From the NCBI RefSeq assembly GCF_021295345.1, contig NZ_JAIMJB010000003.1:62001-126000 (forward strand): a stretch of 64,000 nucleotides of DNA. The letters run 5' to 3'. The DNA is from Motilimonas eburnea (GTDB lineage: Bacteria; Pseudomonadota; Gammaproteobacteria; Enterobacterales; CBDFNC01). The position numbers and the translations under genes were made by a program. This document shows positions 1 to 64,000 of the stretch, in pieces. Position 1 is the stretch's first letter, and each line of letters starts with the position of its first letter. The notes below the pieces were generated by a model. The model did no database searches. It was not told the origin of the DNA and saw only the letters and a list, made by a program, of their open reading frames with translations.

Positions 1-651
1 ATCACAGACTACGTCAGATTACTGGCGAGTCATACTCAACACCAACAAGAAATCGAAATCGCGCCTTGGGCTCGCGTGCTTGAGGTGGGTTTACAGCGGC
101 CCAACACGCTGATCTTTAGTGCTGAGCGAAACCCTCAACGTGAGCGCAGTTTTCATTGGATAGGACCTGTGATGGCAAAGCATTGGTATTTTATTGTTCA
201 CCAAGACACCGATACTTCTTTTCATCAACTTGAGCATTTCAAACAACTAGAAGACATAGGGGTACTGCGTGCGGATAACCGCGAGACTTGGTTAAAGTCA
301 CAAGGGTTCAATAACTTATACCCACTCAATACGTTGGAGCAGGCCTATAAAATGCTGTTAGCCAAACGCCTTGATGCGGTTTTAACGGGTGATATTGAAC
401 ATGCCTATATGCTTGCACAGCAGCCTGAATTTAAACGCTTAGTTAAAGTCCACTACGTCAACACCGCATACAGCTATTTAGCCATTTCAAAAAACACCGC
501 CCCCAGTGTTGCAAAACAATGGCAAGATGCCTTTAACCACTTCAAAGGCAGCCCTGAACTCATCAAGATACAGCAAAAGTGGCAACACAAGCTGACCAGA
601 GACCTCACTTTGCATGAAGGCATGTTCGAATTAAGCAAACCTAAGGATTAG
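1..651 (+). CDS. Periplasmic solute-binding-like protein, 5' end cut by window
   Basis: The reading frame is open from base 1 to the stop at 651, so the gene begins upstream; the GTG at 76 is only an internal codon. The visible 216 residues look like the second lobe of a family 3 (amino-acid/MltF-like) extracellular solute-binding protein. It has a surface patch of W/F/Y, a segment around 'LDAVLTGDIEHAYML' like the hinge where such proteins test a residue for ligand specificity, and a C-terminal 'IQQKWQ' helix. No transporter genes follow; an intrinsic terminator lies 90 bases downstream. It may bind an amino acid or act as an orphan sensor-like protein; the ligand cannot be read. Family assignment is by pattern, not by search. 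Confidence 0.6.
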   Translation: MTDYVRLLASHTQHQQEIEIAPWARVLEVGLQRPNTLIFSAERNPQRERSFHWIGPVMAKHWYFIVHQDTDTSFHQLEHFKQLEDIGVLRADNRETWLKSQGFNNLYPLNTLEQAYKMLLAKRLDAVLTGDIEHAYMLAQQPEFKRLVKVHYVNTAYSYLAISKNTAPSVAKQWQDAFNHFKGSPELIKIQQKWQHKLTRDLTLHEGMFELSKPKD

Positions 652-737
652 CGTTTGTGACGCTACTTTCGTGATACCTGAAAGCCCATAAAGTGAGCTC
701 TTATATAGCTATTTTGTGGATATAACGAATAAAAAAA

Positions 738-760
738 CCAGCTAGATAGCTGGCTTTTTT
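738..760. terminator. Bidirectional intrinsic terminator
   Basis: CCAGCTA at 738-744 pairs with TAGCTGG at 747-753. The hairpin is preceded by seven A and followed by six T, so it can stop transcription from both the 1-651 gene and the leftward gene ending at 766. Confidence 0.8.
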
Positions 761-765
761 ATTAA

Positions 766-933
766 CTAAAAACTTTGGTCGTCACCCTCTGCATATTTCT
801 TTTGACGCCGCTTTTCACGCACAAGATTCGCTTGAATTTTTTCTTTCTTCTTGCGCTTGTGATCAGCCACATCATGGTAGTCAGGCTCTTCGTAGTCGTC
901 ATCATAATCATCGTTGATGAATGTCTTACCCAT
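766..933 (-). CDS. Small acidic/basic hypothetical protein (55 aa)
   Basis: A 55-residue protein starting MGKTFINDDYDDDYEEPDY, with a very acidic first third followed by a lysine/arginine-rich half (HKRKKKEKI, KRRQKKY). The ATG at 933 is preferred over the upstream ATG at 966 because a GGAG lies 10 bases before it. The gene ends against a bidirectional terminator. Short charged proteins beginning MGK/MGR are common as uncharacterised genes in Shewanella and Vibrio relatives (recalled, not searched). The split charge suggests a disordered nucleic-acid or ribosome-associated protein, but that is inference and no function is assigned. Confidence 0.6.
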   Translation of the reverse strand: MGKTFINDDYDDDYEEPDYHDVADHKRKKKEKIQANLVREKRRQKKYAEGDDQSF

Positions 934-1133
934 AGCTTTAAAGCTCCAATGTTGATTACATTGCAATAAATAGCCTTAGCAGAGCACGAAATAAAGTGAA
1001 AGTTTTTCATCTTCATGAAAAATTTTTTTGCAGATAATTTAAACAATTGCCGCAATCATACCAAGGGGATATTTATTGTTAACGCGACAACAATACCCCC
1101 TCACTATGACAACTTGATGGCAGCGTCTTGCTG

Positions 1134-2234
1134 TCAATCTTGGGTCCATTGTTGCACCTGATTAGCATCAAACTCGTACTCTTTGTTAAGCCAACCCAAC
1201 ACCTCTTGCGCCATAGGATGATCAAATTGACCATATCGCGCTTTTAGCCTTTCCACTTCCTCAACGCTTAATAACTTAAAACCTCTATCAGCAAAGTCAG
1301 CAACATCTTGCGCTAGTTGCGCCGCTAACTCCCTCGGCACTAAATCCGTTAACGCTTGATGTAAAGCATGTTCAGGATCGTATTGCTCACCTTGTTGATA
1401 CACCATAGGCAAGGTAGACAAAGAAATTTTTGACAGTTGGGCCTGGTTCATCGGGTTAACAAAGTGGCCCCGCGTTAAGCTAGGCATGCTAGCCAACCTG
1501 TCCTTAAAGGCACGCAAAAATAAATAATGCCAATTTTTCATATCATTCACTGGGTAGTTATCCCATATCACCGGCTTGCGGCCTAACTGACTGGCAACGC
1601 GCTGTAAATGCTCTGGAGGGTAAGCGACCGACCACACACTTGGCCCGGTCCAAAACACGTCGAATTTGTTATCTAATCGGTCACCCAATAGCTCTAAATA
1701 TCCTTCCGGCTTTGCACCAAAAATACGTTCTAAAACAGGATCATCTGAATAATAAGTCGGGCACATAATGATTTCTTTTGCCTGACTGTGCTGAGCAATG
1801 AAATCACAAATTTCGGCTTGATTCACCGCCAGTTCTGGCACATCACCACGCATATCATCAAATAAGATACATAAAATATCTGCACCTATGGCGTTGATTT
1901 CTGACATCTTCTTAACCAAGGCCTGCCGGGTGTGACTATTCCAGTGTTGGTAAACTTCGTAAGGGCTTAAAGCGATTCCAAACTTTAACCCTGCCTGCTG
2001 ATAACAACGGGCTAATTGTTGTAAATGCGCTCGCTCAGAATCACTCCATGGCTGCTGCCAATGCTCACGTAGCTTAAGATCAAATTTGGGACCATAAATA
2101 TAGGCTCCGTATCCTTGTTGTGCCAAAAAGCCAGAATAGGCTTGTCGAGTCTGCCAAGACCAAGGTTTGCCATAAAACCCTTCTATGACACCTAGATTAA
2201 AACCTTGAAACTGCTGAGATAAGTGTGCTGACAT
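1134..2234 (-). CDS. GH84-type beta-N-acetylglucosaminidase domain protein
   Basis: A 366-residue protein that is almost entirely the catalytic barrel of glycoside hydrolase family 84 (hyaluronidase/O-GlcNAcase-like). The opening 'GVIEGFYGKPWS' is the family's first strand, and 'LFDDMRGD' near residues 124-131 carries the adjacent aspartate pair used in substrate-assisted catalysis. 'WDNYPVND' near residue 220 is the conserved sugar-binding segment. No signal peptide is visible, so it is probably cytoplasmic; typical bacterial GH84 enzymes are longer and secreted with extra binding modules, absent here. The substrate is likely a terminal beta-GlcNAc. It stands alone between terminator-separated neighbours. 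Confidence 0.85.
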   Translation of the reverse strand: MSAHLSQQFQGFNLGVIEGFYGKPWSWQTRQAYSGFLAQQGYGAYIYGPKFDLKLREHWQQPWSDSERAHLQQLARCYQQAGLKFGIALSPYEVYQHWNSHTRQALVKKMSEINAIGADILCILFDDMRGDVPELAVNQAEICDFIAQHSQAKEIIMCPTYYSDDPVLERIFGAKPEGYLELLGDRLDNKFDVFWTGPSVWSVAYPPEHLQRVASQLGRKPVIWDNYPVNDMKNWHYLFLRAFKDRLASMPSLTRGHFVNPMNQAQLSKISLSTLPMVYQQGEQYDPEHALHQALTDLVPRELAAQLAQDVADFADRGFKLLSVEEVERLKARYGQFDHPMAQEVLGWLNKEYEFDANQVQQWTQD

Positions 2235-2404
2235 AACGCCCCCTAATGATCATGACTGCACTCAGCATAAAGAAAATACACCAAAAAACTAGCGTTTGTT
2301 TCACAGGCTAAGGTCACAGTATAGATATTTCCTAACCACCCCTGTCCAAAATAAACATCAGTTCGCCTACAATTAATGACAAATAAATCAATACATTATT
2401 ATCC

Positions 2405-3334
2405 ATGCGCAAACCCTACCTCTCAACTTGCCTACTCCTTGTCATTGCTGGTTGCCAAGGTGGCACCAGTTCACTGCAAACAAGTCAACCAAGCGCAACC
2501 ATTGGCGCTATCGGCTGTGAACACGCCCTAGTCGGCCATCAATCAGATCTCAGTTTGTGTCGTGAAGGCTATCAAGTTGGCTTTAACCTAACCCATCGCA
2601 CCGCAGATTGGGTCAGCTATCAATTAACTCCCGAACGTGTCATTGGCTATGATGAGGGCTATGATTTTATTCCCGACCTCGACTTACCTAGCTCAGCTCA
2701 AGTCGACCCCTCCCTTTATCTGGCCACGGGTTATGATCGCGGCCACCTTGCCCCTGCGGCCTCAATGGATTTCACCTCAACGTCAGCCCAGCAATCATAC
2801 TTGATGAGCAACATCGTTCCGCAGCTACCCGAGTTTAACCGTCAAGGCTGGGCAGATTTAGAAGCTTGGGAGCGCCAATGCACGCTCGAGCTTGGTCACC
2901 TGATGGTCATAACCGGTCCAATATATCAGCCTAGCGATCAGCGATGGTTAGCACACCAAGTTCGCATTCCTTCAGCCTATTTTAAAGCCTATGCCAGCCC
3001 CATTAACCAGCAAACTACCATGGCCTTTGTCATTCCCCATCAAGGCTTTCAGTTAAATGAAATAGACCAATATCAAGTCAGCCTCGCCCAACTGGAGCGG
3101 GTCACTAAACTGCGCTTATTCCCTGAGCGAGGGTTAAATAAACATGAGCGAGGTAGCCTCTGCCACCTCAACGGTGACAACACCTCCACCTCGACTGCAT
3201 TGACCTGTGAAGATAAGCGCTATTGCAACCAAATGCAGAGTTGCCAAGAAGCGCAGTTTTATCTAAATACCTGTGGCTTAAGCAGGTTAGATAATGATAA
3301 CGATGGTATCGCTTGCGAGTCTTTATGTTACTAA
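2405..3334 (+). CDS. DNA/RNA non-specific endonuclease lipoprotein with excalibur-like tail
   Basis: The N-terminus is a lipoprotein signal, with the lipobox VIAGC giving Cys17. The middle is a beta-beta-alpha metal (NUC1/Serratia-type) nuclease with the catalytic DRGH at about residues 111-114, followed by 'QLPEFNRQGW', which holds the metal-binding Asn. The last 40 residues contain four cysteines and DNDNDGIACE, the calcium-binding pattern of excalibur domains. It is therefore predicted to be a membrane-anchored periplasmic or surface nuclease degrading external DNA and RNA. No strong Shine-Dalgarno precedes the ATG. The nuclease plus excalibur arrangement is a known architecture; the substrate preference is not visible. 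Confidence 0.9.
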   Translation: MRKPYLSTCLLLVIAGCQGGTSSLQTSQPSATIGAIGCEHALVGHQSDLSLCREGYQVGFNLTHRTADWVSYQLTPERVIGYDEGYDFIPDLDLPSSAQVDPSLYLATGYDRGHLAPAASMDFTSTSAQQSYLMSNIVPQLPEFNRQGWADLEAWERQCTLELGHLMVITGPIYQPSDQRWLAHQVRIPSAYFKAYASPINQQTTMAFVIPHQGFQLNEIDQYQVSLAQLERVTKLRLFPERGLNKHERGSLCHLNGDNTSTSTALTCEDKRYCNQMQSCQEAQFYLNTCGLSRLDNDNDGIACESLCY

Positions 3335-3396
3335 GCCAAGAATTTTGCAGCAGTTCACAGATGCATTAATTTTGTCATTAAAGGGGCGGATATGGG

Positions 3397-3428
3397 TTTT
3401 AGTTTGACCACGATGTGCCAAACTAAAA
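3397..3428. promoter_or_regulatory. 10-bp inverted repeat upstream of hutG-like gene
   Basis: TTTTAGTTTG (3397-3406) and CAAACTAAAA (3419-3428) are perfect inverted repeats with a 12-base spacer. An outer GGG/CCC pair could extend the stem. It ends 18 bases before the next start codon, so it may be an operator or a weak terminator of the nuclease gene; there is no U-run. Confidence 0.4.
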
Positions 3429-3445
3429 TCAGCTAACCCCCTGAG

Positions 3446-4390
3446 ATGATTAGAATGACAGAGATATCTTCGCCATTATGGCTAGGCAAACAAGACCGAG
3501 AAGACAGCCCACTAGCCTTACGTTGGCATAATAAAGTGACTCGGTTAAGCCCTAGTGCACAACCTGGCACTTGTTTAATCGGCTTCCCGTGTGATTTGGG
3601 CGTACGAAAAAGTAAGGGACGGCATGGCGCAGCCAAAGGGCCAGAGGCCATTCGCCGAGCCCTTGCTAATCTTGCTTGGCATCTAGATAAACCGGTTTAT
3701 GATGCGGGCAATCTAGATTGCGAGTGGTTTGAGCTGTCCAAGGCGCAAGCTGATTTAGGAACCATGGTCGCCGATATACTCGCAAAAAAACACTTCCCCA
3801 TTGTGTTGGGTGGCGGACAAGAGCTCGCCTTTGGCTGCTACCAGGGATTAGATAAGCAGTTACCTGCATCGGCAAAAATTGGCGTCATCAATTTTGATAC
3901 CCATTTTGACATCCGCAGCGATCAAGATGGTGGCTCATCGGGTAGCCAATTCTATCAGATAATGAAGCACGCTAAGGAGCACCAGCGCGAACTGCAATAT
4001 CTCTGCCTTGGGGTAAGCCAAATCAGTAACAGCCAAGCCTTGTTCCAACGCGCCAAAGCGTTTCAAGTTAAATACAAATACGATACCGAGCTGCATTGGA
4101 ATAATATTGATGTCGTCAAAGCGGTCATTAAATCCTTTATTAATGAAATGGATGCTATCTATATCAGTGTTGATCTCGCAGTTTTACCCGCATACATAGC
4201 ACCGGGAGTCAGCGCGCCAGCGGCTTATGGCATGCCATTAGAGCTACTGGAGCACCTTATTCTCACGGTCAAAAAGCATGGTCAAAGCAAGCTAAAACTG
4301 GCGGACATCAGCGAATACAACCCCAATTTTGACCAAGACAATCGTACCGCCAATGTCGCAGCGCGCCTAATTAGTCAGTTGGCAAAATAG
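3446..4390 (+). CDS. Arginase-family protein, divergent formimidoylglutamase (HutG-like)
   Basis: A 314-residue ureohydrolase fold closest in pattern to HutG: 'RHGAAKGPEAIRRALANL' near the N-terminus, then GGGQE, NFDTHFDIR, and a 'SVDLAVLPA..APGVSAPA' block. Family enzymes bind two Mn ions through GGGHE, DAHxD and SxDxDxxD/P motifs. Here the first His is Gln125 and the second Asp of the last motif is Ala245, while Asp151, His153, Asp155 and Asp243 remain. Two of six expected ligands are thus missing, so it may be inactive or changed in function. The start could be ATG 3446 or 3455. No other hut genes are adjacent; a damaged hutI lies near 53 kb. Confidence 0.75.
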   Translation: MIRMTEISSPLWLGKQDREDSPLALRWHNKVTRLSPSAQPGTCLIGFPCDLGVRKSKGRHGAAKGPEAIRRALANLAWHLDKPVYDAGNLDCEWFELSKAQADLGTMVADILAKKHFPIVLGGGQELAFGCYQGLDKQLPASAKIGVINFDTHFDIRSDQDGGSSGSQFYQIMKHAKEHQRELQYLCLGVSQISNSQALFQRAKAFQVKYKYDTELHWNNIDVVKAVIKSFINEMDAIYISVDLAVLPAYIAPGVSAPAAYGMPLELLEHLILTVKKHGQSKLKLADISEYNPNFDQDNRTANVAARLISQLAK

Positions 4391-4468
4391 CCAGCATCAT
4401 GGCTGTCAGATTCTTGTCATATATGCCATTTATACTGAGCAGGCTTTTAAGACTTAGCGAATTGGCTT

Positions 4469-4624
4469 ATGTGGATTGGAAAACGCGTGGTATATCCCCG
4501 ACGTAACCTCGACTTCAGCGAAGGCGTGGTTATTAGCCACCAACAAAATACAGGATGGGTTTCGGTTAGAGATTTCTCCGGTGAGTTGTGGCAAGGACAT
4601 CTCCATCAAATCGCACTTTTGTAG
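4469..4624 (+). CDS. Small hypothetical protein (51 aa), paralogue of the gene at 50147
   Basis: A 51-codon frame encodes MWIGKRVVYP...QNTGWVSVRDFSGELW...QIALL. It matches the 64-residue protein at 50147-50341 at IGK..xY, G-I/V-I/V, QNT, V-S/T-V/I-RDF-x-G, W-x-G and QI-x-LL, with equal spacing through the second half. That shared pattern is the main support, since no strong ribosome-binding site is seen. It ends 22 bases before a textbook terminator. The alternating hydrophobic pattern suggests a small beta-barrel (SH3/KOW-like) fold; this is inference, and no function is known to me. Confidence 0.65.
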   Translation: MWIGKRVVYPRRNLDFSEGVVISHQQNTGWVSVRDFSGELWQGHLHQIALL

Positions 4625-4646
4625 TGATGCGATCCTAACAAGACCT

Positions 4647-4674
4647 GCCCTTGGCTAACCAAGGGCTTTTTTTT
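4647..4674 (+). terminator. Intrinsic terminator
   Basis: GCCCTTGG (4647-4654), a CTAA loop, and CCAAGGGC (4659-4666) are followed by eight T. This is a strong terminator for the small gene at 4469 and for any read-through from the HutG-like gene. Confidence 0.92.
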
Positions 4675-4785
4675 GCCTAGCATTAATATTGGCACTACAC
4701 TTGCTTAAACTATCCCATCAGGCTCATCTCGATGCCAACTAACATTTTCCACCATGCCTCATTGGAAAGACGAAGGGGATACAAC

Positions 4786-5379
4786 ATGAAACATATCATT
4801 ACGCAATTCTCAATGAATGTTCAATTTAGCCTATTAATGGCTTGGGTATTATTGAGTGGCATATTTATGTTACTTCTGCCCAACGGGCTAGCCGAAGCAC
4901 TCAATATCCATTTGCTGCAGGCTCAACTGAGCCCCTATCTAACCGTTGCCAGCATTATTAGTTGTGCCTACTTTATTGCTAAAGCCCTGTTATACACTCA
5001 CTATAAGCTGACCCATAAAACCGAGCAGCAAGAGCAACATAAGCGTATGACCGAGATGATAAAGCGCCTCGACTTTGAAGAGAAAGCAGTTTTACGTGAA
5101 TACATCATTCAGCGTAAAAATGTGCTGTCTTTACCCTTAAATGAACCGGCCGTTGCTAACCTATTAGATGCAGGTGTACTGGTGCCCGCATTAGCGACCC
5201 AAGAAATAAACGGCGAACGACGTATCGTGAAGCTGTCGATCAACCTTGCCGCACGGCCATTACTCACCCACAAGTTATTGGGCCTACCACAAGGAAAGAT
5301 GACAGAAGAAGAAGTTGAGTTACTAAAATCGGCTCGCCCAGAATATGCCCGTCAAAATTTTGTTGGCCTGCGCGGTTAG
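4786..5379 (+). CDS. SieB-like superinfection-exclusion domain membrane protein
   Basis: 197 residues from the ATG at 4786, chosen because AAGGGG lies 7 bases upstream; the ATG at 4732 has no such site. Two hydrophobic segments (about residues 8-30 and 50-70) are followed by a charged helix and a cytoplasmic domain, the layout of the SieB (super-infection exclusion protein B) family. Chromosomal members of this family are frequent in gammaproteobacteria and are not necessarily phage-derived. No phage genes are nearby, so a phage-exclusion role is not supported by context. A 12-bp stem shared with the convergent MOSC gene ends it. Confidence 0.65.
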   Translation: MKHIITQFSMNVQFSLLMAWVLLSGIFMLLLPNGLAEALNIHLLQAQLSPYLTVASIISCAYFIAKALLYTHYKLTHKTEQQEQHKRMTEMIKRLDFEEKAVLREYIIQRKNVLSLPLNEPAVANLLDAGVLVPALATQEINGERRIVKLSINLAARPLLTHKLLGLPQGKMTEEEVELLKSARPEYARQNFVGLRG

Positions 5380-5392
5380 GCTCACTCAGTCA

Positions 5393-5428
5393 GTGTCAAA
5401 AAAGTGGCCAACTGCGCTTTTTTGACAC
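5393..5428. terminator. Bidirectional hairpin between convergent genes
   Basis: GTGTCAAAAAAG (5393-5404) and CTTTTTTGACAC (5417-5428) form a perfect 12-bp stem with a 12-base loop. A- and T-runs within the stem serve both strands, and the genes on either side converge on it. Confidence 0.7.
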
Positions 5429-5464
5429 CTTTACACGGCGTGTGGCAGCCAATCATCACTATCC

Positions 5465-7381
5465 TTAGTGCTGCGACACCACAAGATCGGTTTGCGGAAC
5501 ACAACTACAGGCCAACACAACTCCCGCGTCACGCTCATCCGGCGTTAATGCCGCATCACTTAACATGCGCACTTCGCCCGATTGCAACTGCACCTTACAC
5601 GCGCCACACATACCGCCTCGACAAGAAAACGGCAAGCTCAATCCAGCCTGCTCTGCTTGCTCTAATAAGGTAAGTTGGTTATCCCCTTCGACATAAGTAT
5701 CCCAACTGTCGAACAAAATATTTAGTTGCTTTTTATTGCCACCAAAGCCGTCTTTTTGACCAAAACTTTCATCATGATACTGACTTGAGGGTAAACCAGC
5801 CGCCAATAAATATTGCTTCATTTGCGCCATAAAGCCGACTGGCCCACAAACAAATGCCGTACACTTGGTTAAATCTTTCACCAACTCAAACACGCCTTGA
5901 TTGATATGACCAGCTTGCACTTCCGGGTTTAATGCGGGCGTTTGCACTTGTTCACGGCTGATAAAATAGTGCAGACTGAGATTAGGTAACAATGATTGAA
6001 AAAAGCTCAGCTCTTGTCGACATAACAAGTCAGCTTGGGTTTTCGCCGCATGGATAAACACCACATCACGACTTGGCTCCAAGTCACTGATATAACGTAG
6101 CATGGATAGCATAGGCGTTACCCCTACCCCTGCCGATATCATCAATAACGGTGCCTCACTGGGTGCTTTTTGTAAGTGGAAGCTACCCGCAGGTGCATGG
6201 GCAACGAGCGATTGGCCGATCTCAAGCTGCTCATGAAGCCAGCTTGAAACCTTACCTTGAGGCAACTTTTTCACTGTAATACTAATGAGATCGGGCCGCG
6301 TGGGTGTTGAGGACAGAGTATAAGTGCGTTTGTATGGCTTGTTATCTATGTTAACTTCAATATTGATGTATTGGCCAGCTAGGTAGCTAAACTTAGGGAT
6401 ATGAGTGCAACTAAAGCGAAACGTTTTGACGTCGTGACTTTCCTCTATCACGGCAACGCAGGTTAACACTTGAGTGTGTTGCTTATTCCACTGGTGAGCT
6501 TGGTCAACTAATGCAGTACTACGTAGCTTAGGCGCATGATTAACATACTCCTCCGGCGTTTGATATTCGAGCACCTCAACCTTATCAAAAACCGATATTT
6601 TACCTTCGTTTAGTGCTATCAAATTTTGACCAAAGTAGACCTGTCCATCGCTCCCCTTGCGGTACTTTTGTAACGTATTGAGGGGCTCGTTAAGCTCACT
6701 TTTTATTCCTGTAAAGGGATCTAGGGTGGTAAATATACAGCGAGAACAAGGTTTTACGACCGAAAAACGAACCTCGCCAATCTGAATGGTTTTCCAACTG
6801 TCTTCGGCAAATGCGGTACAATCGCTGACCACTAAGTTAGGACGAAAATGATCCATCGTCACACTTTCATCGGCACGTTCATTCAAGTCATCAAGGGATG
6901 CTTGCGATATCAGCAACAAAGGATAACCATCGGCAAAGGCCACTTGCGTTTGCCGATCTTTAACCAAGCGCTCACTTTGCTCGGCAAAATAAAGCAGCCG
7001 ACAAGGCAGCCCTAAATAGTCACTGAACCAAGTATCATAATCTTTATGACACCATTGACCACTGACTTGCGTGCCCCAGATCTCGACATCAAGATAAAGG
7101 TGCCCAAAAGCGCGCTTATCAATTTCCAGCGCGGGCATATTGGGCGCACGAACATGCAAACCATTTTCGCTCAAGGCACTGTGAACTAAGGTTAAGGTCG
7201 GCTGGGTGCGAGCCGTAATAAATTTGCCTTTATGATCAACGAGAACAAACCTGCGATCAAACAATAAGCCAAGCTCTTCCACAAAAGCATGGTTGAGGTG
7301 CATGCCTGCCGTTGATTTTATGGGGAAAACGGTGATTTGACTTAACTTGGCTTGAGCCACGCCGGTGCGGGTTCCTGACAT
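5465..7381 (-). CDS. MOSC domain / NAD(P)H ferredoxin reductase / [2Fe-2S] fusion protein
   Basis: A 638-residue three-part protein. Residues 1-270 form a YcbX-like MOSC N-barrel plus MOSC domain with VKPCSRC carrying the conserved cysteine of molybdenum-cofactor carriers. Residues about 305-540 form an FAD/NAD reductase (RTYTLSS flavin motif, GVGVTP nucleotide motif, CGPVGFM). The last 90 residues form a plant-type ferredoxin with CRGGMCGACK and a fourth Cys in LACSC. In E. coli YcbX works in N-hydroxylated base-analogue reduction with CysJ as electron donor; here the donor chain is built into one polypeptide. Such fusions are known in Vibrio/Shewanella. Physiological substrate unknown. Confidence 0.88.
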   Translation of the reverse strand: MSGTRTGVAQAKLSQITVFPIKSTAGMHLNHAFVEELGLLFDRRFVLVDHKGKFITARTQPTLTLVHSALSENGLHVRAPNMPALEIDKRAFGHLYLDVEIWGTQVSGQWCHKDYDTWFSDYLGLPCRLLYFAEQSERLVKDRQTQVAFADGYPLLLISQASLDDLNERADESVTMDHFRPNLVVSDCTAFAEDSWKTIQIGEVRFSVVKPCSRCIFTTLDPFTGIKSELNEPLNTLQKYRKGSDGQVYFGQNLIALNEGKISVFDKVEVLEYQTPEEYVNHAPKLRSTALVDQAHQWNKQHTQVLTCVAVIEESHDVKTFRFSCTHIPKFSYLAGQYINIEVNIDNKPYKRTYTLSSTPTRPDLISITVKKLPQGKVSSWLHEQLEIGQSLVAHAPAGSFHLQKAPSEAPLLMISAGVGVTPMLSMLRYISDLEPSRDVVFIHAAKTQADLLCRQELSFFQSLLPNLSLHYFISREQVQTPALNPEVQAGHINQGVFELVKDLTKCTAFVCGPVGFMAQMKQYLLAAGLPSSQYHDESFGQKDGFGGNKKQLNILFDSWDTYVEGDNQLTLLEQAEQAGLSLPFSCRGGMCGACKVQLQSGEVRMLSDAALTPDERDAGVVLACSCVPQTDLVVSQH

Positions 7382-7430
7382 TTAAGCTTCCTTACTTGCA
7401 CACCAAATAAAATGGGTGTGCAAAACTGTT

Positions 7431-7889
7431 TTACTGAGTACGTTCTGCTAAATAACCTGCATAATCAGGCACTTCAATTTCATATTCGTTATTCATGAAC
7501 TCTGAATTCATTAAGAAATTGGCACTTGATTTGTTGGTGGCACAAGGAATGTTCCATACGGCAGCCAAACGTAATAGGGCTTTTACATCGGGATCATGAG
7601 GTACCGCGTTAAGGGGATCCCAGAAAAAAATCATCACGTCAATTTCCCCTTCGGCAATCAGCGCGCCAAGTTGCTGATCTCCCCCCATCGGGCCAGAGAG
7701 TAAGCACTTAACCGGAAGGCCGACTTTTTTACTGAGTAAGGTGCCTGTGGTCCCCGTGGCAAATAAATGATGAAATTTAAGCTGCTCGGCTTTTTCGTTA
7801 GCCCAGGCCAGTAAATCTGCTTTCTTGTTGTCATGAGCCACTAATGCAATACGTTTATTGGCGGCCATTTTTCGTGTGGTCTGTTTCAC
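7431..7889 (-). CDS. mgsA: Methylglyoxal synthase
   Basis: 152 residues matching MgsA throughout. The phosphate-binding ATGTTG segment and [12 protein letters not shown] with its catalytic aspartate are present, followed by '[20 protein letters not shown]' and the closing NKSSA. It converts dihydroxyacetone phosphate to methylglyoxal in the cytoplasm, relieving sugar-phosphate build-up. The start is a GTG with GGGAG about 8 bases upstream; an internal ATG seven codons later is the alternative. Length agrees with the family. It is monocistronic, with an inverted-repeat element and an FNR-type site in the intergenic region behind it. Confidence 0.96.
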
Positions 7890-7920
7890 TTACTGCTCCC
7901 TATGACAGAATGTCTATTAT

Positions 7921-7977
7921 TATACCCAATCAACCTGGATATGTTTGATTTCAGCATCTTCAAGTTGATTGGGTATA
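7921..7977. repeat. 57-bp inverted-repeat element (MITE/REP-like)
   Basis: TATACCCAATCAAC (7921-7934) is mirrored perfectly by GTTGATTGGGTATA (7964-7977). The next eight internal bases still partly pair, giving a long imperfect cruciform. It sits in the mgsA upstream region and encodes nothing. I recall such ACCCAATCAAC palindromes as dispersed repeats in related marine genomes, but only one copy was noticed here. Confidence 0.65.
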
Positions 7978-8068
7978 CCTCGGTCCATCCCAGTTTAACG
8001 GCAATCAAATCACAGACACAGGGATAAACCTCGATTGGTTCAAGGGCTCATCAAAGTGTTGCATTTGC

Positions 8069-8082
8069 TTGATGTAAATCAA
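8069..8082. promoter_or_regulatory. FNR-type binding site
   Basis: TTGATGTAAATCAA fits the FNR consensus TTGAT-N4-ATCAA perfectly. Its centre is 63 bases upstream of the ATG at 8139 and about 190 bases from mgsA. The most likely target is the unknown rightward gene. Confidence 0.75.
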
Positions 8083-8138
8083 TTTACCCGCGAATAGTCA
8101 AAACATCCAGAGCTTGTCACGCTAACTTCACCATTTTT

Positions 8139-8693
8139 ATGATAAAACATGACTCTCCTAGGTGGGCGGTATCTCGCGACCTACTATTGACCGCGTTAGA
8201 GTATGCAATGATAAAAAGTAACCAGCTATTAGTGCAAACCTTAGAAAAACTTCCCCAATTGTTTATTGCCAACCCAGACATTAAGTTAATGGGATTGTGG
8301 ATAGATAATCAAAATGAGCCCAGTTTACTGTACGCCATCTATCTGGAAAAAGACGATGTATCCGAAGAGCTGCCGTACCGAGCTCAATTAGCCATAGGTG
8401 AATGGGATAACACCAATAACAGCGAAGAATATTTTATCGAGGCCTTAACCGCCTCACGCTTGGTTGAAAAGCTGCGTAGTTTTATTGACCCCGCTCCGTT
8501 TGTGTTTTTTGAGGTGCCTAAGAGCATCACCATGGATGTCGTCAACATGTATCCCGACCCCATGATGTACAAACTATTTCCTGAACTAGGGGAATTTGAA
8601 GCTAGCTTAGATCAAAATGATTTATTGGATGCAAGGAAGCAAGCCAACCAAATACTTAACCATCTACACACAAAGACAGAATCGACTATTTAA
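8139..8693 (+). CDS. Hypothetical cytoplasmic protein (184 aa)
   Basis: Not recognised. The 184-residue product is acidic, with no signal or membrane segment. A mixed alpha/beta middle ('LMGLWIDNQNEPSLLYAIYLEKDD', split here only for description) and a helical tail ending in QANQILNHLHTK can be seen. The start is uncertain: ATG 8139 lacks a good ribosome-binding site, and ATG 8208 would remove 23 residues. A perfect FNR-type box upstream suggests induction or repression on oxygen loss. It is followed by aroG, separated by 130 bases with its own promoter-like sequence, so it is probably monocistronic. Confidence 0.65.
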   Translation: MIKHDSPRWAVSRDLLLTALEYAMIKSNQLLVQTLEKLPQLFIANPDIKLMGLWIDNQNEPSLLYAIYLEKDDVSEELPYRAQLAIGEWDNTNNSEEYFIEALTASRLVEKLRSFIDPAPFVFFEVPKSITMDVVNMYPDPMMYKLFPELGEFEASLDQNDLLDARKQANQILNHLHTKTESTI

Positions 8694-8718
8694 GCTAAAA
8701 AATAGCATAAATAGTCTA

Positions 8719-8760
8719 TATAATTATCAGTCAAATTTGCGCCAGCCCCGTTAAGGCTGG
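8719..8760 (+). promoter_or_regulatory. Candidate aroG promoter -10 and leader hairpin
   Basis: TATAAT at 8719-8724 is a perfect -10, though no good -35 is visible. It is followed by a CCAGCC/GGCTGG hairpin (8742-8747/8755-8760) in what would be the aroG leader. There is no U-run, so simple termination is unlikely. Confidence 0.35.
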
Positions 8761-8826
8761 TACATTAAGGACACAAAGGGATAAGCATTGCCGAGCCATC
8801 TCGGCCATAATTAATGAGTGAGTATT

Positions 8827-9882
8827 ATGCAATACCAAACGGATGATCTTCGCATTCGCGAAACCAAAGAACTTTTACCCCCCATTGCTGTACTAGAGAA
8901 ATACCCAGCCACAGAAAAATCTTCAGCGACTGTGTATCAAGGCCGAACCGCCATCCAAAACATTTTACAAGACAAAGATGACCGCTTGTTAGTTGTGATT
9001 GGCCCATGTTCAATCCATGACACCCAAGCAGCCGTTGAATACGGCAAAAAGTTACTCTCTTTACGTGAAGAGCTCAAAGACAACCTAGAGATTGTCATGC
9101 GTGTTTACTTTGAAAAACCGCGCACCACAGTTGGCTGGAAAGGGCTAATTAACGACCCCTATATGAACGATAGTTTCCAAATTAACGATGGTTTGCGCAT
9201 TGGCCGTAAATTATTGTTGGATCTAAATGAGTTGGGCATGCCAACGGCGAGTGAATTCCTCGATATGATTTCTCCGCAATATGTTGGCGATCTCATGTCT
9301 TGGGGTGCCATCGGCGCTCGCACCACTGAATCACAAGTTCACCGCGAATTATCTTCAGGTCTATCATGTCCAGTCGGCTTTAAAAACGGTACCGATGGCA
9401 CCATTAAGGTGGCCATTGACGCGATTGGCTCAGCCAGTGCACCTCACCACTTTTTGTCGGTCACCAAGTTTGGCCACTCAGCCATCGTTTCTACTTCGGG
9501 TAACCCTGACTGTCACATTATTCTTCGTGGTGGTAAAGAGCCAAACTACAGTGCTGCCCATGTTGAAGCCATTTGTAGTGATCTCGCCAAAGCTGAACTA
9601 CCACAGAAAGTCATGATCGACTTTAGCCACGCAAACTCCAGCAAGCAATACAAAAAGCAGCTTGACGTATCTACCGATGTGGCAGGTCAAATTGCCGCGG
9701 GTAACAAGTCTATATTTGGGGTGATGATCGAAAGCCACCTAGTGGAAGGTCGTCAAGATCTCGTGGATGGCAAAGCGGCCACTTACGGACAAAGTATTAC
9801 GGATGCGTGTATTGGCTGGCCGGATACCGAAACCGTGCTGCGCCAATTAGCCGATGCGGTAGCCACCAGACGCCAAGCTTAA
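8827..9882 (+). CDS. aroG: 3-deoxy-D-arabino-heptulosonate 7-phosphate synthase (class I, AroG-like)
   Basis: 351 residues from the ATG at 8827, where MQYQTDDLRI aligns with E. coli AroG MNYQNDDLRI; an in-frame GTG at 8818 is less likely. All class I motifs are present: GPCSIHD, the 'MRVYFEKPRTTVGWKG' loop that binds phosphoenolpyruvate, GARTTESQVHRE, 'GFKNGTDGT', and the metal-site His/Glu/Asp around HIILRGG and VMIDFSHANSSKQ. It performs the first step of the shikimate pathway, condensing PEP and erythrose 4-phosphate. Overall similarity to the Phe-inhibited isoenzyme is highest by eye, but the effector cannot be proven. A strong terminator follows. Confidence 0.95.
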   Translation: MQYQTDDLRIRETKELLPPIAVLEKYPATEKSSATVYQGRTAIQNILQDKDDRLLVVIGPCSIHDTQAAVEYGKKLLSLREELKDNLEIVMRVYFEKPRTTVGWKGLINDPYMNDSFQINDGLRIGRKLLLDLNELGMPTASEFLDMISPQYVGDLMSWGAIGARTTESQVHRELSSGLSCPVGFKNGTDGTIKVAIDAIGSASAPHHFLSVTKFGHSAIVSTSGNPDCHIILRGGKEPNYSAAHVEAICSDLAKAELPQKVMIDFSHANSSKQYKKQLDVSTDVAGQIAAGNKSIFGVMIESHLVEGRQDLVDGKAATYGQSITDACIGWPDTETVLRQLADAVATRRQA

Positions 9883-9897
9883 GCTGAGCGCTGATAG

Positions 9898-9925
9898 AAA
9901 ACCAGCCATATGGCTGGTTTTTTTT
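9898..9925 (+). terminator. Intrinsic terminator of aroG
   Basis: AACCAGCCATATGGCTGGTT is a perfect dyad preceded by A and followed by T residues to 9925. Confidence 0.92.
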
Positions 9926-10035
9926 GTTCAACGTCTTGTTTCACGCTACCTGTATCAGGGAAATCCTGCATAGATAGAGACCAGCCCCCCCTGCATAATG
10001 TGTTCATAAATCAACCAATATGTAGTGAGGAAAAA

Positions 10036-10137
10036 GTGCAAGCGCTAAATCTATTTTTTATCTTTCTGCAACTGGCTTTTGTGAGCGCCACGGCCCTCAA
10101 TATTTGGCTGCTTTGGCGCTTTCTAAAACGCTTATAA
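10036..10137 (+). CDS. Small single-pass membrane protein candidate (33 aa)
   Basis: A GTG at 10036 is preceded by GAGG at a spacing of 5-6 bases and opens a 33-codon frame ending 5 bases before the metC stop. The product has one hydrophobic stretch (about residues 4-27: LFFIFLQLAFVSATALNIWL) and ends in basic residues RFLKRL, a positive-inside membrane anchor. The longer in-frame ORF from 9910 runs through the aroG terminator and is not credible. The protein is too short to assign; support rests on ribosome-binding site and topology only. Confidence 0.4.
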   Translation: MQALNLFFIFLQLAFVSATALNIWLLWRFLKRL

Positions 10138-10142
10138 CCCGC

Positions 10143-11339
10143 TTATGCTTCTTGCGCCAAGACCTGGTTAAATCTGGCGAACCCTTGCTCTAAATCAGCA
10201 ATTAAATCATCTGGGTCTTCAAGACCAATGTGCACTCGTATTAACGGGCCAGCCGCCTGCCACTGGGTTGCACTTCGTAAGCCTTGGACATTACTTACCG
10301 CCAAGATCAAGCTCTCGTACCCGCCCCACGAAAAGCCCATTTTAAAATGGTGCATGCCATCAAGTAGCGCCGTCAATGCAGCTTGATTACCGCGATTCAG
10401 CACAAATGAAAACAGGCCATTACTGCCGCTAAAATCGCGTTTAAAAAATTCATGGCCCGGGCAACTGCTCAACGCAGGATGGCGAATATGATCCACCTCA
10501 TCTCGCGTTGCCAACCAATGAGCAACCTTAAGCGCGTTTTCTTGGTGCTGTCTCATACGTACCCCTATGGTACGCAGTCCTCGCATCGCCATGTAGATAT
10601 CGTCAGGGGAGGTACACTGCCCCATTAGGTAGCTGTTTTCTCTTAGTTGTGGCCAGTGTGCTTCATTCGCCGTCGCCGTTCCTAGCATGACATCGGAGTG
10701 ACCCACTATGTATTTGGTCGCGGCTTGAATGCTGATATCAACCCCATGAGCAAATGGGTCAAAATTTAACGGTGACGCCCAAGTATTATCTAACATCACG
10801 GTGATATCGTGCTGGTGAGCAATGCTGGCCAAGGTAGGTACATCTTGCACCTCCATGGTCAACGAGCCGGGCGATTCCAAAAATAAAATGCGAGTATTAG
10901 GCTGGATCAGCTCGGCAATGCCGGCCCCTATCATAGGGTCATAATAAGTGGTCGAGATGCCTAAGTTGGCTAACATCTTGTCACAAAAATCACGGGTTGG
11001 CTCATAAGCCGTATCGACCATTAAGATATGATCGCCAGTTTTAACAAATGACAAAATAGCATTACTGATCGCAGCCGTGCCCGATGGGTAAAGGGCGCAG
11101 CCCGCTCCGCCTTCCAGCTCAACCATGGCTTCTTGAAACGCAAATGAGGTATCCGTGCCGCGGCGGCCATAAAACATCACTTTATTGGTACGATTACCAG
11201 TGGCATGCTTCATCTGTGCAACCGAGTCAAACACCACGGTAGACGCTCTTACCAAAGGAGGGTTAACCACCCCTTTCGTCCATTTTTTTGCTCTGCCTGC
11301 CGAAACGATTTTAGTATCTTTTTTCATCACTTTTGCCAA
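10143..11339 (-). CDS. metC: Cystathionine beta-lyase
   Basis: 398 residues of the Cys/Met-metabolism PLP family. Features are YPSGTAAISNAI (cofactor phosphate grip), 'MLDNTWASPLNFDPFAHGVD' with the cofactor-contacting Asp, ATKYIVGHSD with the Schiff-base lysine, and the substrate arginine in PLIRVHIGLEDP. 'TWASPLNF' and 'GYESL' fit MetC rather than MetB. It cleaves cystathionine to homocysteine, ammonia and pyruvate in methionine synthesis. It is monocistronic; no clear MetJ box (AGACGTCT repeats) was seen in the 130 bases upstream. Confidence 0.93.
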   Translation of the reverse strand: MAKVMKKDTKIVSAGRAKKWTKGVVNPPLVRASTVVFDSVAQMKHATGNRTNKVMFYGRRGTDTSFAFQEAMVELEGGAGCALYPSGTAAISNAILSFVKTGDHILMVDTAYEPTRDFCDKMLANLGISTTYYDPMIGAGIAELIQPNTRILFLESPGSLTMEVQDVPTLASIAHQHDITVMLDNTWASPLNFDPFAHGVDISIQAATKYIVGHSDVMLGTATANEAHWPQLRENSYLMGQCTSPDDIYMAMRGLRTIGVRMRQHQENALKVAHWLATRDEVDHIRHPALSSCPGHEFFKRDFSGSNGLFSFVLNRGNQAALTALLDGMHHFKMGFSWGGYESLILAVSNVQGLRSATQWQAAGPLIRVHIGLEDPDDLIADLEQGFARFNQVLAQEA

Positions 11340-11441
11340 TCCTTAGAACCAGGCGGCTATTGTGGCATTTTTTAACTAAGACCAACATAGTCTATGCACT
11401 AATCAAGTAAAACTAATTACAAAGCAGTTGGTTGAGGAGGG

Positions 11442-11465
11442 AGCTAGGCCAGAGACGGCCTAGCT
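11442..11465. terminator. 9-bp hairpin downstream of the DUF3581 gene
   Basis: AGCTAGGCC (11442-11450) and GGCCTAGCT (11457-11465) pair perfectly around a 6-base loop, 8 bases past the leftward gene's stop. There is no T-run on either strand, so it may be a Rho-assisted stop or a mRNA-stabilising stem. Confidence 0.5.
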
Positions 11466-11472
11466 AAAAGGA

Positions 11473-12183
11473 TTAGGCGCTATAGTTATCGCGGCTAGCT
11501 AGGTATTGCACACAAAATGCATCAATCGCGGCTTGATCAAACGCTCGTAACCCGCTTAACATCATTTTTTTCGAGCCAGTACCCACGACTTCGCCTGCCG
11601 ATTTAACGTCGAAAATAAGATATGCGACACCACGCTTGCCATTGACCTCAAGACGACTCTCTGCCAACTCTAATTTAGGTGGCTCACTGAAGTTTACGTG
11701 GGTTAGGTTAAATTCCATACTGTCATAAATAACAAGTGGGCGCTCTGGATTAAGCATCACATTGTGCTCTGCCATTAAAGGCACCAATATGTGAGGAAAA
11801 TTATGACCAGAAAATTCAACATAATTTCGCGCCATGGCTTCAATCACCGCAGCATCGTGACACACCTCCCCCTCACGCTCTACCGCTAAATACACCTTGC
11901 CATTGTCATCGTTGATATCAAAACTAAGCGCATCGGTATCAGGGAAGTTAAGGGCAACGTCTTTACCCACCATGCCAGCAAAGTTAAATGACATGCGTTG
12001 GCTGAGCCCATATTTGGCCAGCACCATGGAAAACAGCAAGTCACCAGGCACACAAAAGCGTTTATTGCTAGGGTCATGCAAAGGATTAAAGTCCCCTGCC
12101 ACTCCTTTCGCAAAATGACTTGCTTGTTCAGGAGTGATCAAAACTTGATTGTTGTTCTCAGTAAAAAATTCGGATAAAAACAT
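11473..12183 (-). CDS. DUF3581 family protein
   Basis: A 236-residue protein recognised by eye as the DUF3581 family of gammaproteobacteria, including the 'FAKGVAGDFNPLHDPSNKRFCVPGDLLF' region. The H-D-P and 'VPGDLLFSMVLAKYG' pattern recalls hot-dog-fold dehydratases such as MaoC (hydratase-like A/G-DxNPxH), which suggests an acyl-thioester-binding fold. Function is uncharacterised. It has no membrane segment or signal peptide. Monocistronic, between metC and the divergent cheV. Confidence 0.75.
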   Translation of the reverse strand: MFLSEFFTENNNQVLITPEQASHFAKGVAGDFNPLHDPSNKRFCVPGDLLFSMVLAKYGLSQRMSFNFAGMVGKDVALNFPDTDALSFDINDDNGKVYLAVEREGEVCHDAAVIEAMARNYVEFSGHNFPHILVPLMAEHNVMLNPERPLVIYDSMEFNLTHVNFSEPPKLELAESRLEVNGKRGVAYLIFDVKSAGEVVGTGSKKMMLSGLRAFDQAAIDAFCVQYLASRDNYSA

Positions 12184-12463
12184 CGAAAAGTCACGACCCT
12201 GTACTAAATGAAAAGTAAAAATAATAGTCTTGCTATAATGAAGGCGGTTTTATACCAATAAAGCTGTCTGGTGTTAAGTAAAAATACCTAAAACCCTGTA
12301 TAACTAATGATAAAGCGCAAACTTCGCTGCAATAGTCACATATCCACTCAAGCGAGGATTTCGACATTATCGATTTCTTGCTATTCTCTAAGCATTAGCC
12401 AGAGGCAATCACCAGAGCGGACCATTTCGCTAATACCGTCTCTTTCTCAATAGCGAGTGCACA

Positions 12464-13369
12464 ATGAAAAACCAAACCAGTCATCATCAATCACAGGGTT
12501 TACTGCTGTTTCATCTAACATCGCAGCAAAGTTTTGCAATTGGCACACTCAAAGTACAAGAAATCGTTCCCTTCACTCAGTTGACCAGTATCCCCAATGC
12601 TCATCCTTGCGTTTTGGGCGCGGCAAACTTTCGCGGCCGAACCATAGCGGTCATTGACATGGCCAAGGCCATTGGCTACCCTCCAATCAAACCCGCAGAG
12701 CGCAAAAACTGCGTCATTATTATTACCGATTGCAGCCGACAATTAATGGGCTTTTTGGTACGCAGTATCGATAAGATCATTGAATGCGATTGGAAGAAAA
12801 TTTCAGCCCCTGCGCAATCCCTTGGCCGCCATACTTATGTCACCGGCGTGACTAAGGTAGAAGATAAGTTAGTGCAGCTGATGGATGTCGAGCTATTACT
12901 CGATCAAGTTTACCCCGACAAAGATAATAAGGCATTGCCAACATTATCCAGCCATGAAAAAGCATTACTCAGGTCGCAAAACATCTTATTGGTGGATGAC
13001 TCATCCGTGGCCCGCCGTCAATTGGCTGGCGCCCTTGATGAAATGGGCGTGCATTACTTGCTGCACAAAAACGGCCATGATGCCTTTGAAAACATGAAAC
13101 AATGTGCAGCGCAAGGTGAGCCTATTGATATTCTCGTGAGTGATATTGAAATGCCCGGTCTAGATGGCTACGAGCTAGCATTTGAAGTGCGTAGCGCCCC
13201 TGCGATTGCTGATGCCTATATTATTTTACACACCTCACTATCAAGCGAAATCAGTGTTGATCGCGCTCACCAAATTGGCGCCGATGAGGCGCTGACAAAA
13301 TTTGACGCAGAAGAATTGATCCATGCCATTTTACGTGGCGCAGAGAAAAAGCAGGCCGTTACTGGATAA
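12464..13369 (+). CDS. cheV: Chemotaxis coupling/receiver protein CheV
   Basis: 301 residues with a CheW-like coupling domain (about 10-155, including FAIGTLKVQEIVP and GAANFRGRTIAVIDM) joined to a receiver domain (about 170-295). The receiver has the acidic pair in LLVDDSS, the phospho-acceptor Asp227 in ILVSDIEMPG, the Thr/Ser switch in LHTSLS, and the Lys in LTKF. CheV links chemoreceptors to CheA and adapts signalling by phosphorylation. No other che genes are adjacent, so it is an orphan cheV; several such copies are usual in Shewanella/Vibrio relatives. The stop is only a few bases from the convergent phosphatase gene. Confidence 0.92.
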   Translation: MKNQTSHHQSQGLLLFHLTSQQSFAIGTLKVQEIVPFTQLTSIPNAHPCVLGAANFRGRTIAVIDMAKAIGYPPIKPAERKNCVIIITDCSRQLMGFLVRSIDKIIECDWKKISAPAQSLGRHTYVTGVTKVEDKLVQLMDVELLLDQVYPDKDNKALPTLSSHEKALLRSQNILLVDDSSVARRQLAGALDEMGVHYLLHKNGHDAFENMKQCAAQGEPIDILVSDIEMPGLDGYELAFEVRSAPAIADAYIILHTSLSSEISVDRAHQIGADEALTKFDAEELIHAILRGAEKKQAVTG

Positions 13370-13373
13370 CCCG

Positions 13374-14078
13374 CTACAAACCGACGATCTCTGCTGGGGT
13401 ATCCAATACCAAGGCTCTGGCTTTATCATGACCGAGCCATTGCTCTGCCTTGGCTAACGCTGCGGATAACTTAGGTGTACGATTACTTAAGTTATGAGCA
13501 TCACTGGCAATCACACTGGCATGGCCTTCTTCCAGTAAGGCTTTTGCTCGCAGCAAACTACGCTCACCAAACCCACCAAGTAAAGAGTTGGCCGTCACTT
13601 GCATTAAGCAGCCTTGCTTAATGAAAGGCAGCAATTTAGCAGGTTGTTCCCAAACGGCTCGATTGCGCTCGGGGTGCGCTATCATGGGCAAAATACCCTG
13701 TTTTAATAACCAAGCAGTGAGATTGTCGCTACCTGGCGGTATATGGGCGTGGGGAAACTCGAGCAATAACACATTTTTTTGTCGATAACGGCCAATAAAA
13801 GGCAGTACCTCCTGCTTAGCCCACAACATAATCTGCGGGTCAAGGCGCACTTCGGCAGCCAAAGAAAAGGAATAGCTGTTATCTTGTTGCCTGATCAAAC
13901 TCGCCGCGGCTGCGATGGTCTGCTGATTATTATCAAAGCGCCCAGGCTCAATATGTGGCGTCATGACACTATGGGTAATACCGTCATCACGCGCCATGGC
14001 CAACATATGTAAACTGGTCGAAACTTGGTCTGCGCCATCATCAATTCCCGGTAAAATATGACAATGTAAGTCAATCAT
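13374..14078 (-). CDS. PHP-type tyrosine-protein phosphatase (CpsB/Wzb-like)
   Basis: 234 residues from the ATG at 14078, with AAGGTGG at the right distance; the GTG at 14099 is unlikely. It opens with MIDLHCHILPGIDDGA, the metal-binding HxH of the PHP family. 'MTPHIEPGRF', 'IAHPERNRA' and 'IASDAHNLSNR' complete the CpsB/CapC pattern. Such manganese-dependent phosphatases dephosphorylate the polysaccharide co-polymerase tyrosine kinase. It is the last gene of the leftward exopolysaccharide operon, which encodes that kinase at 16113, so the partner is in the same transcript. The 5' end overlaps the stop region of the VanZ-like gene. Confidence 0.88.
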   Translation of the reverse strand: MIDLHCHILPGIDDGADQVSTSLHMLAMARDDGITHSVMTPHIEPGRFDNNQQTIAAAASLIRQQDNSYSFSLAAEVRLDPQIMLWAKQEVLPFIGRYRQKNVLLLEFPHAHIPPGSDNLTAWLLKQGILPMIAHPERNRAVWEQPAKLLPFIKQGCLMQVTANSLLGGFGERSLLRAKALLEEGHASVIASDAHNLSNRTPKLSAALAKAEQWLGHDKARALVLDTPAEIVGL

Positions 14079-14482
14079 AAATCCACCTTCTCTAACCAAA
14101 TCTGCCTAGCCAATTGAAATAAAAGCCAAGCAAAGCCCCCGCCCAAGGCACTCATCGCAAAGTCCAGCAAATCAAACTGCCGCAATGGTGACCAAGCCTG
14201 CAAACACTCATCAATGAAAAAGGCCACAAGTACGCCAATACCTAACCACAGATAAGGCTTAAAACGCAGACGTAATTCATCCCTAAGTAAGCTAAACAAG
14301 GCTAACAACATGGCCAACATCAAAGCAAAACCAAAGCTAAAGTGAACCACCTTATCCCCACCTAACCCTTGCTCAAGTAGCCAAATCTGTTGGCTGGCTA
14401 ATCCCAAGGTTTTCAACAGTGATAGTGCAGGAGCAACAGCAACCACTAACAGCGAGGGAATTAATAAAGGCCATCTAATCAT
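14075..14482 (-). CDS. VanZ-like small membrane protein
   Basis: About 135 residues with four hydrophobic segments. The pair 'KVVHFSFGFAL' (first helix border) and 'FFIDECLQAWSPLRQFDLLDFAMSALGG' (third) is the VanZ-family signature HFxxFxxL...DExxQ...R...D. The start at ATG 14482 is preceded by GGAACTAGC; the longer frame from 14533 overlaps the upstream gene by 50 bases. VanZ-like proteins occur often in polysaccharide operons, with unknown biochemical role. Here it is translationally coupled on both sides (4-base overlap downstream, about 2 bases gap upstream). Confidence 0.8.
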   Translation of the reverse strand: MIRWPLLIPSLLVVAVAPALSLLKTLGLASQQIWLLEQGLGGDKVVHFSFGFALMLAMLLALFSLLRDELRLRFKPYLWLGIGVLVAFFIDECLQAWSPLRQFDLLDFAMSALGGGFAWLLFQLARQIWLEKVDL

Positions 14483-14483
14483 G

Positions 14484-15215
14484 CTAGTTCCGACGACACC
14501 TTGAAGGTAACAAAACAGAAGGGAAGTGTTCATCTCGTTTTACCTTCTGCCTAGCAAGAGCGCAGCCATAGGCTAGACGATTGAGACGCCCTAAGTAACC
14601 TATCAAGGCAGATTGACTTTGTTTATGCAATAACCCCAGCGCGATATGTTTATTGGTTAATTGGCGCAATGGGGTCGACAGTTCACGCCAAGCTAACAAA
14701 CCAGCCTGACTCAACACCAAATGCACTTCCGCTGTCATCGGCCCATACTGGTCAGCCAGCGCAAAAGCTAAAGCAAACTCATCGTCGATTTGATTTAACC
14801 AAAGTTTAGTTTGCACCAGATCGGCATAAGTATTTGGCCAATGGGGTCTTAAGGCCACAGCTTGCTCTAACAAGGTTAAACTTGATAATAATGGCTCAGC
14901 ATGTTGTAAACGCTCGACCTTGGGTTGTTTCGCGCTGGTTAAGTACAGCCATTGATAAACCTTGGCTTCCAGCACTAAATAATGAGGGTGATCGGGGTGT
15001 AATGCATTGGCTTGTTTTGCGGCATTTAATACCGATTTCAACCCATGCTCATCAATCAGAGCCTGCTCATCTCGTAATCCTTGCCAATCGGCGAGGCTGT
15101 TTTCAACATAGTTGGCATACAAGTTCGCTAGGGCATAACGGCCAGCGAAAAAAATAAGCCCGATTGCCAGGGTGGCAATCAGGCTTTTAATTAAGATACG
15201 ATAACACTGAGTCAT
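14484..15215 (-). CDS. VpsP-like polysaccharide biosynthesis protein
   Basis: 243 residues from the ATG at 15215, just after the galU stop; the longer frame from 15344 would run inside galU. One transmembrane helix (about residues 10-30) anchors a mostly helical domain with tetratricopeptide-like pairs ('NAAKQANALHPDHPHYLVLEAKVYQW' and 'LLEQAVALRPHWPNTYADLVQTKLW', cited as regions). Position after galU and wzc and the overall pattern match the VpsP family of Vibrio/Shewanella exopolysaccharide loci, which has no established biochemical function. It probably scaffolds other membrane components. Confidence 0.65.
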   Translation of the reverse strand: MTQCYRILIKSLIATLAIGLIFFAGRYALANLYANYVENSLADWQGLRDEQALIDEHGLKSVLNAAKQANALHPDHPHYLVLEAKVYQWLYLTSAKQPKVERLQHAEPLLSSLTLLEQAVALRPHWPNTYADLVQTKLWLNQIDDEFALAFALADQYGPMTAEVHLVLSQAGLLAWRELSTPLRQLTNKHIALGLLHKQSQSALIGYLGRLNRLAYGCALARQKVKRDEHFPSVLLPSRCRRN

Positions 15216-15240
15216 AATCAGCCGGCTAAAAGTGGCCGTA

Positions 15241-16074
15241 TTACCCCTTATAGAATTTATCGTAGCAGTAGTTGGTTGCTTCGATAAAGCCAGGCACGCT
15301 ACCACAGTCAAAACGGCGGCCTTTAAATTTATAAGCGAGTACACAACCCGATTGAGCTTGCTTTAATAACGCATCGGTGATTTGGATTTCGCCACCTTTT
15401 CCTGGCTCTTGATTTTCAAGAATATCGAAAATGTCTGGAGTCAGAATATAGCGGCCAATAATCGCTAAATTACTTGGTGCAGTACCCGGCTCTGGTTTTT
15501 CGACCATGTCATCAACACGGTACAGATCATCTTTGATCATCTCACCCGCGATCACACCGTACTTGTGGATCTCATCGGCTGGCACTTCTTCAACGGCAAC
15601 AATGCTACAACGGAATTGCTTATACAGCGCCACCATTTGCGCTAACACGCCTTGCTCTTCGTTAATGCAAAGGTCGTCCGCTAAAACCACAGCAAAAGGC
15701 TCATCACCGACTAATTCTTTACCGGTCAAAATAGCGTGCCCTAACCCCTTCATTTCACTTTGGCGAATAAAGGTAAATTTAGCGGTGTCGATGATATTAC
15801 GGATATCGACTAGCATGTTTTCCTTACTGGTGCCTTTGATCTGATGCTCTAACTCATAGTTCATATCAAAATGGTCCATGAGGGAGTGCTTACCGCGACC
15901 GGTTACAATACACATGCCTTCAATACCCGCCGCAATGGCTTCATCAACACCATATTCAATTAATGGCTTATTAACGATAGGCATCATTTCTTTTGGCATA
16001 GACTTGGTCGCAGGTAAAAAGCGTGTACCATAGCCTGCCGCAGGAAATAGACATTTCTTAATGGTTGATTTCAT
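15241..16074 (-). CDS. galU: UTP--glucose-1-phosphate uridylyltransferase
   Basis: 277 residues, a complete GalU: nucleotide-binding 'FPAAGYGTRFLPATKSMPKEM', VLADDLC, 'EKPEPGTAPSNLAIIGRYIL', and GGEIQITDA with the metal/sugar site. It makes UDP-glucose from UTP and glucose 1-phosphate, supplying the sugar nucleotide for the initiating transferase and later steps of the exopolysaccharide operon it sits in. Length is slightly shorter than the 302-residue E. coli enzyme, which is typical for the family. Reads in one direction with wzc (38-base gap). Confidence 0.95.
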   Translation of the reverse strand: MKSTIKKCLFPAAGYGTRFLPATKSMPKEMMPIVNKPLIEYGVDEAIAAGIEGMCIVTGRGKHSLMDHFDMNYELEHQIKGTSKENMLVDIRNIIDTAKFTFIRQSEMKGLGHAILTGKELVGDEPFAVVLADDLCINEEQGVLAQMVALYKQFRCSIVAVEEVPADEIHKYGVIAGEMIKDDLYRVDDMVEKPEPGTAPSNLAIIGRYILTPDIFDILENQEPGKGGEIQITDALLKQAQSGCVLAYKFKGRRFDCGSVPGFIEATNYCYDKFYKG

Positions 16075-16112
16075 TTTATATCCCTAAAAGCCCCATAACA
16101 TGAGGCTAACTA

Positions 16113-18368
16113 TTACACTGATTCTTTTTCTGTCTTAGTGACTTTCGCCGTTTCTGGCGCTTTCTCGGCATAGCCATAGTATTCATAATAACTGCCATGG
16201 CCGCTGTATTTGGCTGCCTTTTTCAGATTCAACCGGTTCAGGATCACGCCATCAATCTTCACGCCTTGCTGTACTAGCTTACCCAAAGTGTGCTTGACCA
16301 CACCGGTACGAGTGTGCTCTGCACGCGTCACCAAAATACAAGAGTCTACCTTTTGTGAAAGTAAGTAAGCATCACTGACAGCTTGGCAAGGAGCCGTGTC
16401 GATAACAATTCGGCTATAGCGCTGTTTTAACTTCTCAAGCAATAAACCAAAGCGATCTGATGCCAATAGCTCTTGCGGGTTAGGTGGCACAAGTCCTGCC
16501 GATAAAATATCCAGCCCAGAGGTTTCATCCTTAACTAAGCACTCTTCAAAGGTATGAGTGCCTGCAATCAAGTTAGCCAAACCCGGTTGGGCAGCAGGTA
16601 AATTAAATCTTTTGGCCACTGCCGGACGACGTAGATCGCAGTCAATCAAAATGGTTTTTTCTAACTGCGCCAAACCAAAAGCAAGGTTAATCGCTGATGT
16701 GGTCTTGCCTTCACTCGGCTCAGAGGAAGTCACTAACACCGAATGATTGTCATGATTCATATTCGACAACATATAGCCGGTACGTATAGTGCGCACGCCT
16801 TCAGAGAAGGCCCTTTGCTTATCATCGTAATACAGATAGGTAGGTAACTTATCTTTTTTGCTTTTCACTAAAGGTAAAATACCAAGGAGACTTACTCCTA
16901 ACGTGGTTTCAACTTGTTTTGCATTAGTAAAGCTATCGTTAAGGGCCTCTAGCACAAAGGCCACCACACAGCCAAAGCCAAATGAAGCCACAAAAGCCAT
17001 TAGTACGATGAGCTTACGTTTAGGTGCACTAGGTAACAAAGGTTGATAAGCCACATCGGTAAAACGCGCAATGGTTGAGCCAAAATCACTCGAAGCCGAT
17101 GTTTCTTTATAGCGATTTAAGAATAAATCATACAGTTGCTTATTAGAGTCTACTTCGCGTTGATATTCTGAGTAACGCGCATTTTTCACGGTTAGCTCTT
17201 GGAACTCAGCTTTGCGGCCCTCTATCTCACGACGTATGGTATTTTCAGCTTGACGCGCAGCACTCATTTCCGCGCCAATGCCTTTAACTAGTTGACGTAA
17301 CTCTCGGTCTAAGTTCTTTTGCGCCGATTTAAGCTCAGCTTGCGCCGCCTTCATTTTCGGGTGCTTGGGACCATATCGCTTGGCGAGATCGGAAATTTTT
17401 CGCTCGGCATTTGACACGGCCAACTTAACATCGCGAATGACAGGATGGTTGGTAATCTCAGGCACCGCAGAGATTCGAGCCACATTGTTGGTGCTACTTT
17501 GCGCTAAATTATAAAGGGATTCAGCTGCAACACGACGATCTCGGGCCTTGTTTAACTGCGAGGTTAATTCATTCAGCTCTTGTGACGCTAGGCCACCAAC
17601 CCCTTCGATATCCACTAAGCCCTCTTCTCTTAAAAAAGCCTGAAGTCGAGCTTCGGAAGCTTGCAGATCGGCTTTTAACTTAGCAACTCGCTCATTTAGC
17701 CAGCCAGAAGCTTTATTGGCCACCTGCATGGTCGAGTCTAGGTTGCTTTCAATATAAACATTACCGACTTCATTAGCCACTTGAGCAGCCAGAGCCGGGC
17801 TGGTACTGCTAAATGAAATATTGACAAGCTGAGTTTTGCGTACCGGTGAAATCGCTAATTTACTTTTAAATGTCGCTAATACTCTTTGCTCTAAGCGGTA
17901 ACTGGCTTCATCTTCCGATAATTCTGGTGCTGGCTTTCTTAACCCCTTAAGAAAAGGCAATAACTCGTAAATATCAAAAGAAATATCCAGTAGCTTCTGC
18001 TCTTCAACTAAAGCAGGATTAAACTCAGGATTGTTGGTTAAATCCAACTTGCGGATCACTTCTAAGGCGATACTGTCAGACTTTAAAATCTCAAATTGAG
18101 TTAAAAAATACTCATTGATACGGGTATCTAGGCCATAGACCTCTTCTACCGATACCGCTTTTGCTTGCTTAGATTCGATCATTAAGGTGGCGGTTGCAGT
18201 GTAAATAGAAGGCTTTGACAAAGCCACTAAACTGGCAATAGCCGTCACCATGATCGAGAAAAACAGTATTTTCCATTTGTACTTCAATAAAGTTAGCCAA
18301 ATCTGCTTAACATCAATCAGCTGTTCCATTTGCGGCATGGCCGAACTGGCCGAGACTTTCTGTTCCAT
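16113..18368 (-). CDS. Polysaccharide co-polymerase tyrosine autokinase (Wzc-like)
   Basis: 751 residues. An N-terminal Wzz domain begins with a transmembrane helix near residue 35 and continues with long coiled-coil ('LKADLQASEARLQAFL', 'AKRYGPKHPKMKAAQAELK') to a second helix near 445. The C-terminal BY-kinase has Walker A SSEPSEGKTT (about 546), Walker A' ILIDCDLRRP and Walker B IVIDTAP. It ends with a tyrosine cluster (YSGHGSYYEYYGY) that is autophosphorylated. It controls chain length and export together with the Wza-like protein encoded next to it. The PHP phosphatase at the operon's end is its expected antagonist. Confidence 0.93.
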   Translation of the reverse strand: MEQKVSASSAMPQMEQLIDVKQIWLTLLKYKWKILFFSIMVTAIASLVALSKPSIYTATATLMIESKQAKAVSVEEVYGLDTRINEYFLTQFEILKSDSIALEVIRKLDLTNNPEFNPALVEEQKLLDISFDIYELLPFLKGLRKPAPELSEDEASYRLEQRVLATFKSKLAISPVRKTQLVNISFSSTSPALAAQVANEVGNVYIESNLDSTMQVANKASGWLNERVAKLKADLQASEARLQAFLREEGLVDIEGVGGLASQELNELTSQLNKARDRRVAAESLYNLAQSSTNNVARISAVPEITNHPVIRDVKLAVSNAERKISDLAKRYGPKHPKMKAAQAELKSAQKNLDRELRQLVKGIGAEMSAARQAENTIRREIEGRKAEFQELTVKNARYSEYQREVDSNKQLYDLFLNRYKETSASSDFGSTIARFTDVAYQPLLPSAPKRKLIVLMAFVASFGFGCVVAFVLEALNDSFTNAKQVETTLGVSLLGILPLVKSKKDKLPTYLYYDDKQRAFSEGVRTIRTGYMLSNMNHDNHSVLVTSSEPSEGKTTSAINLAFGLAQLEKTILIDCDLRRPAVAKRFNLPAAQPGLANLIAGTHTFEECLVKDETSGLDILSAGLVPPNPQELLASDRFGLLLEKLKQRYSRIVIDTAPCQAVSDAYLLSQKVDSCILVTRAEHTRTGVVKHTLGKLVQQGVKIDGVILNRLNLKKAAKYSGHGSYYEYYGYAEKAPETAKVTKTEKESV

Positions 18369-18386
18369 TAATGATTAACCTGACGT

Positions 18387-18923
18387 TTAGAAGAAACTTT
18401 GTTCTATGGTGATTATATCACCAGGCATAATGCTGGTATCGAGTTTAACGGGCTTCGGCTTTCTGTTAGGAGCATCGCTGGAAGTTACATAAATGCTGCT
18501 TTTAGATGCGCGGTTAGTAAAACCACCCGCCAAGGCGACCGCTTTGTTTACCGTTAAGCCTGGCTGAAAGGCATAACCGCCGGGCTGCTTAACTTCACCA
18601 TTGATAAAAAACGGTCGATATTCAACGATACTGACATGGACACTGGGATCGATCAGATAGTCCCCTTTCAAGCCTTTTTGAATGGTATCTTTCAGATCTT
18701 CAATGGTGAGTCCCTTGACCATGATTTGCCCAAGAAACGGATAGTTAATCCGCCCGCTGTCACTGAGCAAGGTCTCCATAGAAAGCTCTTCTTCACCGTA
18801 AACTAAGATAGAGATAGTATCCCCCGCTCCCAGTTTGTAGGTAGAATCAAAATCATTAGCATGAACGGACCATGTTAATACGATAGCGACAACGGCCAAC
18901 CATACCGAATAAAGCTGCTTCAT
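18387..18923 (-). CDS. Polysaccharide export protein (short Wza/VpsN-like)
   Basis: 178 residues: a cleavable signal peptide (cut after SVHA), the poly-export domain 'YKLGAGDTISILVYGEEELS', and one SLBB beta-grasp domain 'PFFINGEVKQPGGYAFQPGLTVNKAVALAGG'. The E. coli Wza pore is about twice as long and a lipoprotein; here no lipobox Cys is present and the C-terminal barrel is missing. The outer-membrane barrel protein encoded directly downstream in the genome order (18929) may supply the outer-membrane channel. Six bases separate the two genes, so they are co-translated. Confidence 0.9.
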   Translation of the reverse strand: MKQLYSVWLAVVAIVLTWSVHANDFDSTYKLGAGDTISILVYGEEELSMETLLSDSGRINYPFLGQIMVKGLTIEDLKDTIQKGLKGDYLIDPSVHVSIVEYRPFFINGEVKQPGGYAFQPGLTVNKAVALAGGFTNRASKSSIYVTSSDAPNRKPKPVKLDTSIMPGDIITIEQSFF

Positions 18924-18928
18924 TTTAT

Positions 18929-20134
18929 TTACATCACCATGTTTACAGAAATAAAGAACACGTTTTTATCGTAATCTAAATTGTCTTGATTAGAATCTTT
19001 GTTAGTTATGCGATAGCCCAACCCTAAGTTAACCCAACGACGCAGGTCATAGTTAAGGCCAAAGGCAAACTCATCGGTGTCATCGCGTCTTGGGCTGCCG
19101 GTGTAGTCATCGCGCACATAAGTCCAGCTAATATCACTGGATAAGCGCTCTAGCCAGTAGTGATTCCACGCGGCGCGATAAAACGACTCTTCAATGTAAT
19201 CGCCGCCTTGATCGGGATCTTTAGCGCGATGACGGGTACCCACTTCAAACTTAGAATGCTCCTTCGCTTGCCAAGTTAATCCCACATCCCAACTAAAGCC
19301 TTCGAAATTATCTCGGCTTGAGGCTTTAAAATCTTTGTTTTGGTAACCCACCTTGGCAATACCCGTCACTGTCGCTGTGGTATCCCAAGTTGCACCGACA
19401 TAAGCATAGTAATCATCGGAGTCGCGTGTTACCCCTGATACATCAAGTACGTCATAGCGTTTATCATTTTTCAGAAGTTCAAACAGCAAGCTCGTTTTCG
19501 GAGCCACACGGTAATAAAAAGTCCCGCCGTAGCGCATTTCATCATAATCACGGTACTGGGTAATATTACGGTAGTTAGTATAACGCTGGTCAAAATAACC
19601 TAGGTTGAATTTAAATCGTCCCGTGGCTTGCATACCACCAAAACCGTAGCTCGCATCGACATAATTAGTGCGATAACGGATAACCTCATCAAGTAAGTTA
19701 CCAGCACCATCAGATATCCCTGTGCCGCGGTCTTCGTGAGTGGCGTTAAAGTCATAGCTTAGCCCTGCACGGTGGCGATCGGTAAACTGCCAATCGGCTT
19801 TCATCCCTACGTAATGATCTGTGTAGTCATCATTGTGTGAGCTAAAGTAATTTCCTTGGCTTAAACGGTAAAGGAAAACGTATTCGTGGCTACCTGGATT
19901 CAACTTAACCATTAGGCCAGGCTCTATCACACTTGCCCATGAACTTTTCTCGTTGCTGCTGGCATTAATCACATTATCATCGTGCTTTAGCTCTGCCTCC
20001 ACGAAAGGCAAAATTTCAATCCCATTTTCAGTAACATAAGGATTAGCGGTGACTTCGGCGTAAGCAGACACACTAAAGCTAGCGGCTAGACTTAAACTAA
20101 GCAGAGAAACGCCATTTAATTGCAATGATTTCAT
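18929..20134 (-). CDS. Outer-membrane beta-barrel protein of exopolysaccharide locus
   Basis: 401 residues with a signal peptide ending SVSAYA and then about 16 amphipathic aromatic-bounded strands. The final strand closes with a terminal hydrophobic segment (VFFISVNMVM), as in outer-membrane barrels. The opening 'GIEILPFVEAELKHDDNVINASSNEKSSW' resembles the BBP2-type barrels of VPS-like clusters (VpsM type). It is predicted to sit in the outer membrane and help export the polymer together with the short Wza-like protein. The closeness (6 and 11 bases) to both neighbours supports a single operon. Confidence 0.8.
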   Translation of the reverse strand: MKSLQLNGVSLLSLSLAASFSVSAYAEVTANPYVTENGIEILPFVEAELKHDDNVINASSNEKSSWASVIEPGLMVKLNPGSHEYVFLYRLSQGNYFSSHNDDYTDHYVGMKADWQFTDRHRAGLSYDFNATHEDRGTGISDGAGNLLDEVIRYRTNYVDASYGFGGMQATGRFKFNLGYFDQRYTNYRNITQYRDYDEMRYGGTFYYRVAPKTSLLFELLKNDKRYDVLDVSGVTRDSDDYYAYVGATWDTTATVTGIAKVGYQNKDFKASSRDNFEGFSWDVGLTWQAKEHSKFEVGTRHRAKDPDQGGDYIEESFYRAAWNHYWLERLSSDISWTYVRDDYTGSPRRDDTDEFAFGLNYDLRRWVNLGLGYRITNKDSNQDNLDYDKNVFFISVNMVM

Positions 20135-20145
20135 TTAATTTTCCC

Positions 20146-21546
20146 TTAATAAGCTGTTTTGCTTACAAATCCCTTAAAAATGGTTAAAAACACAATCTTA
20201 ATATCTAACCAAAGTGACCAGCGGTGGATGTAGTCCAAATCGTATTGAACACGTTTTTCCATCTTCTCTAAGGTGTCAGTTTCACCTCGCCAACCATTAA
20301 TCTGAGCCCAACCTGTGATACCCGGTTTTACCTTATGGCGCAGCATGTAGCGCTCCACTAACACTCGGTATTCTTCATTGTGAGCTACCGCGTGAGGACG
20401 AGGCCCAACAATTGACATCGAGCCTTGCAACACATTAATAAATTGAGGTAATTCATCTAAGGAAGTGCGACGTAAAAAACTGCCAAGCGGGGTAACCCTA
20501 GGATCATTTTTTGTTGCTTGAACCACCTTATCCCCGTTGTCCATGGTCGACATGGATCTGAACTTCCAGACCTTGATTTTTCGCCCGTCTAAACCATAAC
20601 GAAATTGTTTAAAAATGACAGGGCCGGGCGACGTTAACTTTACGGCCACAGCAATGGCAATAAGCACAGGAGAAATTAAGGCTAATATCATGCTTGATAA
20701 CACGATATCTTCAAGGCGCTTGATCCAACTACTCAAGCCATTAAACGGCGTATCGAATACACTTAAGGTGTGAATGTCACCAACTGAATCCCAACGAGAA
20801 TGCAGCAAGTTATAAGTAAAAAAGTCTGGTACGAGGTAAGTACAGGCGGTCGTATCGGCAAACTCAGAAAGCAGGTGGGAGATGCGTTCCTTAGCATGCA
20901 TCGGCAAGGCAATATACACGCGCTCAACCGCTCCCTTTTTTGCTAGTTTTAAAGCCCGCTCAGCATTGCCGCGCAGCCTAGCAGGTAAATCTTGATCTAG
21001 TCGGCTGGTGTCACGATCGTCGTAAAAGCCCAACACTTTGACACCTATTTCGGGGTGGCGCTGTAAGTTTTTAACGAGAGAAATTGCCTGTGGTGTCACC
21101 CCTATCACAACAGCATTACGTGTATTGAGTCCTTTTCTGCGCATTTGTGCGCGGTAAAAGCGTAAAACAACCCGCCAACACAGTAAGCCACCCCAAGCGA
21201 TGACGAACCACCAACCAATCACCAATCGCGAATACTCAGTGCCTAATTTGGTGAAATAAGCTAACAGCATTAATAACCCGCAGACAATGATCCAAGCGAG
21301 ACTGGTTAACATAGCAAGGTAACTAAAGTTACTGCCTCGCCATGAGCGGTATAAATCAACACTTTCCGATGCAATGGTGAATCCCACCGTTGCCAGTAAA
21401 GCAACAGCAAAATAGTGGATATCAAAGACTTGGTCGAATATAGATAACGAGACAAACAAAGACAATGAGACAACAACGATATCAATTAATCGATAAAAAA
21501 AGCTCGATGATTTGCCAAACGTACGAATATGGCCTTGTGCGCCCAT
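20146..21546 (-). CDS. Undecaprenyl-phosphate sugar phosphotransferase (WcaJ/VpsL-like)
   Basis: 466 residues. Four N-terminal transmembrane helices (residues 15-130) lead to a CoA-binding-like Rossmann domain ('NAVVIGVTPQAISLVKNLQRHPEIGVKVLGFYDDR', cited as region 145-180). After another helix at about 280 comes the bacterial sugar-transferase domain with SPGPVIFKQFRYG, KVWKFRSM, DELPQFINVL and 'GPRPHAVAHNEEY'. It moves a hexose 1-phosphate, probably glucose, from the UDP-sugar to the lipid carrier, starting the repeat unit at the inner membrane. It is the first gene of the leftward operon, behind a 348-base control region. Confidence 0.92.
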   Translation of the reverse strand: MGAQGHIRTFGKSSSFFYRLIDIVVVSLSLFVSLSIFDQVFDIHYFAVALLATVGFTIASESVDLYRSWRGSNFSYLAMLTSLAWIIVCGLLMLLAYFTKLGTEYSRLVIGWWFVIAWGGLLCWRVVLRFYRAQMRRKGLNTRNAVVIGVTPQAISLVKNLQRHPEIGVKVLGFYDDRDTSRLDQDLPARLRGNAERALKLAKKGAVERVYIALPMHAKERISHLLSEFADTTACTYLVPDFFTYNLLHSRWDSVGDIHTLSVFDTPFNGLSSWIKRLEDIVLSSMILALISPVLIAIAVAVKLTSPGPVIFKQFRYGLDGRKIKVWKFRSMSTMDNGDKVVQATKNDPRVTPLGSFLRRTSLDELPQFINVLQGSMSIVGPRPHAVAHNEEYRVLVERYMLRHKVKPGITGWAQINGWRGETDTLEKMEKRVQYDLDYIHRWSLWLDIKIVFLTIFKGFVSKTAY

Positions 21547-21894
21547 GTATAATAGTCCCTTATTGCTAGTAATGTGCCCACTATCAAGCTACCGAGCTAT
21601 CATAGTGTCGCACCTGTGTTTTGTGTGAGAGCTTACAGTTAAAAGTTGTCTTTTTTGTTGCAGTGCTGGTGAAATGCAATTGTTTTATTTTTTGTTACTA
21701 GGCCAAAATTTGATTTGGCTAGCATTTTTTTGTTGCGCTATGGTAATAGACTTGACAGACTTGCTCAAGGTGTTTCTTTGACATTTTAACAAAAAATATC
21801 TAATACAAATCGAATCAAACCTTTAGTCACATGGAAGTAATTGAGGTAGGCTAAGTAGCATTGCAAATGACTTTAATATGACTCATTTTTCCTG
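21547..21894. promoter_or_regulatory. Divergent control region of the exopolysaccharide / lap genes
   Basis: 348 bases without a gene, AT-rich, between the divergent EPS operon and lapG. Two TTGACA hexamers on the + strand stand at 21752-21757 and 21778-21783; the second is followed after 17 bases by TAATAC (21801-21806), a weak -10, which would read towards lapG. No clear promoter towards the EPS operon was found. Direct TTTTTTG repeats occur at 21650-21735. Regulator boxes could not be assigned. Confidence 0.4.
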
Positions 21895-22554
21895 ATGACA
21901 AAGATGACAACGCTAAAAACTGCCCTTTTCGCTTTAAGCTTTGTCGCGCTTGCTATTCCTGCCATCAATATTCAACAATATCTCACTCCTGTTTTACTTA
22001 ACCAAGTAAAACAAGAACACGGCAACCGGGCTCACCATCGGGTTCGACAATGGCAGCGGTTGATCGAGAAAAACCAAGATCGAGATGAAGCTGAAAAGCT
22101 CAAACTGGTCAACGATTTTTTTAATCGGGAGATCGAGTTTATTGATGACATTAAACATTGGGGACAAGAAGATTATTGGGCCACACCACTTGAGACCTTG
22201 ATTACCGCCGGGGGGGACTGTGAAGACTTTTCCATCGCCAAGTACTTTACCCTTAGAGCCTTAGGTATAAGCGAAGACAAATTGCGTATGATGTACGTAA
22301 AAGCACTAGACTATAACCAAGCTCACATGGTAGTGATTTATCTGCCCGAGCCAGGAGCATACCCCTTAGTGCTAGATAATATTAATCGTGATATCTTAAA
22401 CGCTCAGCAGCGTCGCGATTTACGCCCGGTATACAGTTTCAATGGCCAAGGGTTATGGATGGCCAAAGCCCAAGGCTTAGGTAACAAAGTCAAGCAACGC
22501 AGAGGGTTTGCCCCCTGGGTTAAACTAATTAAACGGATTGAACAAGGCCAGTAG
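21895..22554 (+). CDS. lapG: Transglutaminase-like periplasmic cysteine protease LapG
   Basis: 219 residues: an N-terminal hydrophobic export segment, then the bacterial transglutaminase-like cysteine peptidase domain. The catalytic triad is visible as Cys108 in GGDCEDFSIAKY, His near 144 in QAHMVV and Asp near 160 in VLDNIN. 'WATPLETLITAGGDCEDF' is the family hallmark. LapG cuts large RTX adhesins at the cell surface and is held by LapD when c-di-GMP is high; lapD starts 9 bases after this stop. ATG 21895 or 21904 may be the start; neither has a clear ribosome-binding site. The adhesin target is not in the window. Confidence 0.93.
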   Translation: MTKMTTLKTALFALSFVALAIPAINIQQYLTPVLLNQVKQEHGNRAHHRVRQWQRLIEKNQDRDEAEKLKLVNDFFNREIEFIDDIKHWGQEDYWATPLETLITAGGDCEDFSIAKYFTLRALGISEDKLRMMYVKALDYNQAHMVVIYLPEPGAYPLVLDNINRDILNAQQRRDLRPVYSFNGQGLWMAKAQGLGNKVKQRRGFAPWVKLIKRIEQGQ

Positions 22555-22563
22555 AGAAAAAAT

Positions 22564-24474
22564 ATGAGCTTATTTGCCCGCCTGAATGGCATGTTGTTTG
22601 GTGTGATTTTAATGTGTTTTCTCACCAACTTGATCACAAATATCCAAGAAAGCCAAAACTATCTTGAAGAGCAGCTCAATTCCCACAGCCAAGATGCTGC
22701 CACCTCCCTTGGCCTGTCCCTAAGTAATATCATCGGCCTTGACGACATCGCCATGGTCGAAACCACAGTAAACAGTATTTTTGACTCAGGATACTATCGT
22801 TCGATCAAGCTGTTCCGTATTGATGGAACCCCCCTTGTTGAGCGCGAATACCCAACCCAAATTGAAGGCATTCCTAACTGGTTCATTTCTTTGTTTCCGT
22901 TGAACCCGCCCGTTAACCAAACCGAAATTAATGATGGTTGGCGTATCGTTGCCACGATGAAGATCCAAAGTAATCCCGGCTTGGCCTATTACCAGCTTTG
23001 GCAAATGGCCAATAACACCTTTATTTCCTCTGGCATTATTTTTGTTCTGGCGTTGTTCACCGGCTGGCTACTGTTACGCTTAATCTTACGTCCATTAAGC
23101 GCCATCGAAGCCAAAGCCAATGCCATTGCCGATAAAGACTTTAGTCCTATCGCAATGCAGCCTAAAGCGCGTGAACTTCGTATTGTGGTGGAGGCGTTTA
23201 ACCGCATGGCCGCAGCGTTAAAACGAAACTTCGATGAAATATCAAGCTATGCCGAAAACATGCGCCAACAAGCATTCATGGATACCTTAACGGGCTTTGG
23301 TAATAAGCGTAGCTTTATGTCTAAGCTATCACTGGAACTCGAGTCAAAAAAATCCAACAACAGCGGCTTAGTCGGGCTATTTCAACTGCAAGGATTACAA
23401 GAACTTAATGAAGAATTAGGCTATCAGGAAGCCGATCGCCATTTAAAAAACCTCTCGATGAAACTTAAGCAAAATTTCAGTGGTCAACCGCAAAGCTCTT
23501 TTTTCCGTCTGCAAGGCCCTGAGTTCGCCGTGATCATGCCCAATACCGATCTAGAAGTTTTAGAGCAAATCGCTCCACTTCTTAATCAAACCTTAAATCA
23601 AGCGAATAACCCAGTTGCAGGCGCTTTTGTTCGTTACCAAGAAGGGCTACAATCCGGCGCGGTATTAGCCCAACTCGATAATCAGATCAGCCACTCCATT
23701 TCACAAGGGTGTAAAATCAGCATTGCCAACCAAGATAACGTCGCGACTCAACGCAGTGACTGGCACGGGATTATTAATGATATTATTGCTTATGACCGTA
23801 TCAAGTTAGTATTCCAACCCATTATCAATGTACAAAAGCAAACCTTGTATTACGAAACCTTGACGCGATTTGTTGACAGCAAGGGGGAGCCCCTGAACAC
23901 GGGTGACGTATTTTCTGCCGCCAACCGGATCAACCAAACCAAAGCCCTTGATCAGGCCATCTTTAAGCAAGTCATGGCTACCCTAGTAGAATCAAGTCAA
24001 GTTTCTTTGTCAATCAACCTCGCGGGCAGCTCCTTGGCTGAAGCAGACTTTCAAACATTCGTATTAGATGCCATTAAACAAGCGCCACAATTGGCAAAAC
24101 GCCTCATCATCGAAGTCAGTGAAACCAGTGCCAACCACTTTTTGGTCGACTTAAAAGCATTAGTCGGCGAACTAAAACAGGCGGGCTCCTTGCTGTCGAT
24201 TGATCGATTTGGTACTAGCTTTACATCTTTTAGCTATATTCAATCCCTCAAGCCTGATTACTTAAAAATTGACGGCAGCTATATTCGCCAGCTTGAACAA
24301 CACAAGGACAATCAGTTTTTTCTTAAAACCTTAGTTCAAATTGCCCACGGCATTGATACTAAAGTGATTGCAGAGCACATAGAAACGCAACAAGAACTCG
24401 ATACCGCAAAGGAGTTATTGGTAGATGGATTTCAGGGTTATCTAGTCGCGAAACCCGGCGCCATAAAAAATTAA
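22564..24474 (+). CDS. lapD: c-di-GMP receptor LapD (degenerate GGDEF-EAL)
   Basis: 636 residues: transmembrane helix (8-25), a LapD/MoxY-type periplasmic domain, a second helix (about 150-172), HAMP, then GGDEF-like and EAL-like domains. Both enzymatic motifs are lost: the GGDEF site reads LQGPEF and the EAL site reads YETLTRF. This is what is expected for a receptor that binds c-di-GMP in the EAL domain without making or breaking it. The periplasmic 'WFISLFPLNPP' stretch contains the exposed Trp region used to sequester LapG. Its partner lapG is directly upstream. Confidence 0.92.
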   Translation: MSLFARLNGMLFGVILMCFLTNLITNIQESQNYLEEQLNSHSQDAATSLGLSLSNIIGLDDIAMVETTVNSIFDSGYYRSIKLFRIDGTPLVEREYPTQIEGIPNWFISLFPLNPPVNQTEINDGWRIVATMKIQSNPGLAYYQLWQMANNTFISSGIIFVLALFTGWLLLRLILRPLSAIEAKANAIADKDFSPIAMQPKARELRIVVEAFNRMAAALKRNFDEISSYAENMRQQAFMDTLTGFGNKRSFMSKLSLELESKKSNNSGLVGLFQLQGLQELNEELGYQEADRHLKNLSMKLKQNFSGQPQSSFFRLQGPEFAVIMPNTDLEVLEQIAPLLNQTLNQANNPVAGAFVRYQEGLQSGAVLAQLDNQISHSISQGCKISIANQDNVATQRSDWHGIINDIIAYDRIKLVFQPIINVQKQTLYYETLTRFVDSKGEPLNTGDVFSAANRINQTKALDQAIFKQVMATLVESSQVSLSINLAGSSLAEADFQTFVLDAIKQAPQLAKRLIIEVSETSANHFLVDLKALVGELKQAGSLLSIDRFGTSFTSFSYIQSLKPDYLKIDGSYIRQLEQHKDNQFFLKTLVQIAHGIDTKVIAEHIETQQELDTAKELLVDGFQGYLVAKPGAIKN

Positions 24475-24562
24475 TCTATCTAATACTTTTTCTGTCTTGA
24501 GTTATGCTATCGAAGCCCCTAAAATCGGCTTGTTTTTTAATTTACCCTACAGGGAAGTCGTC

Positions 24563-25237
24563 ATGAAACTGCCAATCAAACATATCCTATTAAGCTCCAT
24601 TTTGCTTACGGGAAGTGTGCACGCCACCATTAGCGAAGATATGTCTGCGGGTATCAGTCTGAATGACAGCATTAATAACGCGTTGGCCGCTGGTGAAACA
24701 AGCGAACAACTCTTTACTGAGTTAGCCCAAAGTAACCCAGAATTATTAGCACAAACTCTTACGTTACTTGCCGCGCAGCCCGCGCAAGATCTGAATGTGT
24801 TATTGGCGCAGGCCTTGGTTGCCAGTCAATCCCTTGATGCCCAGATCCAAGATGACATCCTAGTAGCAGCTGTAGAACAAGCCAAGAATAACGAAGCACT
24901 CGTTTTAAACTTGCTTGACACAGCCATTCAGAATTCAACCGATGATGCACAACTTGATATTATCGCGACCATGATTGCTAGTGTCGGTGCAACCGAAGAA
25001 GCAACATTGGCTTTACGACTCAATATTGCAAAGCGCGCTGTAGAATTACAGATCCCTGATGATATTTTGCTAGCTGGTTATGCTGCTTCGGGTGCGGATA
25101 CCGCAGAACTTGAAGCAACAGCTGCAGGTGGTTCCGGCTCTACACCAGGAGCGGTTGCTACAACAGCTACAATTCCCACATCCACAGGTAATGGCGCAGG
25201 CACAGGTGGCGGCGGTCTAACGGCATCACAAAACTAA
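24563..25237 (+). CDS. Exported alanine-rich protein of unknown function
   Basis: 224 residues from ATG 24563 (AGGGAAG upstream); the longer frame from 24497 has no such site. A signal peptide is cut after SVHA. The body is acidic, rich in Ala/Leu/Gln and predicted helical, with loosely repeated units of the kind 'LLAQALVASQ', 'LLAQTLTLLAAQ' and 'NNEALVLNLLDTAIQN'. The last 35 residues are a glycine/threonine/serine-rich low-complexity tail (GGSGSTPG, GAGTGGGG). No lipobox and no known family is recognised. Its place between lapD and the ligase-like gene suggests a periplasmic or surface matrix role; this is inference. Confidence 0.75.
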   Translation: MKLPIKHILLSSILLTGSVHATISEDMSAGISLNDSINNALAAGETSEQLFTELAQSNPELLAQTLTLLAAQPAQDLNVLLAQALVASQSLDAQIQDDILVAAVEQAKNNEALVLNLLDTAIQNSTDDAQLDIIATMIASVGATEEATLALRLNIAKRAVELQIPDDILLAGYAASGADTAELEATAAGGSGSTPGAVATTATIPTSTGNGAGTGGGGLTASQN

Positions 25238-25257
25238 TTTCCACTACCATCTTCTAA

Positions 25258-25288
25258 AGAGGGCGTTTTACGCCCTCTTGCTATTTCT
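25258..25288 (+). terminator. Hairpin terminator
   Basis: AGAGGGCG (25258-25265), TTTTA loop and CGCCCTCT (25271-25278) form a GC-rich stem; the following tract TGCTATTTC is only moderately T-rich. It lies 12 bases before the next gene, so read-through is likely. Confidence 0.65.
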
Positions 25289-25299
25289 GGATCCCGCGC

Positions 25300-26637
25300 A
25301 TGTCTGCTATGCAAAAAGGTTGTTATTGGGCATTTCTACTCTTTGTCTTTTATCTTCCTTTCCCCCTAGGTGGAAACAGGCCTTGGCTTTGGTCTATTAA
25401 TGAAATCTGGTTAAGTGGCCTTATCCTAGCCACGCTGTTTTGTTTTTCATTCAGTCAGTGGCGAGATGCCATATTGCGAGTTAAATGGCTATTTACTCCA
25501 CTGCTACTGTTTACACTATGGACTGCCCTGCAGTATTTTGCCGTCGGCCTGACTGATCTAAGCTGGGTTGCCAGTGTCGATCCTGCCCAAACATGGATCC
25601 AACTGCTAAAAACCCTCAGCTATCTCTGGTTAGTGATGTTGGCAGGCTTGTTTATCACCACCCATAAACAGTTAACCCAATTAGCCTACGTCATGATCCT
25701 CAGTGGTGTTTTACAAGGCTTTTACGGCGCGTTTCTGGTACTCGCACAAATCGACCCCACTCCGGTTTTTTCTTTGCCGCTCAACAGTCGTGCCGCGGGC
25801 TCATTTGTTTACCACAACCATCTCGCTAATTTCCTTATGCTCACCCTTTGTCTTGGTTTTGGTTTACTGGTATCGCAATTACAGCATGGTCAGCATCAAA
25901 ATTTGAAACAAGCCATGGCACAATTTTTCGCCACCTTCTTAACCACTAAGGCCTTGATACGTATGGCACTCATCATTATGGTGATCGCCTTAGTGCTGAC
26001 TCGCTCTCGCATGGGCAACACCGCATTTTTTAGCGCCCTGACTCTAGGCTCACTGCTCTTGCTCGTGGTTTACAAAAACAAGCCGAAAAGCTTGTACATC
26101 CTCGTCGGCAGTATATTTGTTATTGATACCGTGATTGTGAGTACCTGGTTTGGCCTAGACAAGGTAAAAGAACGCTTGGTTGCCACCAACCTGGATGCAG
26201 AAACCCGGGATAATGTGGTGCGATTTGCGTTAAACGCCATAGAGCAACGACCTATGTCAGGCTATGGTGCGGGTAGCTTTTATTCTGAGTTCCAGCGCTT
26301 CAATGAGCACGGGATTTACCTTTTTTATGATCACGCCCACAACGAGTATATTCAATTCTTATTCGAGTCAGGTCTGATTGGCACCACTTTGTTAGGGCTG
26401 GCGATTGTCATTGCGCTCATGGTGAGCACACAGCAATTTATCAAACGCGAAGATCCCTTAGTTAAAGGGATTGCGCTAGCTTGTGTCATGACCATTGTCG
26501 GCATGCTGATCCACATTTCAGTGGACTTCCCGCTTCAAGCGCCTGCGACGACTTGCTACTTCTTACTTATCTTATCTATCGCTCTGGTACTTCCATCAAT
26601 TCACCAACGAAAAAGAAAAAAGCGCTCGGTAGATTAA
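25300..26637 (+). CDS. O-antigen ligase / Wzy-type polymerase family membrane protein
   Basis: 445 residues with about 11 transmembrane helices and the Wzy_C/WaaL signature. A large periplasmic loop carries SRMGNTAFF before it and 'DHAHNEYIQFLFESGLIG' inside it (about residues 345-365), where the His and Glu/Arg residues act in glycan transfer. In exopolysaccharide clusters such proteins usually polymerise repeat units on the lipid carrier; a ligase role for O-antigen cannot be excluded. It is the only polymerase candidate in the locus. No flippase gene was found nearby. Confidence 0.85.
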   Translation: MSAMQKGCYWAFLLFVFYLPFPLGGNRPWLWSINEIWLSGLILATLFCFSFSQWRDAILRVKWLFTPLLLFTLWTALQYFAVGLTDLSWVASVDPAQTWIQLLKTLSYLWLVMLAGLFITTHKQLTQLAYVMILSGVLQGFYGAFLVLAQIDPTPVFSLPLNSRAAGSFVYHNHLANFLMLTLCLGFGLLVSQLQHGQHQNLKQAMAQFFATFLTTKALIRMALIIMVIALVLTRSRMGNTAFFSALTLGSLLLLVVYKNKPKSLYILVGSIFVIDTVIVSTWFGLDKVKERLVATNLDAETRDNVVRFALNAIEQRPMSGYGAGSFYSEFQRFNEHGIYLFYDHAHNEYIQFLFESGLIGTTLLGLAIVIALMVSTQQFIKREDPLVKGIALACVMTIVGMLIHISVDFPLQAPATTCYFLLILSIALVLPSIHQRKRKKRSVD

Positions 26638-26853
26638 ACCAAACCCGATAATTTGCGATTAATCACAACAACTTAAAAAAATGAAGTTTAGTTGATAATT
26701 GCCACCACAGCTGAGCATTTAATTCTATACTTAGTACTGTTGGTAGTAATCGTTAGTTGAAAACCGACTCAGTTAACGAGTCTCTAAGCTTGTGCTTTAT
26801 AGACCGGAAAATAATGTTAGTATTTCGCTCTCGCTATTTAATAAACCACTGAT

Positions 26854-27306
26854 ATGCCGAATAACGCGATAGACTTACTAAAACGAGCCGAACAGATTTG
26901 CCAGCAACGAGCGGTTAGATTTACACCAATACGGCAGAAAGTGTTCCGTATTATGGCTGAACAAAATGGTTCAATCAGCGCTTATGACTTGCTTGATAGG
27001 CTGCGTGAGACAGAGAAAGGGGCAAAACCGCCAACCATCTATCGCGCGTTAGATTTTTTACTTGAGCAAGGCTTTATCCATAAGATTGAATCGATAAATG
27101 CTTATATTTTATGCCCACATTTTGGTACGCAACACCCAATGCAGTTGTTAATTTGCGACCAGTGTGGAATTGTCATAGAGCTACATGATGAAACCATAGA
27201 TGACGCTTTTGCAGCGCAAGCGCAAAACCATGGCTTTAGTATTAGCAATACGACCCTAGAAGCCCATGGCATTTGCCAGCAATGTAAACCAAAAGCGACG
27301 GCTTAA
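26854..27306 (+). CDS. zur: Zinc uptake regulator Zur (Fur family)
   Basis: 150 residues of the Fur superfamily. A winged helix ('RFTPIRQKVFRIMAEQ', 'PPTIYRALDFLLEQGFIHKIE') is followed by a dimer domain with structural-zinc cysteines CDQC (about 107-110) and CQQC (143-146). The 'KPPTIYRALDFLLEQG' segment and the spacing fit Zur rather than Fur (which has VYRVLNQFDDAGIV). It represses zinc uptake genes when loaded with zinc. The product ends 20 bases before cheX, so the two may be co-transcribed. Upstream, GAAAATAATGTTAGTATTTC is a poor dyad that might be a Zur box. Confidence 0.88.
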   Translation: MPNNAIDLLKRAEQICQQRAVRFTPIRQKVFRIMAEQNGSISAYDLLDRLRETEKGAKPPTIYRALDFLLEQGFIHKIESINAYILCPHFGTQHPMQLLICDQCGIVIELHDETIDDAFAAQAQNHGFSISNTTLEAHGICQQCKPKATA

Positions 27307-27325
27307 CTCATAAAAGAACCCGTAT

Positions 27326-27787
27326 ATGAATGTAGAATTTGTAAACCCTTTTCTTAGCTCTTTAATGAATGTGCTGCAAACCATGGCGCAATTAGAGTTA
27401 AAGCCAGGAAAACCTAAACTAAAACAAGACAATATTGCTCGAGGAGATGTTTCGGGTTTAATTGGTATGGTGAGCTCGGAAGCAAAAGGCTCTTTCTCTA
27501 TTAGCTTTGAAGAATCACTCGCCTTGGAAATAATGAAGCGTATGCTCGGCGAAGCCCCGGCCACGATAGATAATGAAGTATCTGATATGGTTGGAGAAAT
27601 TACTAACATGGTAACAGGTGGAGCCAAACGCCTGCTTGCCGAAAAAGGCTATGACTTTAACATGGCTACCCCCGTCGTAGTATCAGGTAAAGCCCATACT
27701 ATTTCCCATAAATCAGAAGGTAAAAAGGTATTAATGCCATTTACCACAGATTTCGGCAATGCCACGCTGGAGATTTGTTTCGACTAA
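27326..27787 (+). CDS. cheX: CheX-like chemotaxis phosphatase
   Basis: 153 residues of the CheC/CheX fold. 'EVSDMVGEITNMVTGGAK' carries the E-xx-N pair that dephosphorylates CheY-P; 'GLIGMVSSEAKGSFSISFEE' is the preceding beta sheet. Single-motif proteins of this length are CheX. In Shewanella/Vibrio relatives such orphan CheX proteins act as extra phosphatases on response regulators. It follows zur by 20 bases and ends at a bidirectional terminator shared with the peroxiredoxin gene. Confidence 0.85.
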   Translation: MNVEFVNPFLSSLMNVLQTMAQLELKPGKPKLKQDNIARGDVSGLIGMVSSEAKGSFSISFEESLALEIMKRMLGEAPATIDNEVSDMVGEITNMVTGGAKRLLAEKGYDFNMATPVVVSGKAHTISHKSEGKKVLMPFTTDFGNATLEICFD

Positions 27788-27846
27788 CCCATTGGTCAAA
27801 TATCAGCCCCGTATTCGTTAATCAACATTTCATATCTAACGAGATC

Positions 27847-27874
27847 AAAAAAGCCGCACAGTATGCGGCTTTTA
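27847..27874. terminator. Bidirectional intrinsic terminator
   Basis: GCCGCA (27853-27858) and TGCGGC (27864-27869) flanked by an A-run on the left and four T on the right; it serves cheX and the convergent peroxiredoxin gene. Confidence 0.85.
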
Positions 27875-27896
27875 AGGTTCAGACTAAAACGTCTGA

Positions 27897-28499
27897 TTAT
27901 AGGTCGTCAGTGTGCTCAGATAGGTACTTAGCCACACCTTCTGGTGATGCCGTCATACCTTCTTTACCTTCTTGCCATTGTGCAGGACAAACTTCACCGT
28001 GCTTCTCATGGAAGTTTAGCGCGTCAACCATACGTAGCATTTCGTCAATGTTACGGCCTAGTGGTAGGTCGTTAACAACTTGGTGACGAACAACGCCGTT
28101 AGCATCGATTAGGAAAGAGCCACGGAAAGCAACACCGGCTTCTGGATGCTCAACGTCGTACGCTTTACAAATTTCATGTTTAACGTCAGCAACAAGTGGG
28201 TATTTAACAGCACCGATACCGCCATCAGCAACTGCAGTGTTACGCCATGCGTTGTGAGAGAATTGTGAATCGATAGAAACACCGATAACCTCAACACCTT
28301 TATCTTGGAAGTCTTGGAAACGCTTGTCGAAGGCGATCAGCTCAGATGGACATACAAATGTGAAATCTAGTGGGTAGAAGAAAACTACCGCAGCTTTACC
28401 TTTAGTGAACTCTTTAAAGTTAAAGTTATCTACAATTTCACCGTTACCGAGTACCGCTGCAGCTGTGAAGTCAGGTGCTTCTCTTCCTACTAATACCAT
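27897..28499 (-). CDS. Typical 2-Cys peroxiredoxin (AhpC/TSA family)
   Basis: 200 residues. The peroxidatic Cys50 sits in DFTFVCPSEL and the resolving Cys171 in EVCPAQW, with the C-terminal YF-like tail region absent. It reduces hydrogen peroxide and organic hydroperoxides using thioredoxin or a partner reductase; no ahpF is adjacent. Length and motifs fit the Prx1/AhpC subfamily. The codon choice is strongly biased (CGT, GTT, AAC), as expected for a highly expressed gene. A 31-bp palindrome lies 83 bases upstream of the start and may be its operator. Confidence 0.93.
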   Translation of the reverse strand: MVLVGREAPDFTAAAVLGNGEIVDNFNFKEFTKGKAAVVFFYPLDFTFVCPSELIAFDKRFQDFQDKGVEVIGVSIDSQFSHNAWRNTAVADGGIGAVKYPLVADVKHEICKAYDVEHPEAGVAFRGSFLIDANGVVRHQVVNDLPLGRNIDEMLRMVDALNFHEKHGEVCPAQWQEGKEGMTASPEGVAKYLSEHTDDL

Positions 28500-28581
28500 T
28501 TTCTATTTCCTCATTTAAAGGTTTTGATTATCAACAAAATACGGGATAAATAATGGCTCAAGTTTGTGAAATTTGCGAATC

Positions 28582-28612
28582 GTTTTTAGCAATTAAATTA
28601 ATTGCTAAAAAC
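28582..28612. promoter_or_regulatory. Perfect 31-bp palindrome upstream of the peroxiredoxin gene
   Basis: GTTTTTAGCAATTAA (28582-28596) is mirrored exactly by TTAATTGCTAAAAAC (28598-28612) around one central base. It lies between the alr stop and the peroxiredoxin start in the leftward direction. It is AT-rich with no flanking T-run, so an operator is more likely than a terminator; the regulator is unknown. Confidence 0.6.
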
Positions 28613-28669
28613 TATCAATAAACAAGAAAAAAGAGCCACCCACTATTAATACTAAATCCGTCGTGGCTG

Positions 28670-29758
28670 TCAATCAAAATCAGGAGGTGAAATGTAACTT
28701 AACGGCACTCTTGAGGTTAACTTAGTCACTAACTCATAAGCAATGGTACCGATTGCACGCGCAACCTGCTCTACAGGCAGCTCTGCTCCCCAAAGGGTTA
28801 CTTCATCTCCTACTTGGTCCTTTGCTGCTGGACCCAAGTCTACTGTCATCATATCCATCGACACCCGGCCGACCACAGGTACAACACGGCCATTGATGTA
28901 GACAGGTGTGCCCGCAGGGGCATTGCGAGGGTAACCATCACCATATCCAATAGCCACCACGCCAAGTTTGGTATCGCGCTCTGAACGCCAAACACCACCA
29001 TAACCAACAGGCTCACCGGCGCTATGGGTTCGCACCGCAATTAAACTTGAAGTTAACGTCATCACTGGCTGCAGTCCATAATCGCTGGCATCCCCTTGTT
29101 CAAAGGGCGATACGCCATAGAGTGCGATACCCGGTCGAATCAGATCACCATGGGCTTGTGGCCACGCCATCACAGCCGCAGAATTAGCCATCGATTTAAA
29201 GCCACAAACACCTTGCGTTAATTGCTCAAACAATACAATTTGACTCTCTGTTTCGGGTCGCTGTGGCTCATCTGCACAACTAAAGTGAGTCATCACATTG
29301 ACAGGCTGCGCGACCTGAGGACAAGCCTGTAAACGTGCCATGCTTTGGGAGAACGCTTGTGGATGAACACCTAAACGGTGCATACCCGTATCAATTTTTA
29401 ACCACACCTTCACAGGGTTATCTAAGTCGGCTTGCTCAAGGGAATTGAGCTGTTCAACATTGTGAACAGCGGTTTGAATATTGTTAGCAGCTAAAATAGG
29501 CAAGTCACTGGCGTTAAAAAAACCTTCAAGTAAAACAATAGGCTTCACTATCCCGCCCGAGCGAAGCGACAGCGCCTCTTCTATTCGAGCAACGCCAAAC
29601 GCATCGGCATCAATGGCATGAGCGATGGGCACCAATCCGTGACCATAAGCATTGGCTTTAACCACAGCCAACACCTTGGCATTGGGTGCCATTTGTCTTA
29701 GCTGAGTTAAATTATTTCGCAATGCATTTAAGTTAATAAGGGCCGTAGCCGCTTTCAT
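28670..29758 (-). CDS. alr: Alanine racemase
   Basis: 362 residues. The PLP lysine is Lys34 in [10 protein letters not shown], and the second catalytic base, a Tyr, is in [11 protein letters not shown] at about residue 258. '[13 protein letters not shown]' and the substrate-loop Arg are also present. It converts L-alanine to D-alanine for peptidoglycan. The gene follows dnaB with 42 bases between, the usual dnaB-alr order of gammaproteobacteria. Length is typical. Confidence 0.95.
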
Positions 29759-29800
29759 TCGATATCCCTAAGGTCGTTAAAGCTAAAGTAAAAAGTTGAG

Positions 29801-31225
29801 TTAGTACTCATCATCAAATGCTGGGCCGGCATAATTATCAAAGCGAGAAAATTGCCCTTGAAACGTTAGCCTAACCTTACCAATCGGGCCGTTACGTTGC
29901 TTACCAATAATAATTTCAGCCACACCTTTTTCCGCGCTATCTTCGTTATACACTTCATCGCGGTAAATAAACATAATTAAGTCAGCATCTTGTTCGATAG
30001 AGCCCGATTCACGTAAATCCGAGTTAATGGGGCGCTTATCGGCACGTTGCTCCAAGCTACGGTTTAGCTGAGACAAAGCAATCACAGGGCATTTCAACTC
30101 TTTAGCGAGCGCTTTAAGGGACTTAGAGATTTCCGCAATCTCTAAAGTACGGTTGTCACTTAATGATGGTACTCGCATCAATTGCAAGTAATCCACCATG
30201 ATCATCGATACCCCGCCATGATCTTTGGCTATCCGACGTGCCCGAGAGCGCACTTCGGTTGGGGTCAAGCCAGAGCTGTCATCCACATACATTTTGCACT
30301 TTTCTAACAACAATCCCATGGTTGAAGATAAGCGCGCCCAGTCATCATCATTTAATTGACCCGTACGAATGCTGCCTTGGTTGATGCGCCCTAACGAGGC
30401 CAACATACGCATCATGATTTGTTCTGAGGGCATCTCTAACGAAAAGATAATGGCGGGTTTATCTTGCGTCATGGCCGCATGCTCGGCCAGGTTCATGGCG
30501 AAGGTGGTTTTACCCATAGAAGGACGTGCGGCGACGATGATCAAATCCGATGGCTGAAAACCTGCGGTCATTTTATCTAAGTCAGCATATCCGCTTGATA
30601 CTCCCGTGACACCGTCTTGCGGGTTTTTAAACAGATCTTCGATTTTATCAACGGTCTTTTCTAGAATGCTGGTGATACCTTGCGGGCCCTCGCTTTCATT
30701 GGCACGAGACTCTGCAATTTTAAATACCTTACTTTCAGCGAAATCGAGTAACTCATCACTGCCACGCCCTTCAGGATCGTAACCAGCTTCTGCTATTTCA
30801 TTAGCAACCCCGATTAACTCACGCACGACCGCCCGCTCGCGAACGATATTAGCGTAAGCGGCAATGTTGGCAGCACTGGGGGTATTCTTTGCAATCTCGG
30901 CTAAGTAAGCAAAACCGCCCACATCTTCTAGTTTCTGATCGCGCTCCAATAGTTCAGAAACGGTGATTAAATCAATCGGATCACCCGCATTCGCTAGGCT
31001 TTCCATCACTTGAAAAATTAACCTATGGGGGCGCGAGTAAAAATCCTTATCAACAACCGCTTCAGCAACGCGATCCCACGCTTGGTTGTCTAACATAACG
31101 CCACCAAGCACAGATTGTTCGGCTTCAAATGAGTGAGGAGGCACTTTTAACGAACTGACCGCATCTTGGTCTTTAAAGTCCTTAGCAAATTTTTTCTTAT
31201 CAAACGGGGGGCGTGATTGTGACAT
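29801..31225 (-). CDS. dnaB: Replicative DNA helicase DnaB
   Basis: 474 residues from ATG 31225 (MSQSRPPFDKKK); an in-frame upstream ATG at 31288 would add 21 unusual residues. The N-terminal domain has 'VPPHSFEAEQSVLGGVMLDNQAWD'; the RecA-like C-terminal motor has Walker A AARPSMGKTTFAMN, Walker B MIMVDYLQLM and the arginine finger region 'LSQLNRSLEQRADKRP'. It unwinds DNA at the replication fork as a hexamer. Together with alr it forms a conserved pair. No intein is present. Confidence 0.95.
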   Translation of the reverse strand: MSQSRPPFDKKKFAKDFKDQDAVSSLKVPPHSFEAEQSVLGGVMLDNQAWDRVAEAVVDKDFYSRPHRLIFQVMESLANAGDPIDLITVSELLERDQKLEDVGGFAYLAEIAKNTPSAANIAAYANIVRERAVVRELIGVANEIAEAGYDPEGRGSDELLDFAESKVFKIAESRANESEGPQGITSILEKTVDKIEDLFKNPQDGVTGVSSGYADLDKMTAGFQPSDLIIVAARPSMGKTTFAMNLAEHAAMTQDKPAIIFSLEMPSEQIMMRMLASLGRINQGSIRTGQLNDDDWARLSSTMGLLLEKCKMYVDDSSGLTPTEVRSRARRIAKDHGGVSMIMVDYLQLMRVPSLSDNRTLEIAEISKSLKALAKELKCPVIALSQLNRSLEQRADKRPINSDLRESGSIEQDADLIMFIYRDEVYNEDSAEKGVAEIIIGKQRNGPIGKVRLTFQGQFSRFDNYAGPAFDDEY

Positions 31226-31383
31226 ATTTCGACCGAGCCTAAATTGTGGAAGGTTATTATCCAAAAAAAGCACCGACATTAAAAGCAATAGCCAATAATC
31301 TGTTCTAGCTTGTGGCTTATCTCAACCTCACCTTACACCATCAGTGAGTAAGCAAAACTTATTTTAGCCCCCCAGTGTAATTT

Positions 31384-31412
31384 AACCTAAATATAGCTGT
31401 TCAGTTTAGGTT
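31384..31412. promoter_or_regulatory. Inverted repeat upstream of LysR gene
   Basis: AACCTAAA (31384-31391) and TTTAGGTT (31405-31412) are exact inverted repeats 13 bases apart, in the 285-base region between divergent dnaB and the lysR-type gene. It could be an operator for the LysR regulator or part of the dnaB promoter; unproven. Confidence 0.35.
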
Positions 31413-31512
31413 CAGCTTACACCCGTTAAAATTCAATGATTCAGGCAAGGATTCGCCACTTAATGGTGTGACGGAGTACAGATCGCATCTCCGATAATGA
31501 ATGAGGCCTGCC

Positions 31513-32406
31513 ATGCAGCTACAACTACGTAATCTAGATTTAAACCTATTAACGCTCTTTGTTGCTGTAATGGAGCAACAAAATGTCTCTAAAGCGGCCA
31601 AAATCCTTAATATGTCGCAGCCTGCGATGAGCTTAGGGCTCAACCGTTTACGCAAAAAATTCAATGATGATTTGTTTTACCGTAGTGGCGGCATCATGCA
31701 ACCCACAGCGTTAGCAAAAAGCCTCTACCAACCTATTAATGAAGCCCTTAAAACCATAGGCCAAGCATTGCCTCAAGATGACTTAGCCATGAGTCAGATA
31801 GTATTAAAATTTAACTTGGCCATGCCAACAGCGCTAGAGCCTTTTTTACTCACAAATTTACTTTCGCAGTTGAGCCAATCGTCGCCTAATGTCAGGATCA
31901 ATAGCCAACAAGCGGTAGACATAGACGCATTAAAATATAATAGATTAGACTTTATTTTAGAAACGCAACCTTACCAAGGTGAAGACCTAAACTGTGAGAA
32001 GATTTGTTCAGAGCCCCTGATCTTAGCTTACAGCTGCGCCCACCCTCGCATTAGTCATGGAGTGGATTTAGACACCTTACTCAATGAAGACTTTGCTGTG
32101 GTTGAACCACAACGCTGTCTGACGAATAAAGACAAGGTCAAGGTCAACTACAAACTGAGCTCATATCAAGCTGCGCTGTCTTTAGCAGCACAAACTCAAG
32201 TGTTAACCCTAGTACCTAAATCAAGCCTAGATAACAGCGATGCTAAGCGCCTCTTAAACTGGCAACCAAGCCCATTCACTAAGAAGCAGCTGGATATTTA
32301 TTTAACTTGGCTGGCACAGCGAGAACAAGATAAAAGCCATCAATGGCTGAAAGAGTGTATCTGCGATAGCTTGAACCCAAGCAAATTAAGCGCGATCTCA
32401 GCTTAA
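31513..32406 (+). CDS. LysR-type transcriptional regulator
   Basis: 297 residues from ATG 31513 (GAGG 6 bases before); ATG 31501 is possible. The N-terminal winged helix 'LRNLDLNLLTLFVAVMEQQNVSKAAKILNMSQPAMSLGLNRLRKKF' spans residues 1-50 and is of the NodD/LeuO-like type. The effector domain follows from about 90 and is divergent, with no ligand clue. Neighbours (dnaB, a RimJ-like acetyltransferase) do not suggest a target. The gene is divergent to dnaB. Confidence 0.88.
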   Translation: MQLQLRNLDLNLLTLFVAVMEQQNVSKAAKILNMSQPAMSLGLNRLRKKFNDDLFYRSGGIMQPTALAKSLYQPINEALKTIGQALPQDDLAMSQIVLKFNLAMPTALEPFLLTNLLSQLSQSSPNVRINSQQAVDIDALKYNRLDFILETQPYQGEDLNCEKICSEPLILAYSCAHPRISHGVDLDTLLNEDFAVVEPQRCLTNKDKVKVNYKLSSYQAALSLAAQTQVLTLVPKSSLDNSDAKRLLNWQPSPFTKKQLDIYLTWLAQREQDKSHQWLKECICDSLNPSKLSAISA

Positions 32407-32463
32407 GGAAATCTCAGTGCTATCGTGTTAACATGAGCGCCTTCATCAAGATGTAGCGGATCC

Positions 32464-33024
32464 ATGAACCAAGCACGAGTTATTCTAAGCGCAGCAGATT
32501 GCCTTATCACTCCCTTAGCAGTGAGTGATGCGCCTTTAATTGTCGATTATCAAAGGCGTAATAAATCCCATTTGGCTCCTTGGGAGCCAAGCCGCAGCCA
32601 GCAATACTACGAGCTCGCTACCTGGCAAGCCGTGTTGAAAAATAATCAACAACTATGGCAACAAGGTAGCGCTTTTCACTTTGCCGCACTCGATCAAACC
32701 AGCGCAAAAATGATAGCAAGCATTAACTTCACAGGTGTGATTAGAGGTGTGTTTCAAGCCTGCTATCTAGGTTACTCAATTGATCGGCGCTACCAAGGCC
32801 AAGGCAAGATGCAGCAGCTTTGCCAAGCCTGCATCGACTATATTTTTGAGCAGCAAAACCTTCACCGCATCATGGCCGCACACATGCTTCACAATGAGCG
32901 AAGTGAGCGTTTATTAACTCGTTTGGGCTTTGAATATGAAGGGCTAGCGAAGGATTACTTAAAAATCGCGGGGCAATGGCAAGATCATAAACTATACGCA
33001 TTACGTAATCTGCAGCACAGCTAA
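32464..33024 (+). CDS. RimJ-like GNAT N-acetyltransferase
   Basis: 186 residues of the RimJ/RimL subgroup. The starting TPLAVSDAPLIVDYQRRNKSHLAPWEP region matches RimJ, GYSIDRRYQGQGKM holds the acetyl-CoA pyrophosphate loop (R/Q-x-x-G-x-G/A), and 'HRIMAAHMLHNERSERLLTRLGF' is the C-terminal signature. RimJ acetylates the N-terminus of ribosomal protein S5, but related enzymes act on other proteins, so the substrate is inferred. It follows the LysR gene by 57 bases and may share its transcript. Confidence 0.8.
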   Translation: MNQARVILSAADCLITPLAVSDAPLIVDYQRRNKSHLAPWEPSRSQQYYELATWQAVLKNNQQLWQQGSAFHFAALDQTSAKMIASINFTGVIRGVFQACYLGYSIDRRYQGQGKMQQLCQACIDYIFEQQNLHRIMAAHMLHNERSERLLTRLGFEYEGLAKDYLKIAGQWQDHKLYALRNLQHS

Positions 33025-33121
33025 CAGGCCACAACACTCCTGCCTCCCAGCTACCTTGGAGATTGTACCGAAATCGGTTTAGTGCTAACTTGCCAAAATC
33101 AATGTGACACCGGAATCATCA

Positions 33122-33787
33122 ATGTCGAGTAAAAAATCCCTACCAGCTCCGCTTATTATTTTTGCTGGTTTTATATTATTACTGCTTTTCTGCGCCAGTT
33201 TACTGGGTGAAAATGCCCGTTCGGAGCAGGTCACCAAAGACTATTTTAACGCCATCGCCGAGCTCAAGTTTAGTCAAGTTAGCCATTACCTGAGCGAGCA
33301 AGGTGAACAAGGCAATCAAGATGTGGCCCATCTTTTTGCGCTCGAGGCGGCGCTACAGCAACATTTTAATCTGGCGATGGACCAAGCCTATTTAGTCGAG
33401 ACGAAACAACAAAGTTATTGGCTTCCTTACTTATTGCCCGCTGTTGTCAGTGTTGCGGTCAAATTTAGCCCTATCACAGAAGGTCAAGCTAAGCAGCAAA
33501 GTAGATATATAGATGGCATGGTCGAATTAGTCAGAGAGGAAAACCGCTGGCGCATTAAAGCTATCAAGCTACCCGAAGACATTCAATCTGACTATCTTCG
33601 CGCCAAGGCTCAAATCAATCAGCAAAAACACATTGAAATCCAAGATCAACAGATCAGATTAGCTGCGAACACCATAAATACTCAACAACTTGATCCGCTG
33701 ACCCAGAAACTCTGGCTGTTCCAACTAAACAACGCCATGACCGCCATCGCTAATGCTACTCCGGTCACGGAAAAAAGTGATAATTAA
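33122..33787 (+). CDS. Membrane-anchored hypothetical protein
   Basis: 221 residues from ATG 33122; ATG 33104 is an alternative. One N-terminal transmembrane helix (about residues 8-30, LIIFAGFILLLLFCASLLG) leaves the rest outside the cytoplasm. The soluble part begins with a region like the SnoaL/NTF2-type 'VTKDYFNAIAELKFSQVSHYLSEQG' and ends in Gln-rich helices. No family is recognised with confidence. Downstream is the 230-base ilv control region, so it is not part of that operon. Confidence 0.6.
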   Translation: MSSKKSLPAPLIIFAGFILLLLFCASLLGENARSEQVTKDYFNAIAELKFSQVSHYLSEQGEQGNQDVAHLFALEAALQQHFNLAMDQAYLVETKQQSYWLPYLLPAVVSVAVKFSPITEGQAKQQSRYIDGMVELVREENRWRIKAIKLPEDIQSDYLRAKAQINQQKHIEIQDQQIRLAANTINTQQLDPLTQKLWLFQLNNAMTAIANATPVTEKSDN

Positions 33788-34017
33788 CTAGGCCATAAAA
33801 AAACACAATAAAACTAATAAAACCAACAAGTGCAACCTAGTGTCTCTGATAAAACGAGAAGAAACGATATAAAGCTTCAAGTTAAGCCTGTTCAAAGGGC
33901 TGTAAAAAGTTGAAACCTCTAGCTAGATGGGTAATTTACCGCGTTTTAACCGAGTCGAAGTTTGCGCCTTGAGGCGTCATTTGCTAACTTGAGCTTCATA
34001 TAACAAGGAACAAAATC

Positions 34018-34107
34018 ATGAAACTGGCTATTGCTGCAAACCTAATCAAACAACTACAACACGTCGTCAGCGTCGTGGTTGTCGTCGTGGTTAGCTGTTT
34101 GCCGTAG
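34018..34107 (+). CDS. ilvBN operon leader peptide (ivbL-like)
   Basis: A 29-codon frame preceded by AAGGAA at a spacing of 7-8 bases. Its second half reads HVVSVVVVVVVSCLP: nine valine codons, seven consecutive. Directly downstream is a strong terminator and then ilvB. In E. coli the ilvBN operon is controlled by attenuation through a Val/Leu-rich peptide (IvbL); stalling of the ribosome at valine codons prevents the terminator. Here Val and a few Leu/Ile codons are the control residues. Support comes from composition, ribosome-binding site and position. Confidence 0.92.
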   Translation: MKLAIAANLIKQLQHVVSVVVVVVVSCLP

Positions 34108-34126
34108 CGGGTTTTACCGATTTAAA

Positions 34127-34159
34127 CCCCCTTCGGCGCAAGCCCAAGGGGGTTTTTTT
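34127..34159 (+). terminator. Attenuator terminator of ilvBN
   Basis: CCCCCTT (34127-34133) pairs with AAGGGGG (34146-34152), followed by seven T. It lies 20 bases after the leader peptide stop and 36 bases before ilvB, as expected for transcription attenuation. Confidence 0.93.
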
Positions 34160-34194
34160 ATGCCAAAAGAAATTGATAGCAAGAGAGGCAATAG

Positions 34195-35865
34195 ATGAAA
34201 ATTAGCGGTGCACAGCTCGTTATAAAATTACTTGAGCGTCAAGGTATTACGCAAATCGCTGGGCTTCCTGGTGGTGCCGCCCTACCGCTTTACGACGCCC
34301 TACCGGGTAGTAAAATTAAACATATACTAACCCGCCACGAACAAGGCGCAGGCTTTATTGCCGAGGGCATGGCGCGCGTCACCGGTAAACCAGCCGTGTG
34401 TTTTGCTAGTTCAGGGCCGGGTGCCACTAACCTGATCACCGCTATCGCCGACGCGCATCTTGACTCTATTCCTGTCATTGCTATCACAGGACAAGTGCCC
34501 AGCAGCATGCTCGGCACCGACGCTTTTCAAGAAATTGATACCTTTGGCCTAATGGTGCCCATTACCAAGCATAACTGGCTGGTCCGCTCAGCCGAAGAGC
34601 TACTGGAAGTGATCCCTGCTGCATTTCGTATCGCCTCTTCCGGTCGTCCAGGCCCTGTTGCGATTGATATTCCTAAAGACGTACAAAACCAAATCATAGA
34701 GATTGATGAGCTACCTGAGCCGGGTGTCGCTACGCCACTGCCACAACCCACACTGGCACAGCTACAGCAAATGCAACAAATGATCGCCCAAGCCGAGCGC
34801 CCTATGTTGATGGTCGGTGCGGGCGTTATCCAATCGAATAGCAGCGAAGCATTAGTTGCTCTGGCTGAAAAACTGGGCATTCCGGCTGTATCGACCTTCC
34901 TTGGCTTAAGTGTGTTCCCTCACGGTCATGAATTACACATGGGCATGCTAGGTATGCACGGCTCAAAGGGCAGTAATATTGCCCTTGAAGAATGTGATTT
35001 GTTAATCGGTGCAGGTGTGCGCTTTGACGACCGCGCTACCGGCAAAATCAGTGAGTTTTGCCCTCAAGCTGCGGTTTTACATATCGAAATCGATCGCAGC
35101 GAAATTGGCAAATTAAAAACCCCAACCCTCGCGGTAAATGCTGACGTTGGCGCCTGTATTAAAGCCCTACTTAACAACTGCGAACCGCAGCAACGCATTG
35201 AATGGGTGAGTCGCATTAAATGGTTAAATGAAAACCATGGCATTGCACTGCCAACCAATAACGACCTCACCAATCCTTATAGTGTGATCAAAACCGTGGC
35301 CGAAATCGTCGGTGATAACACCAATGTGCACACCGACGTAGGCCAACACCAAATGTGGACGGCGCAGGTTTATCCGTTTGTGCGCGACCGCCAATGGAGC
35401 AGCTCAGGCGGCCTTGGCACCATGGGTTATGGCCTACCCGCGGCGATTGGTGCGGCCCTTGCCGATCCCGAGCGCATGGCACTGTGTATCAGTGGTGACG
35501 GTAGCATCATGATGAACATTCAAGAGTTTGATACCGCCGTTGAGCACAACCTAAACGTAAAGGTAGTGGTGATTAACAATGCGCGTCTTGGCCTAGTTCG
35601 CCAGCAACAAGCCTTGTTTTATCAAGAAAATTTCTCTGCGGTAAATAACCGACGCACCGCAGATTTTGCCTTAATGGCCCAAGCCATGGGCGCCAGAGGC
35701 TTTGATTTGAGCAAGGCAACCGATGCCAAAGCCATGTTAACCGAAGCATTGAATACCCCGGGACCGGTACTCATCAACGTACCAATCTCAGAAGAAGAAA
35801 TGGTATTTCCTATGGTGCCACCGGGCGCAGCCAACAAAGATTTAATTGAGGAGCGTAACGCATGA
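34195..35865 (+). CDS. ilvB: Acetolactate synthase large subunit (IlvB type)
   Basis: 556 residues of a complete AHAS catalytic subunit. The cofactor-activating Glu is in RHEQGAGF, the FAD/middle domain runs from about 190 to 345, and the thiamine diphosphate motif GDGSIMMN...VVVINN lies near 432-460. GQHQMWTAQ and 'WSSSGGLGTMGYGLPAAIGAAL' agree more with IlvB than IlvI/IlvG by eye. It makes acetolactate/acetohydroxybutyrate, the first common step to Val, Leu and Ile. The 4-base overlap (ATGA) with the small-subunit gene means translational coupling. Confidence 0.93.
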   Translation: MKISGAQLVIKLLERQGITQIAGLPGGAALPLYDALPGSKIKHILTRHEQGAGFIAEGMARVTGKPAVCFASSGPGATNLITAIADAHLDSIPVIAITGQVPSSMLGTDAFQEIDTFGLMVPITKHNWLVRSAEELLEVIPAAFRIASSGRPGPVAIDIPKDVQNQIIEIDELPEPGVATPLPQPTLAQLQQMQQMIAQAERPMLMVGAGVIQSNSSEALVALAEKLGIPAVSTFLGLSVFPHGHELHMGMLGMHGSKGSNIALEECDLLIGAGVRFDDRATGKISEFCPQAAVLHIEIDRSEIGKLKTPTLAVNADVGACIKALLNNCEPQQRIEWVSRIKWLNENHGIALPTNNDLTNPYSVIKTVAEIVGDNTNVHTDVGQHQMWTAQVYPFVRDRQWSSSGGLGTMGYGLPAAIGAALADPERMALCISGDGSIMMNIQEFDTAVEHNLNVKVVVINNARLGLVRQQQALFYQENFSAVNNRRTADFALMAQAMGARGFDLSKATDAKAMLTEALNTPGPVLINVPISEEEMVFPMVPPGAANKDLIEERNA

Positions 35866-36149
35866 GTGATTTTAGCCAATGTGCCATCTTAGAGCTTAAA
35901 GTAAACAACCATCCGGGCGTTATGTCTCATGTGTGTGGTCTGTTTGCCCGCCGCGCGTTTAACGTGGAAGGCATCTTATGTATGCCGATGCAAGACAAAC
36001 AGCACAGTAAAATCTGGCTGCTAGTGGGTGAAGATCAACGCCTAGATCAAATCACTCAGCAAACCCTGAAGCTCGAAGACGTGCTAGAAATCGCCCAGCA
36101 CCCTTCCTGCCATCCGGTATTTGCGCAAATGATGCAGTTTGTAGAATAA
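35862..36149 (+). CDS. ilvN: Acetolactate synthase small subunit (IlvN type)
   Basis: 95 residues forming one ACT domain: ILELKVNNHPGVMSHVCGLF then ARRAFNVEGILCMPMQDK match E. coli IlvN almost residue for residue, including the Gly-Val turn that binds valine. It gives feedback inhibition by valine to IlvB. The length (95) excludes the longer IlvH type. It starts inside the ilvB stop codon region. A repeat element lies 24 bases after its stop. Confidence 0.94.
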   Translation: MSDFSQCAILELKVNNHPGVMSHVCGLFARRAFNVEGILCMPMQDKQHSKIWLLVGEDQRLDQITQQTLKLEDVLEIAQHPSCHPVFAQMMQFVE

Positions 36150-36172
36150 AGCTATGAACCTTGTTGAACGAT

Positions 36173-36279
36173 AAGTAACGTTTTCTTAAACGAATATCTG
36201 CCGCAGGGATGCGGCAGTTAAGCCATCATCAATTATTGATGGATGATTTCACGGCGTTTCGTATAAGAAAATGTTACTT
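36173..36279. repeat. MITE-like repeat, copy A
   Basis: A 107-bp non-coding element between ilvN and chrA. Ends AAGTAACGTTTTCTTAAACG and its near-exact inverse (TTCGTATAAGAAAATGTTAC) form terminal inverted repeats of about 22 bp. Inside are a CTGCCGC...GCGGCAG hairpin and an ATCATCAATTATTGATG palindrome. Two further copies lie at 37587 and 41147. Confidence 0.85.
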
Positions 36280-36317
36280 GTGTTGGTCTAGTCGTTCAAT
36301 CTCATGCTCACTGTTAT

Positions 36318-37472
36318 TTAGCCAATAAGATGCAAACCTAAACCCAACACTAAGGCGCCAAACACCAACCACATCACCTTAAGTTTTAATCCCCTCAGGG
36401 CAAACAACCCTAAGATCACCGCCACCATATCCACAGCTGAAATCACCGCGCTGGTAAACACAGGTTGATACAAGGCCGCCAGCAACAAACCCACTACCGC
36501 GGCATTAATGCCCGCACTGGCACTGGCAAACCAAGGTTTAAGGGACAATTGCTGCCAGCTTTGCATAAAAGCGAGCACCAACAAAAAACCGGGCAAAAAG
36601 ATAGCCAAGGTGGCCAATAGCGCCCCCCAGATTGGCGAAGCGTCTAAGTAGGCACCCAAAAACGCCGCCAAACTAAACATCGGCCCCGGCACAGCTTGCG
36701 CCGCCGCGTAACCAAACAAAAACGTATCTTGGCTCACCTGCCCGTGTAGGCTTTGCTCCAGTAACGGCAGCACCACATGACCGCCGCCAAACACCAAACT
36801 GCCCGCCTGATAAAAATCATTAAACAAGGCAAAACCACTGCCCAATTGAGTAAGCCAAGGCAGCCCTAAAAATAGCAAGATAAACAGCCCTAGCGCCCAG
36901 ATTTTTACCTTCATCTTGCCACTGACATCGGATTCAATCGGCCCAGCTTGGTGCCACTTAAAACACACTAACGCCGCCACAATAAACACAACAAACTGCG
37001 TTGCTACGCCGGGCACGAGCAATAACGCAGCCGCACTCAATACCGCCATCGCCGTCAGCAAGCGCGTCTGACAAAAGCTGCGATACATATTGAGCACCGC
37101 ATCAACCACCACCACCACGGCAAGCAGTTTTAAACCATGGATCACGGCTTGCAGCCAATCAGGCTGTTGCCCTTGGCTATAAAGGGCCAAACCCAATAGC
37201 AGCAAAAAGGAAGGTAAGGTAAACCCCAAAAAGGCAGCCATGCCACCCGCTAATCCTGCCCGTTTTAAGCCAAGCGCAAAGCCGACTTGGCTAGATCCCG
37301 GGCCGGGCAACATTTGGCTTAACGCCACTAGGCCTTGATAATCTTGCTCACTCAGCCACTTTTTTTCATCAACAAAGGCCTTTTTAAAATAACCAATGTG
37401 AGCAGCCGGGCCACCAAAGGAGTGCAGCCCAAGTAAGAAAAAGGAAGTAAAGATATCGACTACAGCTTTCAT
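36318..37472 (-). CDS. chrA: Chromate efflux transporter ChrA
   Basis: 384 residues with about 11 transmembrane helices in two homologous halves. The N-terminal half has 'FTSFFLLGLHSFGGPAAHIGYF' and ALSQMLPGPGSSQ (family signatures, residues 8-62); the C-terminal half repeats the motif as FNDFYQAGSLVFGGGHVVLP and 'AAQAVPGPMFSLAAFLGAYL'. It exports chromate by proton exchange, giving resistance. The gene stands alone between repeat copies A and B; no chrB regulator is present. Length is typical of long-chain ChrA. Confidence 0.93.
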   Translation of the reverse strand: MKAVVDIFTSFFLLGLHSFGGPAAHIGYFKKAFVDEKKWLSEQDYQGLVALSQMLPGPGSSQVGFALGLKRAGLAGGMAAFLGFTLPSFLLLLGLALYSQGQQPDWLQAVIHGLKLLAVVVVVDAVLNMYRSFCQTRLLTAMAVLSAAALLLVPGVATQFVVFIVAALVCFKWHQAGPIESDVSGKMKVKIWALGLFILLFLGLPWLTQLGSGFALFNDFYQAGSLVFGGGHVVLPLLEQSLHGQVSQDTFLFGYAAAQAVPGPMFSLAAFLGAYLDASPIWGALLATLAIFLPGFLLVLAFMQSWQQLSLKPWFASASAGINAAVVGLLLAALYQPVFTSAVISAVDMVAVILGLFALRGLKLKVMWLVFGALVLGLGLHLIG

Positions 37473-37586
37473 TTATACCACTACCTAAAAAAGCCAAATA
37501 GCGCATAATAAGACAGTTTTATGACAGTTAGATAACAAATCCCCCTCACCTTTACTTTCAATCAGCGAATAAATAGTTCTTAAGCG

Positions 37587-37697
37587 ATAAGTGGCGATTT
37601 CTGATACGAATATCTGCCGCAGGGAAGCGGCAGTTCAGTCATCATCAATTATTGAAGGAAGATTTCACGGCGTTTCGTATCAGAAAATGCGACTTAT
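37587..37697. repeat. MITE-like repeat, copy B
   Basis: A 111-bp element in the same orientation as copy A. Terminal inverted repeats start ATAAGTGGCGATTTCTGATA and end with the inverse TATCAGAAAATGCGACTTAT. The internal CTGCCGCAGGGAAGCGGCAG hairpin is intact. It lies between chrA and the copA module, 33 bases past the stop of the 21-residue peptide gene. Confidence 0.85.
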
Positions 37698-37729
37698 CTA
37701 TGCATGCGGCATCAATGCGCTTTCCCTCA

Positions 37730-37795
37730 TTACTTGCCCCAAAACCACCAGACAATCAAAATAATCAGCGCGATACCTATCAAATTAACCCACAT
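37730..37795 (-). CDS. 21-residue single-pass membrane peptide downstream of copA
   Basis: A 21-codon frame begins one base after the copA stop codon. AAGGAG, inside the copA 3' end, is 7 bases before its ATG, an ideal ribosome-binding site, so the two are translationally coupled. The product is MWVNLIGIALIILIVWWFW followed by GK: one hydrophobic helix with an unusual WWFW cluster. It resembles, from memory, the membrane anchors of small cupredoxin proteins that neighbour copA in related genomes, but lacks any cupredoxin domain. It may be a copper-ATPase accessory peptide or a truncated remnant. Confidence 0.6.
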   Translation of the reverse strand: MWVNLIGIALIILIVWWFWGK

Positions 37796-37796
37796 A

Positions 37797-40553
37797 TCAA
37801 GGCTCCTTATGTGTTGTAAGGTTTGCTTTAGGTGAAAACCAGCGTAGTCGATTGGCATTGCTCACTACCGTCACCGACGATAGGGACATAGCCGCGCCGG
37901 CAATGATGGGGCTAAGTAACCAACCGGTAAAGGGAAACAACAAGCCCGCCGCAATGGGAATGCCTAAAGAGTTATAAATAAAGGCGCCCCACAAGTTTTG
38001 CTTAATATTGGTCATGGTGGCACTGCTGATAGCAATCACATCGGAAATACCGTGCAGCGAGCTGCGCATTAAGGTGATATCGGCGCTTTCAATCGCCACA
38101 TCGGTGCCGCCGCCGATGGCAAAACCGACATCGGCTTGCGCCAGTGCGGGCGCATCATTAATGCCATCGCCCACCATGCCAACTACCTTGCCTTGGGCTT
38201 GCAAGCGCTTGATCCATTCAAGCTTATCCTGCGGTAGCTGATTAGCATGAAAAGCATCAATCCCCGTTTGCTGGGCGACTTGCTCGGCCGTGGCCGCGTT
38301 ATCACCGGTTAACATCACCACTTCAATGCCTTGCTGATGAAAACGCGCAATTGCCGACTTCGCATCCTCACGGATAGGATCATTAATGGCAAAAATAGCT
38401 TCGACTTGATCGCCTAAAGCTAAAAAGACCAAGGTGCTGGCCTGCTGCGCTAGCTTCGCCAAGGCCTCACGGCAATCAATGTCAAATTGCGCCATCAACT
38501 GCTCATTGCCCAATAACACCCGCTGGCCTTGATAACTCGCTTGCACGCCAAGACCCGTTAATGAGGTAAAGTCAGTGACGGTGACCGAGTCAGCCTTGGT
38601 TTTTGCGTTATCCGCATACTCCAACAAGGCCTGCGCTAAGGGATGATTCGCCCCTTGCTCCACAGCGGTAACAATGTCTAGCAGTGGCTTATCTTGGGAA
38701 AGCGCATGATATTGCGTGACCTTAGGTTTGCCTTGGGTAATGGTGCCGGTCTTATCCAGTACCATTACATTGATTTCGCTGGCACGCTGCAAGGCGTCAC
38801 CATGGCGAATTAAGCCGCCAAATTCCGCCGCTTTGCCCACGCCTATCATGGTCGAGATGGGGGTGGCTAAGCCCAATGCGCAAGGGCAAGCGATGATCAG
38901 CACCGCCGTTGCCGTCACTAGCATATAAACCAAACTGGGCGCGGGGCCAAAATTGTACCAAGCCAATGCGGTGAGAATGGCAATGATCATCACGCTAGGC
39001 ACAAAGATCGCCGACACGCGATCGGCCAAATGACTAATCGGCGGCTTAGAGTTTTGCGCTTGGCTCACCAAATTAATGATTTGTGCCAGTACGGTTTCGC
39101 TGCCGACTTGCTTAGCCTCAAGTACAATACTGCCCGAGCCGTTCACCGTGCCCGCGGCAACCTTGTCACCCACTTGCTTAGCTACAGGGATGGGCTCCCC
39201 CGTCAACATGGCTTCATCTATGCTGGTTTCACCTTCGATCACAACGCCATCCACGGGCAGTTTTTCGCCAGCGCGCACTCGCACTAAATCACCAATAATG
39301 ACTTGCTCTACCGGGAGTGAAACTTCTTCACCATTGCGGATCACCCGAGCGGTTTTTACCCGTAAATCCAATAAGCGTTTAATCGCCTGCGAGGTGCGCC
39401 CCCTTGCTTTTAGCTCTAAGGCCTGACCTAAATTAATCAAACCTAAGATCATCGCCGTTGCTTCAAAGTACAAGTGACGGCCACTGCTTGGCAGCCACTC
39501 GGGCGCCAGCACCACCAGCATCGAATACAGCCACGCCGTGCCAGTGCCCAGCGCAATTAAGGTGTCCATGGTGGCGTTTCGCGCAGTAAACGCACGCCAT
39601 GCGCCGGTAAAAAAGTGTTTGCCGCTGTGCCATAAGATCAAGCCAGTTACCACGCCCACCACCAGCCAGCTAAGCTGCTCGCTGCTGGTGTTCACCTGCA
39701 TTGAGCCACCCAGTAAACCATACAGCATCAACGGAATACCAAGCCCTAGCCCGATCCAGCTTTGCTTGATTTTACTTCGATATTCTTTTGCTTCACGGGC
39801 CTCTTTTTCTTGTTCGGCCACTTCACTATCAAAGATTTCTTTACCGTCATAGCCCGCGCCTTGGATGGCCTTGATCAGGGTGTTGGCATCATAAATGGAA
39901 CTAATACTGGCGGTGCGGTTAGCAAAGTTAATGCTGACGGATCCCGACTGAACCTCAGGCAGGGCATGCAGGGCTTTTTCTATGGTATTGACGCAGCTGG
40001 CACAAGTTACGCCGATTAATGACAAATTAACGATTTGGGTATGAACTAAAGATTCAGACTCAGACGCAACCTTTACGGACTCTACTTCCTTGACTGCTGG
40101 CTTAGCACTACAAACCGCTTTGGTGACTTCCCCTTGCGGTGCTTGATTCTGCTGCTGATAACCCAGCTCGGCTAAGATCTGTTCTACATAACTTTCACTT
40201 AAACAGCTCTCAAGGGTTAAACGCTGCGCCGCAATATCTAACTTAACCTGAGCCGATGGATCGTCTTGTAAGATCCGCTTGGTAATTTTATTGACGCAAG
40301 ACTGGCACGACACCTTAGCCGTGTTGGTTTCATAATGCTGCGCCGTAGCTAGCTTAGCTTGGTAGCCCGCGCCATTAATAATTTGAATCACTTCGGCTTG
40401 GCTTAATACCGAGCGCACCACGGCAAAGGTCTTAGTTGCATCAACCGTGAGATCTACATTCGCATCACGCTCAGTAAGGGCACTGCGAATTTTGTTAACG
40501 CACTTCATGCAATTAACGCCCGCCAGCGTCATGGCCATGGGATTATTTGTCAT
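37797..40553 (-). CDS. copA: Copper(I)-translocating P1B-type ATPase
   Basis: 918 residues. Three N-terminal heavy-metal-associated domains carry CMKC, CQSC and CASC at about residues 15, 85 and 182. Eight transmembrane helices follow, with CPCALG near residue 553 in the sixth, the phosphorylated Asp in DKTGT near 598, TGEP, and [10 protein letters not shown] near the end. The CPC and C-terminal '[16 protein letters not shown]' (M..S and YN/N motifs) fix Cu(I) specificity. It exports cytosolic copper. Overlaps the merR-type gene by 11 bases and is followed by the 21-residue peptide. Three metal-binding domains is more than the usual one or two. Confidence 0.95.
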
Positions 40554-40989
40554 GTTCTTGCTCCTTTACATCAAGCTCCGCGCCCTGCTGCGACCAATTG
40601 GCAATCAAACAACAAATCGCTTGGCCGTTAGGCGCCATATCCGGCTTAGTGGCCCAATCGGCAAAGGTGGTTTCCATTAACTTAAGGTGGCGCTGCAACT
40701 GAGCGATTTTGTCTTTGGTGTCAGCAATTTTATCACTGAGCATTTGCCTCACTTTAGGGCAAGGCGAATCCTCACGTTGTGAGTGTTCAATAATGTCAGC
40801 AATGTCCTGCAGACTAAAACCGATACTGCGTGCATGATTGATAAAAATAAGCCGCTCTAATGCCGCGCTGTCGTAACGCTTATAGCCATTACTTGGGTCT
40901 TTCGTCGCGCTGAGTAACCCTTTGCGGGTGTAAAAGCGCACGGTTTCAGCCGTGACACCGGCCGCACGGGCAATTTCATTGGTCAGCAT
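40543..40989 (-). CDS. MerR-family metal regulator of the copper module (CueR-like)
   Basis: 148 residues. [20 protein letters not shown] is the MerR winged-helix start, and '[40 protein letters not shown]' completes it. A coiled-coil dimer helix runs from about 80 to 120. The C-terminal ligand region is unusual: Cys in SPCPKV (about residue 77) and CCLIANW near the end instead of the tight CueR C-x7-C loop. It is co-transcribed with copA and overlaps it, so copper or a related soft metal is the likely inducer. A dyad upstream of the gene is the probable binding site. Confidence 0.85.
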
Positions 40990-41015
40990 GATGTATCTCC
41001 ACCTAGCTAATACAA

Positions 41016-41035
41016 GTTGTATTTAAGCATACAAC
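41016..41035 (-). promoter_or_regulatory. Putative MerR-type operator dyad
   Basis: GTTGTAT (41016-41022) and ATACAAC (41029-41035) are perfect 7-bp inverted repeats with a 6-base spacer, 27 bases before the regulator's start. On the minus strand TTGACC stands about 17 bases upstream of the dyad. Dyads of this size in a stretched promoter are where MerR proteins bind. Confidence 0.65.
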
Positions 41036-41146
41036 CTAGGTGTAACACACAGGTCAAGGAGATATTTTAAATGGAAATATGATATCTGCTATTCAGAAAA
41101 GAGAGACTTTGAATTTAAGCGAAAAGCGTTTAAACAGAATATTCTG

Positions 41147-41257
41147 ATAAGTGACATTTTCTTATACGAAACGCCGTGAAATCTTCCATCAATAATTGAT
41201 GATGACCTAACTGCCGCTTCCCTGCGGCAGATATTCGTCTAAGAAAACGTCCCTTTT
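41147..41257. repeat. MITE-like repeat, copy C (inverted)
   Basis: A 111-bp copy in opposite orientation to A and B. It starts ATAAGTGACATTTTCTTATA, ends with an imperfect inverse (CTAAGAAAACGTCCCTTTT), and holds the same internal hairpin CTGCCGCTTCCCTGCGGCAG. It lies between the merR operator and the DUF4202 gene. Confidence 0.85.
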
Positions 41258-41312
41258 CATTCGGCTTGCCCAATAATATCTTTGGCAGCTGCAGCATAGA
41301 CAATCGCCGCCC

Positions 41313-41906
41313 TTATTGGTCGGCCAGCGCCTTTTCGATCAGGGGAACCAAAGGCTGAGGCAAGGTGATATTACCGGCTAGCACAAAGGCATGAGCCTCT
41401 GGCGACATCTTTTTCCACGTGCGCTGTAAAATGCCTATCCATTTTTGCTCATCGTAATCGGGCTTAGTGGCGGCAAACGCCAACATGTAATGCTCAATAA
41501 ACACCAAACTGGCGACATCTTCTACCAGCTGGCTATCTGGGTTTTTCTTAATTTGTTTTTTTGCCACAGCGGCATAAACCCGTTGCTGCGCATCGTCGTC
41601 ATAGCCCACTTGCTGCATCAGCTGCGTGGCTTGCTCGGCGTGAAATAAATACAAGGCACTGCGCCATTGATGATAACCCTGCTTGTTCATCGGGAAATCG
41701 CTACGCGGCGAACACCAGCGTTTAATATGCTGCGCTCTTACTGCAATTTGCATTAACTCGTCAGCATCAGGCGCAAAGCGCGTTAGCATGTCGGTCATAC
41801 GCTGTGAATACAGCAGCTCTTTCGGCCAACTTTTACCGTCAAACTCTTCTTGGTTAGGATCTTGGCTATTCGCTTGATCAATTAACTCAATAACTTGGCT
41901 AAACAT
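41313..41906 (-). CDS. DUF4202 family protein
   Basis: 197 residues from ATG 41906 (GGAA upstream; ATG 41918 also possible). Recognised as DUF4202: 'ELIDQANSQDPNQEEFDGKSWPKELLYSQRMTDML' followed by 'IAVRAQHIKRWCSPRSDFPMNKQGYHQWR'. The conserved His-x-x-x-x-Trp and regularly spaced acidic residues resemble an HD-like helical domain, but function is uncharacterised. Its 5' side carries one of the two 52-bp repeats that flank fic. Confidence 0.8.
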   Translation of the reverse strand: MFSQVIELIDQANSQDPNQEEFDGKSWPKELLYSQRMTDMLTRFAPDADELMQIAVRAQHIKRWCSPRSDFPMNKQGYHQWRSALYLFHAEQATQLMQQVGYDDDAQQRVYAAVAKKQIKKNPDSQLVEDVASLVFIEHYMLAFAATKPDYDEQKWIGILQRTWKKMSPEAHAFVLAGNITLPQPLVPLIEKALADQ

Positions 41907-41933
41907 AAGGCATTCCATTTATCTAGTATTCTC

Positions 41934-41985
41934 GGTATTTTATGCAGCTAGCCAAGATTAAGCTAGTTTGCTGTTATGCCAAGGG
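41934..41985. repeat. 52-bp direct repeat, left copy (fic flank)
   Basis: From GGTATTTTATGCAGCTAGCC to ...CTGTTATGCCAAGGG; 49 of 52 bases are identical to 43297-43348, and the central 35 bases are exact. The pair brackets the fic gene and its promoter region (1,363-bp period). Confidence 0.85.
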
Positions 41986-42198
41986 ATTTCAGTAAGACAA
42001 TAAACTAACCGCAGATAAGATTAAATTGACTGTGTTTGTGACAGGTAAATTTGTTAAATCGTACACTAACTCTAGGTAGACAGTGCAAATGCTCCTAGCC
42101 TTAGCTCATAAAATCATTACCGAGTAAGATTCGATTCAAGGTAAATAAATGAGTTAATGTTAGAATATCGGCAATGTTTTCAAATCAAGGTCTCGTAA

Positions 42199-43218
42199 AT
42201 GCAGCCTCCATTTACCCTCAATAGTCACATTTTGTCGCTGGTGGCCGATATCAGTGAGCGCTTGGGTAAAATCTCTGTCACTCATTCAAATGACATAGAT
42301 CTGCGCCTAAGACGGATAAACCAAGTGCGTACCATTCAAGGTACATTGGCGATTGAAGGTAATGAGCTAAGCGAAGCGCAGGTTACAGCCATACTCGCAG
42401 GTAAACGAGTATTAGCTCCGATAAAAGAAGTACAAGAAGCGAAGAATGCGATTGACGTTTACGAGCGCCTAAGTGATTGGGATCCACAAGTCGAATCTGA
42501 TTTACTTAAAGCGCATCAGCGTCTAATGATGGGCATGATTGACTCAGCAGGTCGTTATCGCAATAGTGGTGTCGGCGTGATGAAAGACGGGCAAGTGATC
42601 CATATGGCTCCCCCCGCAGATCGCGTTGCAACACTGATGCGTGATTTATTTGCATGGTTAAAAACGAGTGATGATCATCCACTGATTAAAAGTTGTGTAT
42701 TCCACTACGAATTTGAATTCATTCATCCATTTTCCGATGGTAACGGGCGTATGGGTCGGCTTTGGCAAACGCTCATTCTAAGCCACTGGCAACCGCTGTT
42801 TGCTGTCTTACCGGTTGAAAACTTGATCCACCAGCACCAACAAGCTTATTACCAAGCTATCAATCAAAGTACACGTGATACCGACAGCCGTGCCTTTATC
42901 GAATTTATGCTAACTATGATTAGGCATACCTTGGTTGAATTAGAACAAACTGACCTTAATTCTGCTGCCCCCCAAGTTAGCCTACATGTTACCCCCCAAG
43001 TTAAATTATTGCTCAGTCAGGTGGCAGGGGAAATGAGCCGCGAGCAGTTACAAAGCGCTTGTGAGCTAAAAGATCGTAAATCATTTACGGCAAGATACCT
43101 AAAACCCGCCCTTGAAGCTGGTTATATAGAAATGAGCATTCCAAATAAACCTCGCAGCCGCTCACAGCGTTACAGGCTCACCAAATTAGGTGATGAACTA
43201 AAAAGAAGGCCAGCATAA
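42199..43218 (+). CDS. Fic-domain AMP transferase (class II, self-inhibited)
   Basis: 339 residues. The Fic core motif HPFSDGNGRMGR is complete, with catalytic His176. An N-terminal inhibitory helix has T49-L-A-I-E53-G, fitting the (S/T)xxxE(G/N) motif of class II Fic proteins, so activity is held in check by its own glutamate. The C-terminal 90 residues form a winged helix ('EQLQSACELKDRKSFTARYLKPALEAGYIEMS'), probably DNA- or partner-binding. Fic enzymes transfer AMP onto protein Ser/Thr/Tyr. It is alone (no adjacent antitoxin) and is flanked by 52-bp direct repeats, indicating acquisition as a unit. Confidence 0.93.
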   Translation: MQPPFTLNSHILSLVADISERLGKISVTHSNDIDLRLRRINQVRTIQGTLAIEGNELSEAQVTAILAGKRVLAPIKEVQEAKNAIDVYERLSDWDPQVESDLLKAHQRLMMGMIDSAGRYRNSGVGVMKDGQVIHMAPPADRVATLMRDLFAWLKTSDDHPLIKSCVFHYEFEFIHPFSDGNGRMGRLWQTLILSHWQPLFAVLPVENLIHQHQQAYYQAINQSTRDTDSRAFIEFMLTMIRHTLVELEQTDLNSAAPQVSLHVTPQVKLLLSQVAGEMSREQLQSACELKDRKSFTARYLKPALEAGYIEMSIPNKPRSRSQRYRLTKLGDELKRRPA

Positions 43219-43296
43219 AAAGAACAGCAGCCCAGTAAAAGCGCCTACCTCGGTTGGTTTTATGGCCTCAAAAATACCGCCCCCCCAAAAATCCGA

Positions 43297-43348
43297 GGTA
43301 TATTATTCAGCTCGCCAAGATTAAGCTAGTTTGCTGTTATGCCAAGGG
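43297..43348. repeat. 52-bp direct repeat, right copy (fic flank)
   Basis: Second copy of the repeat at 41934-41985, with three substitutions. It ends on the AAGGG that serves as ribosome-binding site of the cupin gene. Confidence 0.85.
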
Positions 43349-43354
43349 GGCAAC

Positions 43355-43744
43355 TTGACGGTTATTTCAAAACAAAATTCCGAGCATTATCACTGGGGTG
43401 AAGGGTGCGATGGTTGGCATCTGGTTAAATCCAACACCTTAAGCGTTATCCAAGAGCGCGTACCACCCGGCGGCAGTGAGATACGCCATCTGCACCAACA
43501 CGCAGAGCAATTTTTCTACGTGCTGTCTGGCACTGCAACCTTAGAGGTCGATGGTGAAACCCACCACTTAACGGCCTATCAAGGACTGCATGTCCCCCCT
43601 AATACGCCTCATCAGTTAAGCAACCTAGGCCAAGAGGATTTACATTTTATCGTTACTTCAACTCCGCCTAGTCATGGTGATAGGGTGATGATTGATTCAC
43701 CACTAGTCGAAGCAGGAACTGACAACACCTTACTAAAAACTTAA
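43355..43744 (+). CDS. Single-domain cupin protein
   Basis: 129 residues when started at the TTG at 43355, which has AAGGGGG 4 bases upstream; the longer frame from another TTG (43331) lies in the repeat and is less likely. The cupin motif 1 is P-P-G-G-S-E-I-R-H-L-H-Q-H-A-E-Q-F-F-Y-V-L-S-G; motif 2 is 'HVPPNTPHQLSNLG'. Three His and a Glu can bind a metal. Such small cupins act as mannose-6-phosphate isomerase-like or regulatory proteins; the substrate is unknown. No partner gene is adjacent. Confidence 0.75.
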   Translation: MTVISKQNSEHYHWGEGCDGWHLVKSNTLSVIQERVPPGGSEIRHLHQHAEQFFYVLSGTATLEVDGETHHLTAYQGLHVPPNTPHQLSNLGQEDLHFIVTSTPPSHGDRVMIDSPLVEAGTDNTLLKT

Positions 43745-43936
43745 ACTATTGATTTAGCTTAGATTATAAGGTTTAACTGATTTAATTGGCATATCAAAGA
43801 AGCCTGTTCTGAATGGTTAAATAGCTGTTTACCTTATATAAAAACAGTGTGATCATTAAGAATATGTTTTTTAAGTCCCTTTGGGACTTATCATCCTATT
43901 CTGAAATCTAATAGCAATTAACGGTGAGAGGGAACA

Positions 43937-44287
43937 ATGAGCTACGATTTAAACTTCTGGAAAGAAGAAAAGCCGATGAACGTTGAACCGCTACAAATAT
44001 ATAAAGATCTCTGTGAAGGGCTAACAGTTGAGGGACTTTGTATAATACCAGCTCCTGATTTTTTAAATCGTATAGCAGAAGCGTTTCCAAACTCAGAAAT
44101 AGAAGAAGATGGATCTGTCTTTTGGGAAAATGACGAGAACTCTTTCCATGCGACCAGTGGAACCCAGCACGTGCGAGTTGATTGTTACGGTACAATTGGA
44201 GAATGGATGAACGTATTCATCGATATAGCAAACGAGTTTGATATGCCTCTTTACGACCCACAAGTTAATGAGAGATTTTCTGGCTGA
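43937..44287 (+). CDS. Immunity-like hypothetical protein (116 aa)
   Basis: 116 residues with GAGAGGGAAC directly before the ATG. It begins MSYDLNFWK, a start shared by a group of small uncharacterised proteins often found beside polymorphic toxins (recalled, not searched). The body is acidic, with 'FHATSGTQHVRVDCYG' as a beta-rich core. No signal, helix anchor or catalytic motif is seen. No toxin gene is next to it, so it would be an orphan immunity gene; that is inference. Confidence 0.55.
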   Translation: MSYDLNFWKEEKPMNVEPLQIYKDLCEGLTVEGLCIIPAPDFLNRIAEAFPNSEIEEDGSVFWENDENSFHATSGTQHVRVDCYGTIGEWMNVFIDIANEFDMPLYDPQVNERFSG

Positions 44288-44551
44288 ATCACAACAAATA
44301 TGCGACAAACATTTTAAATACGGAGATAGATCTAAGTTCAACTGAACAACTAGCGATCACGGTGGTAGAGCGAGGTGCTGGTCTAAACAGTTAGAGGCGC
44401 TTTCTTATGAATCATCACAGCTTACTTAAGTTTGTGATTATCTAGAGCAAAGTTTAAAAAACTAAGAATGCCCCACAAAAATCTAAAAGTGCCGTAGAGC
44501 CGACACTGTATTCAGAGCTTGGATTATCCTCGAAGTTTTCTGAGTAAAATC

Positions 44552-44941
44552 CTAAGGCACACCCTGCTCTAAGCTCGGCATCTCATTCAAACTATCAAGC
44601 CAAGTTAGCTTGGTGGATGTATAGAGATTAACCTCGGCGGGTAGCGCCTCTGTTTGGTCTAACGCGCCAAGGTAGAGCATATTGAGCCCGTTGAAGCGCT
44701 GGTTTTGATTGTAAATCGGGCTACAGCATTGGCTGCACACAAACTTAGTTGCCCTGTCTGTCAGCGTGATAGATTTTAGTTGGCCGCTGAGTAGTTTGAA
44801 GTCATTAGCTAGGCTGACGGCATAGGTGGAAAATGACGCGCCATTCATTTTACGGCATAGATTACAGTGGCAGTTGACCACCTTTTTTACCTCGCCCAAC
44901 AGCTCAAATTTCACATCCTGACAATGGCAACTTCCCTGCAT
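44552..44941 (-). CDS. GFA-family (Mss4-like) zinc protein
   Basis: 129 residues from ATG 44941. Cys motifs CHC (residues 5-7), CHCNLCRK (24-31) and CSQC (about 69-72) bind structural zinc in the glutathione-dependent formaldehyde-activating enzyme fold. Despite the name, most members of this family have unknown activity. It lies alone between the immunity-like gene and the ATPase gene. The 264 bases on its right side before it hold no visible gene. Confidence 0.88.
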   Translation of the reverse strand: MQGSCHCQDVKFELLGEVKKVVNCHCNLCRKMNGASFSTYAVSLANDFKLLSGQLKSITLTDRATKFVCSQCCSPIYNQNQRFNGLNMLYLGALDQTEALPAEVNLYTSTKLTWLDSLNEMPSLEQGVP

Positions 44942-45172
44942 CACTCAACCTCGCGAATATTTTTAGCATTAAAATAATAACTTAGCATAAGTGGAGAGAC
45001 TGGACACTCATTGTTTGGATTATTGCTGCAAACTCTAGGGCGATTAGGTTTATCGCAGCATGACTGCTGCTCCTACGCTAGATTAATTTGGTCAGTAGCA
45101 AGCAGCCGAAAGCACAGACATTCACTCGACTTAACCATGGCTAACATCACTCTAATAAGAATCAATGTTCGT

Positions 45173-45202
45173 AAAGTTACTGTAAAAAAAGTTACTGTAA
45201 AA
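45173..45202 (+). repeat. Tandem 15-bp repeat in the ATPase upstream region
   Basis: AAAGTTACTGTAAAA occurs twice in immediate tandem (45173-45187, 45188-45202). The rest of 44945-45268 holds no gene; a 69-codon frame there only translates the repeat. The repeats may be operator half-sites for the ATPase gene. Confidence 0.6.
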
Positions 45203-45268
45203 ATATTTACATTAACTTAATTCCCACCTACCATGTTAGATAACGATGAAGTGATACGGAGGCCTAGG

Positions 45269-46624
45269 ATGGACAAGTTTTATAATCGTCAAGCAGAGCT
45301 GAGTGCCTTGCAGGCTGTTTCAACTAACCTGACGGAAACAAAAGGTCAGTTAAGTGTCATGGTTGGCCGTCGGCGTGTTGGCAAAACCCGCTTGCTCAAT
45401 GAAGCCTTCCAACGTGGTAATATCCCCTTCCTTTACCTATTTATCAGCAGAAAAAGTGAAGCGTCTTTGGTGGCTGAGTTTGCGGAGATCATCAAAAATG
45501 AGCTAGGGGCTAAGTTTTTCCAGCCGCAATCTCTTAGGGATATTATTGATTATCTGTTAGATCACACCAAGAGCACGCCGTTAACCGTGGTTATTGACGA
45601 GTTCCAAGACATAGATATTGTTAATTCCAGTTTGTTTTCAGACATACAAAATTTATGGGATAGCAATAAACGAAACGCCATGATCCACCTCGTTTGCTGT
45701 GGTTCTCTTTACAGCATGATGACCAAGATCTTCAAAGGTAAGGATGAGCCGTTATTCAATCGTGACGATCGCTTTTTTAAGATCCAGCCTTTACAACCCT
45801 CGTATTTTGCCGAGATCATGCAAGATCATCAGCAATTTGATGCTGAGAATATGCTGCGCTGGTGGTGCCTATCTGGGGGGATCCCTAAATATCTCGAGTG
45901 GCTAACGCGATTTTCAGCTCAAAGTGACGACTTATTTGAGGCCGTGATCTCAGAGTTTTCACCTTTGATTAAGGAAGGTACACACCGACTGGTGGAGGAT
46001 TTTGGCTCTGAGCATCGCGTTTATTTTGATATTTTAGGCGCCATCTCCAAAGGCCATACTAGCCGAGCAAAAATCGAGAACTTCTTAAATATGAGCGTTG
46101 GCGTGCACCTAGAAAAGCTTGATGACGTCTTTGATGTCATCACCAAAAAGCGCCCCATTAGCTCAAAAGAAAACTCTCGCGATATTCGCTACGCTATTTC
46201 AGATCCTTTCTTAAACTTCTGGTTTAGGTTTATCCATGCCAACAAAAGCGCCGTTGAAATGGAAAACTACGATTATATCAGACGCTACATAGCGCGTGAC
46301 TTCGACGTCTATTCAGGGCTTGAACTTGAAAATCTGTTCACCGCGATTTTGGTTGAATCTAAACAGTTTGGCAAAATTGGCGGCTATTGGGATGCCAAAG
46401 GGCACAACGAGATTGATATCGTTGCCATCAATGATTTAGATAAGAAGGTGCTGATTGCCGAAGTAAAAAGGCAGCAAAAGCGCTATAGCGAAACAAAATT
46501 GATTGAGAAATCCCACCAGCTATTACAAAAGATGAACCTAAAAGGCTACCAGCTCGAATACAGAGGCTTTTCGCTAGATAATCTAGTAACGGTAATGGAA
46601 GAATATAAAGCACCAGCAAAATAA
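45269..46624 (+). CDS. Archaeal-type ATPase with DUF234/PD-(D/E)XK-like C-terminus
   Basis: 451 residues from ATG 45269, which has GGAGG 6 bases upstream. An AAA+/STAND-like NTPase with Walker A VGRRRVGKTRLL (about 28-40) and Walker B TVVIDEFQDI (about 106) is followed by sensor 'CCGSLYSMM', a winged-helix region ('GHTSRAKIENFL'), and a C-terminal DUF234 domain. The tail holds EIDIVAI...KVLIAEVKR, the E/D-x-n-E-x-K pattern of PD-(D/E)XK nucleases. Such proteins are common in archaea and patchy in bacteria, suggesting horizontal transfer. Function is unknown; a nucleic-acid-related or defence role is possible. Confidence 0.88.
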   Translation: MDKFYNRQAELSALQAVSTNLTETKGQLSVMVGRRRVGKTRLLNEAFQRGNIPFLYLFISRKSEASLVAEFAEIIKNELGAKFFQPQSLRDIIDYLLDHTKSTPLTVVIDEFQDIDIVNSSLFSDIQNLWDSNKRNAMIHLVCCGSLYSMMTKIFKGKDEPLFNRDDRFFKIQPLQPSYFAEIMQDHQQFDAENMLRWWCLSGGIPKYLEWLTRFSAQSDDLFEAVISEFSPLIKEGTHRLVEDFGSEHRVYFDILGAISKGHTSRAKIENFLNMSVGVHLEKLDDVFDVITKKRPISSKENSRDIRYAISDPFLNFWFRFIHANKSAVEMENYDYIRRYIARDFDVYSGLELENLFTAILVESKQFGKIGGYWDAKGHNEIDIVAINDLDKKVLIAEVKRQQKRYSETKLIEKSHQLLQKMNLKGYQLEYRGFSLDNLVTVMEEYKAPAK

Positions 46625-46659
46625 GCATTTTTAGCTGATGATTGAGGCTTCCACTCAAC

Positions 46660-47127
46660 CTACTCACTTAAAGTATGAATGATCTGATTACTGCTGCCGC
46701 GCCATTTAAGGCTCGGGTCGGCGAGTTCTTGCTCGAATGGGCCGTCGATCAGCACATCCACTAATTCCACCACTTTTTGCTGGGCTGGGCTAAGCTCGGC
46801 CAAGGTGTAGCCCGTCCAGCACCAGATATCTTTGCCTTGGGTGCGCGCTTTGACTTGCTGCAATAGATCTAACACGGCATCGAGGTTGTTGGGGTGCAGC
46901 GGGTCGCCGCCAGAGAGGGACAAGCCGCGGCGCTTGATCCTAGGATCGTTAAGATCCTTGATGATGGTGTCTACCATGCTTTGATCAAAAGGCTGGCCCG
47001 CATCGCAGCGCCACGTGGCTTGGTTGTAGCAGCCCTTGCAGGCATGCTCACAACCCGACACAAACAAGGTACAGCGGGTGCCGAGCCCATTTACCACATC
47101 CACGCTGTAATATTTTTGATAATGCAT
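46660..47127 (-). CDS. nrdG: Anaerobic ribonucleotide reductase activase
   Basis: 155 residues. The radical-SAM cluster is C26-x3-C30-x2-C33 in SGCEHACKGCYN; GTRCTLF and SLSGGDPLHP complete the NrdG signature, and overall it closely follows E. coli NrdG. It uses an iron-sulphur cluster and SAM to generate the glycyl radical on NrdD. The gene begins 9 bases after the nrdD stop, so both are one operon. Confidence 0.95.
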   Translation of the reverse strand: MHYQKYYSVDVVNGLGTRCTLFVSGCEHACKGCYNQATWRCDAGQPFDQSMVDTIIKDLNDPRIKRRGLSLSGGDPLHPNNLDAVLDLLQQVKARTQGKDIWCWTGYTLAELSPAQQKVVELVDVLIDGPFEQELADPSLKWRGSSNQIIHTLSE

Positions 47128-47136
47128 CAGCTTAGC

Positions 47137-49257
47137 TTAAAGATGTTTAACACGGCGCTGCACTTCTTCTTGCTTGCCGTCGTTAAATGGCCTTGCGTCA
47201 GGGCTACCTAAGTAACCACAAACACGACGCGTCACTGATACCGTTGCAGGGTTATGATTGCCACAAGACGGACAGGTGAACCCCTTACTGGTGCAATCGA
47301 ATTCGCCAGTAAAGCCACAATCGTAACATTCATCTATCGGCGTGTTGGTACCGTAATAAGGCACGCGCTCAAAGGCGTAATCCCACACATCTTCTAGCGC
47401 TTCAAGGTTGTGCTGCATATTGGGGTATTCGCCGTAGCAAATAAATCCGCCATTAGTGATATCTGGGTAAGCCATTTCAAAGTCGATCTTGTCAAATGGG
47501 TTGACCTTTTTCTCCACATCAAGATGGAAACTGTTGGTGTAATACCCCTTATCGGTAACACCATCAATCACGCCAAAGGTTTTGGTATCGAGCTTACAAA
47601 AACGGCTACAGAGGTTTTCACTTGGCGTCGAATATAGGCTAAAGCCATAGCCTGATTCTTGCTTCCACTGGTCGGTCGCGGCGCGTAAGGTACGCACGAT
47701 ATTCAGGGCTTTTTCACGCAGCTCATTATCGTCGTACACGTGGGTATCAGTGCCATACAAGGCTTGTACGGTTTCATGTAAGCCGATGTAACCTAATGAA
47801 ATAGAGGCACGGCCATGTTTGAAGATCTCGCTGATATCATCATTGGGTTTGAGCCTTACGCCGCAGGCACCTTCCATGTAAAGAATCGGCGCAACGCGGG
47901 CTTTAACGCCTTCCAAACGGCTAATGCGTGAATCTAGTGCCGCCTTGGCAATGGCCAAACGCTTATCTAAGATCTTGTAAAAACGGCGCTCACTGCCCTT
48001 GGCTTCAATGGCAATACGCGGCAGGTTTAGGCTCACCACCCCTAGGTTATTGCGCCCTTCGTGGATCAGCTCGCCATCTTGTTCATATACGCCTAAAAAG
48101 CTGCGACAACCCATCGGGGTCTTGAACGAGCCCGTCACTTTCACTATTTGTTCGTAATTGAGAATGTCGGGGTACATGCGCTTAGACGCAGACTCGAGCG
48201 CCAATTGCTTAATGTCGTAGTTAGGATCGCCCGGCTTGTGATTCAGCCCGCCTTTGATGGCAAACACTAGCTTAGGGAAAATTGCAGTTTTCTTGTTTTT
48301 ACCTAAACCAGCTATGCGGTTTTTCAAAATCGAGGTTTGAATTAAGCGCGCCGCCCAGCTGGTGCCAAGGCCAAAACCAAAGGTCACAAACGGCGTTTGA
48401 CCGTTAGCGGTGTGTAAGGTGTTGACTTCATATTCTAGGGACTGAAACGCATCGTAACACTCTTTTTCGGTGCGATTGCGAGCAAAGCCTTCGGCATCGG
48501 GTACTTGCCATTCGTTCGCCAGCGCCACGTTTTTCTCGTAGCTGGCTTCCACATAAGGGGCAAGTACTTCATCAATGCGGTTGATAGTGGTGCCGCCATA
48601 AATATGGCTGGCCACTTGGGCAATAATTTGCGCCGTCACAGCAGTGGCCGTAGCAATGGATTTCGGTGTTTCAATTTCCGCGTTACCCATTTTAAAGCCA
48701 TGGGTCAGCATGCCGTTTAAGTCAATCAACATGCAGTTAAACATAGGGAAAAACGGCGCGTAATCGAGATCGTGATAATGAATTTCGCCCTTCTCATGAG
48801 CCTTGACGATTTCTTTTGGCAGCATATGACGGGTAGCGTAGTGTTTAGCGACTATGCCCGCTAACAAATCGCGCTGAGTCGGGATCACCTTGCTGTCTTT
48901 ATTGGCGTTTTCATTCAAGATAGAGGCGTCACTTTGCTCCACTAAGCCACGAATTTGCATGGCTAAACGGCCCTTTTTCTCCCGCACCGAATCGCGGTCG
49001 TGGCGATACTCAATGTAATGGCGTGCCACCTCTTTGTAGTCGCTGGCCATCAATTGGTTTTCAACCGTGTCTTGCAGCTCATGAATATCCACTTCATAGC
49101 GCTGAGCGAGCTCTTGGGCTACATTTTCGGCAATGGTTTGGGCGTAGCGCTCATCGGGCTCAAGCACGTTTTCCATGGCACATAATACGGCAGCTTTAAT
49201 TCGGTTAAGATCAAAAGGCACACGCGCGCCATCGCGCTTTATGACGACAGGTTTCAA
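47137..49257 (-). CDS. nrdD: Anaerobic ribonucleoside-triphosphate reductase
   Basis: 706 residues if started at the TTG at 49257, which has AGGAG 7 bases upstream (LKPVVIKRDG aligns with E. coli VMKRDG); an ATG at 49287 lies inside an NrdR box and has no such site. ATP-cone domain (1-95), barrel with active-site Cys, and the C-terminal zinc site CYDCGFTGEF..CPSCGNHNP. The glycyl radical Gly is in RRVCGYLGSP. It makes deoxynucleotides without oxygen. Two NrdR boxes and one FNR box precede it. Confidence 0.95.
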   Translation of the reverse strand: MKPVVIKRDGARVPFDLNRIKAAVLCAMENVLEPDERYAQTIAENVAQELAQRYEVDIHELQDTVENQLMASDYKEVARHYIEYRHDRDSVREKKGRLAMQIRGLVEQSDASILNENANKDSKVIPTQRDLLAGIVAKHYATRHMLPKEIVKAHEKGEIHYHDLDYAPFFPMFNCMLIDLNGMLTHGFKMGNAEIETPKSIATATAVTAQIIAQVASHIYGGTTINRIDEVLAPYVEASYEKNVALANEWQVPDAEGFARNRTEKECYDAFQSLEYEVNTLHTANGQTPFVTFGFGLGTSWAARLIQTSILKNRIAGLGKNKKTAIFPKLVFAIKGGLNHKPGDPNYDIKQLALESASKRMYPDILNYEQIVKVTGSFKTPMGCRSFLGVYEQDGELIHEGRNNLGVVSLNLPRIAIEAKGSERRFYKILDKRLAIAKAALDSRISRLEGVKARVAPILYMEGACGVRLKPNDDISEIFKHGRASISLGYIGLHETVQALYGTDTHVYDDNELREKALNIVRTLRAATDQWKQESGYGFSLYSTPSENLCSRFCKLDTKTFGVIDGVTDKGYYTNSFHLDVEKKVNPFDKIDFEMAYPDITNGGFICYGEYPNMQHNLEALEDVWDYAFERVPYYGTNTPIDECYDCGFTGEFDCTSKGFTCPSCGNHNPATVSVTRRVCGYLGSPDARPFNDGKQEEVQRRVKHL

Positions 49258-49287
49258 AGCAGAAACTCCTAAATATGAAAAGGCCAC

Positions 49288-49303
49288 ACACTAAATGTGG
49301 GCT
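49288..49303 (-). promoter_or_regulatory. NrdR box, promoter-distal
   Basis: ACACTAAATGTGGGCT matches the NrdR consensus acaCwAtATaTwGtgt in about 11 of 16 bases. It is 32 bp, three helical turns, from the second box. Confidence 0.75.
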
Positions 49304-49319
49304 TAGAAAGATTCAAGGA

Positions 49320-49335
49320 ACACTAGATGTTGTGT
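49320..49335 (-). promoter_or_regulatory. NrdR box, promoter-proximal
   Basis: ACACTAGATGTTGTGT matches the NrdR consensus in about 14 of 16 bases. Together with the box 32 bp downstream it forms the paired site typical of ribonucleotide reductase operons. It lies where the transcription start would be if the FNR box is at -41.5. Confidence 0.85.
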
Positions 49336-49363
49336 ATTAGGCGAAAAATCGTCGTTGAAAGCG

Positions 49364-49377
49364 TTGATCTGGATCAA
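49364..49377 (-). promoter_or_regulatory. FNR box of nrdDG
   Basis: TTGATCTGGATCAA is a perfect FNR consensus, about 113 bases upstream of the TTG start. Activation of nrdDG by FNR under anaerobiosis is established in E. coli. Confidence 0.88.
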
Positions 49378-49446
49378 CTCTCAAACAGGATATGTTTGGC
49401 TTTTTGCTAATTGAGATTAGGGTCAAATTTGACAATTATTTTTGCT

Positions 49447-49507
49447 TTTTTGCTTGCTTCAATGCCAAGGCTTGGTGCGCTTGGCATCGCTAAAAATCAA
49501 GCAAAAA
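49447..49507. repeat. Nested inverted repeats (long hairpin) between yciU and nrdD
   Basis: Outer TTTTTGCTTG (49447-49456) / CAAGCAAAAA (49498-49507) and inner ATGCCAAG (49462-49469) / CTTGGCAT (49480-49487). The 61-base structure could end transcription of the leftward DNA-mimic gene before the nrdD promoter. Confidence 0.6.
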
Positions 49508-49555
49508 TACTGTGATATGTTGCGCTTTTTTACCGCATCAAGATTTTTACTCGGT

Positions 49556-49888
49556 CTACTCTGTGTCTGCCTGTTTCCATAATATATGGCAAAATTTTTC
49601 GTCTTTATCCTTGCTGATCAACAAACGCGCATAGACATCACTTAGCTCGTCTTGCTCATCCACTAAGCCAACCACGACTTCGGCATATTCGTCTTCTTCC
49701 ACTTCAAAGCCAACATGCTCGTCCCAGTCAAACCCCACCGCGACCAAATCGGCGGCGCCTTTTTCTTCAAATTGAGCCCCCAGTAAGATCATGTCGGCAG
49801 GATCCAGGTTATCACCCGCCATATCGATAAATATCTCATATGCCACATCAATTAATTCGTCTGGGCTAAGTTGGTTGTTTGCTGTCAT
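49556..49888 (-). CDS. HI1450/YciU-family putative dsDNA mimic protein
   Basis: 110 residues, very acidic (about one third Asp/Glu), matching E. coli YciU and Haemophilus HI1450 at 'LDPADMILLGAQFEEKGAADL', DWDEHV, YAEVVVGL and 'DVYARLLISKDKDEKFCHILW'. The family has a structure whose negative surface resembles double-stranded DNA and is thought to compete for HU-like proteins. It is monocistronic, followed by a long hairpin. Confidence 0.92.
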   Translation of the reverse strand: MTANNQLSPDELIDVAYEIFIDMAGDNLDPADMILLGAQFEEKGAADLVAVGFDWDEHVGFEVEEDEYAEVVVGLVDEQDELSDVYARLLISKDKDEKFCHILWKQADTE

Positions 49889-50146
49889 GAAGATCTCCTA
49901 AATAGTTGACGAAATTAGAGCATGCAATCGGAGACAAAGAAACCTAATTTTGCCAGTCAATACAGCCAAAAAATATTTAAAAAAAATTTTTTTTAGCTTG
50001 AAATCTTGTCAGCCTAGCAGGGATAAGGACGCCAAGGGAGGGGCTAAATCACTTAGCATCAATATTGATAACTTGTCTCATTTGGCTACTTTTTTTGTCA
50101 ATTTTATCTCCTATACTGATTCTTGTATGTCACTTAGGAGGCGCCC

Positions 50147-50341
50147 ATGATAGGTAAAATTGCTGCTTATTCCGTTGCTGGCAGGCCAAGCCAACACGCT
50201 GGAATCATTACGTTTTTCAACCAAAACACCGATGAAGTCACGATCCGAGATTTTGAAGGCAACATCTGGAATGGCTGGGGCTATCAAATACAACTACTGT
50301 CATCGCAAGAGCCAAAGGTAAAAGCGCAATTACCTAGCTGA
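50147..50341 (+). CDS. Small hypothetical protein (64 aa), paralogue of the gene at 4469
   Basis: 64 residues with an ideal AGGAGG 6 bases before the ATG. It shares with the 51-residue protein at 4469 the pattern MxIGK...Y ... G-I-I ... QNT..V-T-I-RDF-x-G-x-I-W-x-G...QI-x-LL, plus 13 extra C-terminal residues. The core is predicted as a five-strand small beta barrel. The upstream 200 bases are AT-rich with long A and T runs at 49970-49995. The function is not known to me; no operon partner (the dsbA-like gene begins 67 bases later behind its own site). Confidence 0.8.
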   Translation: MIGKIAAYSVAGRPSQHAGIITFFNQNTDEVTIRDFEGNIWNGWGYQIQLLSSQEPKVKAQLPS

Positions 50342-50408
50342 TCTCCCCTAGAGACTCGGCGCTAGCTTTGTTATGCTGCGCCCTCTTTAACCACTTTTTT
50401 GTAGACTC

Positions 50409-51056
50409 ATGAACAAGATTATCTATATTGCCGATCCCATGTGCAGCTGGTGCTTTGGCTTTAGCAGCGAATTTGAAAAGCTTCGCTCTGCCTTGCCAGA
50501 ATATTCATTCGAGTTAGTTGTAGGAGGCCTTCGCGCTGGCCCTGACGCCCAACCACTCGATGATAGGCTGGCGCAAGAACTATCCCATCATTGGCAAAAA
50601 GTCACCGCTATGACAGGTCAAACCATCGGCAATAAGCTCATCGAGCAGGTTGGCCAATTTGTTTATGACACTGAGCCCGCTTGCCGCGCTGTTACCTTAA
50701 TGGGTGAAGCGGCGCCTAAACACCAATTTGATTATTTGCTGGCGATCCAGCAAGCGTTTTACTTGCATAGTAAAGACATTACTCAACCGGAAGTGTTAGC
50801 CGAGCTGGCCACGCCTTGGTTAGCGGCGGATTTCTTCCTTGAGCTATTTAGCAGCGAAGCCATGATTGAAGCCACCGAGCAAGACTTCCAATTATCAAGA
50901 CAGTGGCAAGTCTTTAGTTACCCCACCTTGGTGTACTCAACCGAAGATCGAATGGTGTTGCTTTCTCAAGGCTATGCTAAAGCGGACGCAATAGAACAAG
51001 GCATCAAGCAAATCGAGCAGCAAATAGCTGAGCAAGAACAAGCGGATGATCAATAA
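50409..51056 (+). CDS. DsbA-family (FrnE/2-hydroxychromene-type) thioredoxin-fold oxidoreductase
   Basis: 215 residues starting MNKIIYIADPMCSWCFGF, with the redox pair Cys12-S-W-Cys15 and no signal peptide, so it is cytoplasmic. A helical insertion follows and the cis-proline loop is 'VFSYPTLVYSTEDRM'. The group is annotated as DsbA-family/FrnE-like isomerases; its physiological partner is unknown. The gene is monocistronic and closes with a strong hairpin at 51061. Confidence 0.85.
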   Translation: MNKIIYIADPMCSWCFGFSSEFEKLRSALPEYSFELVVGGLRAGPDAQPLDDRLAQELSHHWQKVTAMTGQTIGNKLIEQVGQFVYDTEPACRAVTLMGEAAPKHQFDYLLAIQQAFYLHSKDITQPEVLAELATPWLAADFFLELFSSEAMIEATEQDFQLSRQWQVFSYPTLVYSTEDRMVLLSQGYAKADAIEQGIKQIEQQIAEQEQADDQ

Positions 51057-51060
51057 GCTT

Positions 51061-51085
51061 AAGGGGCCGAGTTAGGCCCCTTATT
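51061..51085 (+). terminator. Intrinsic terminator
   Basis: AAGGGGCC (51061-51068), GAGTTA loop and GGCCCCTT (51075-51082) followed by ATTCGT; strong stem, weak T-run. Confidence 0.75.
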
Positions 51086-51112
51086 CGTGTTAATACTTAT
51101 CTGGATGCAGTG

Positions 51113-51307
51113 CTAGCGAGATTTAAACTGGTTGGTCAGAAAATCATACTGATAACCTATCGCCGATAGCTTATCTTCCAACCCTTCTCTGGGGATATCA
51201 AACTGCCCCACCAAGTCTTCCAAATCCTCGCACTCAATACGCAGTTGCTCGTTGACTATGCTCAACAGAATGTGACTATCCATACTATGAAAGCGACTTA
51301 GATCCAT
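51113..51307 (-). CDS. DUF4250 family protein
   Basis: 64 residues matching DUF4250: MDLSRFHSMDSHILLSIVN, then 'LEDLVGQFDIPREGLEDKL' and SAIGYQYDFLTNQFK. It is a small helical protein, acidic, with no known function, found across Firmicutes and gammaproteobacteria. The start has a GGAGG-like run of A/G (GGGGGGAAAC) before it. Confidence 0.85.
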   Translation of the reverse strand: MDLSRFHSMDSHILLSIVNEQLRIECEDLEDLVGQFDIPREGLEDKLSAIGYQYDFLTNQFKSR

Positions 51308-51412
51308 GCTGTTTCCCCCCTCTCTCGGTGCTCATCAAAAAGTTTAGTCCACTGATAGCAAAACAGTTAAAAAAACAACAAGGTTCAAATTAAAAACGTA
51401 AACCAGTTAACG

Positions 51413-52315
51413 TTATGCCAACTTACTGGCCTTTGGGCTCACAATCGCAAGGGCAATGCCCCCTAACACCAGCGCAGTTGCTAAGGTTAACGACCAAGAC
51501 CAAGTTTCATGAAGTAACAACACGCCTAGGATGGCTGCGATGATCGGCACAGTGAGTTGATACAAGCCCGCTTGTACCGCGGTTAATTGAGGCAACAAGC
51601 TGTACCACAGAGCATAGCCGCATGCCGATGCCACCACACCCGATAAACACGCTAATACAATGCCAGCAGCGGAGCTCCCTTGCGACCAATCAAACCAAGG
51701 CAGTAATAATAAACTGAGCAAGGCAGCGCGGATAAAATGCAGGCGACTTAACATGAGCACCTTGCCCTGACCGCTTCGTTTACCCAATAAGGTATAAGCA
51801 CCCCATGCCATCCCAGCCACCGTCATTAACACCGCAGCCGATACATCAGGCCAAACGCTACCGGGTAAGAATAAAACGCATAGCCCCAGCAGCGCCAATA
51901 ACATACCAAGCCATTGCCAAATACTGGGCTTGGCGCCCATAAAGAAACTGGCCACGAATAAGGTTATTTGCACCCAAGCGAACAAAATCAATGCGCCTAA
52001 GCCAGCCCCTAAACTCAAATAAGCAAATGAAAACCCCGCCGCATAAATAAGTAAAAAAATGGCTCCCCACCAGCTCACCTGAGCTTGCCCTGCGCTATTC
52101 GATTGACCTTTGTTTTGTGTCAACCAAACCAGCGCAATTAAAGTGAGTGCGCCAGAGCTTAGCCGGATCAAGGTAAACTCGCCTGCGGCAACTAAGTTTT
52201 CAGCTAAGGCTAAACGGCAAAAAATTGAGTTGGCAGCAAAAAGCAGTAAGGTCAGGCCAAGGCGTGACCAAAAGTGTATGGAATGAGTAGCGGTAGAGTC
52301 GAAAGGCTGGTTCAT
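51413..52315 (-). CDS. EamA/DMT-family transporter
   Basis: 300 residues with ten predicted transmembrane helices forming two EamA repeats (residues 15-145 and 160-290), the RhaT/YdcZ-type drug/metabolite transporter fold. 'NSIFCRLALAENLVAAGEFTLIRLSSGAL' is the first repeat's signature. Substrate is not predictable. Downstream on the genome are REP-like repeats and the cytochrome gene. Confidence 0.85.
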   Translation of the reverse strand: MNQPFDSTATHSIHFWSRLGLTLLLFAANSIFCRLALAENLVAAGEFTLIRLSSGALTLIALVWLTQNKGQSNSAGQAQVSWWGAIFLLIYAAGFSFAYLSLGAGLGALILFAWVQITLFVASFFMGAKPSIWQWLGMLLALLGLCVLFLPGSVWPDVSAAVLMTVAGMAWGAYTLLGKRSGQGKVLMLSRLHFIRAALLSLLLLPWFDWSQGSSAAGIVLACLSGVVASACGYALWYSLLPQLTAVQAGLYQLTVPIIAAILGVLLLHETWSWSLTLATALVLGGIALAIVSPKASKLA

Positions 52316-52350
52316 GGGCTATCTCTTTAAAAAAACAAATGATAGCCCTT

Positions 52351-52590
52351 AGCAAGCTCAGCTGCCACTGTCTAGCAACCTCGCATAGCCACCTGTGGGA
52401 GGTGAGCTCGCGAAAACGGCACAACTCACACTTAAATATATAATTCCCTGAGCAAGCTCAGGTCCCACTGTCTAGCAACTCCAGATAATCACCTGTGGGA
52501 GGCAAGCTCGCTCGGCGAAAACAACACAGCTCACACTTAATTATACATTTCCCTGAGCAAGCTCAGGTCCCACAAGCTCGCGATCAAACT
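52351..52590. repeat. REP-like tandem repeats
   Basis: Units starting AGCAAGCTCAG at 52351, 52451 and 52556 (about 100-105 bp period, third one partial). Each full unit contains CACCTGTGGGAGG..AGCTCGC, which resembles the Pseudomonas-type REP core TGTGGGAGCGAGCTTGCTCGC. The region lies between the EamA transporter and the cytochrome gene and encodes nothing. Confidence 0.8.
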
Positions 52591-52898
52591 TATTTTAGCG
52601 AAGCGTAATAAGCCGCTAAATCTGCAATATCTTCATCAGACAATGCCGCCGCGTTGGCTTGCATCACCGCCGCCATGCCGCCGGTGCGCTCTTTGTTTTT
52701 GTAAGCTTTTAATGATGACACTAAATAAGCTTCATTTTGCCCTGCCAGATTAGGGTAAACCGGCACACTCGCTATGCCTGCCTCACCATGACAAGCAACG
52801 CAAGTCGCTGATTTTGCCTTACCCGCTTCAGCGTCACCCGCCTGTGCTAAGCCCGGAAGACACGCTAACAGAGACAAACCTAATAACACTTTTTTCAT
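52590..52898 (-). CDS. Periplasmic class I cytochrome c (c5-like)
   Basis: 102 residues: signal peptide ending GLAQA, heme motif C33-V-A-C36-H37, and a Met ligand likely in GGMAAVMQ. '[14 protein letters not shown]' is the C-terminal helix of c4/c5-type cytochromes. It carries electrons in the periplasm, probably to an oxidase. Single gene. Confidence 0.93.
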
Positions 52899-53010
52899 TA
52901 TTTATTATCCTTCACATTGCAGGTTATCTTAAAAATCATTTTATATTAGCAGCTTGAGCAACAATTAAGGCTACTCAGATCAACTAACATCGCGCTAAAA
53001 CAAGTTTAGC

Positions 53011-54246
53011 TTAAGTGATCTTACCTTGGTAAATACGTTGATAAACGTGATTTAGTCCATATTACAAACAGACATCTTGGGGTGAGCGAATATCCCATGC
53101 CACCATATTGGCCACCTTACCCACCTCAAGGGAGCCCTCTAGGTGGTCAACGCCGAGCGCCCGGGCTGCATTAAGGGTGATCCCTTGAAAAGCTTCTTCG
53201 GCACTTAATCCAAAGTGAATACAGGCCATATTAGCGGCTAGCAGTAAAGAAAGCAGTGGTGAAGATCCCGCATTGTAATCACTGGCAATGGCCATATTGA
53301 CCTTGTATTCACGCATCAAGGCAATAGGCGGCAAGCGTTTGAGTTGTAGATAATAATGACTTAATGGCAACAAAATGGCGCAACTATCATAAGTCGCCAG
53401 CGCCTTTACGCCGTGCTCATCAAGATAATTCAAATGCGCAACCGCTTTTGCCCCCTGAGAGGCGGCTAAAGAAGCACTGTGCAACAAGCGAAATTGCTCT
53501 GCGTGGGCACGAATCGCGAGTTTATGAAACTTGGCCACTTCAAAAATGGGCTTGGCCATGCTTAAACTAAACGCATTAGGGTCACAAAAAATATCCACGG
53601 TATCCATTAACTGTTGCTCTGCAAGCGCCGGGATCATTTGCTGACACAAGAGCGCAATATAAGCATCCTCTTTGCCTTGATATTCAGCGGGAAACACGTG
53701 GGCACCAAGAAAGGTAGTAGACACACTAATGGGCAAGGCTTTTTCAATCGCTTTTGCCACTTTCAGCATTTTAGTTTCAGTTTCTAAATCAAGGCCATAA
53801 CCCGATTTTATCTCGATTCGAGTCACCCCTTCTTGAATCAGCTTCTTCACTTTTGGCAGGGCAATATCTAATAATTGACGCATACTCGCTTGACGAGTTT
53901 CACGTACCGTGGCGTGAATTCCCCCGCCTTGCGCTAATAAGTCTAAATAAGGCACTCCCCGCTGCATCAGTTCAAAATCATCACTGCGATCACCGGCAAA
54001 CACCAAATGGGTATGGCTATCAATCAAGCCCGGAGATAGCCAGCGCCCTTGCAAGTCAATCACGGTTTGATCCGTTAATTCACTGGCATCCCATTCCGAC
54101 ATCGGAGCAATACAGCAAATAAAGCCATCAGCGACACCGACGGCACAACTGCGCTGCGTACCAAAGCGAGTGGGCACGTTAGCATCAAAACTGATTAACT
54201 CAGCATTAATCCAAATGGTGGAACACTGTGCAAAGGTGATGTTCAT
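53011..54246 (-). pseudogene. hutI: Imidazolonepropionase (HutI) with in-frame stop before its conserved tail
   Basis: The main frame (54246-53062) encodes 394 residues of HutI: HTHLVFAGDRSDDF (zinc-binding HxH), 'IEIKSGYGLDLETETKMLKV', HAEQF and ASDYNAG with the metal-binding Asp. A TAA at 53062-53064 ends it after DIRSPQDVCL. Continuing in the same frame, the next 16 codons read YGLNHVYQRIYQGKIT before a second TAA at 53011. That tail matches the C-terminal strand of HutI in other bacteria (YGVNHVHQVIKNG in Bacillus). Several active-site neighbours are also unusual (AHLNY for ADHLEY, LPLSHYYL for LPGAFYFL). Degeneration, or stop read-through, is possible. It normally makes N-formimino-L-glutamate. 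Confidence 0.8.
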
Positions 54247-54342
54247 TCAAGATCCCAAAAAGTTGATACAAAACGGGCCTGTATCAACTTCTAGTTCATA
54301 ACCCTGCACAGGGCAAATTGGAATAACAAATAAGCGGGTGAC

Positions 54343-55038
54343 TTAACAGCTATGATCAATCTGATAAATATGATCTAATTGCTCTGCTGACGACACCGCC
54401 ACATTAAGATCTTTGAGCAGGCCATCCTTAATCGAATAAACAATGCCATGCACCGTCAACGCCTGACCCCGCTGCCATGCATTTTGCACTATGCTGGTAT
54501 GGCAAACATTAGCGACCTGTTCCATCACATTAAGCTCACATAAGTAATCTACTCGCTGCTCTTGGCTCATGTCGGGATCAAACCTAGCCTGATGCTTTTG
54601 GTAAGTATCCTTAATATTACGTAACCAGTAATCAATTAAACCATGAGATGAATTTTCTAAGGCGGTTTTGATGCCGCCGCAGCCATAATGGCCCGTGACA
54701 ATAATATGTTTCACCTTAAGTACATCCACTGCATATTGGATAACCGACATGCAATTAAGGTCCGTGTGCACCACTAAATTCGCAATGTTACGATGGACAA
54801 AAATGTCACCCGGCAAGAGCCCTAATAACTGATTAGCAGGCACTCGGCTGTCCGAACAACCTATCCATAAATATTTAGGGGCCTGCTGCGCGGCGAGGGA
54901 TTCAAAAAATGCCGGATCTTCGGCTTTGATCTGCTGCGCCCAATCGCTGTTTTGCTGCAACAGCCGTTGTATTTCATTCAAACTCAATTCCTCTGCATCA
55001 TCTACTGGGCAGCAGTGTTGATTACTTTGTGCTAGCAC
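54343..55038 (-). CDS. can: Beta-class carbonic anhydrase
   Basis: 231 residues. Zinc ligands are in CSDSRVP (Cys-x-Asp-x-Arg) and HYGCGG (His-x2-Cys), and HRNIAN is the third signature. It interconverts CO2 and bicarbonate in the cytoplasm. The N-terminus is about 15 residues longer than the E. coli enzyme, with a CCPVDD stretch of unknown use. The codons before the start carry no strong site; monocistronic. Confidence 0.94.
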   Translation of the reverse strand: MLAQSNQHCCPVDDAEELSLNEIQRLLQQNSDWAQQIKAEDPAFFESLAAQQAPKYLWIGCSDSRVPANQLLGLLPGDIFVHRNIANLVVHTDLNCMSVIQYAVDVLKVKHIIVTGHYGCGGIKTALENSSHGLIDYWLRNIKDTYQKHQARFDPDMSQEQRVDYLCELNVMEQVANVCHTSIVQNAWQRGQALTVHGIVYSIKDGLLKDLNVAVSSAEQLDHIYQIDHSC

Positions 55039-55141
55039 TTTCGCTAATAAAAGTAATAACCTGCGCCTCCTTTCTACTTGTCAGCATTTTATCGGTTTAG
55101 AGTAACGAAACCCTGATGCAAAGCAAATAACAAACTCATGA

Positions 55142-55342
55142 TTAGTGTATTAGCCAAAACACATTTTCTTTACAGCGGATCCAGCAACTACGGCAGATTT
55201 GCTGCAATTCAGGCAACCATAACCAAAATAAAACGGCGAGCATCATCAATGTATCGCCGAACCAACCTTCAACCAACAAGCTGATGAGGGTCAAGGTGGC
55301 AATGAAAACGCGTTGCAAATGTGAGTCATTGGATAGTGTCAT
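55142..55342 (-). CDS. Small membrane protein (66 aa)
   Basis: 66 residues from ATG 55342, preceded by the near-perfect AAGGAGGGGAGC; the ORF from 55396 is not needed. Two hydrophobic segments (residues 12-25 and 29-45) make a two-helix hairpin with a Cys-rich polar tail (ICRSCWIRC). No family is recognised. It lies between can and the control region at 55400, reading leftward. Confidence 0.6.
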   Translation of the reverse strand: MTLSNDSHLQRVFIATLTLISLLVEGWFGDTLMMLAVLFWLWLPELQQICRSCWIRCKENVFWLIH

Positions 55343-55399
55343 CGTGCTCCCCTCCTTTGCGCTTTTAAGGGAAAGATGCATAACCCATTCCAACAAATT

Positions 55400-55633
55400 T
55401 TCGATTTTTCTAGTATCATAGCCTGCTACATTTATCCAACTGGCGTTTATACTTACGGTTAGCTAACTGGGGTATATTCCTCAAGGTGTCTGCTCAGCGA
55501 CAATCCCTTGGCGCTTAGACCAAGCCGTCAGGTCTCGGTTCGCTGCATGTTCACCACAGCCCGATATTGCTCGTCGCGCAAAACGGGTTACTAGGCTGCA
55601 ATAAATGCAATTTGCAGTAATAAGGGGGCGCCA
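55400..55633. other. Structured intergenic region, candidate small RNA or leader
   Basis: 234 bases without a protein gene. Two stable stems are visible: CTTGG (55507-55511)/CCAAG (55520-55524) with an 8-base loop, and CCCG-A-U-AUUGC (55560-55570) against GCAA..CGGG (55578-55587). TATATT near 55473 may be a -10. It could be a leader of the gene at 55634 or a small RNA. It does not have the SRP RNA core. Confidence 0.35.
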
Positions 55634-56587
55634 ATGAGACAAGGAACGAAAGTGCACAAACTCTACCCGCTGTTGTTGTTGGCAACGATATCAACGTCGC
55701 CCCTAGCGGCAGACTCAGAACAAGATGAAAACGAAAGCCTGTGTGAATACGAAAGTCCGCATAACACCATGCTCGACAAAGCCTATGATTATCTCAATAC
55801 TAAGATGTGTGAGCCCGCCCTTTGGTTTGATGATTTCTTCGTTGATGAGCGGGTGAGTGAAGATGCCAGAGCCGGCACCATGGTACGCTGGTATAACGAC
55901 TTTAAGTACACCGAAGGCGAAGGCTTTGACTATGAAACCCGCCTCTCTGCTCGGGTACATATTCCCAAGGCAACCAAGCGCCTCAAACTTGTTTTTGATA
56001 ATGACAGTGATAGCAAGGTAGCCGATTTGTTTCCCGGTAGCTCAGATGACACCAAAAATACCTTGGGCTTGCAGTATGATTGGTTTGTTAAAGGTCGCTC
56101 TAGTTTAAATTTTAAAGTGAGTTTGCACCCTGGCATCGAAGCCCGCTATCGTTATATCTATCCCGTCAATGATGCCACCTATGCACGTATCACCCAAAAG
56201 GTGTATCAAAAGAAGAAAGAAACCGGCAGTAATACCAGTATTGACTTGGACCATAGGCTAAACCAGAACTTATTAATTCGTTGGAATAACTTCGTTAAAT
56301 TCTCCACGGAATTTGACGGCTCTGAGCTCGGCACGGGGATCACACTATACCAATACCTGTCCGACAAACGTGCGTTAGCCTATGAAGCCAGTCTGTACGG
56401 TAAAACCCAACCTTATCGCTACCTAGCCAATCAACGTCTGGCAGTCCGCTACCGTCAAAACATTCTGCGTAAATGGTTTTTCTATGAAATCACCCCGGCC
56501 ATCGAATGGCCAAAAGAAGAGTATGAATCGAGACGAGATGAAGCTTCTATCACCCTTAGACTAGAGGTGTTGTTTAATAATATCTAA
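55634..56587 (+). CDS. Outer-membrane-type hypothetical protein (317 aa)
   Basis: 317 residues with a signal peptide ending SPLAA, two Cys in the mature N-terminus (CEYE, KMCEPA), and then about 12 aromatic-bounded beta strands ending LRLEVLFNNI. The acidic DSKVADLFPGSSDD loop and the general design fit an outer-membrane barrel. No Pfam family is recognised. The ATG has AGGGGGCGCC upstream. Neighbours do not suggest a role. Confidence 0.65.
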   Translation: MRQGTKVHKLYPLLLLATISTSPLAADSEQDENESLCEYESPHNTMLDKAYDYLNTKMCEPALWFDDFFVDERVSEDARAGTMVRWYNDFKYTEGEGFDYETRLSARVHIPKATKRLKLVFDNDSDSKVADLFPGSSDDTKNTLGLQYDWFVKGRSSLNFKVSLHPGIEARYRYIYPVNDATYARITQKVYQKKKETGSNTSIDLDHRLNQNLLIRWNNFVKFSTEFDGSELGTGITLYQYLSDKRALAYEASLYGKTQPYRYLANQRLAVRYRQNILRKWFFYEITPAIEWPKEEYESRRDEASITLRLEVLFNNI

Positions 56588-56704
56588 CCCTAACGCTCAG
56601 TTTGATAGCTAGTACCTATCAGACTGACTGTTATAAACCAATATCACCTAAGCTGCTTTTGCTCTATGCTATGGCTTAGTTGATAATCACCGAAGGAAAT
56701 TATT

Positions 56705-56974
56705 ATGTTAGCCGTTATTTTTGGTCGCCCAGGTTGTCCGTATTGTGTTCGCGCTAAAGAAATCGCCGAGACATTAACCGAGTCACGCGACGATTTTAAA
56801 TTTCGCTATGTTGATATCCAAGCTGAAGGTATCAGCAAAGCCGACTTGGAAAAAACCGTGGGCAAGCCGGTTGAAACCGTGCCACAGATCTTCTTAGATA
56901 AAACCCATGTCGGCGGTTGTACTGAGTTCGAAGCATATGCCAAAGAACACTTAGGCCTGTATCAAGAGGGCTAA
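56705..56974 (+). CDS. grxA: Glutaredoxin 1
   Basis: 89 residues, class I glutaredoxin with Cys11-Pro-Tyr-Cys14 in FGRPGCPYCVRAKE. TVPQIF holds the cis-proline, and GGCTEFEAY the glutathione-binding glycines, as in E. coli GrxA. It reduces ribonucleotide reductase and other disulfides with glutathione. A good GAAGGAA site precedes the ATG. It is followed by yheT after 4 bases, so the genes are likely co-transcribed. Confidence 0.93.
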   Translation: MLAVIFGRPGCPYCVRAKEIAETLTESRDDFKFRYVDIQAEGISKADLEKTVGKPVETVPQIFLDKTHVGGCTEFEAYAKEHLGLYQEG

Positions 56975-56978
56975 ATGG

Positions 56979-57950
56979 GTGACCGCTGCGTTGTCCCCAT
57001 TTTCGGCGCCACTGTGGTGCGCTAATGCGCACCTACAAACCTTGCTCCCCACCTTACTCAAGCGCCAATTTCGCCAGCACCTGCACCAACAAACCATCAC
57101 CACGCCTGATGGTGACTTTTTAGACCTGATTTGGACAGAGCCCCCCAAGGCTCACTACCCTAAGCCCATCGTGGTGTTGTTTCACGGCTTGGAAGGGTCG
57201 TTACACTCGCCTTATGCGCAAGGCATGCTCCACGCCATAAAAAAAGCAGGCTGGATTGGCTGTTTAATGCATTTTCGCGGTTGCAGCGGTCGGCCGAACT
57301 TAACCGCGCGCAGTTACCACAGTGGGGAAACCCAAGATGCGCGATTCTTATTAACTTGGTTAAACCAGCATTATCCTGAGCACCCTCTCGTGGCCATCGG
57401 ATATTCTCTGGGTGGCAATATGCTGCTCAATCTCGTCGCCGAACCAGAGCCTACGGCGCTAAAAGCGGCGGTGTCGGTCTCGGCGCCATTACGTCTTGAG
57501 CTTTGTGCAAAAAGACTACAAAAAGGGTTTTCTCGGGTTTATCAGCATCATTTGCTCAGCCGAATGAAGCGCAACTTAGCTAACAAAATACAAACCGGTG
57601 CACTGGCTGAGTTTACCTTGCCCCATCCAACCGAAATACAGAACTTTCACGATTTTGATCAGGCTATCACCGCTCCCCTTCATGGCTTTGCCAGTGCCAA
57701 TGATTATTATCAGCAGTGCAGCGCATTTCATAAGCTCAGTGCGATCCACACCCCAAGCTTACTGATCCACGCTCAGGATGATCCCTTTATGACAACCGCG
57801 GTGATCCCAACCGCCGATCAAGTAAGCCAACAGGTTGAGTTGATGATCAGTGAAAAAGGCGGGCATGTCGGCTTTGTCCACGGTAATATACATCAGCCCC
57901 AATTTTGGTTGGAGCAAACTATCCCCGTGTGGTTAAATCGATTTATCTAG
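56979..57950 (+). CDS. yheT: YheT-family alpha/beta hydrolase
   Basis: 323 residues beginning with GTG. The nucleophile elbow is GYSLGGN (about residue 148), the oxyanion loop is FHGLEGS, and the Asp and His are near DDPFM and GGHVGF. The 'ANAHLQTLLPTLLKRQ' start is the YheT/ABHD1 hallmark. Substrate is not established. It is part of the conserved yheT-yheU-prkB order, as in E. coli. Confidence 0.9.
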   Translation: MTAALSPFSAPLWCANAHLQTLLPTLLKRQFRQHLHQQTITTPDGDFLDLIWTEPPKAHYPKPIVVLFHGLEGSLHSPYAQGMLHAIKKAGWIGCLMHFRGCSGRPNLTARSYHSGETQDARFLLTWLNQHYPEHPLVAIGYSLGGNMLLNLVAEPEPTALKAAVSVSAPLRLELCAKRLQKGFSRVYQHHLLSRMKRNLANKIQTGALAEFTLPHPTEIQNFHDFDQAITAPLHGFASANDYYQQCSAFHKLSAIHTPSLLIHAQDDPFMTTAVIPTADQVSQQVELMISEKGGHVGFVHGNIHQPQFWLEQTIPVWLNRFI

Positions 57951-57958
57951 AGCGCTAA

Positions 57959-58198
57959 ATGATTATTCCTTATCAAGAAATCCAACCCGATACGTTAACC
58001 GAGTTAATTGAGCATTTTGTCCTGCGAGAGGGCACGGAATATGGCGAGCAGGACGTAAGCCTAGCCGATAAGGTGGCACAAGTAAGGGCACAGCTTGCGT
58101 CAGGGCAGGTGGTTATCGTTTATTCTGAGCTTCATGAGTCGGTCAATATCGTGCCAAAAGAGCAAGTAAGTGCAGAAAATAACAGTTTGATCTGCTAA
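57959..58198 (+). CDS. yheU: YheU family protein
   Basis: 79 residues: [20 protein letters not shown] and '[27 protein letters not shown]' match YheU. It is a short helical protein with unknown function, always next to yheT. The start overlaps the previous stop region by a few bases and both share a message. Confidence 0.92.
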
Positions 58199-58269
58199 AG
58201 CATTTGCGGTCGGATATTTTTCCCCTAAACTGCTATTCCTATGTCGACTTTTTAGCTTAAGGTGTTTTC

Positions 58270-59139
58270 ATGTCAGCTACGCATCCCATTATCGCGATCA
58301 CCGGCTCTTCTGGCGCGGGCACATCCACTACAACCTTAGCCTTTGCGCAAATTTTCCGACAACTCGGCATTAAAGCGGCCTTTGTAGAAGGCGACAGTTT
58401 CCACCGCTACACCCGCCCTGAAATGGATGTGGCAGTGCGCAAGGCACGTGAGCAAGGTAAACACATTAGTTATTTCGGCCCCCAAGCCAATGACTTTGAA
58501 CAACTTGAGCATTTTATGAAAGAATATGGCGAAACAGGCACAGGTAAGTTTCGTCGTTACCTGCATACCTTTGATGAAGCCGTGCCGTATAACCAAATGC
58601 CTGGTACCTTTACCCCGTGGCAAGAGTTAGAAGACAACACCGACTTGTTGTTTTACGAAGGCTTACACGGTGCGGTGTGCGATGGTGAGGTCAACGTCGC
58701 TCAACATGTCGACTTTCTCATCGGCATGGTCCCTATCGTTAACCTAGAATGGATCCAAAAACTGGTACGCGATACCTCAGAGCGTGGCCATTCCCGTGAA
58801 GCGGTCACCGATTCCATTGTTCGCTCCATGGATGATTACATTAACTTTATCACGCCGCAATTTTCACGCACCCATATTAACTTTCAGCGCGTTCCTTTGG
58901 TGGATACCTCAAACCCATTTAGTGCCAAGAACATTCCTTCTTTAGACGAAAGCTTGTTAGTGATCCGTTTCCGAGGCATTAAAAACATGGACTTCCCTTA
59001 TCTGTTATCCATGATTGATGGCTCCTATATGTCACGAATGAATACCATCGTCGTGCCTGGGGGTAAAATGGGATTTGCAATGGAGCTGCTATTAACGCCT
59101 TTGATCCGACAATTAATGGCAACGGGGAAGATAGCTTAG
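58270..59139 (+). CDS. prkB: Phosphoribulokinase-like protein PrkB
   Basis: 289 residues nearly identical in plan to E. coli PrkB: GSSGAGTSTT (P-loop), 'EGDSFHRYTRPEMDVAVRKAREQGKHISYFGP', 'LLFYEGLHGAV' and 'VNLEWIQKLVRDTSERGHSREAV'. It belongs to the phosphoribulokinase/uridine kinase superfamily; no RuBisCO is present, so its substrate is unknown. It lies between yheU and the divergent yhfA/crp pair, matching E. coli. Confidence 0.92.
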   Translation: MSATHPIIAITGSSGAGTSTTTLAFAQIFRQLGIKAAFVEGDSFHRYTRPEMDVAVRKAREQGKHISYFGPQANDFEQLEHFMKEYGETGTGKFRRYLHTFDEAVPYNQMPGTFTPWQELEDNTDLLFYEGLHGAVCDGEVNVAQHVDFLIGMVPIVNLEWIQKLVRDTSERGHSREAVTDSIVRSMDDYINFITPQFSRTHINFQRVPLVDTSNPFSAKNIPSLDESLLVIRFRGIKNMDFPYLLSMIDGSYMSRMNTIVVPGGKMGFAMELLLTPLIRQLMATGKIA

Positions 59140-59192
59140 TTAACTGGTTATCGTGCTCATCAAACTCGATGCTTGATGAGCAGACCTAATAA

Positions 59193-59594
59193 TTAAGGAT
59201 TAATCACAAAGCTAGCATTGATCTGTGCGGTCGACTCAAGCATTTTTGCTACCGAGCAATACTTATCCATCGAGGCATCAATCGCCTTTGCGACTTCGTT
59301 CGCGTCTACACCTTGGCCTGTTAAGGTATAAATCAAATCAATTTGCGTAAATACTTTAGGGGCGGTCTCGGCGCGCTGCGCCTTAACATCCACACTGCAG
59401 GCTTCAACCCCTTGTCCGGCTTGCTGTAAATCAGAAACAATATCCACGCTACTGCAGCCAGCAATGGCCATCAGTACTAATTCCATCGGGCTAGCACCCG
59501 AAGTGCCACTGTTACCGTCCATCAATACCTGATGACCTTTACTTGATTGCCCGACGAACTGTAATGCTTGTGACCAATCGACTTTTACTTGCAT
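59193..59594 (-). CDS. yhfA: OsmC-family protein YhfA
   Basis: 133 residues from ATG 59594 with GAGAAG upstream; the longer frame from 59621 is not favoured. OsmC fold: 'GASPMELVLMAIAGCSSVDIVSDLQQAGQGVEACSVDV' holds the redox Cys, the second Cys is in DKYCSVAKM. E. coli YhfA stands at the same place next to crp. Such proteins reduce organic peroxides, but YhfA's role is unproven. Confidence 0.9.
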   Translation of the reverse strand: MQVKVDWSQALQFVGQSSKGHQVLMDGNSGTSGASPMELVLMAIAGCSSVDIVSDLQQAGQGVEACSVDVKAQRAETAPKVFTQIDLIYTLTGQGVDANEVAKAIDASMDKYCSVAKMLESTAQINASFVINP

Positions 59595-59622
59595 ATTCTT
59601 CTCACTCAATAGATGACTCAAA

Positions 59623-59644
59623 AAACGTGACTTATTTCACACCC
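59623..59644. promoter_or_regulatory. CRP binding site between yhfA and crp
   Basis: GTGACTTATTTCACA fits the CRP core GTGA-N6-TCAC (consensus TGTGA-N6-TCACA) except for the first base. It is 33 bases before yhfA and about 193 before crp, a position suitable for autoregulation of crp and control of yhfA. Confidence 0.75.
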
Positions 59645-59833
59645 ATGTTCATAACAACATCAATGTAAAAACCTGATCCAGCGCTAATTTTATAACTTTA
59701 TCATTCAAGACTTGCAGCATAACCACAAGGCTTTTATGCTATCATGCGTTAATTATAAAGCTCACTGCTAATGATGTCTCGCTGCAGGTGCAACAGGATT
59801 GAAGCGGTAACATACAGTCATAGAGGAACACAT

Positions 59834-60472
59834 ATGGTACTTGGTAAACCTCAAGCAGATCCGACGTTAGAATGGTTTTTGTCGCACTGCCATATCCACA
59901 AGTATCCTTCTAAAAGCACATTAATCCACGCTGGTGAAAAAGCTGAAACCCTTTACTACATCGTAAAAGGTTCAGTTGCTGTGTTGATCAAGGATGAAGA
60001 AGGCAAAGAAATGATCCTGTCTTACCTGAATCAGGGGGACTTTATGGGTGAATTAGGGTTATTTGACGATTCAGAAAACCCAATCCGCACCGCTTGGATC
60101 AGAGCAAAATCACCCTGTGAAGTGGCTGAGATTTCGTACAAGAAATTCCGTCAACTGATTCAAGTAAACCCAGAAATCCTAATGCGTTTATCGTCGCAGA
60201 TGGGTGCGCGTTTACAAGAAACCAGCCAAAAAGTGGGCGACCTAGCCTTCTTAGACGTCACCGGCCGTATTGCTCAAACGCTGCTTAGCCTAGCGAAGCA
60301 ACCTGATGCAATGACTCACCCAGACGGCATGCAAATCAAGATCACCCGTCAAGAAATCGGTCAAATCGTGGGTTGTTCACGCGAAACCGTGGGTCGTATT
60401 TTGAAGATGCTAGAAGAGCAAAACCTTATCTCTGCGCACGGTAAAACTATCGTGGTATTTGGTACGCGTTAA
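59834..60472 (+). CDS. crp: Cyclic AMP receptor protein
   Basis: 212 residues from ATG 59834 (AGAGGA upstream); an earlier ATG at 59771 gives an unlikely leader. cAMP pocket: [20 protein letters not shown] (Arg/Ser ligand region), and the recognition helix '[25 protein letters not shown]'. Global regulator of carbon use and many other genes. Activating region and N-terminal '[34 protein letters not shown]' agree with E. coli CRP. Confidence 0.96.
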
Positions 60473-60490
60473 TCTAAGCATGCACTATCT

Positions 60491-60521
60491 AAAAAACGAG
60501 GCAAGTTTGCCTCGTTTTTTT
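60491..60521 (+). terminator. Intrinsic terminator of crp
   Basis: ACGAGGCAA (60496-60504) pairs with TTGCCTCGT (60507-60515), preceded by six A and followed by seven T. Confidence 0.92.
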
Positions 60522-60545
60522 ATGCCCGAAATATTTTCAAGGCAC

Positions 60546-60570
60546 AAAAAAACCGGCCTAAGCCGGTTTT
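60546..60570 (-). terminator. Intrinsic terminator of the rpsF operon
   Basis: AACCGGC and GCCGGTT (60551-60557, 60562-60568) with the A-run on the left act as T-run on the minus strand, 21 bases after the rplI stop. Confidence 0.9.
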
Positions 60571-60590
60571 CAAGAGTAAGCAATTAATGC

Positions 60591-61043
60591 TTATTCTGCA
60601 GCAACAACTGAAACTTTAACCGTTGCAGTTACATCGCTGTGAACTTGGATAGCGATGTCGTATTCGCCAGTGTTACGTAGAACACCTTCTGGAAGACGAA
60701 CTTCGCTCTTCGCTACTTCTACGCCAGCTGCAGAAACTGCATCAGCGATATCACGAGTACCGATTGAACCAAATAGTTTACCTTCGTCGCCCGCTTTAGA
60801 AGCAATGACGATCGCTTCTAGTGCATTTAGCTTCTCACCACGTTGCTCAGCAGCACTTAGGTCTGCAGCAATTTTCGCTTCAAGCTCAGCACGACGTGCT
60901 TCGAATTTTTCTGTGTTTGCTTTGTTAGCAGGAACCGCTTTACCTTGTGGGAAAAGGAAGTTACGAGCGTAACCAGCTTTAACAGAAACGGTGTCACCTA
61001 AAGTACCTAGGTTAGCCACTTTATCTAATAGAATAATATCCAT
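60591..61043 (-). CDS. rplI: 50S ribosomal protein L9
   Basis: 150 residues: [30 protein letters not shown] is the highly conserved N-terminal domain, followed by the long central helix ([19 protein letters not shown]) and the C-terminal domain. L9 stretches from the large-subunit L1 stalk side. Last gene of the rpsF-priB-rpsR-rplI operon; strongly biased codons. Confidence 0.97.
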
Positions 61044-61057
61044 GTCTACTTCCCCTC

Positions 61058-61605
<548 letters not shown>

Positions 61606-61608
61606 AAA

Positions 61609-62013
61609 TTACTCTTCGCTAGCAGCCTGTTCAGCTTCTTCCGCTACTGGAGCAGACTCTACAGCTGGACGAGAATCACGTGATTGACGCTCTTCTTTAG
61701 CTTTCGCCATTGGAGAAACTTCAGTGATCGCAGCTTTAGTACGCATGATCATGTTACGGATCACAGCATCGTTGAAACGGAAAGCAGTTTCCAATTCGTC
61801 GATTACAGCTTGTTCAGCTTCTACGTTTAATAGAACGTAGTGTGCTTTGTGTAGCTTGTTGATTGGGTAAGCCAATTGGCGACGGCCCCAATCTTCTAGA
61901 CGGTGAATAGTACCGCCATTGTCGGTGATCATCGCGCTGTAACGCTCGATCATGCCGTTAACTTGTTCACTCTGGTCAGGGTGAACCATAAATACGATTT
62001 CGTAATGACGCAT
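61609..62013 (-). CDS. rpsF: 30S ribosomal protein S6
   Basis: 134 residues: [25 protein letters not shown], '[35 protein letters not shown]' and [14 protein letters not shown]. The C-terminal acidic tail ends '[10 protein letters not shown]', like the E. coli protein, whose end is extended by glutamates. First gene of the operon. A leader of about 120 bases may hold the S6:S18 autoregulatory element. Confidence 0.97.
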
Positions 62014-62112
62014 TTACTTGATCCTTACGGGTTTAATCAGCCTCTGTGTGCGGCTCAGTCGGGTACCGTCAGAAGCAAGGAACAAAAGGTGATGACTGAT
62101 TTAAGGCCGCAG

Positions 62113-62141
62113 ATTATACAGTTCAAGTTCATCTGACACAA
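62113..62141 (-). promoter_or_regulatory. Promoter of the rpsF operon
   Basis: On the minus strand TTGTGT (62136-62141) and TATAAT (62113-62118) are separated by 17 bases. A perfect -10 and optimal spacing about 100 bases before rpsF make it the likely main promoter. Confidence 0.75.
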
Positions 62142-62223
62142 GGGAAATAATCGGCCATCACGCTAGCCTTTTTTTTACGGCTAAAGGCTTCTAAAATAGA
62201 AAAAAAACCACCATAGGTCATTT

Positions 62224-62955
62224 ATGCGCGCTCTTTTATTCGCTTCTCTCTGTTGCACCTCAGCGCACGCTATCGTGCCCCCTGAGTACCAAGACCCCAT
62301 TGAGCCATGGCAATCATCTATCGAATTTGGTTGGAACTATGATAAAAGCAATAAAACAACCAGCGCACTCAATAGCGTATTGGCGATTGAGTACGATGCC
62401 GACCAAGCCCTAAGTGGTTTTATCAAATACAGCTTTGACTATGCCAGTAGCGACAAGGAGCCCTTCACCCGTAAAAGTCGTACCCAGTTCCAAGCCGACT
62501 ACGCCTTCGCCAAAAAAGATTATGCCTTTATTCGTACCGATTTAAAGCGCCATAAATACGCCAGTTTTGCCAAGGAATTCACTTACTCTACCGGTTATGG
62601 TCGAACCTTTATCGACCAAAAAAAGCAGCGGCTCAGTATCGAAGTTGGCCCAGGCTATCGTTACGCGAAACCTCAAGAAGACAGCTCAGATAACGAACGC
62701 ATAGAAGAAGGGATCATTCGTAGCGTGATGAAGTTCCGCCATTCATTTCACGATAAGCTGACATTTTATCTCGACACCTCATTAGAAACAGGGCAAAAAA
62801 ATACCATTTCATTAATCGATGCCAAGTTCGAAAACAAGATCCTAGATGATTTATCGCTGGTGTTAAACTTTAGCCACAGCTACACCCAAAATGTACCCAA
62901 GGATACCGAGAACCACGAATTCTCCAACAAGGTTAATCTGCGTTATTTGTTTTAG
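62224..62955 (+). CDS. DUF481-family outer-membrane protein
   Basis: 243 residues: signal peptide ending SAHA, then about ten alternating beta strands ('SGFIKYSFDYASSDKEPFTRKSRTQFQADYAF', 'LTFYLDTSLETGQ') with a final VNLRYLF aromatic end. This is the YdiY/DUF481 type of salt-inducible barrel. The last 23 bases overlap the convergent acetyltransferase gene. No function is established. Confidence 0.75.
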   Translation: MRALLFASLCCTSAHAIVPPEYQDPIEPWQSSIEFGWNYDKSNKTTSALNSVLAIEYDADQALSGFIKYSFDYASSDKEPFTRKSRTQFQADYAFAKKDYAFIRTDLKRHKYASFAKEFTYSTGYGRTFIDQKKQRLSIEVGPGYRYAKPQEDSSDNERIEEGIIRSVMKFRHSFHDKLTFYLDTSLETGQKNTISLIDAKFENKILDDLSLVLNFSHSYTQNVPKDTENHEFSNKVNLRYLF

Positions 62956-63418
62956 ACCAAAGCATGCCTTGATGAGGAATACCGTCTTCCAGGTAGCCCG
63001 CCCCGTGAGGGGTAAAGCCATGTTGATGGTAATATTCCACTAAATGCGTTTGCGCACTGAGATATAAAGGCGGAGAAAAGTATTGCTCGGCAAGCTTCAC
63101 CGCACGTTGCATTAATTGATGGCCTAAACCTTGGCCTCGTTCACTTGCGGCGACTATCACCCGACCAATCGACGGCTGCGGATAAGCAGTATTTGGGGGC
63201 AGAATACGTAAATAGGCAACCAGACTGTCGCTGTGTTGCTCATTGCGCCAGAGGCATAAATGCAGGGTTTGCGGATGACAATCTAACCCATCCAAGTCTT
63301 GATAGGGGCAGTTTTGCTCAACCACAAAAATAGCCATGCGCAGCGCGGCGATTTGATACCACTGCTGCGCACTCAGCTGCTGAAAATGGCATGCTTGCCA
63401 ATTAAATTCAGCCACCAT
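62933..63418 (-). CDS. ElaA-like GNAT acetyltransferase
   Basis: 161 residues: 'LSAQQWYQIAALRMAIFVVEQNCPYQDLDGLD' is the ElaA signature and RVIVAASERGQGLGHQLMQ is the acetyl-CoA loop (R/Q-x-x-G-x-G/A). It is convergent with the DUF481 gene and reads with rlmB in the leftward direction (5-base gap), so may be co-transcribed with rlmB. Substrate unknown. Confidence 0.9.
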   Translation of the reverse strand: MVAEFNWQACHFQQLSAQQWYQIAALRMAIFVVEQNCPYQDLDGLDCHPQTLHLCLWRNEQHSDSLVAYLRILPPNTAYPQPSIGRVIVAASERGQGLGHQLMQRAVKLAEQYFSPPLYLSAQTHLVEYYHQHGFTPHGAGYLEDGIPHQGMLWSKTNNAD

Positions 63419-63423
63419 CGGGG

Positions 63424-64000
63424 TTACTTAACTTGGTAATCGCCGCGCTGGCGCACCACTTCAAACAAGCAAATACCCGTTGCCACCGACACGTTTAGGC
63501 TAGACACCGCGCCCGCCATTGGCAAACTAATTAGCTCGTCACAATGCTCGCGCGTTAAACGGCGCAAACCGGCACCTTCTGCGCCCATCACTAAGCCAAC
63601 CGAGCCCGTCAATTTGGTTTCATAGATACTTTGGGTGGCTTCACCCGCGGCACCATAAAGCCACACGCCCGCTTCTTGTAGTTCACGTAAGGTACGCGCC
63701 AAGTTGGTCACTTGAATCAAAGGCACGCTTTCTGCTGCGCCACAAGCCACCTTGCGTACAATCGGCGTTAAACTTGCCGACTTATCCTTTGGCACCACCA
63801 CGGCATGCACGCCCGCCGCATCGGCACTACGTAAACAAGCGCCTAGGTTATGCGGGTCGGTGACGCCATCTAAAATCAAGAGGAACACCGCCCCGTCATT
63901 GGCTTTTAATATGTCATCCAAATCCGCTTCATTCAGTACCGGCGCAGGCTTCACTCTGGCAATAATGCCCTGATGCTGACCACCTTGGGATTTATCGTCC
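63424..64000 (-). CDS. rlmB: 23S rRNA (guanosine-2'-O)-methyltransferase RlmB, 5' end outside window
   Basis: The frame runs to the end of the window; reading upstream of the GTG at 63954 continues [20 protein letters not shown], which is RlmB sequence, so the true start lies outside. The SPOUT knot is clear: [27 protein letters not shown], '[23 protein letters not shown]', and '[40 protein letters not shown]' near the C-terminus. It methylates G2251 of 23S rRNA. About 192 of about 245 residues are visible. Confidence 0.95.

Follow-up and report, generated by a model that had tools for sequence, protein, structure and literature searches.

How did a single fic gene come to lie between two nearly identical direct repeats, with genes for a DUF4202 protein and a cupin on either side, in the marine bacterium Motilimonas eburnea? 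The arrangement was found in a 64,000-nt stretch of contig NZ_JAIMJB010000003.1 (hereafter, the window) and was analyzed against a comparison set of four Motilimonas genomes, namely, that of the window itself (G000), its sister Motilimonas sp. E26 (G001), G002 and G003.

Layout of the fic locus

The locus comprises the following parts, in window coordinates:

41313..41918, minus strand: intact DUF4202 gene, 201 aa, the left neighbor (Pfam PF13875, E 2.8e-72)
41934..41985, plus strand: left 52-bp repeat, in the DUF4202 upstream region; ancestral-type sequence, agreeing with both G001 copies at the three sites that distinguish left from right
41986..42198, plus strand: AT-rich fic leader, 213 bp, 33% GC, with one weak promoter-like site at 42038-42067
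42199..43218, plus strand: intact fic gene, 339 aa, class II type by motif (Pfam Fic and Fic-like_C)
43216..43263, plus strand: decayed stub of the hsdR 5' end, collinear with the fic-hsdR junctions of two Vibrio genomes (G324 and G537)
43264..43296, plus strand: spacer of 33 bp with a C7 tract
43297..43348, plus strand: right 52-bp repeat, source of the cupin leader and of most of its ribosome-binding site
43355..43744, plus strand: cupin gene with a TTG start, the right neighbor (Cupin_2, E 1.1e-19); its orthologue lies at the single-repeat junction of G001

The two direct repeats, with a start-to-start spacing of 1363 bp, are identical at 49 of 52 positions, which is far beyond chance, given that nothing else in the window, searched on both strands, matches the left copy better than 29/52. 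All three mismatches fall within the first 17 bases, so that the last 35 bases are identical, and at these sites it is the right copy that deviates, the left copy having the same sequence as the two in G001. Alignment and the list of open reading frames (ORFs) bear out an earlier note on this DNA, which described the repeats as bracketing 1.3 kb with fic alone and the left copy as lying upstream of the leftward DUF4202 gene: fic is the sole ORF of at least 80 aa in the 1311 bp between the copies (41986-43296). The note also had the cupin gene obtain its ribosome-binding site from the right copy, which holds for most of that site, the AAGGG of AAGGGGG being the last bases of the repeat. The cupin ORF start as originally listed, at 43331, falls inside the repeat, and comparison with the sister genome sets the start at the TTG at 43355.

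The core of the repeat occurs at two sites in the window's genome, both of them here, and at two in G001, and a search of the four Motilimonas genomes found none away from the DUF4202/cupin locus. Because the core is confined to this locus and a 45-bp version of the repeat lies upstream of a second, full DUF4202 gene in G001, the 52-bp sequence is the leader that locally precedes DUF4202; it is not an attachment site scattered through the genome. The same count, two copies in each of the two genomes, rules out the repeat as a dispersed element. An Rfam search of the region returned nothing apart from one chance miRNA match under its gathering score.

Likely origin of fic in a type I restriction-modification operon

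The Fic domain of the encoded protein is recognized with 81 bits against a cut-off of 24 (PF02661). The catalytic motif, HPFSDGNGRMGR, fits the pattern HPFx(D/E)GNGRxxR, the criterion for class II Fic (Fido) AMP-transferases, and TLAIEG at residue 49 fits the N-terminal inhibitory motif (S/T)xxxE(G/N) of the same class, such that the protein is predicted to be self-inhibited. It stays far below the curated cut-off of the SoFic equivalog model (NCBIfam NF046030; 72.9 bits against 550 bits). The Fic protein of PDB entry 4RGL, a distant homologue, gives a nearly full-length match (residues 2-332, E 3.9e-104), and the search of phages yielded distant relatives only, none covering 80% of the query. 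The ratio dN/dS is ~0.07 in comparison with the G324 gene and 0.11 on the end branch, the value of the operon-borne homologues. By these sequence measures, fic is intact and under purifying selection, a functional-looking orphan next to an hsdR stub that has decayed; the gene is conserved as an orphan, and its product presumably acts as an AMP-transferase on some target.

In a tree of 19 fic homologues, the window gene groups with those of the Vibrio genomes G324 and G537 (100/99), within a larger clade (100/99) that also includes G399 and Shewanella aestuarii; these nearest four, the other members of the clade, are all located in hsd operons, that is, in type I restriction-modification (R-M) operons. 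The gene order is hsdM-hsdS-fic-hsdR in G537, hsdM-hsdS-two genes-fic-hsdR in G324, hsdM-hsdS-fic-DUF4268-hsdR in plasmid pPN3F2_1 of Shewanella aestuarii, and hsdM-hsdS-fic-two genes-hsdR in plasmid 2 of Vibrio rumoiensis, and the Fic proteins of these four operons are 61-84% identical to that of the window.

The two nearest relatives, G324 and G537, share more than the gene itself: in both, hsdR comes directly after fic, and at the collinear position in the window, the ~45 bp following the fic stop codon align with the beginning of the hsdR coding sequence, with the ATG lost and frameshifts present. When the 51 bases that open each of the two hsdR genes were compared with the entire 64-kb window, this collinear site was the best in each case, scoring 40.5 and 33.5, versus 30 and 26.5, respectively, for the next unrelated place. 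In a shuffle test, the end-to-end score was reached by 0 of 5000 shuffles, and in a purely local, weaker test, by 14 of 5000. Unlike in the operons, fic stands alone in the window, where hsdM and hsdS are absent, hsdR is reduced to a decayed 45-bp stub, and the leader is different. Upstream of fic, no hsdS remnant was detected, the collinear scores being at chance level, and searches of plasmids, of 394 genomes from the order and of 227 from the Vibrio-like genus gave no match for the 213-bp leader; hence, the left edge of the foreign DNA is undefined, which counts against the explanation that we favor below.

A parent hsd operon elsewhere in the window's genome was considered and rejected, with no HsdR relative found there at E 1e-10. 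In G003, there is a type I R-M operon without fic (L122, G003:C1:335220-338381), whose HsdR is 67% identical to that of G537.

Taken together, the clade of operon-borne relatives and the collinear stub indicate that fic is an orphaned fragment of a type I R-M operon and not a purpose-built cassette. This origin is the observation newly made here; the paper that a literature search on Fic with type I R-M operons returned goes no further than listing fic among the R-M genes of Histophilus somni. The locus is a clear example of how an R-M operon can decay until one Fic gene survives, still under selection. If the pattern is confirmed in more strains, the Fic proteins of such operons may have a function independent of restriction.

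The locus in other Motilimonas genomes

The gene orders between ilvIH and nrdG differ in all four genomes. The window has ilvIH-chrA-copA-cueR-DUF4202-repeat-fic-repeat-cupin...nrdG; G001 has ilvIH-chrA-DUF4202-TauE...copA-cueR-DUF4202 remnant-repeat-cupin-ORF-nrdG; G002 has ilvIH-chrA-DUF4202-ORF-nrdG; and in G003, nrdG directly follows ilvIH. With four differing orders, the ilvIH-nrdG interval is a variable region of the genus.

The informative comparison is with G001, where the same locus was found without fic. Its DUF4202/cupin junction contains the repeat exactly once, adjoining the cupin gene, which supports the proposal of the earlier note that the ancestral order was DUF4202/repeat/cupin. 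The DUF4202 gene at this junction survives only as a truncated remnant, interrupted by a stop codon and a frameshift, a deletion of 484 bp having removed, among other sequence, its 3' part. G002 and G003 have neither fic nor the repeat. Far from being a constant feature of the genus, the window-type fic is absent from the three other Motilimonas genomes, the Fic protein that G001 does encode being a different one, 28% identical.

At synonymous sites, the window and G001 have diverged almost to saturation in ilvI (1.74), chrA (2.13) and nrdD (1.40), little in copA (0.34), cueR (0.57) and nrdG (0.54), and to an intermediate degree in the cupin gene (0.79); between G001 and G002, the divergence is small (ilvI 0.11, DUF4202 0.24). 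These values suggest a mixed history of the block, in which segments (window 37584-48626) would have been exchanged between Motilimonas lineages or species.

Gain or loss of fic between the repeats

The arrangement is probably best explained by horizontal acquisition: a fragment of a type I R-M operon would have come to lie in the DUF4202/cupin intergenic region, with the local 52 bp present on both sides. Its route into this Motilimonas lineage would have been homologous recombination with the local leader sequence at one end or both or, alternatively, the uptake of DNA followed by homology-facilitated illegitimate recombination. Either a circle bearing a homologous leader or taken-up linear DNA, attached through homology at one of its ends and by illegitimate joining at the other, would leave a leader on each side. 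With the leader duplicated, DUF4202 would keep its upstream region in the left copy, and the cupin gene its ribosome-binding site in the right one, and the remainder of the hsd operon would either never have been brought in or have been deleted. Homology-facilitated illegitimate recombination, with one homologous and one illegitimate end, is described for naturally competent bacteria and for E. coli conjugation (PMC3240628); at the present locus, it would leave foreign DNA beside a retained, duplicated stretch of homology. The case is one of ordinary horizontal gene transfer, with an orphaned piece of an R-M operon at a variable chromosomal locus.

The earlier note had proposed that fic and one repeat were added as a module, by recombination or by site-specific insertion. 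We infer recombination as the route, gain and not loss as the direction, and enzymatic activity for the protein. The site-specific variant, in which fic would be a mobile cassette moved by a recombinase using the 52-bp repeat as its attachment site, does account for an empty site with one copy and a filled site with two, and repeat-bearing sequence also flanks, on both sides, an 8.5-kb accessory block of G001. We nevertheless regard it as very unlikely: the repeat is confined to one locus in four genomes of the genus, the module contains no recombinase gene (none among the ORFs of 41986-43296), its end is not a defined one but the decayed hsdR stub, and the closest relatives of fic reside in hsd operons. 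Still less credible is a transposon-type insertion that created a 52-bp target duplication and has since lost its transposase. In its favor are an insert between direct repeats and a known empty site, but the target duplications of transposons are usually far shorter than 52 bp, and no terminal inverted repeats have been reported beside the copies.

Parsimony over the four genomes, with G001 alone being informative, favors gain in the window's lineage, at about two chances in three. The preference is not stronger because there is a single informative genome and because the divergence between the left and right repeats (3/52) is not below that between the left repeat and G001 (3/52); the duplication may date back to the point at which the two copies of the block diverged. 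Repeat divergence was also considered as a clock and set aside, the differences being too few to choose between gain and loss. At each of the three mismatches, G001 has the base of the left copy, a state compatible with either direction.

The opposite course is that fic, or the whole hsd operon, already lay between the repeats in the common ancestor of the block, and that G001 lost it precisely through recombination between them. The 35 identical bases in the direct repeats favor such a precise deletion, and loss through this stretch in G001 would give the same two structures; the equal repeat divergences are in keeping with it, and the 484-bp deletion is another at the same G001 locus. It requires, however, a gain and a loss in place of one gain, and G002 and G003 are also without fic; we consider it rather unlikely, yet a serious alternative. 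In either direction, the locus is an example of the repeat-flanked gain or loss of a gene at a variable locus.

Accessory DNA is bracketed by leader copies in two Motilimonas genomes, with fic in the window and a TauE-to-cueR block of ~8.5 kb in G001. It is conceivable, if improbable, that the DUF4202 leader is a recurrent landing site, a conserved regulatory sequence that may serve as portable homology and admit unrelated cargo without breaking either neighbor.

Other features of the region

A dispersed, strongly palindromic intergenic element of ~115 bp, which forms a long hairpin and has ends like GATAAGT...ACTTATC, is present in ~11 copies in the genome. Three of the copies bracket chrA and copA-cueR in the window:

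36178-36279, minus strand: palindromic element
37589-37698, minus strand: palindromic element
41140-41255, plus strand: palindromic element

The copy near DUF4202 had no Rfam match. In G001, the deletion that truncates DUF4202 ends inside a copy of the same element (L012 15540-15640).

Farther to the right, an AAA ATPase/DUF234 gene (window 45233-46624) matches the PADLOC candidate defense family PDC-S27; no such gene was seen at the corresponding position in the three other genomes of the genus analyzed here. The DUF1852/MetE-like/TauE block, which in G001 sits within the ilvIH-nrdG interval, has a transposase-like gene nearby in the window's genome (L066 194-1282, contig G000:C12).
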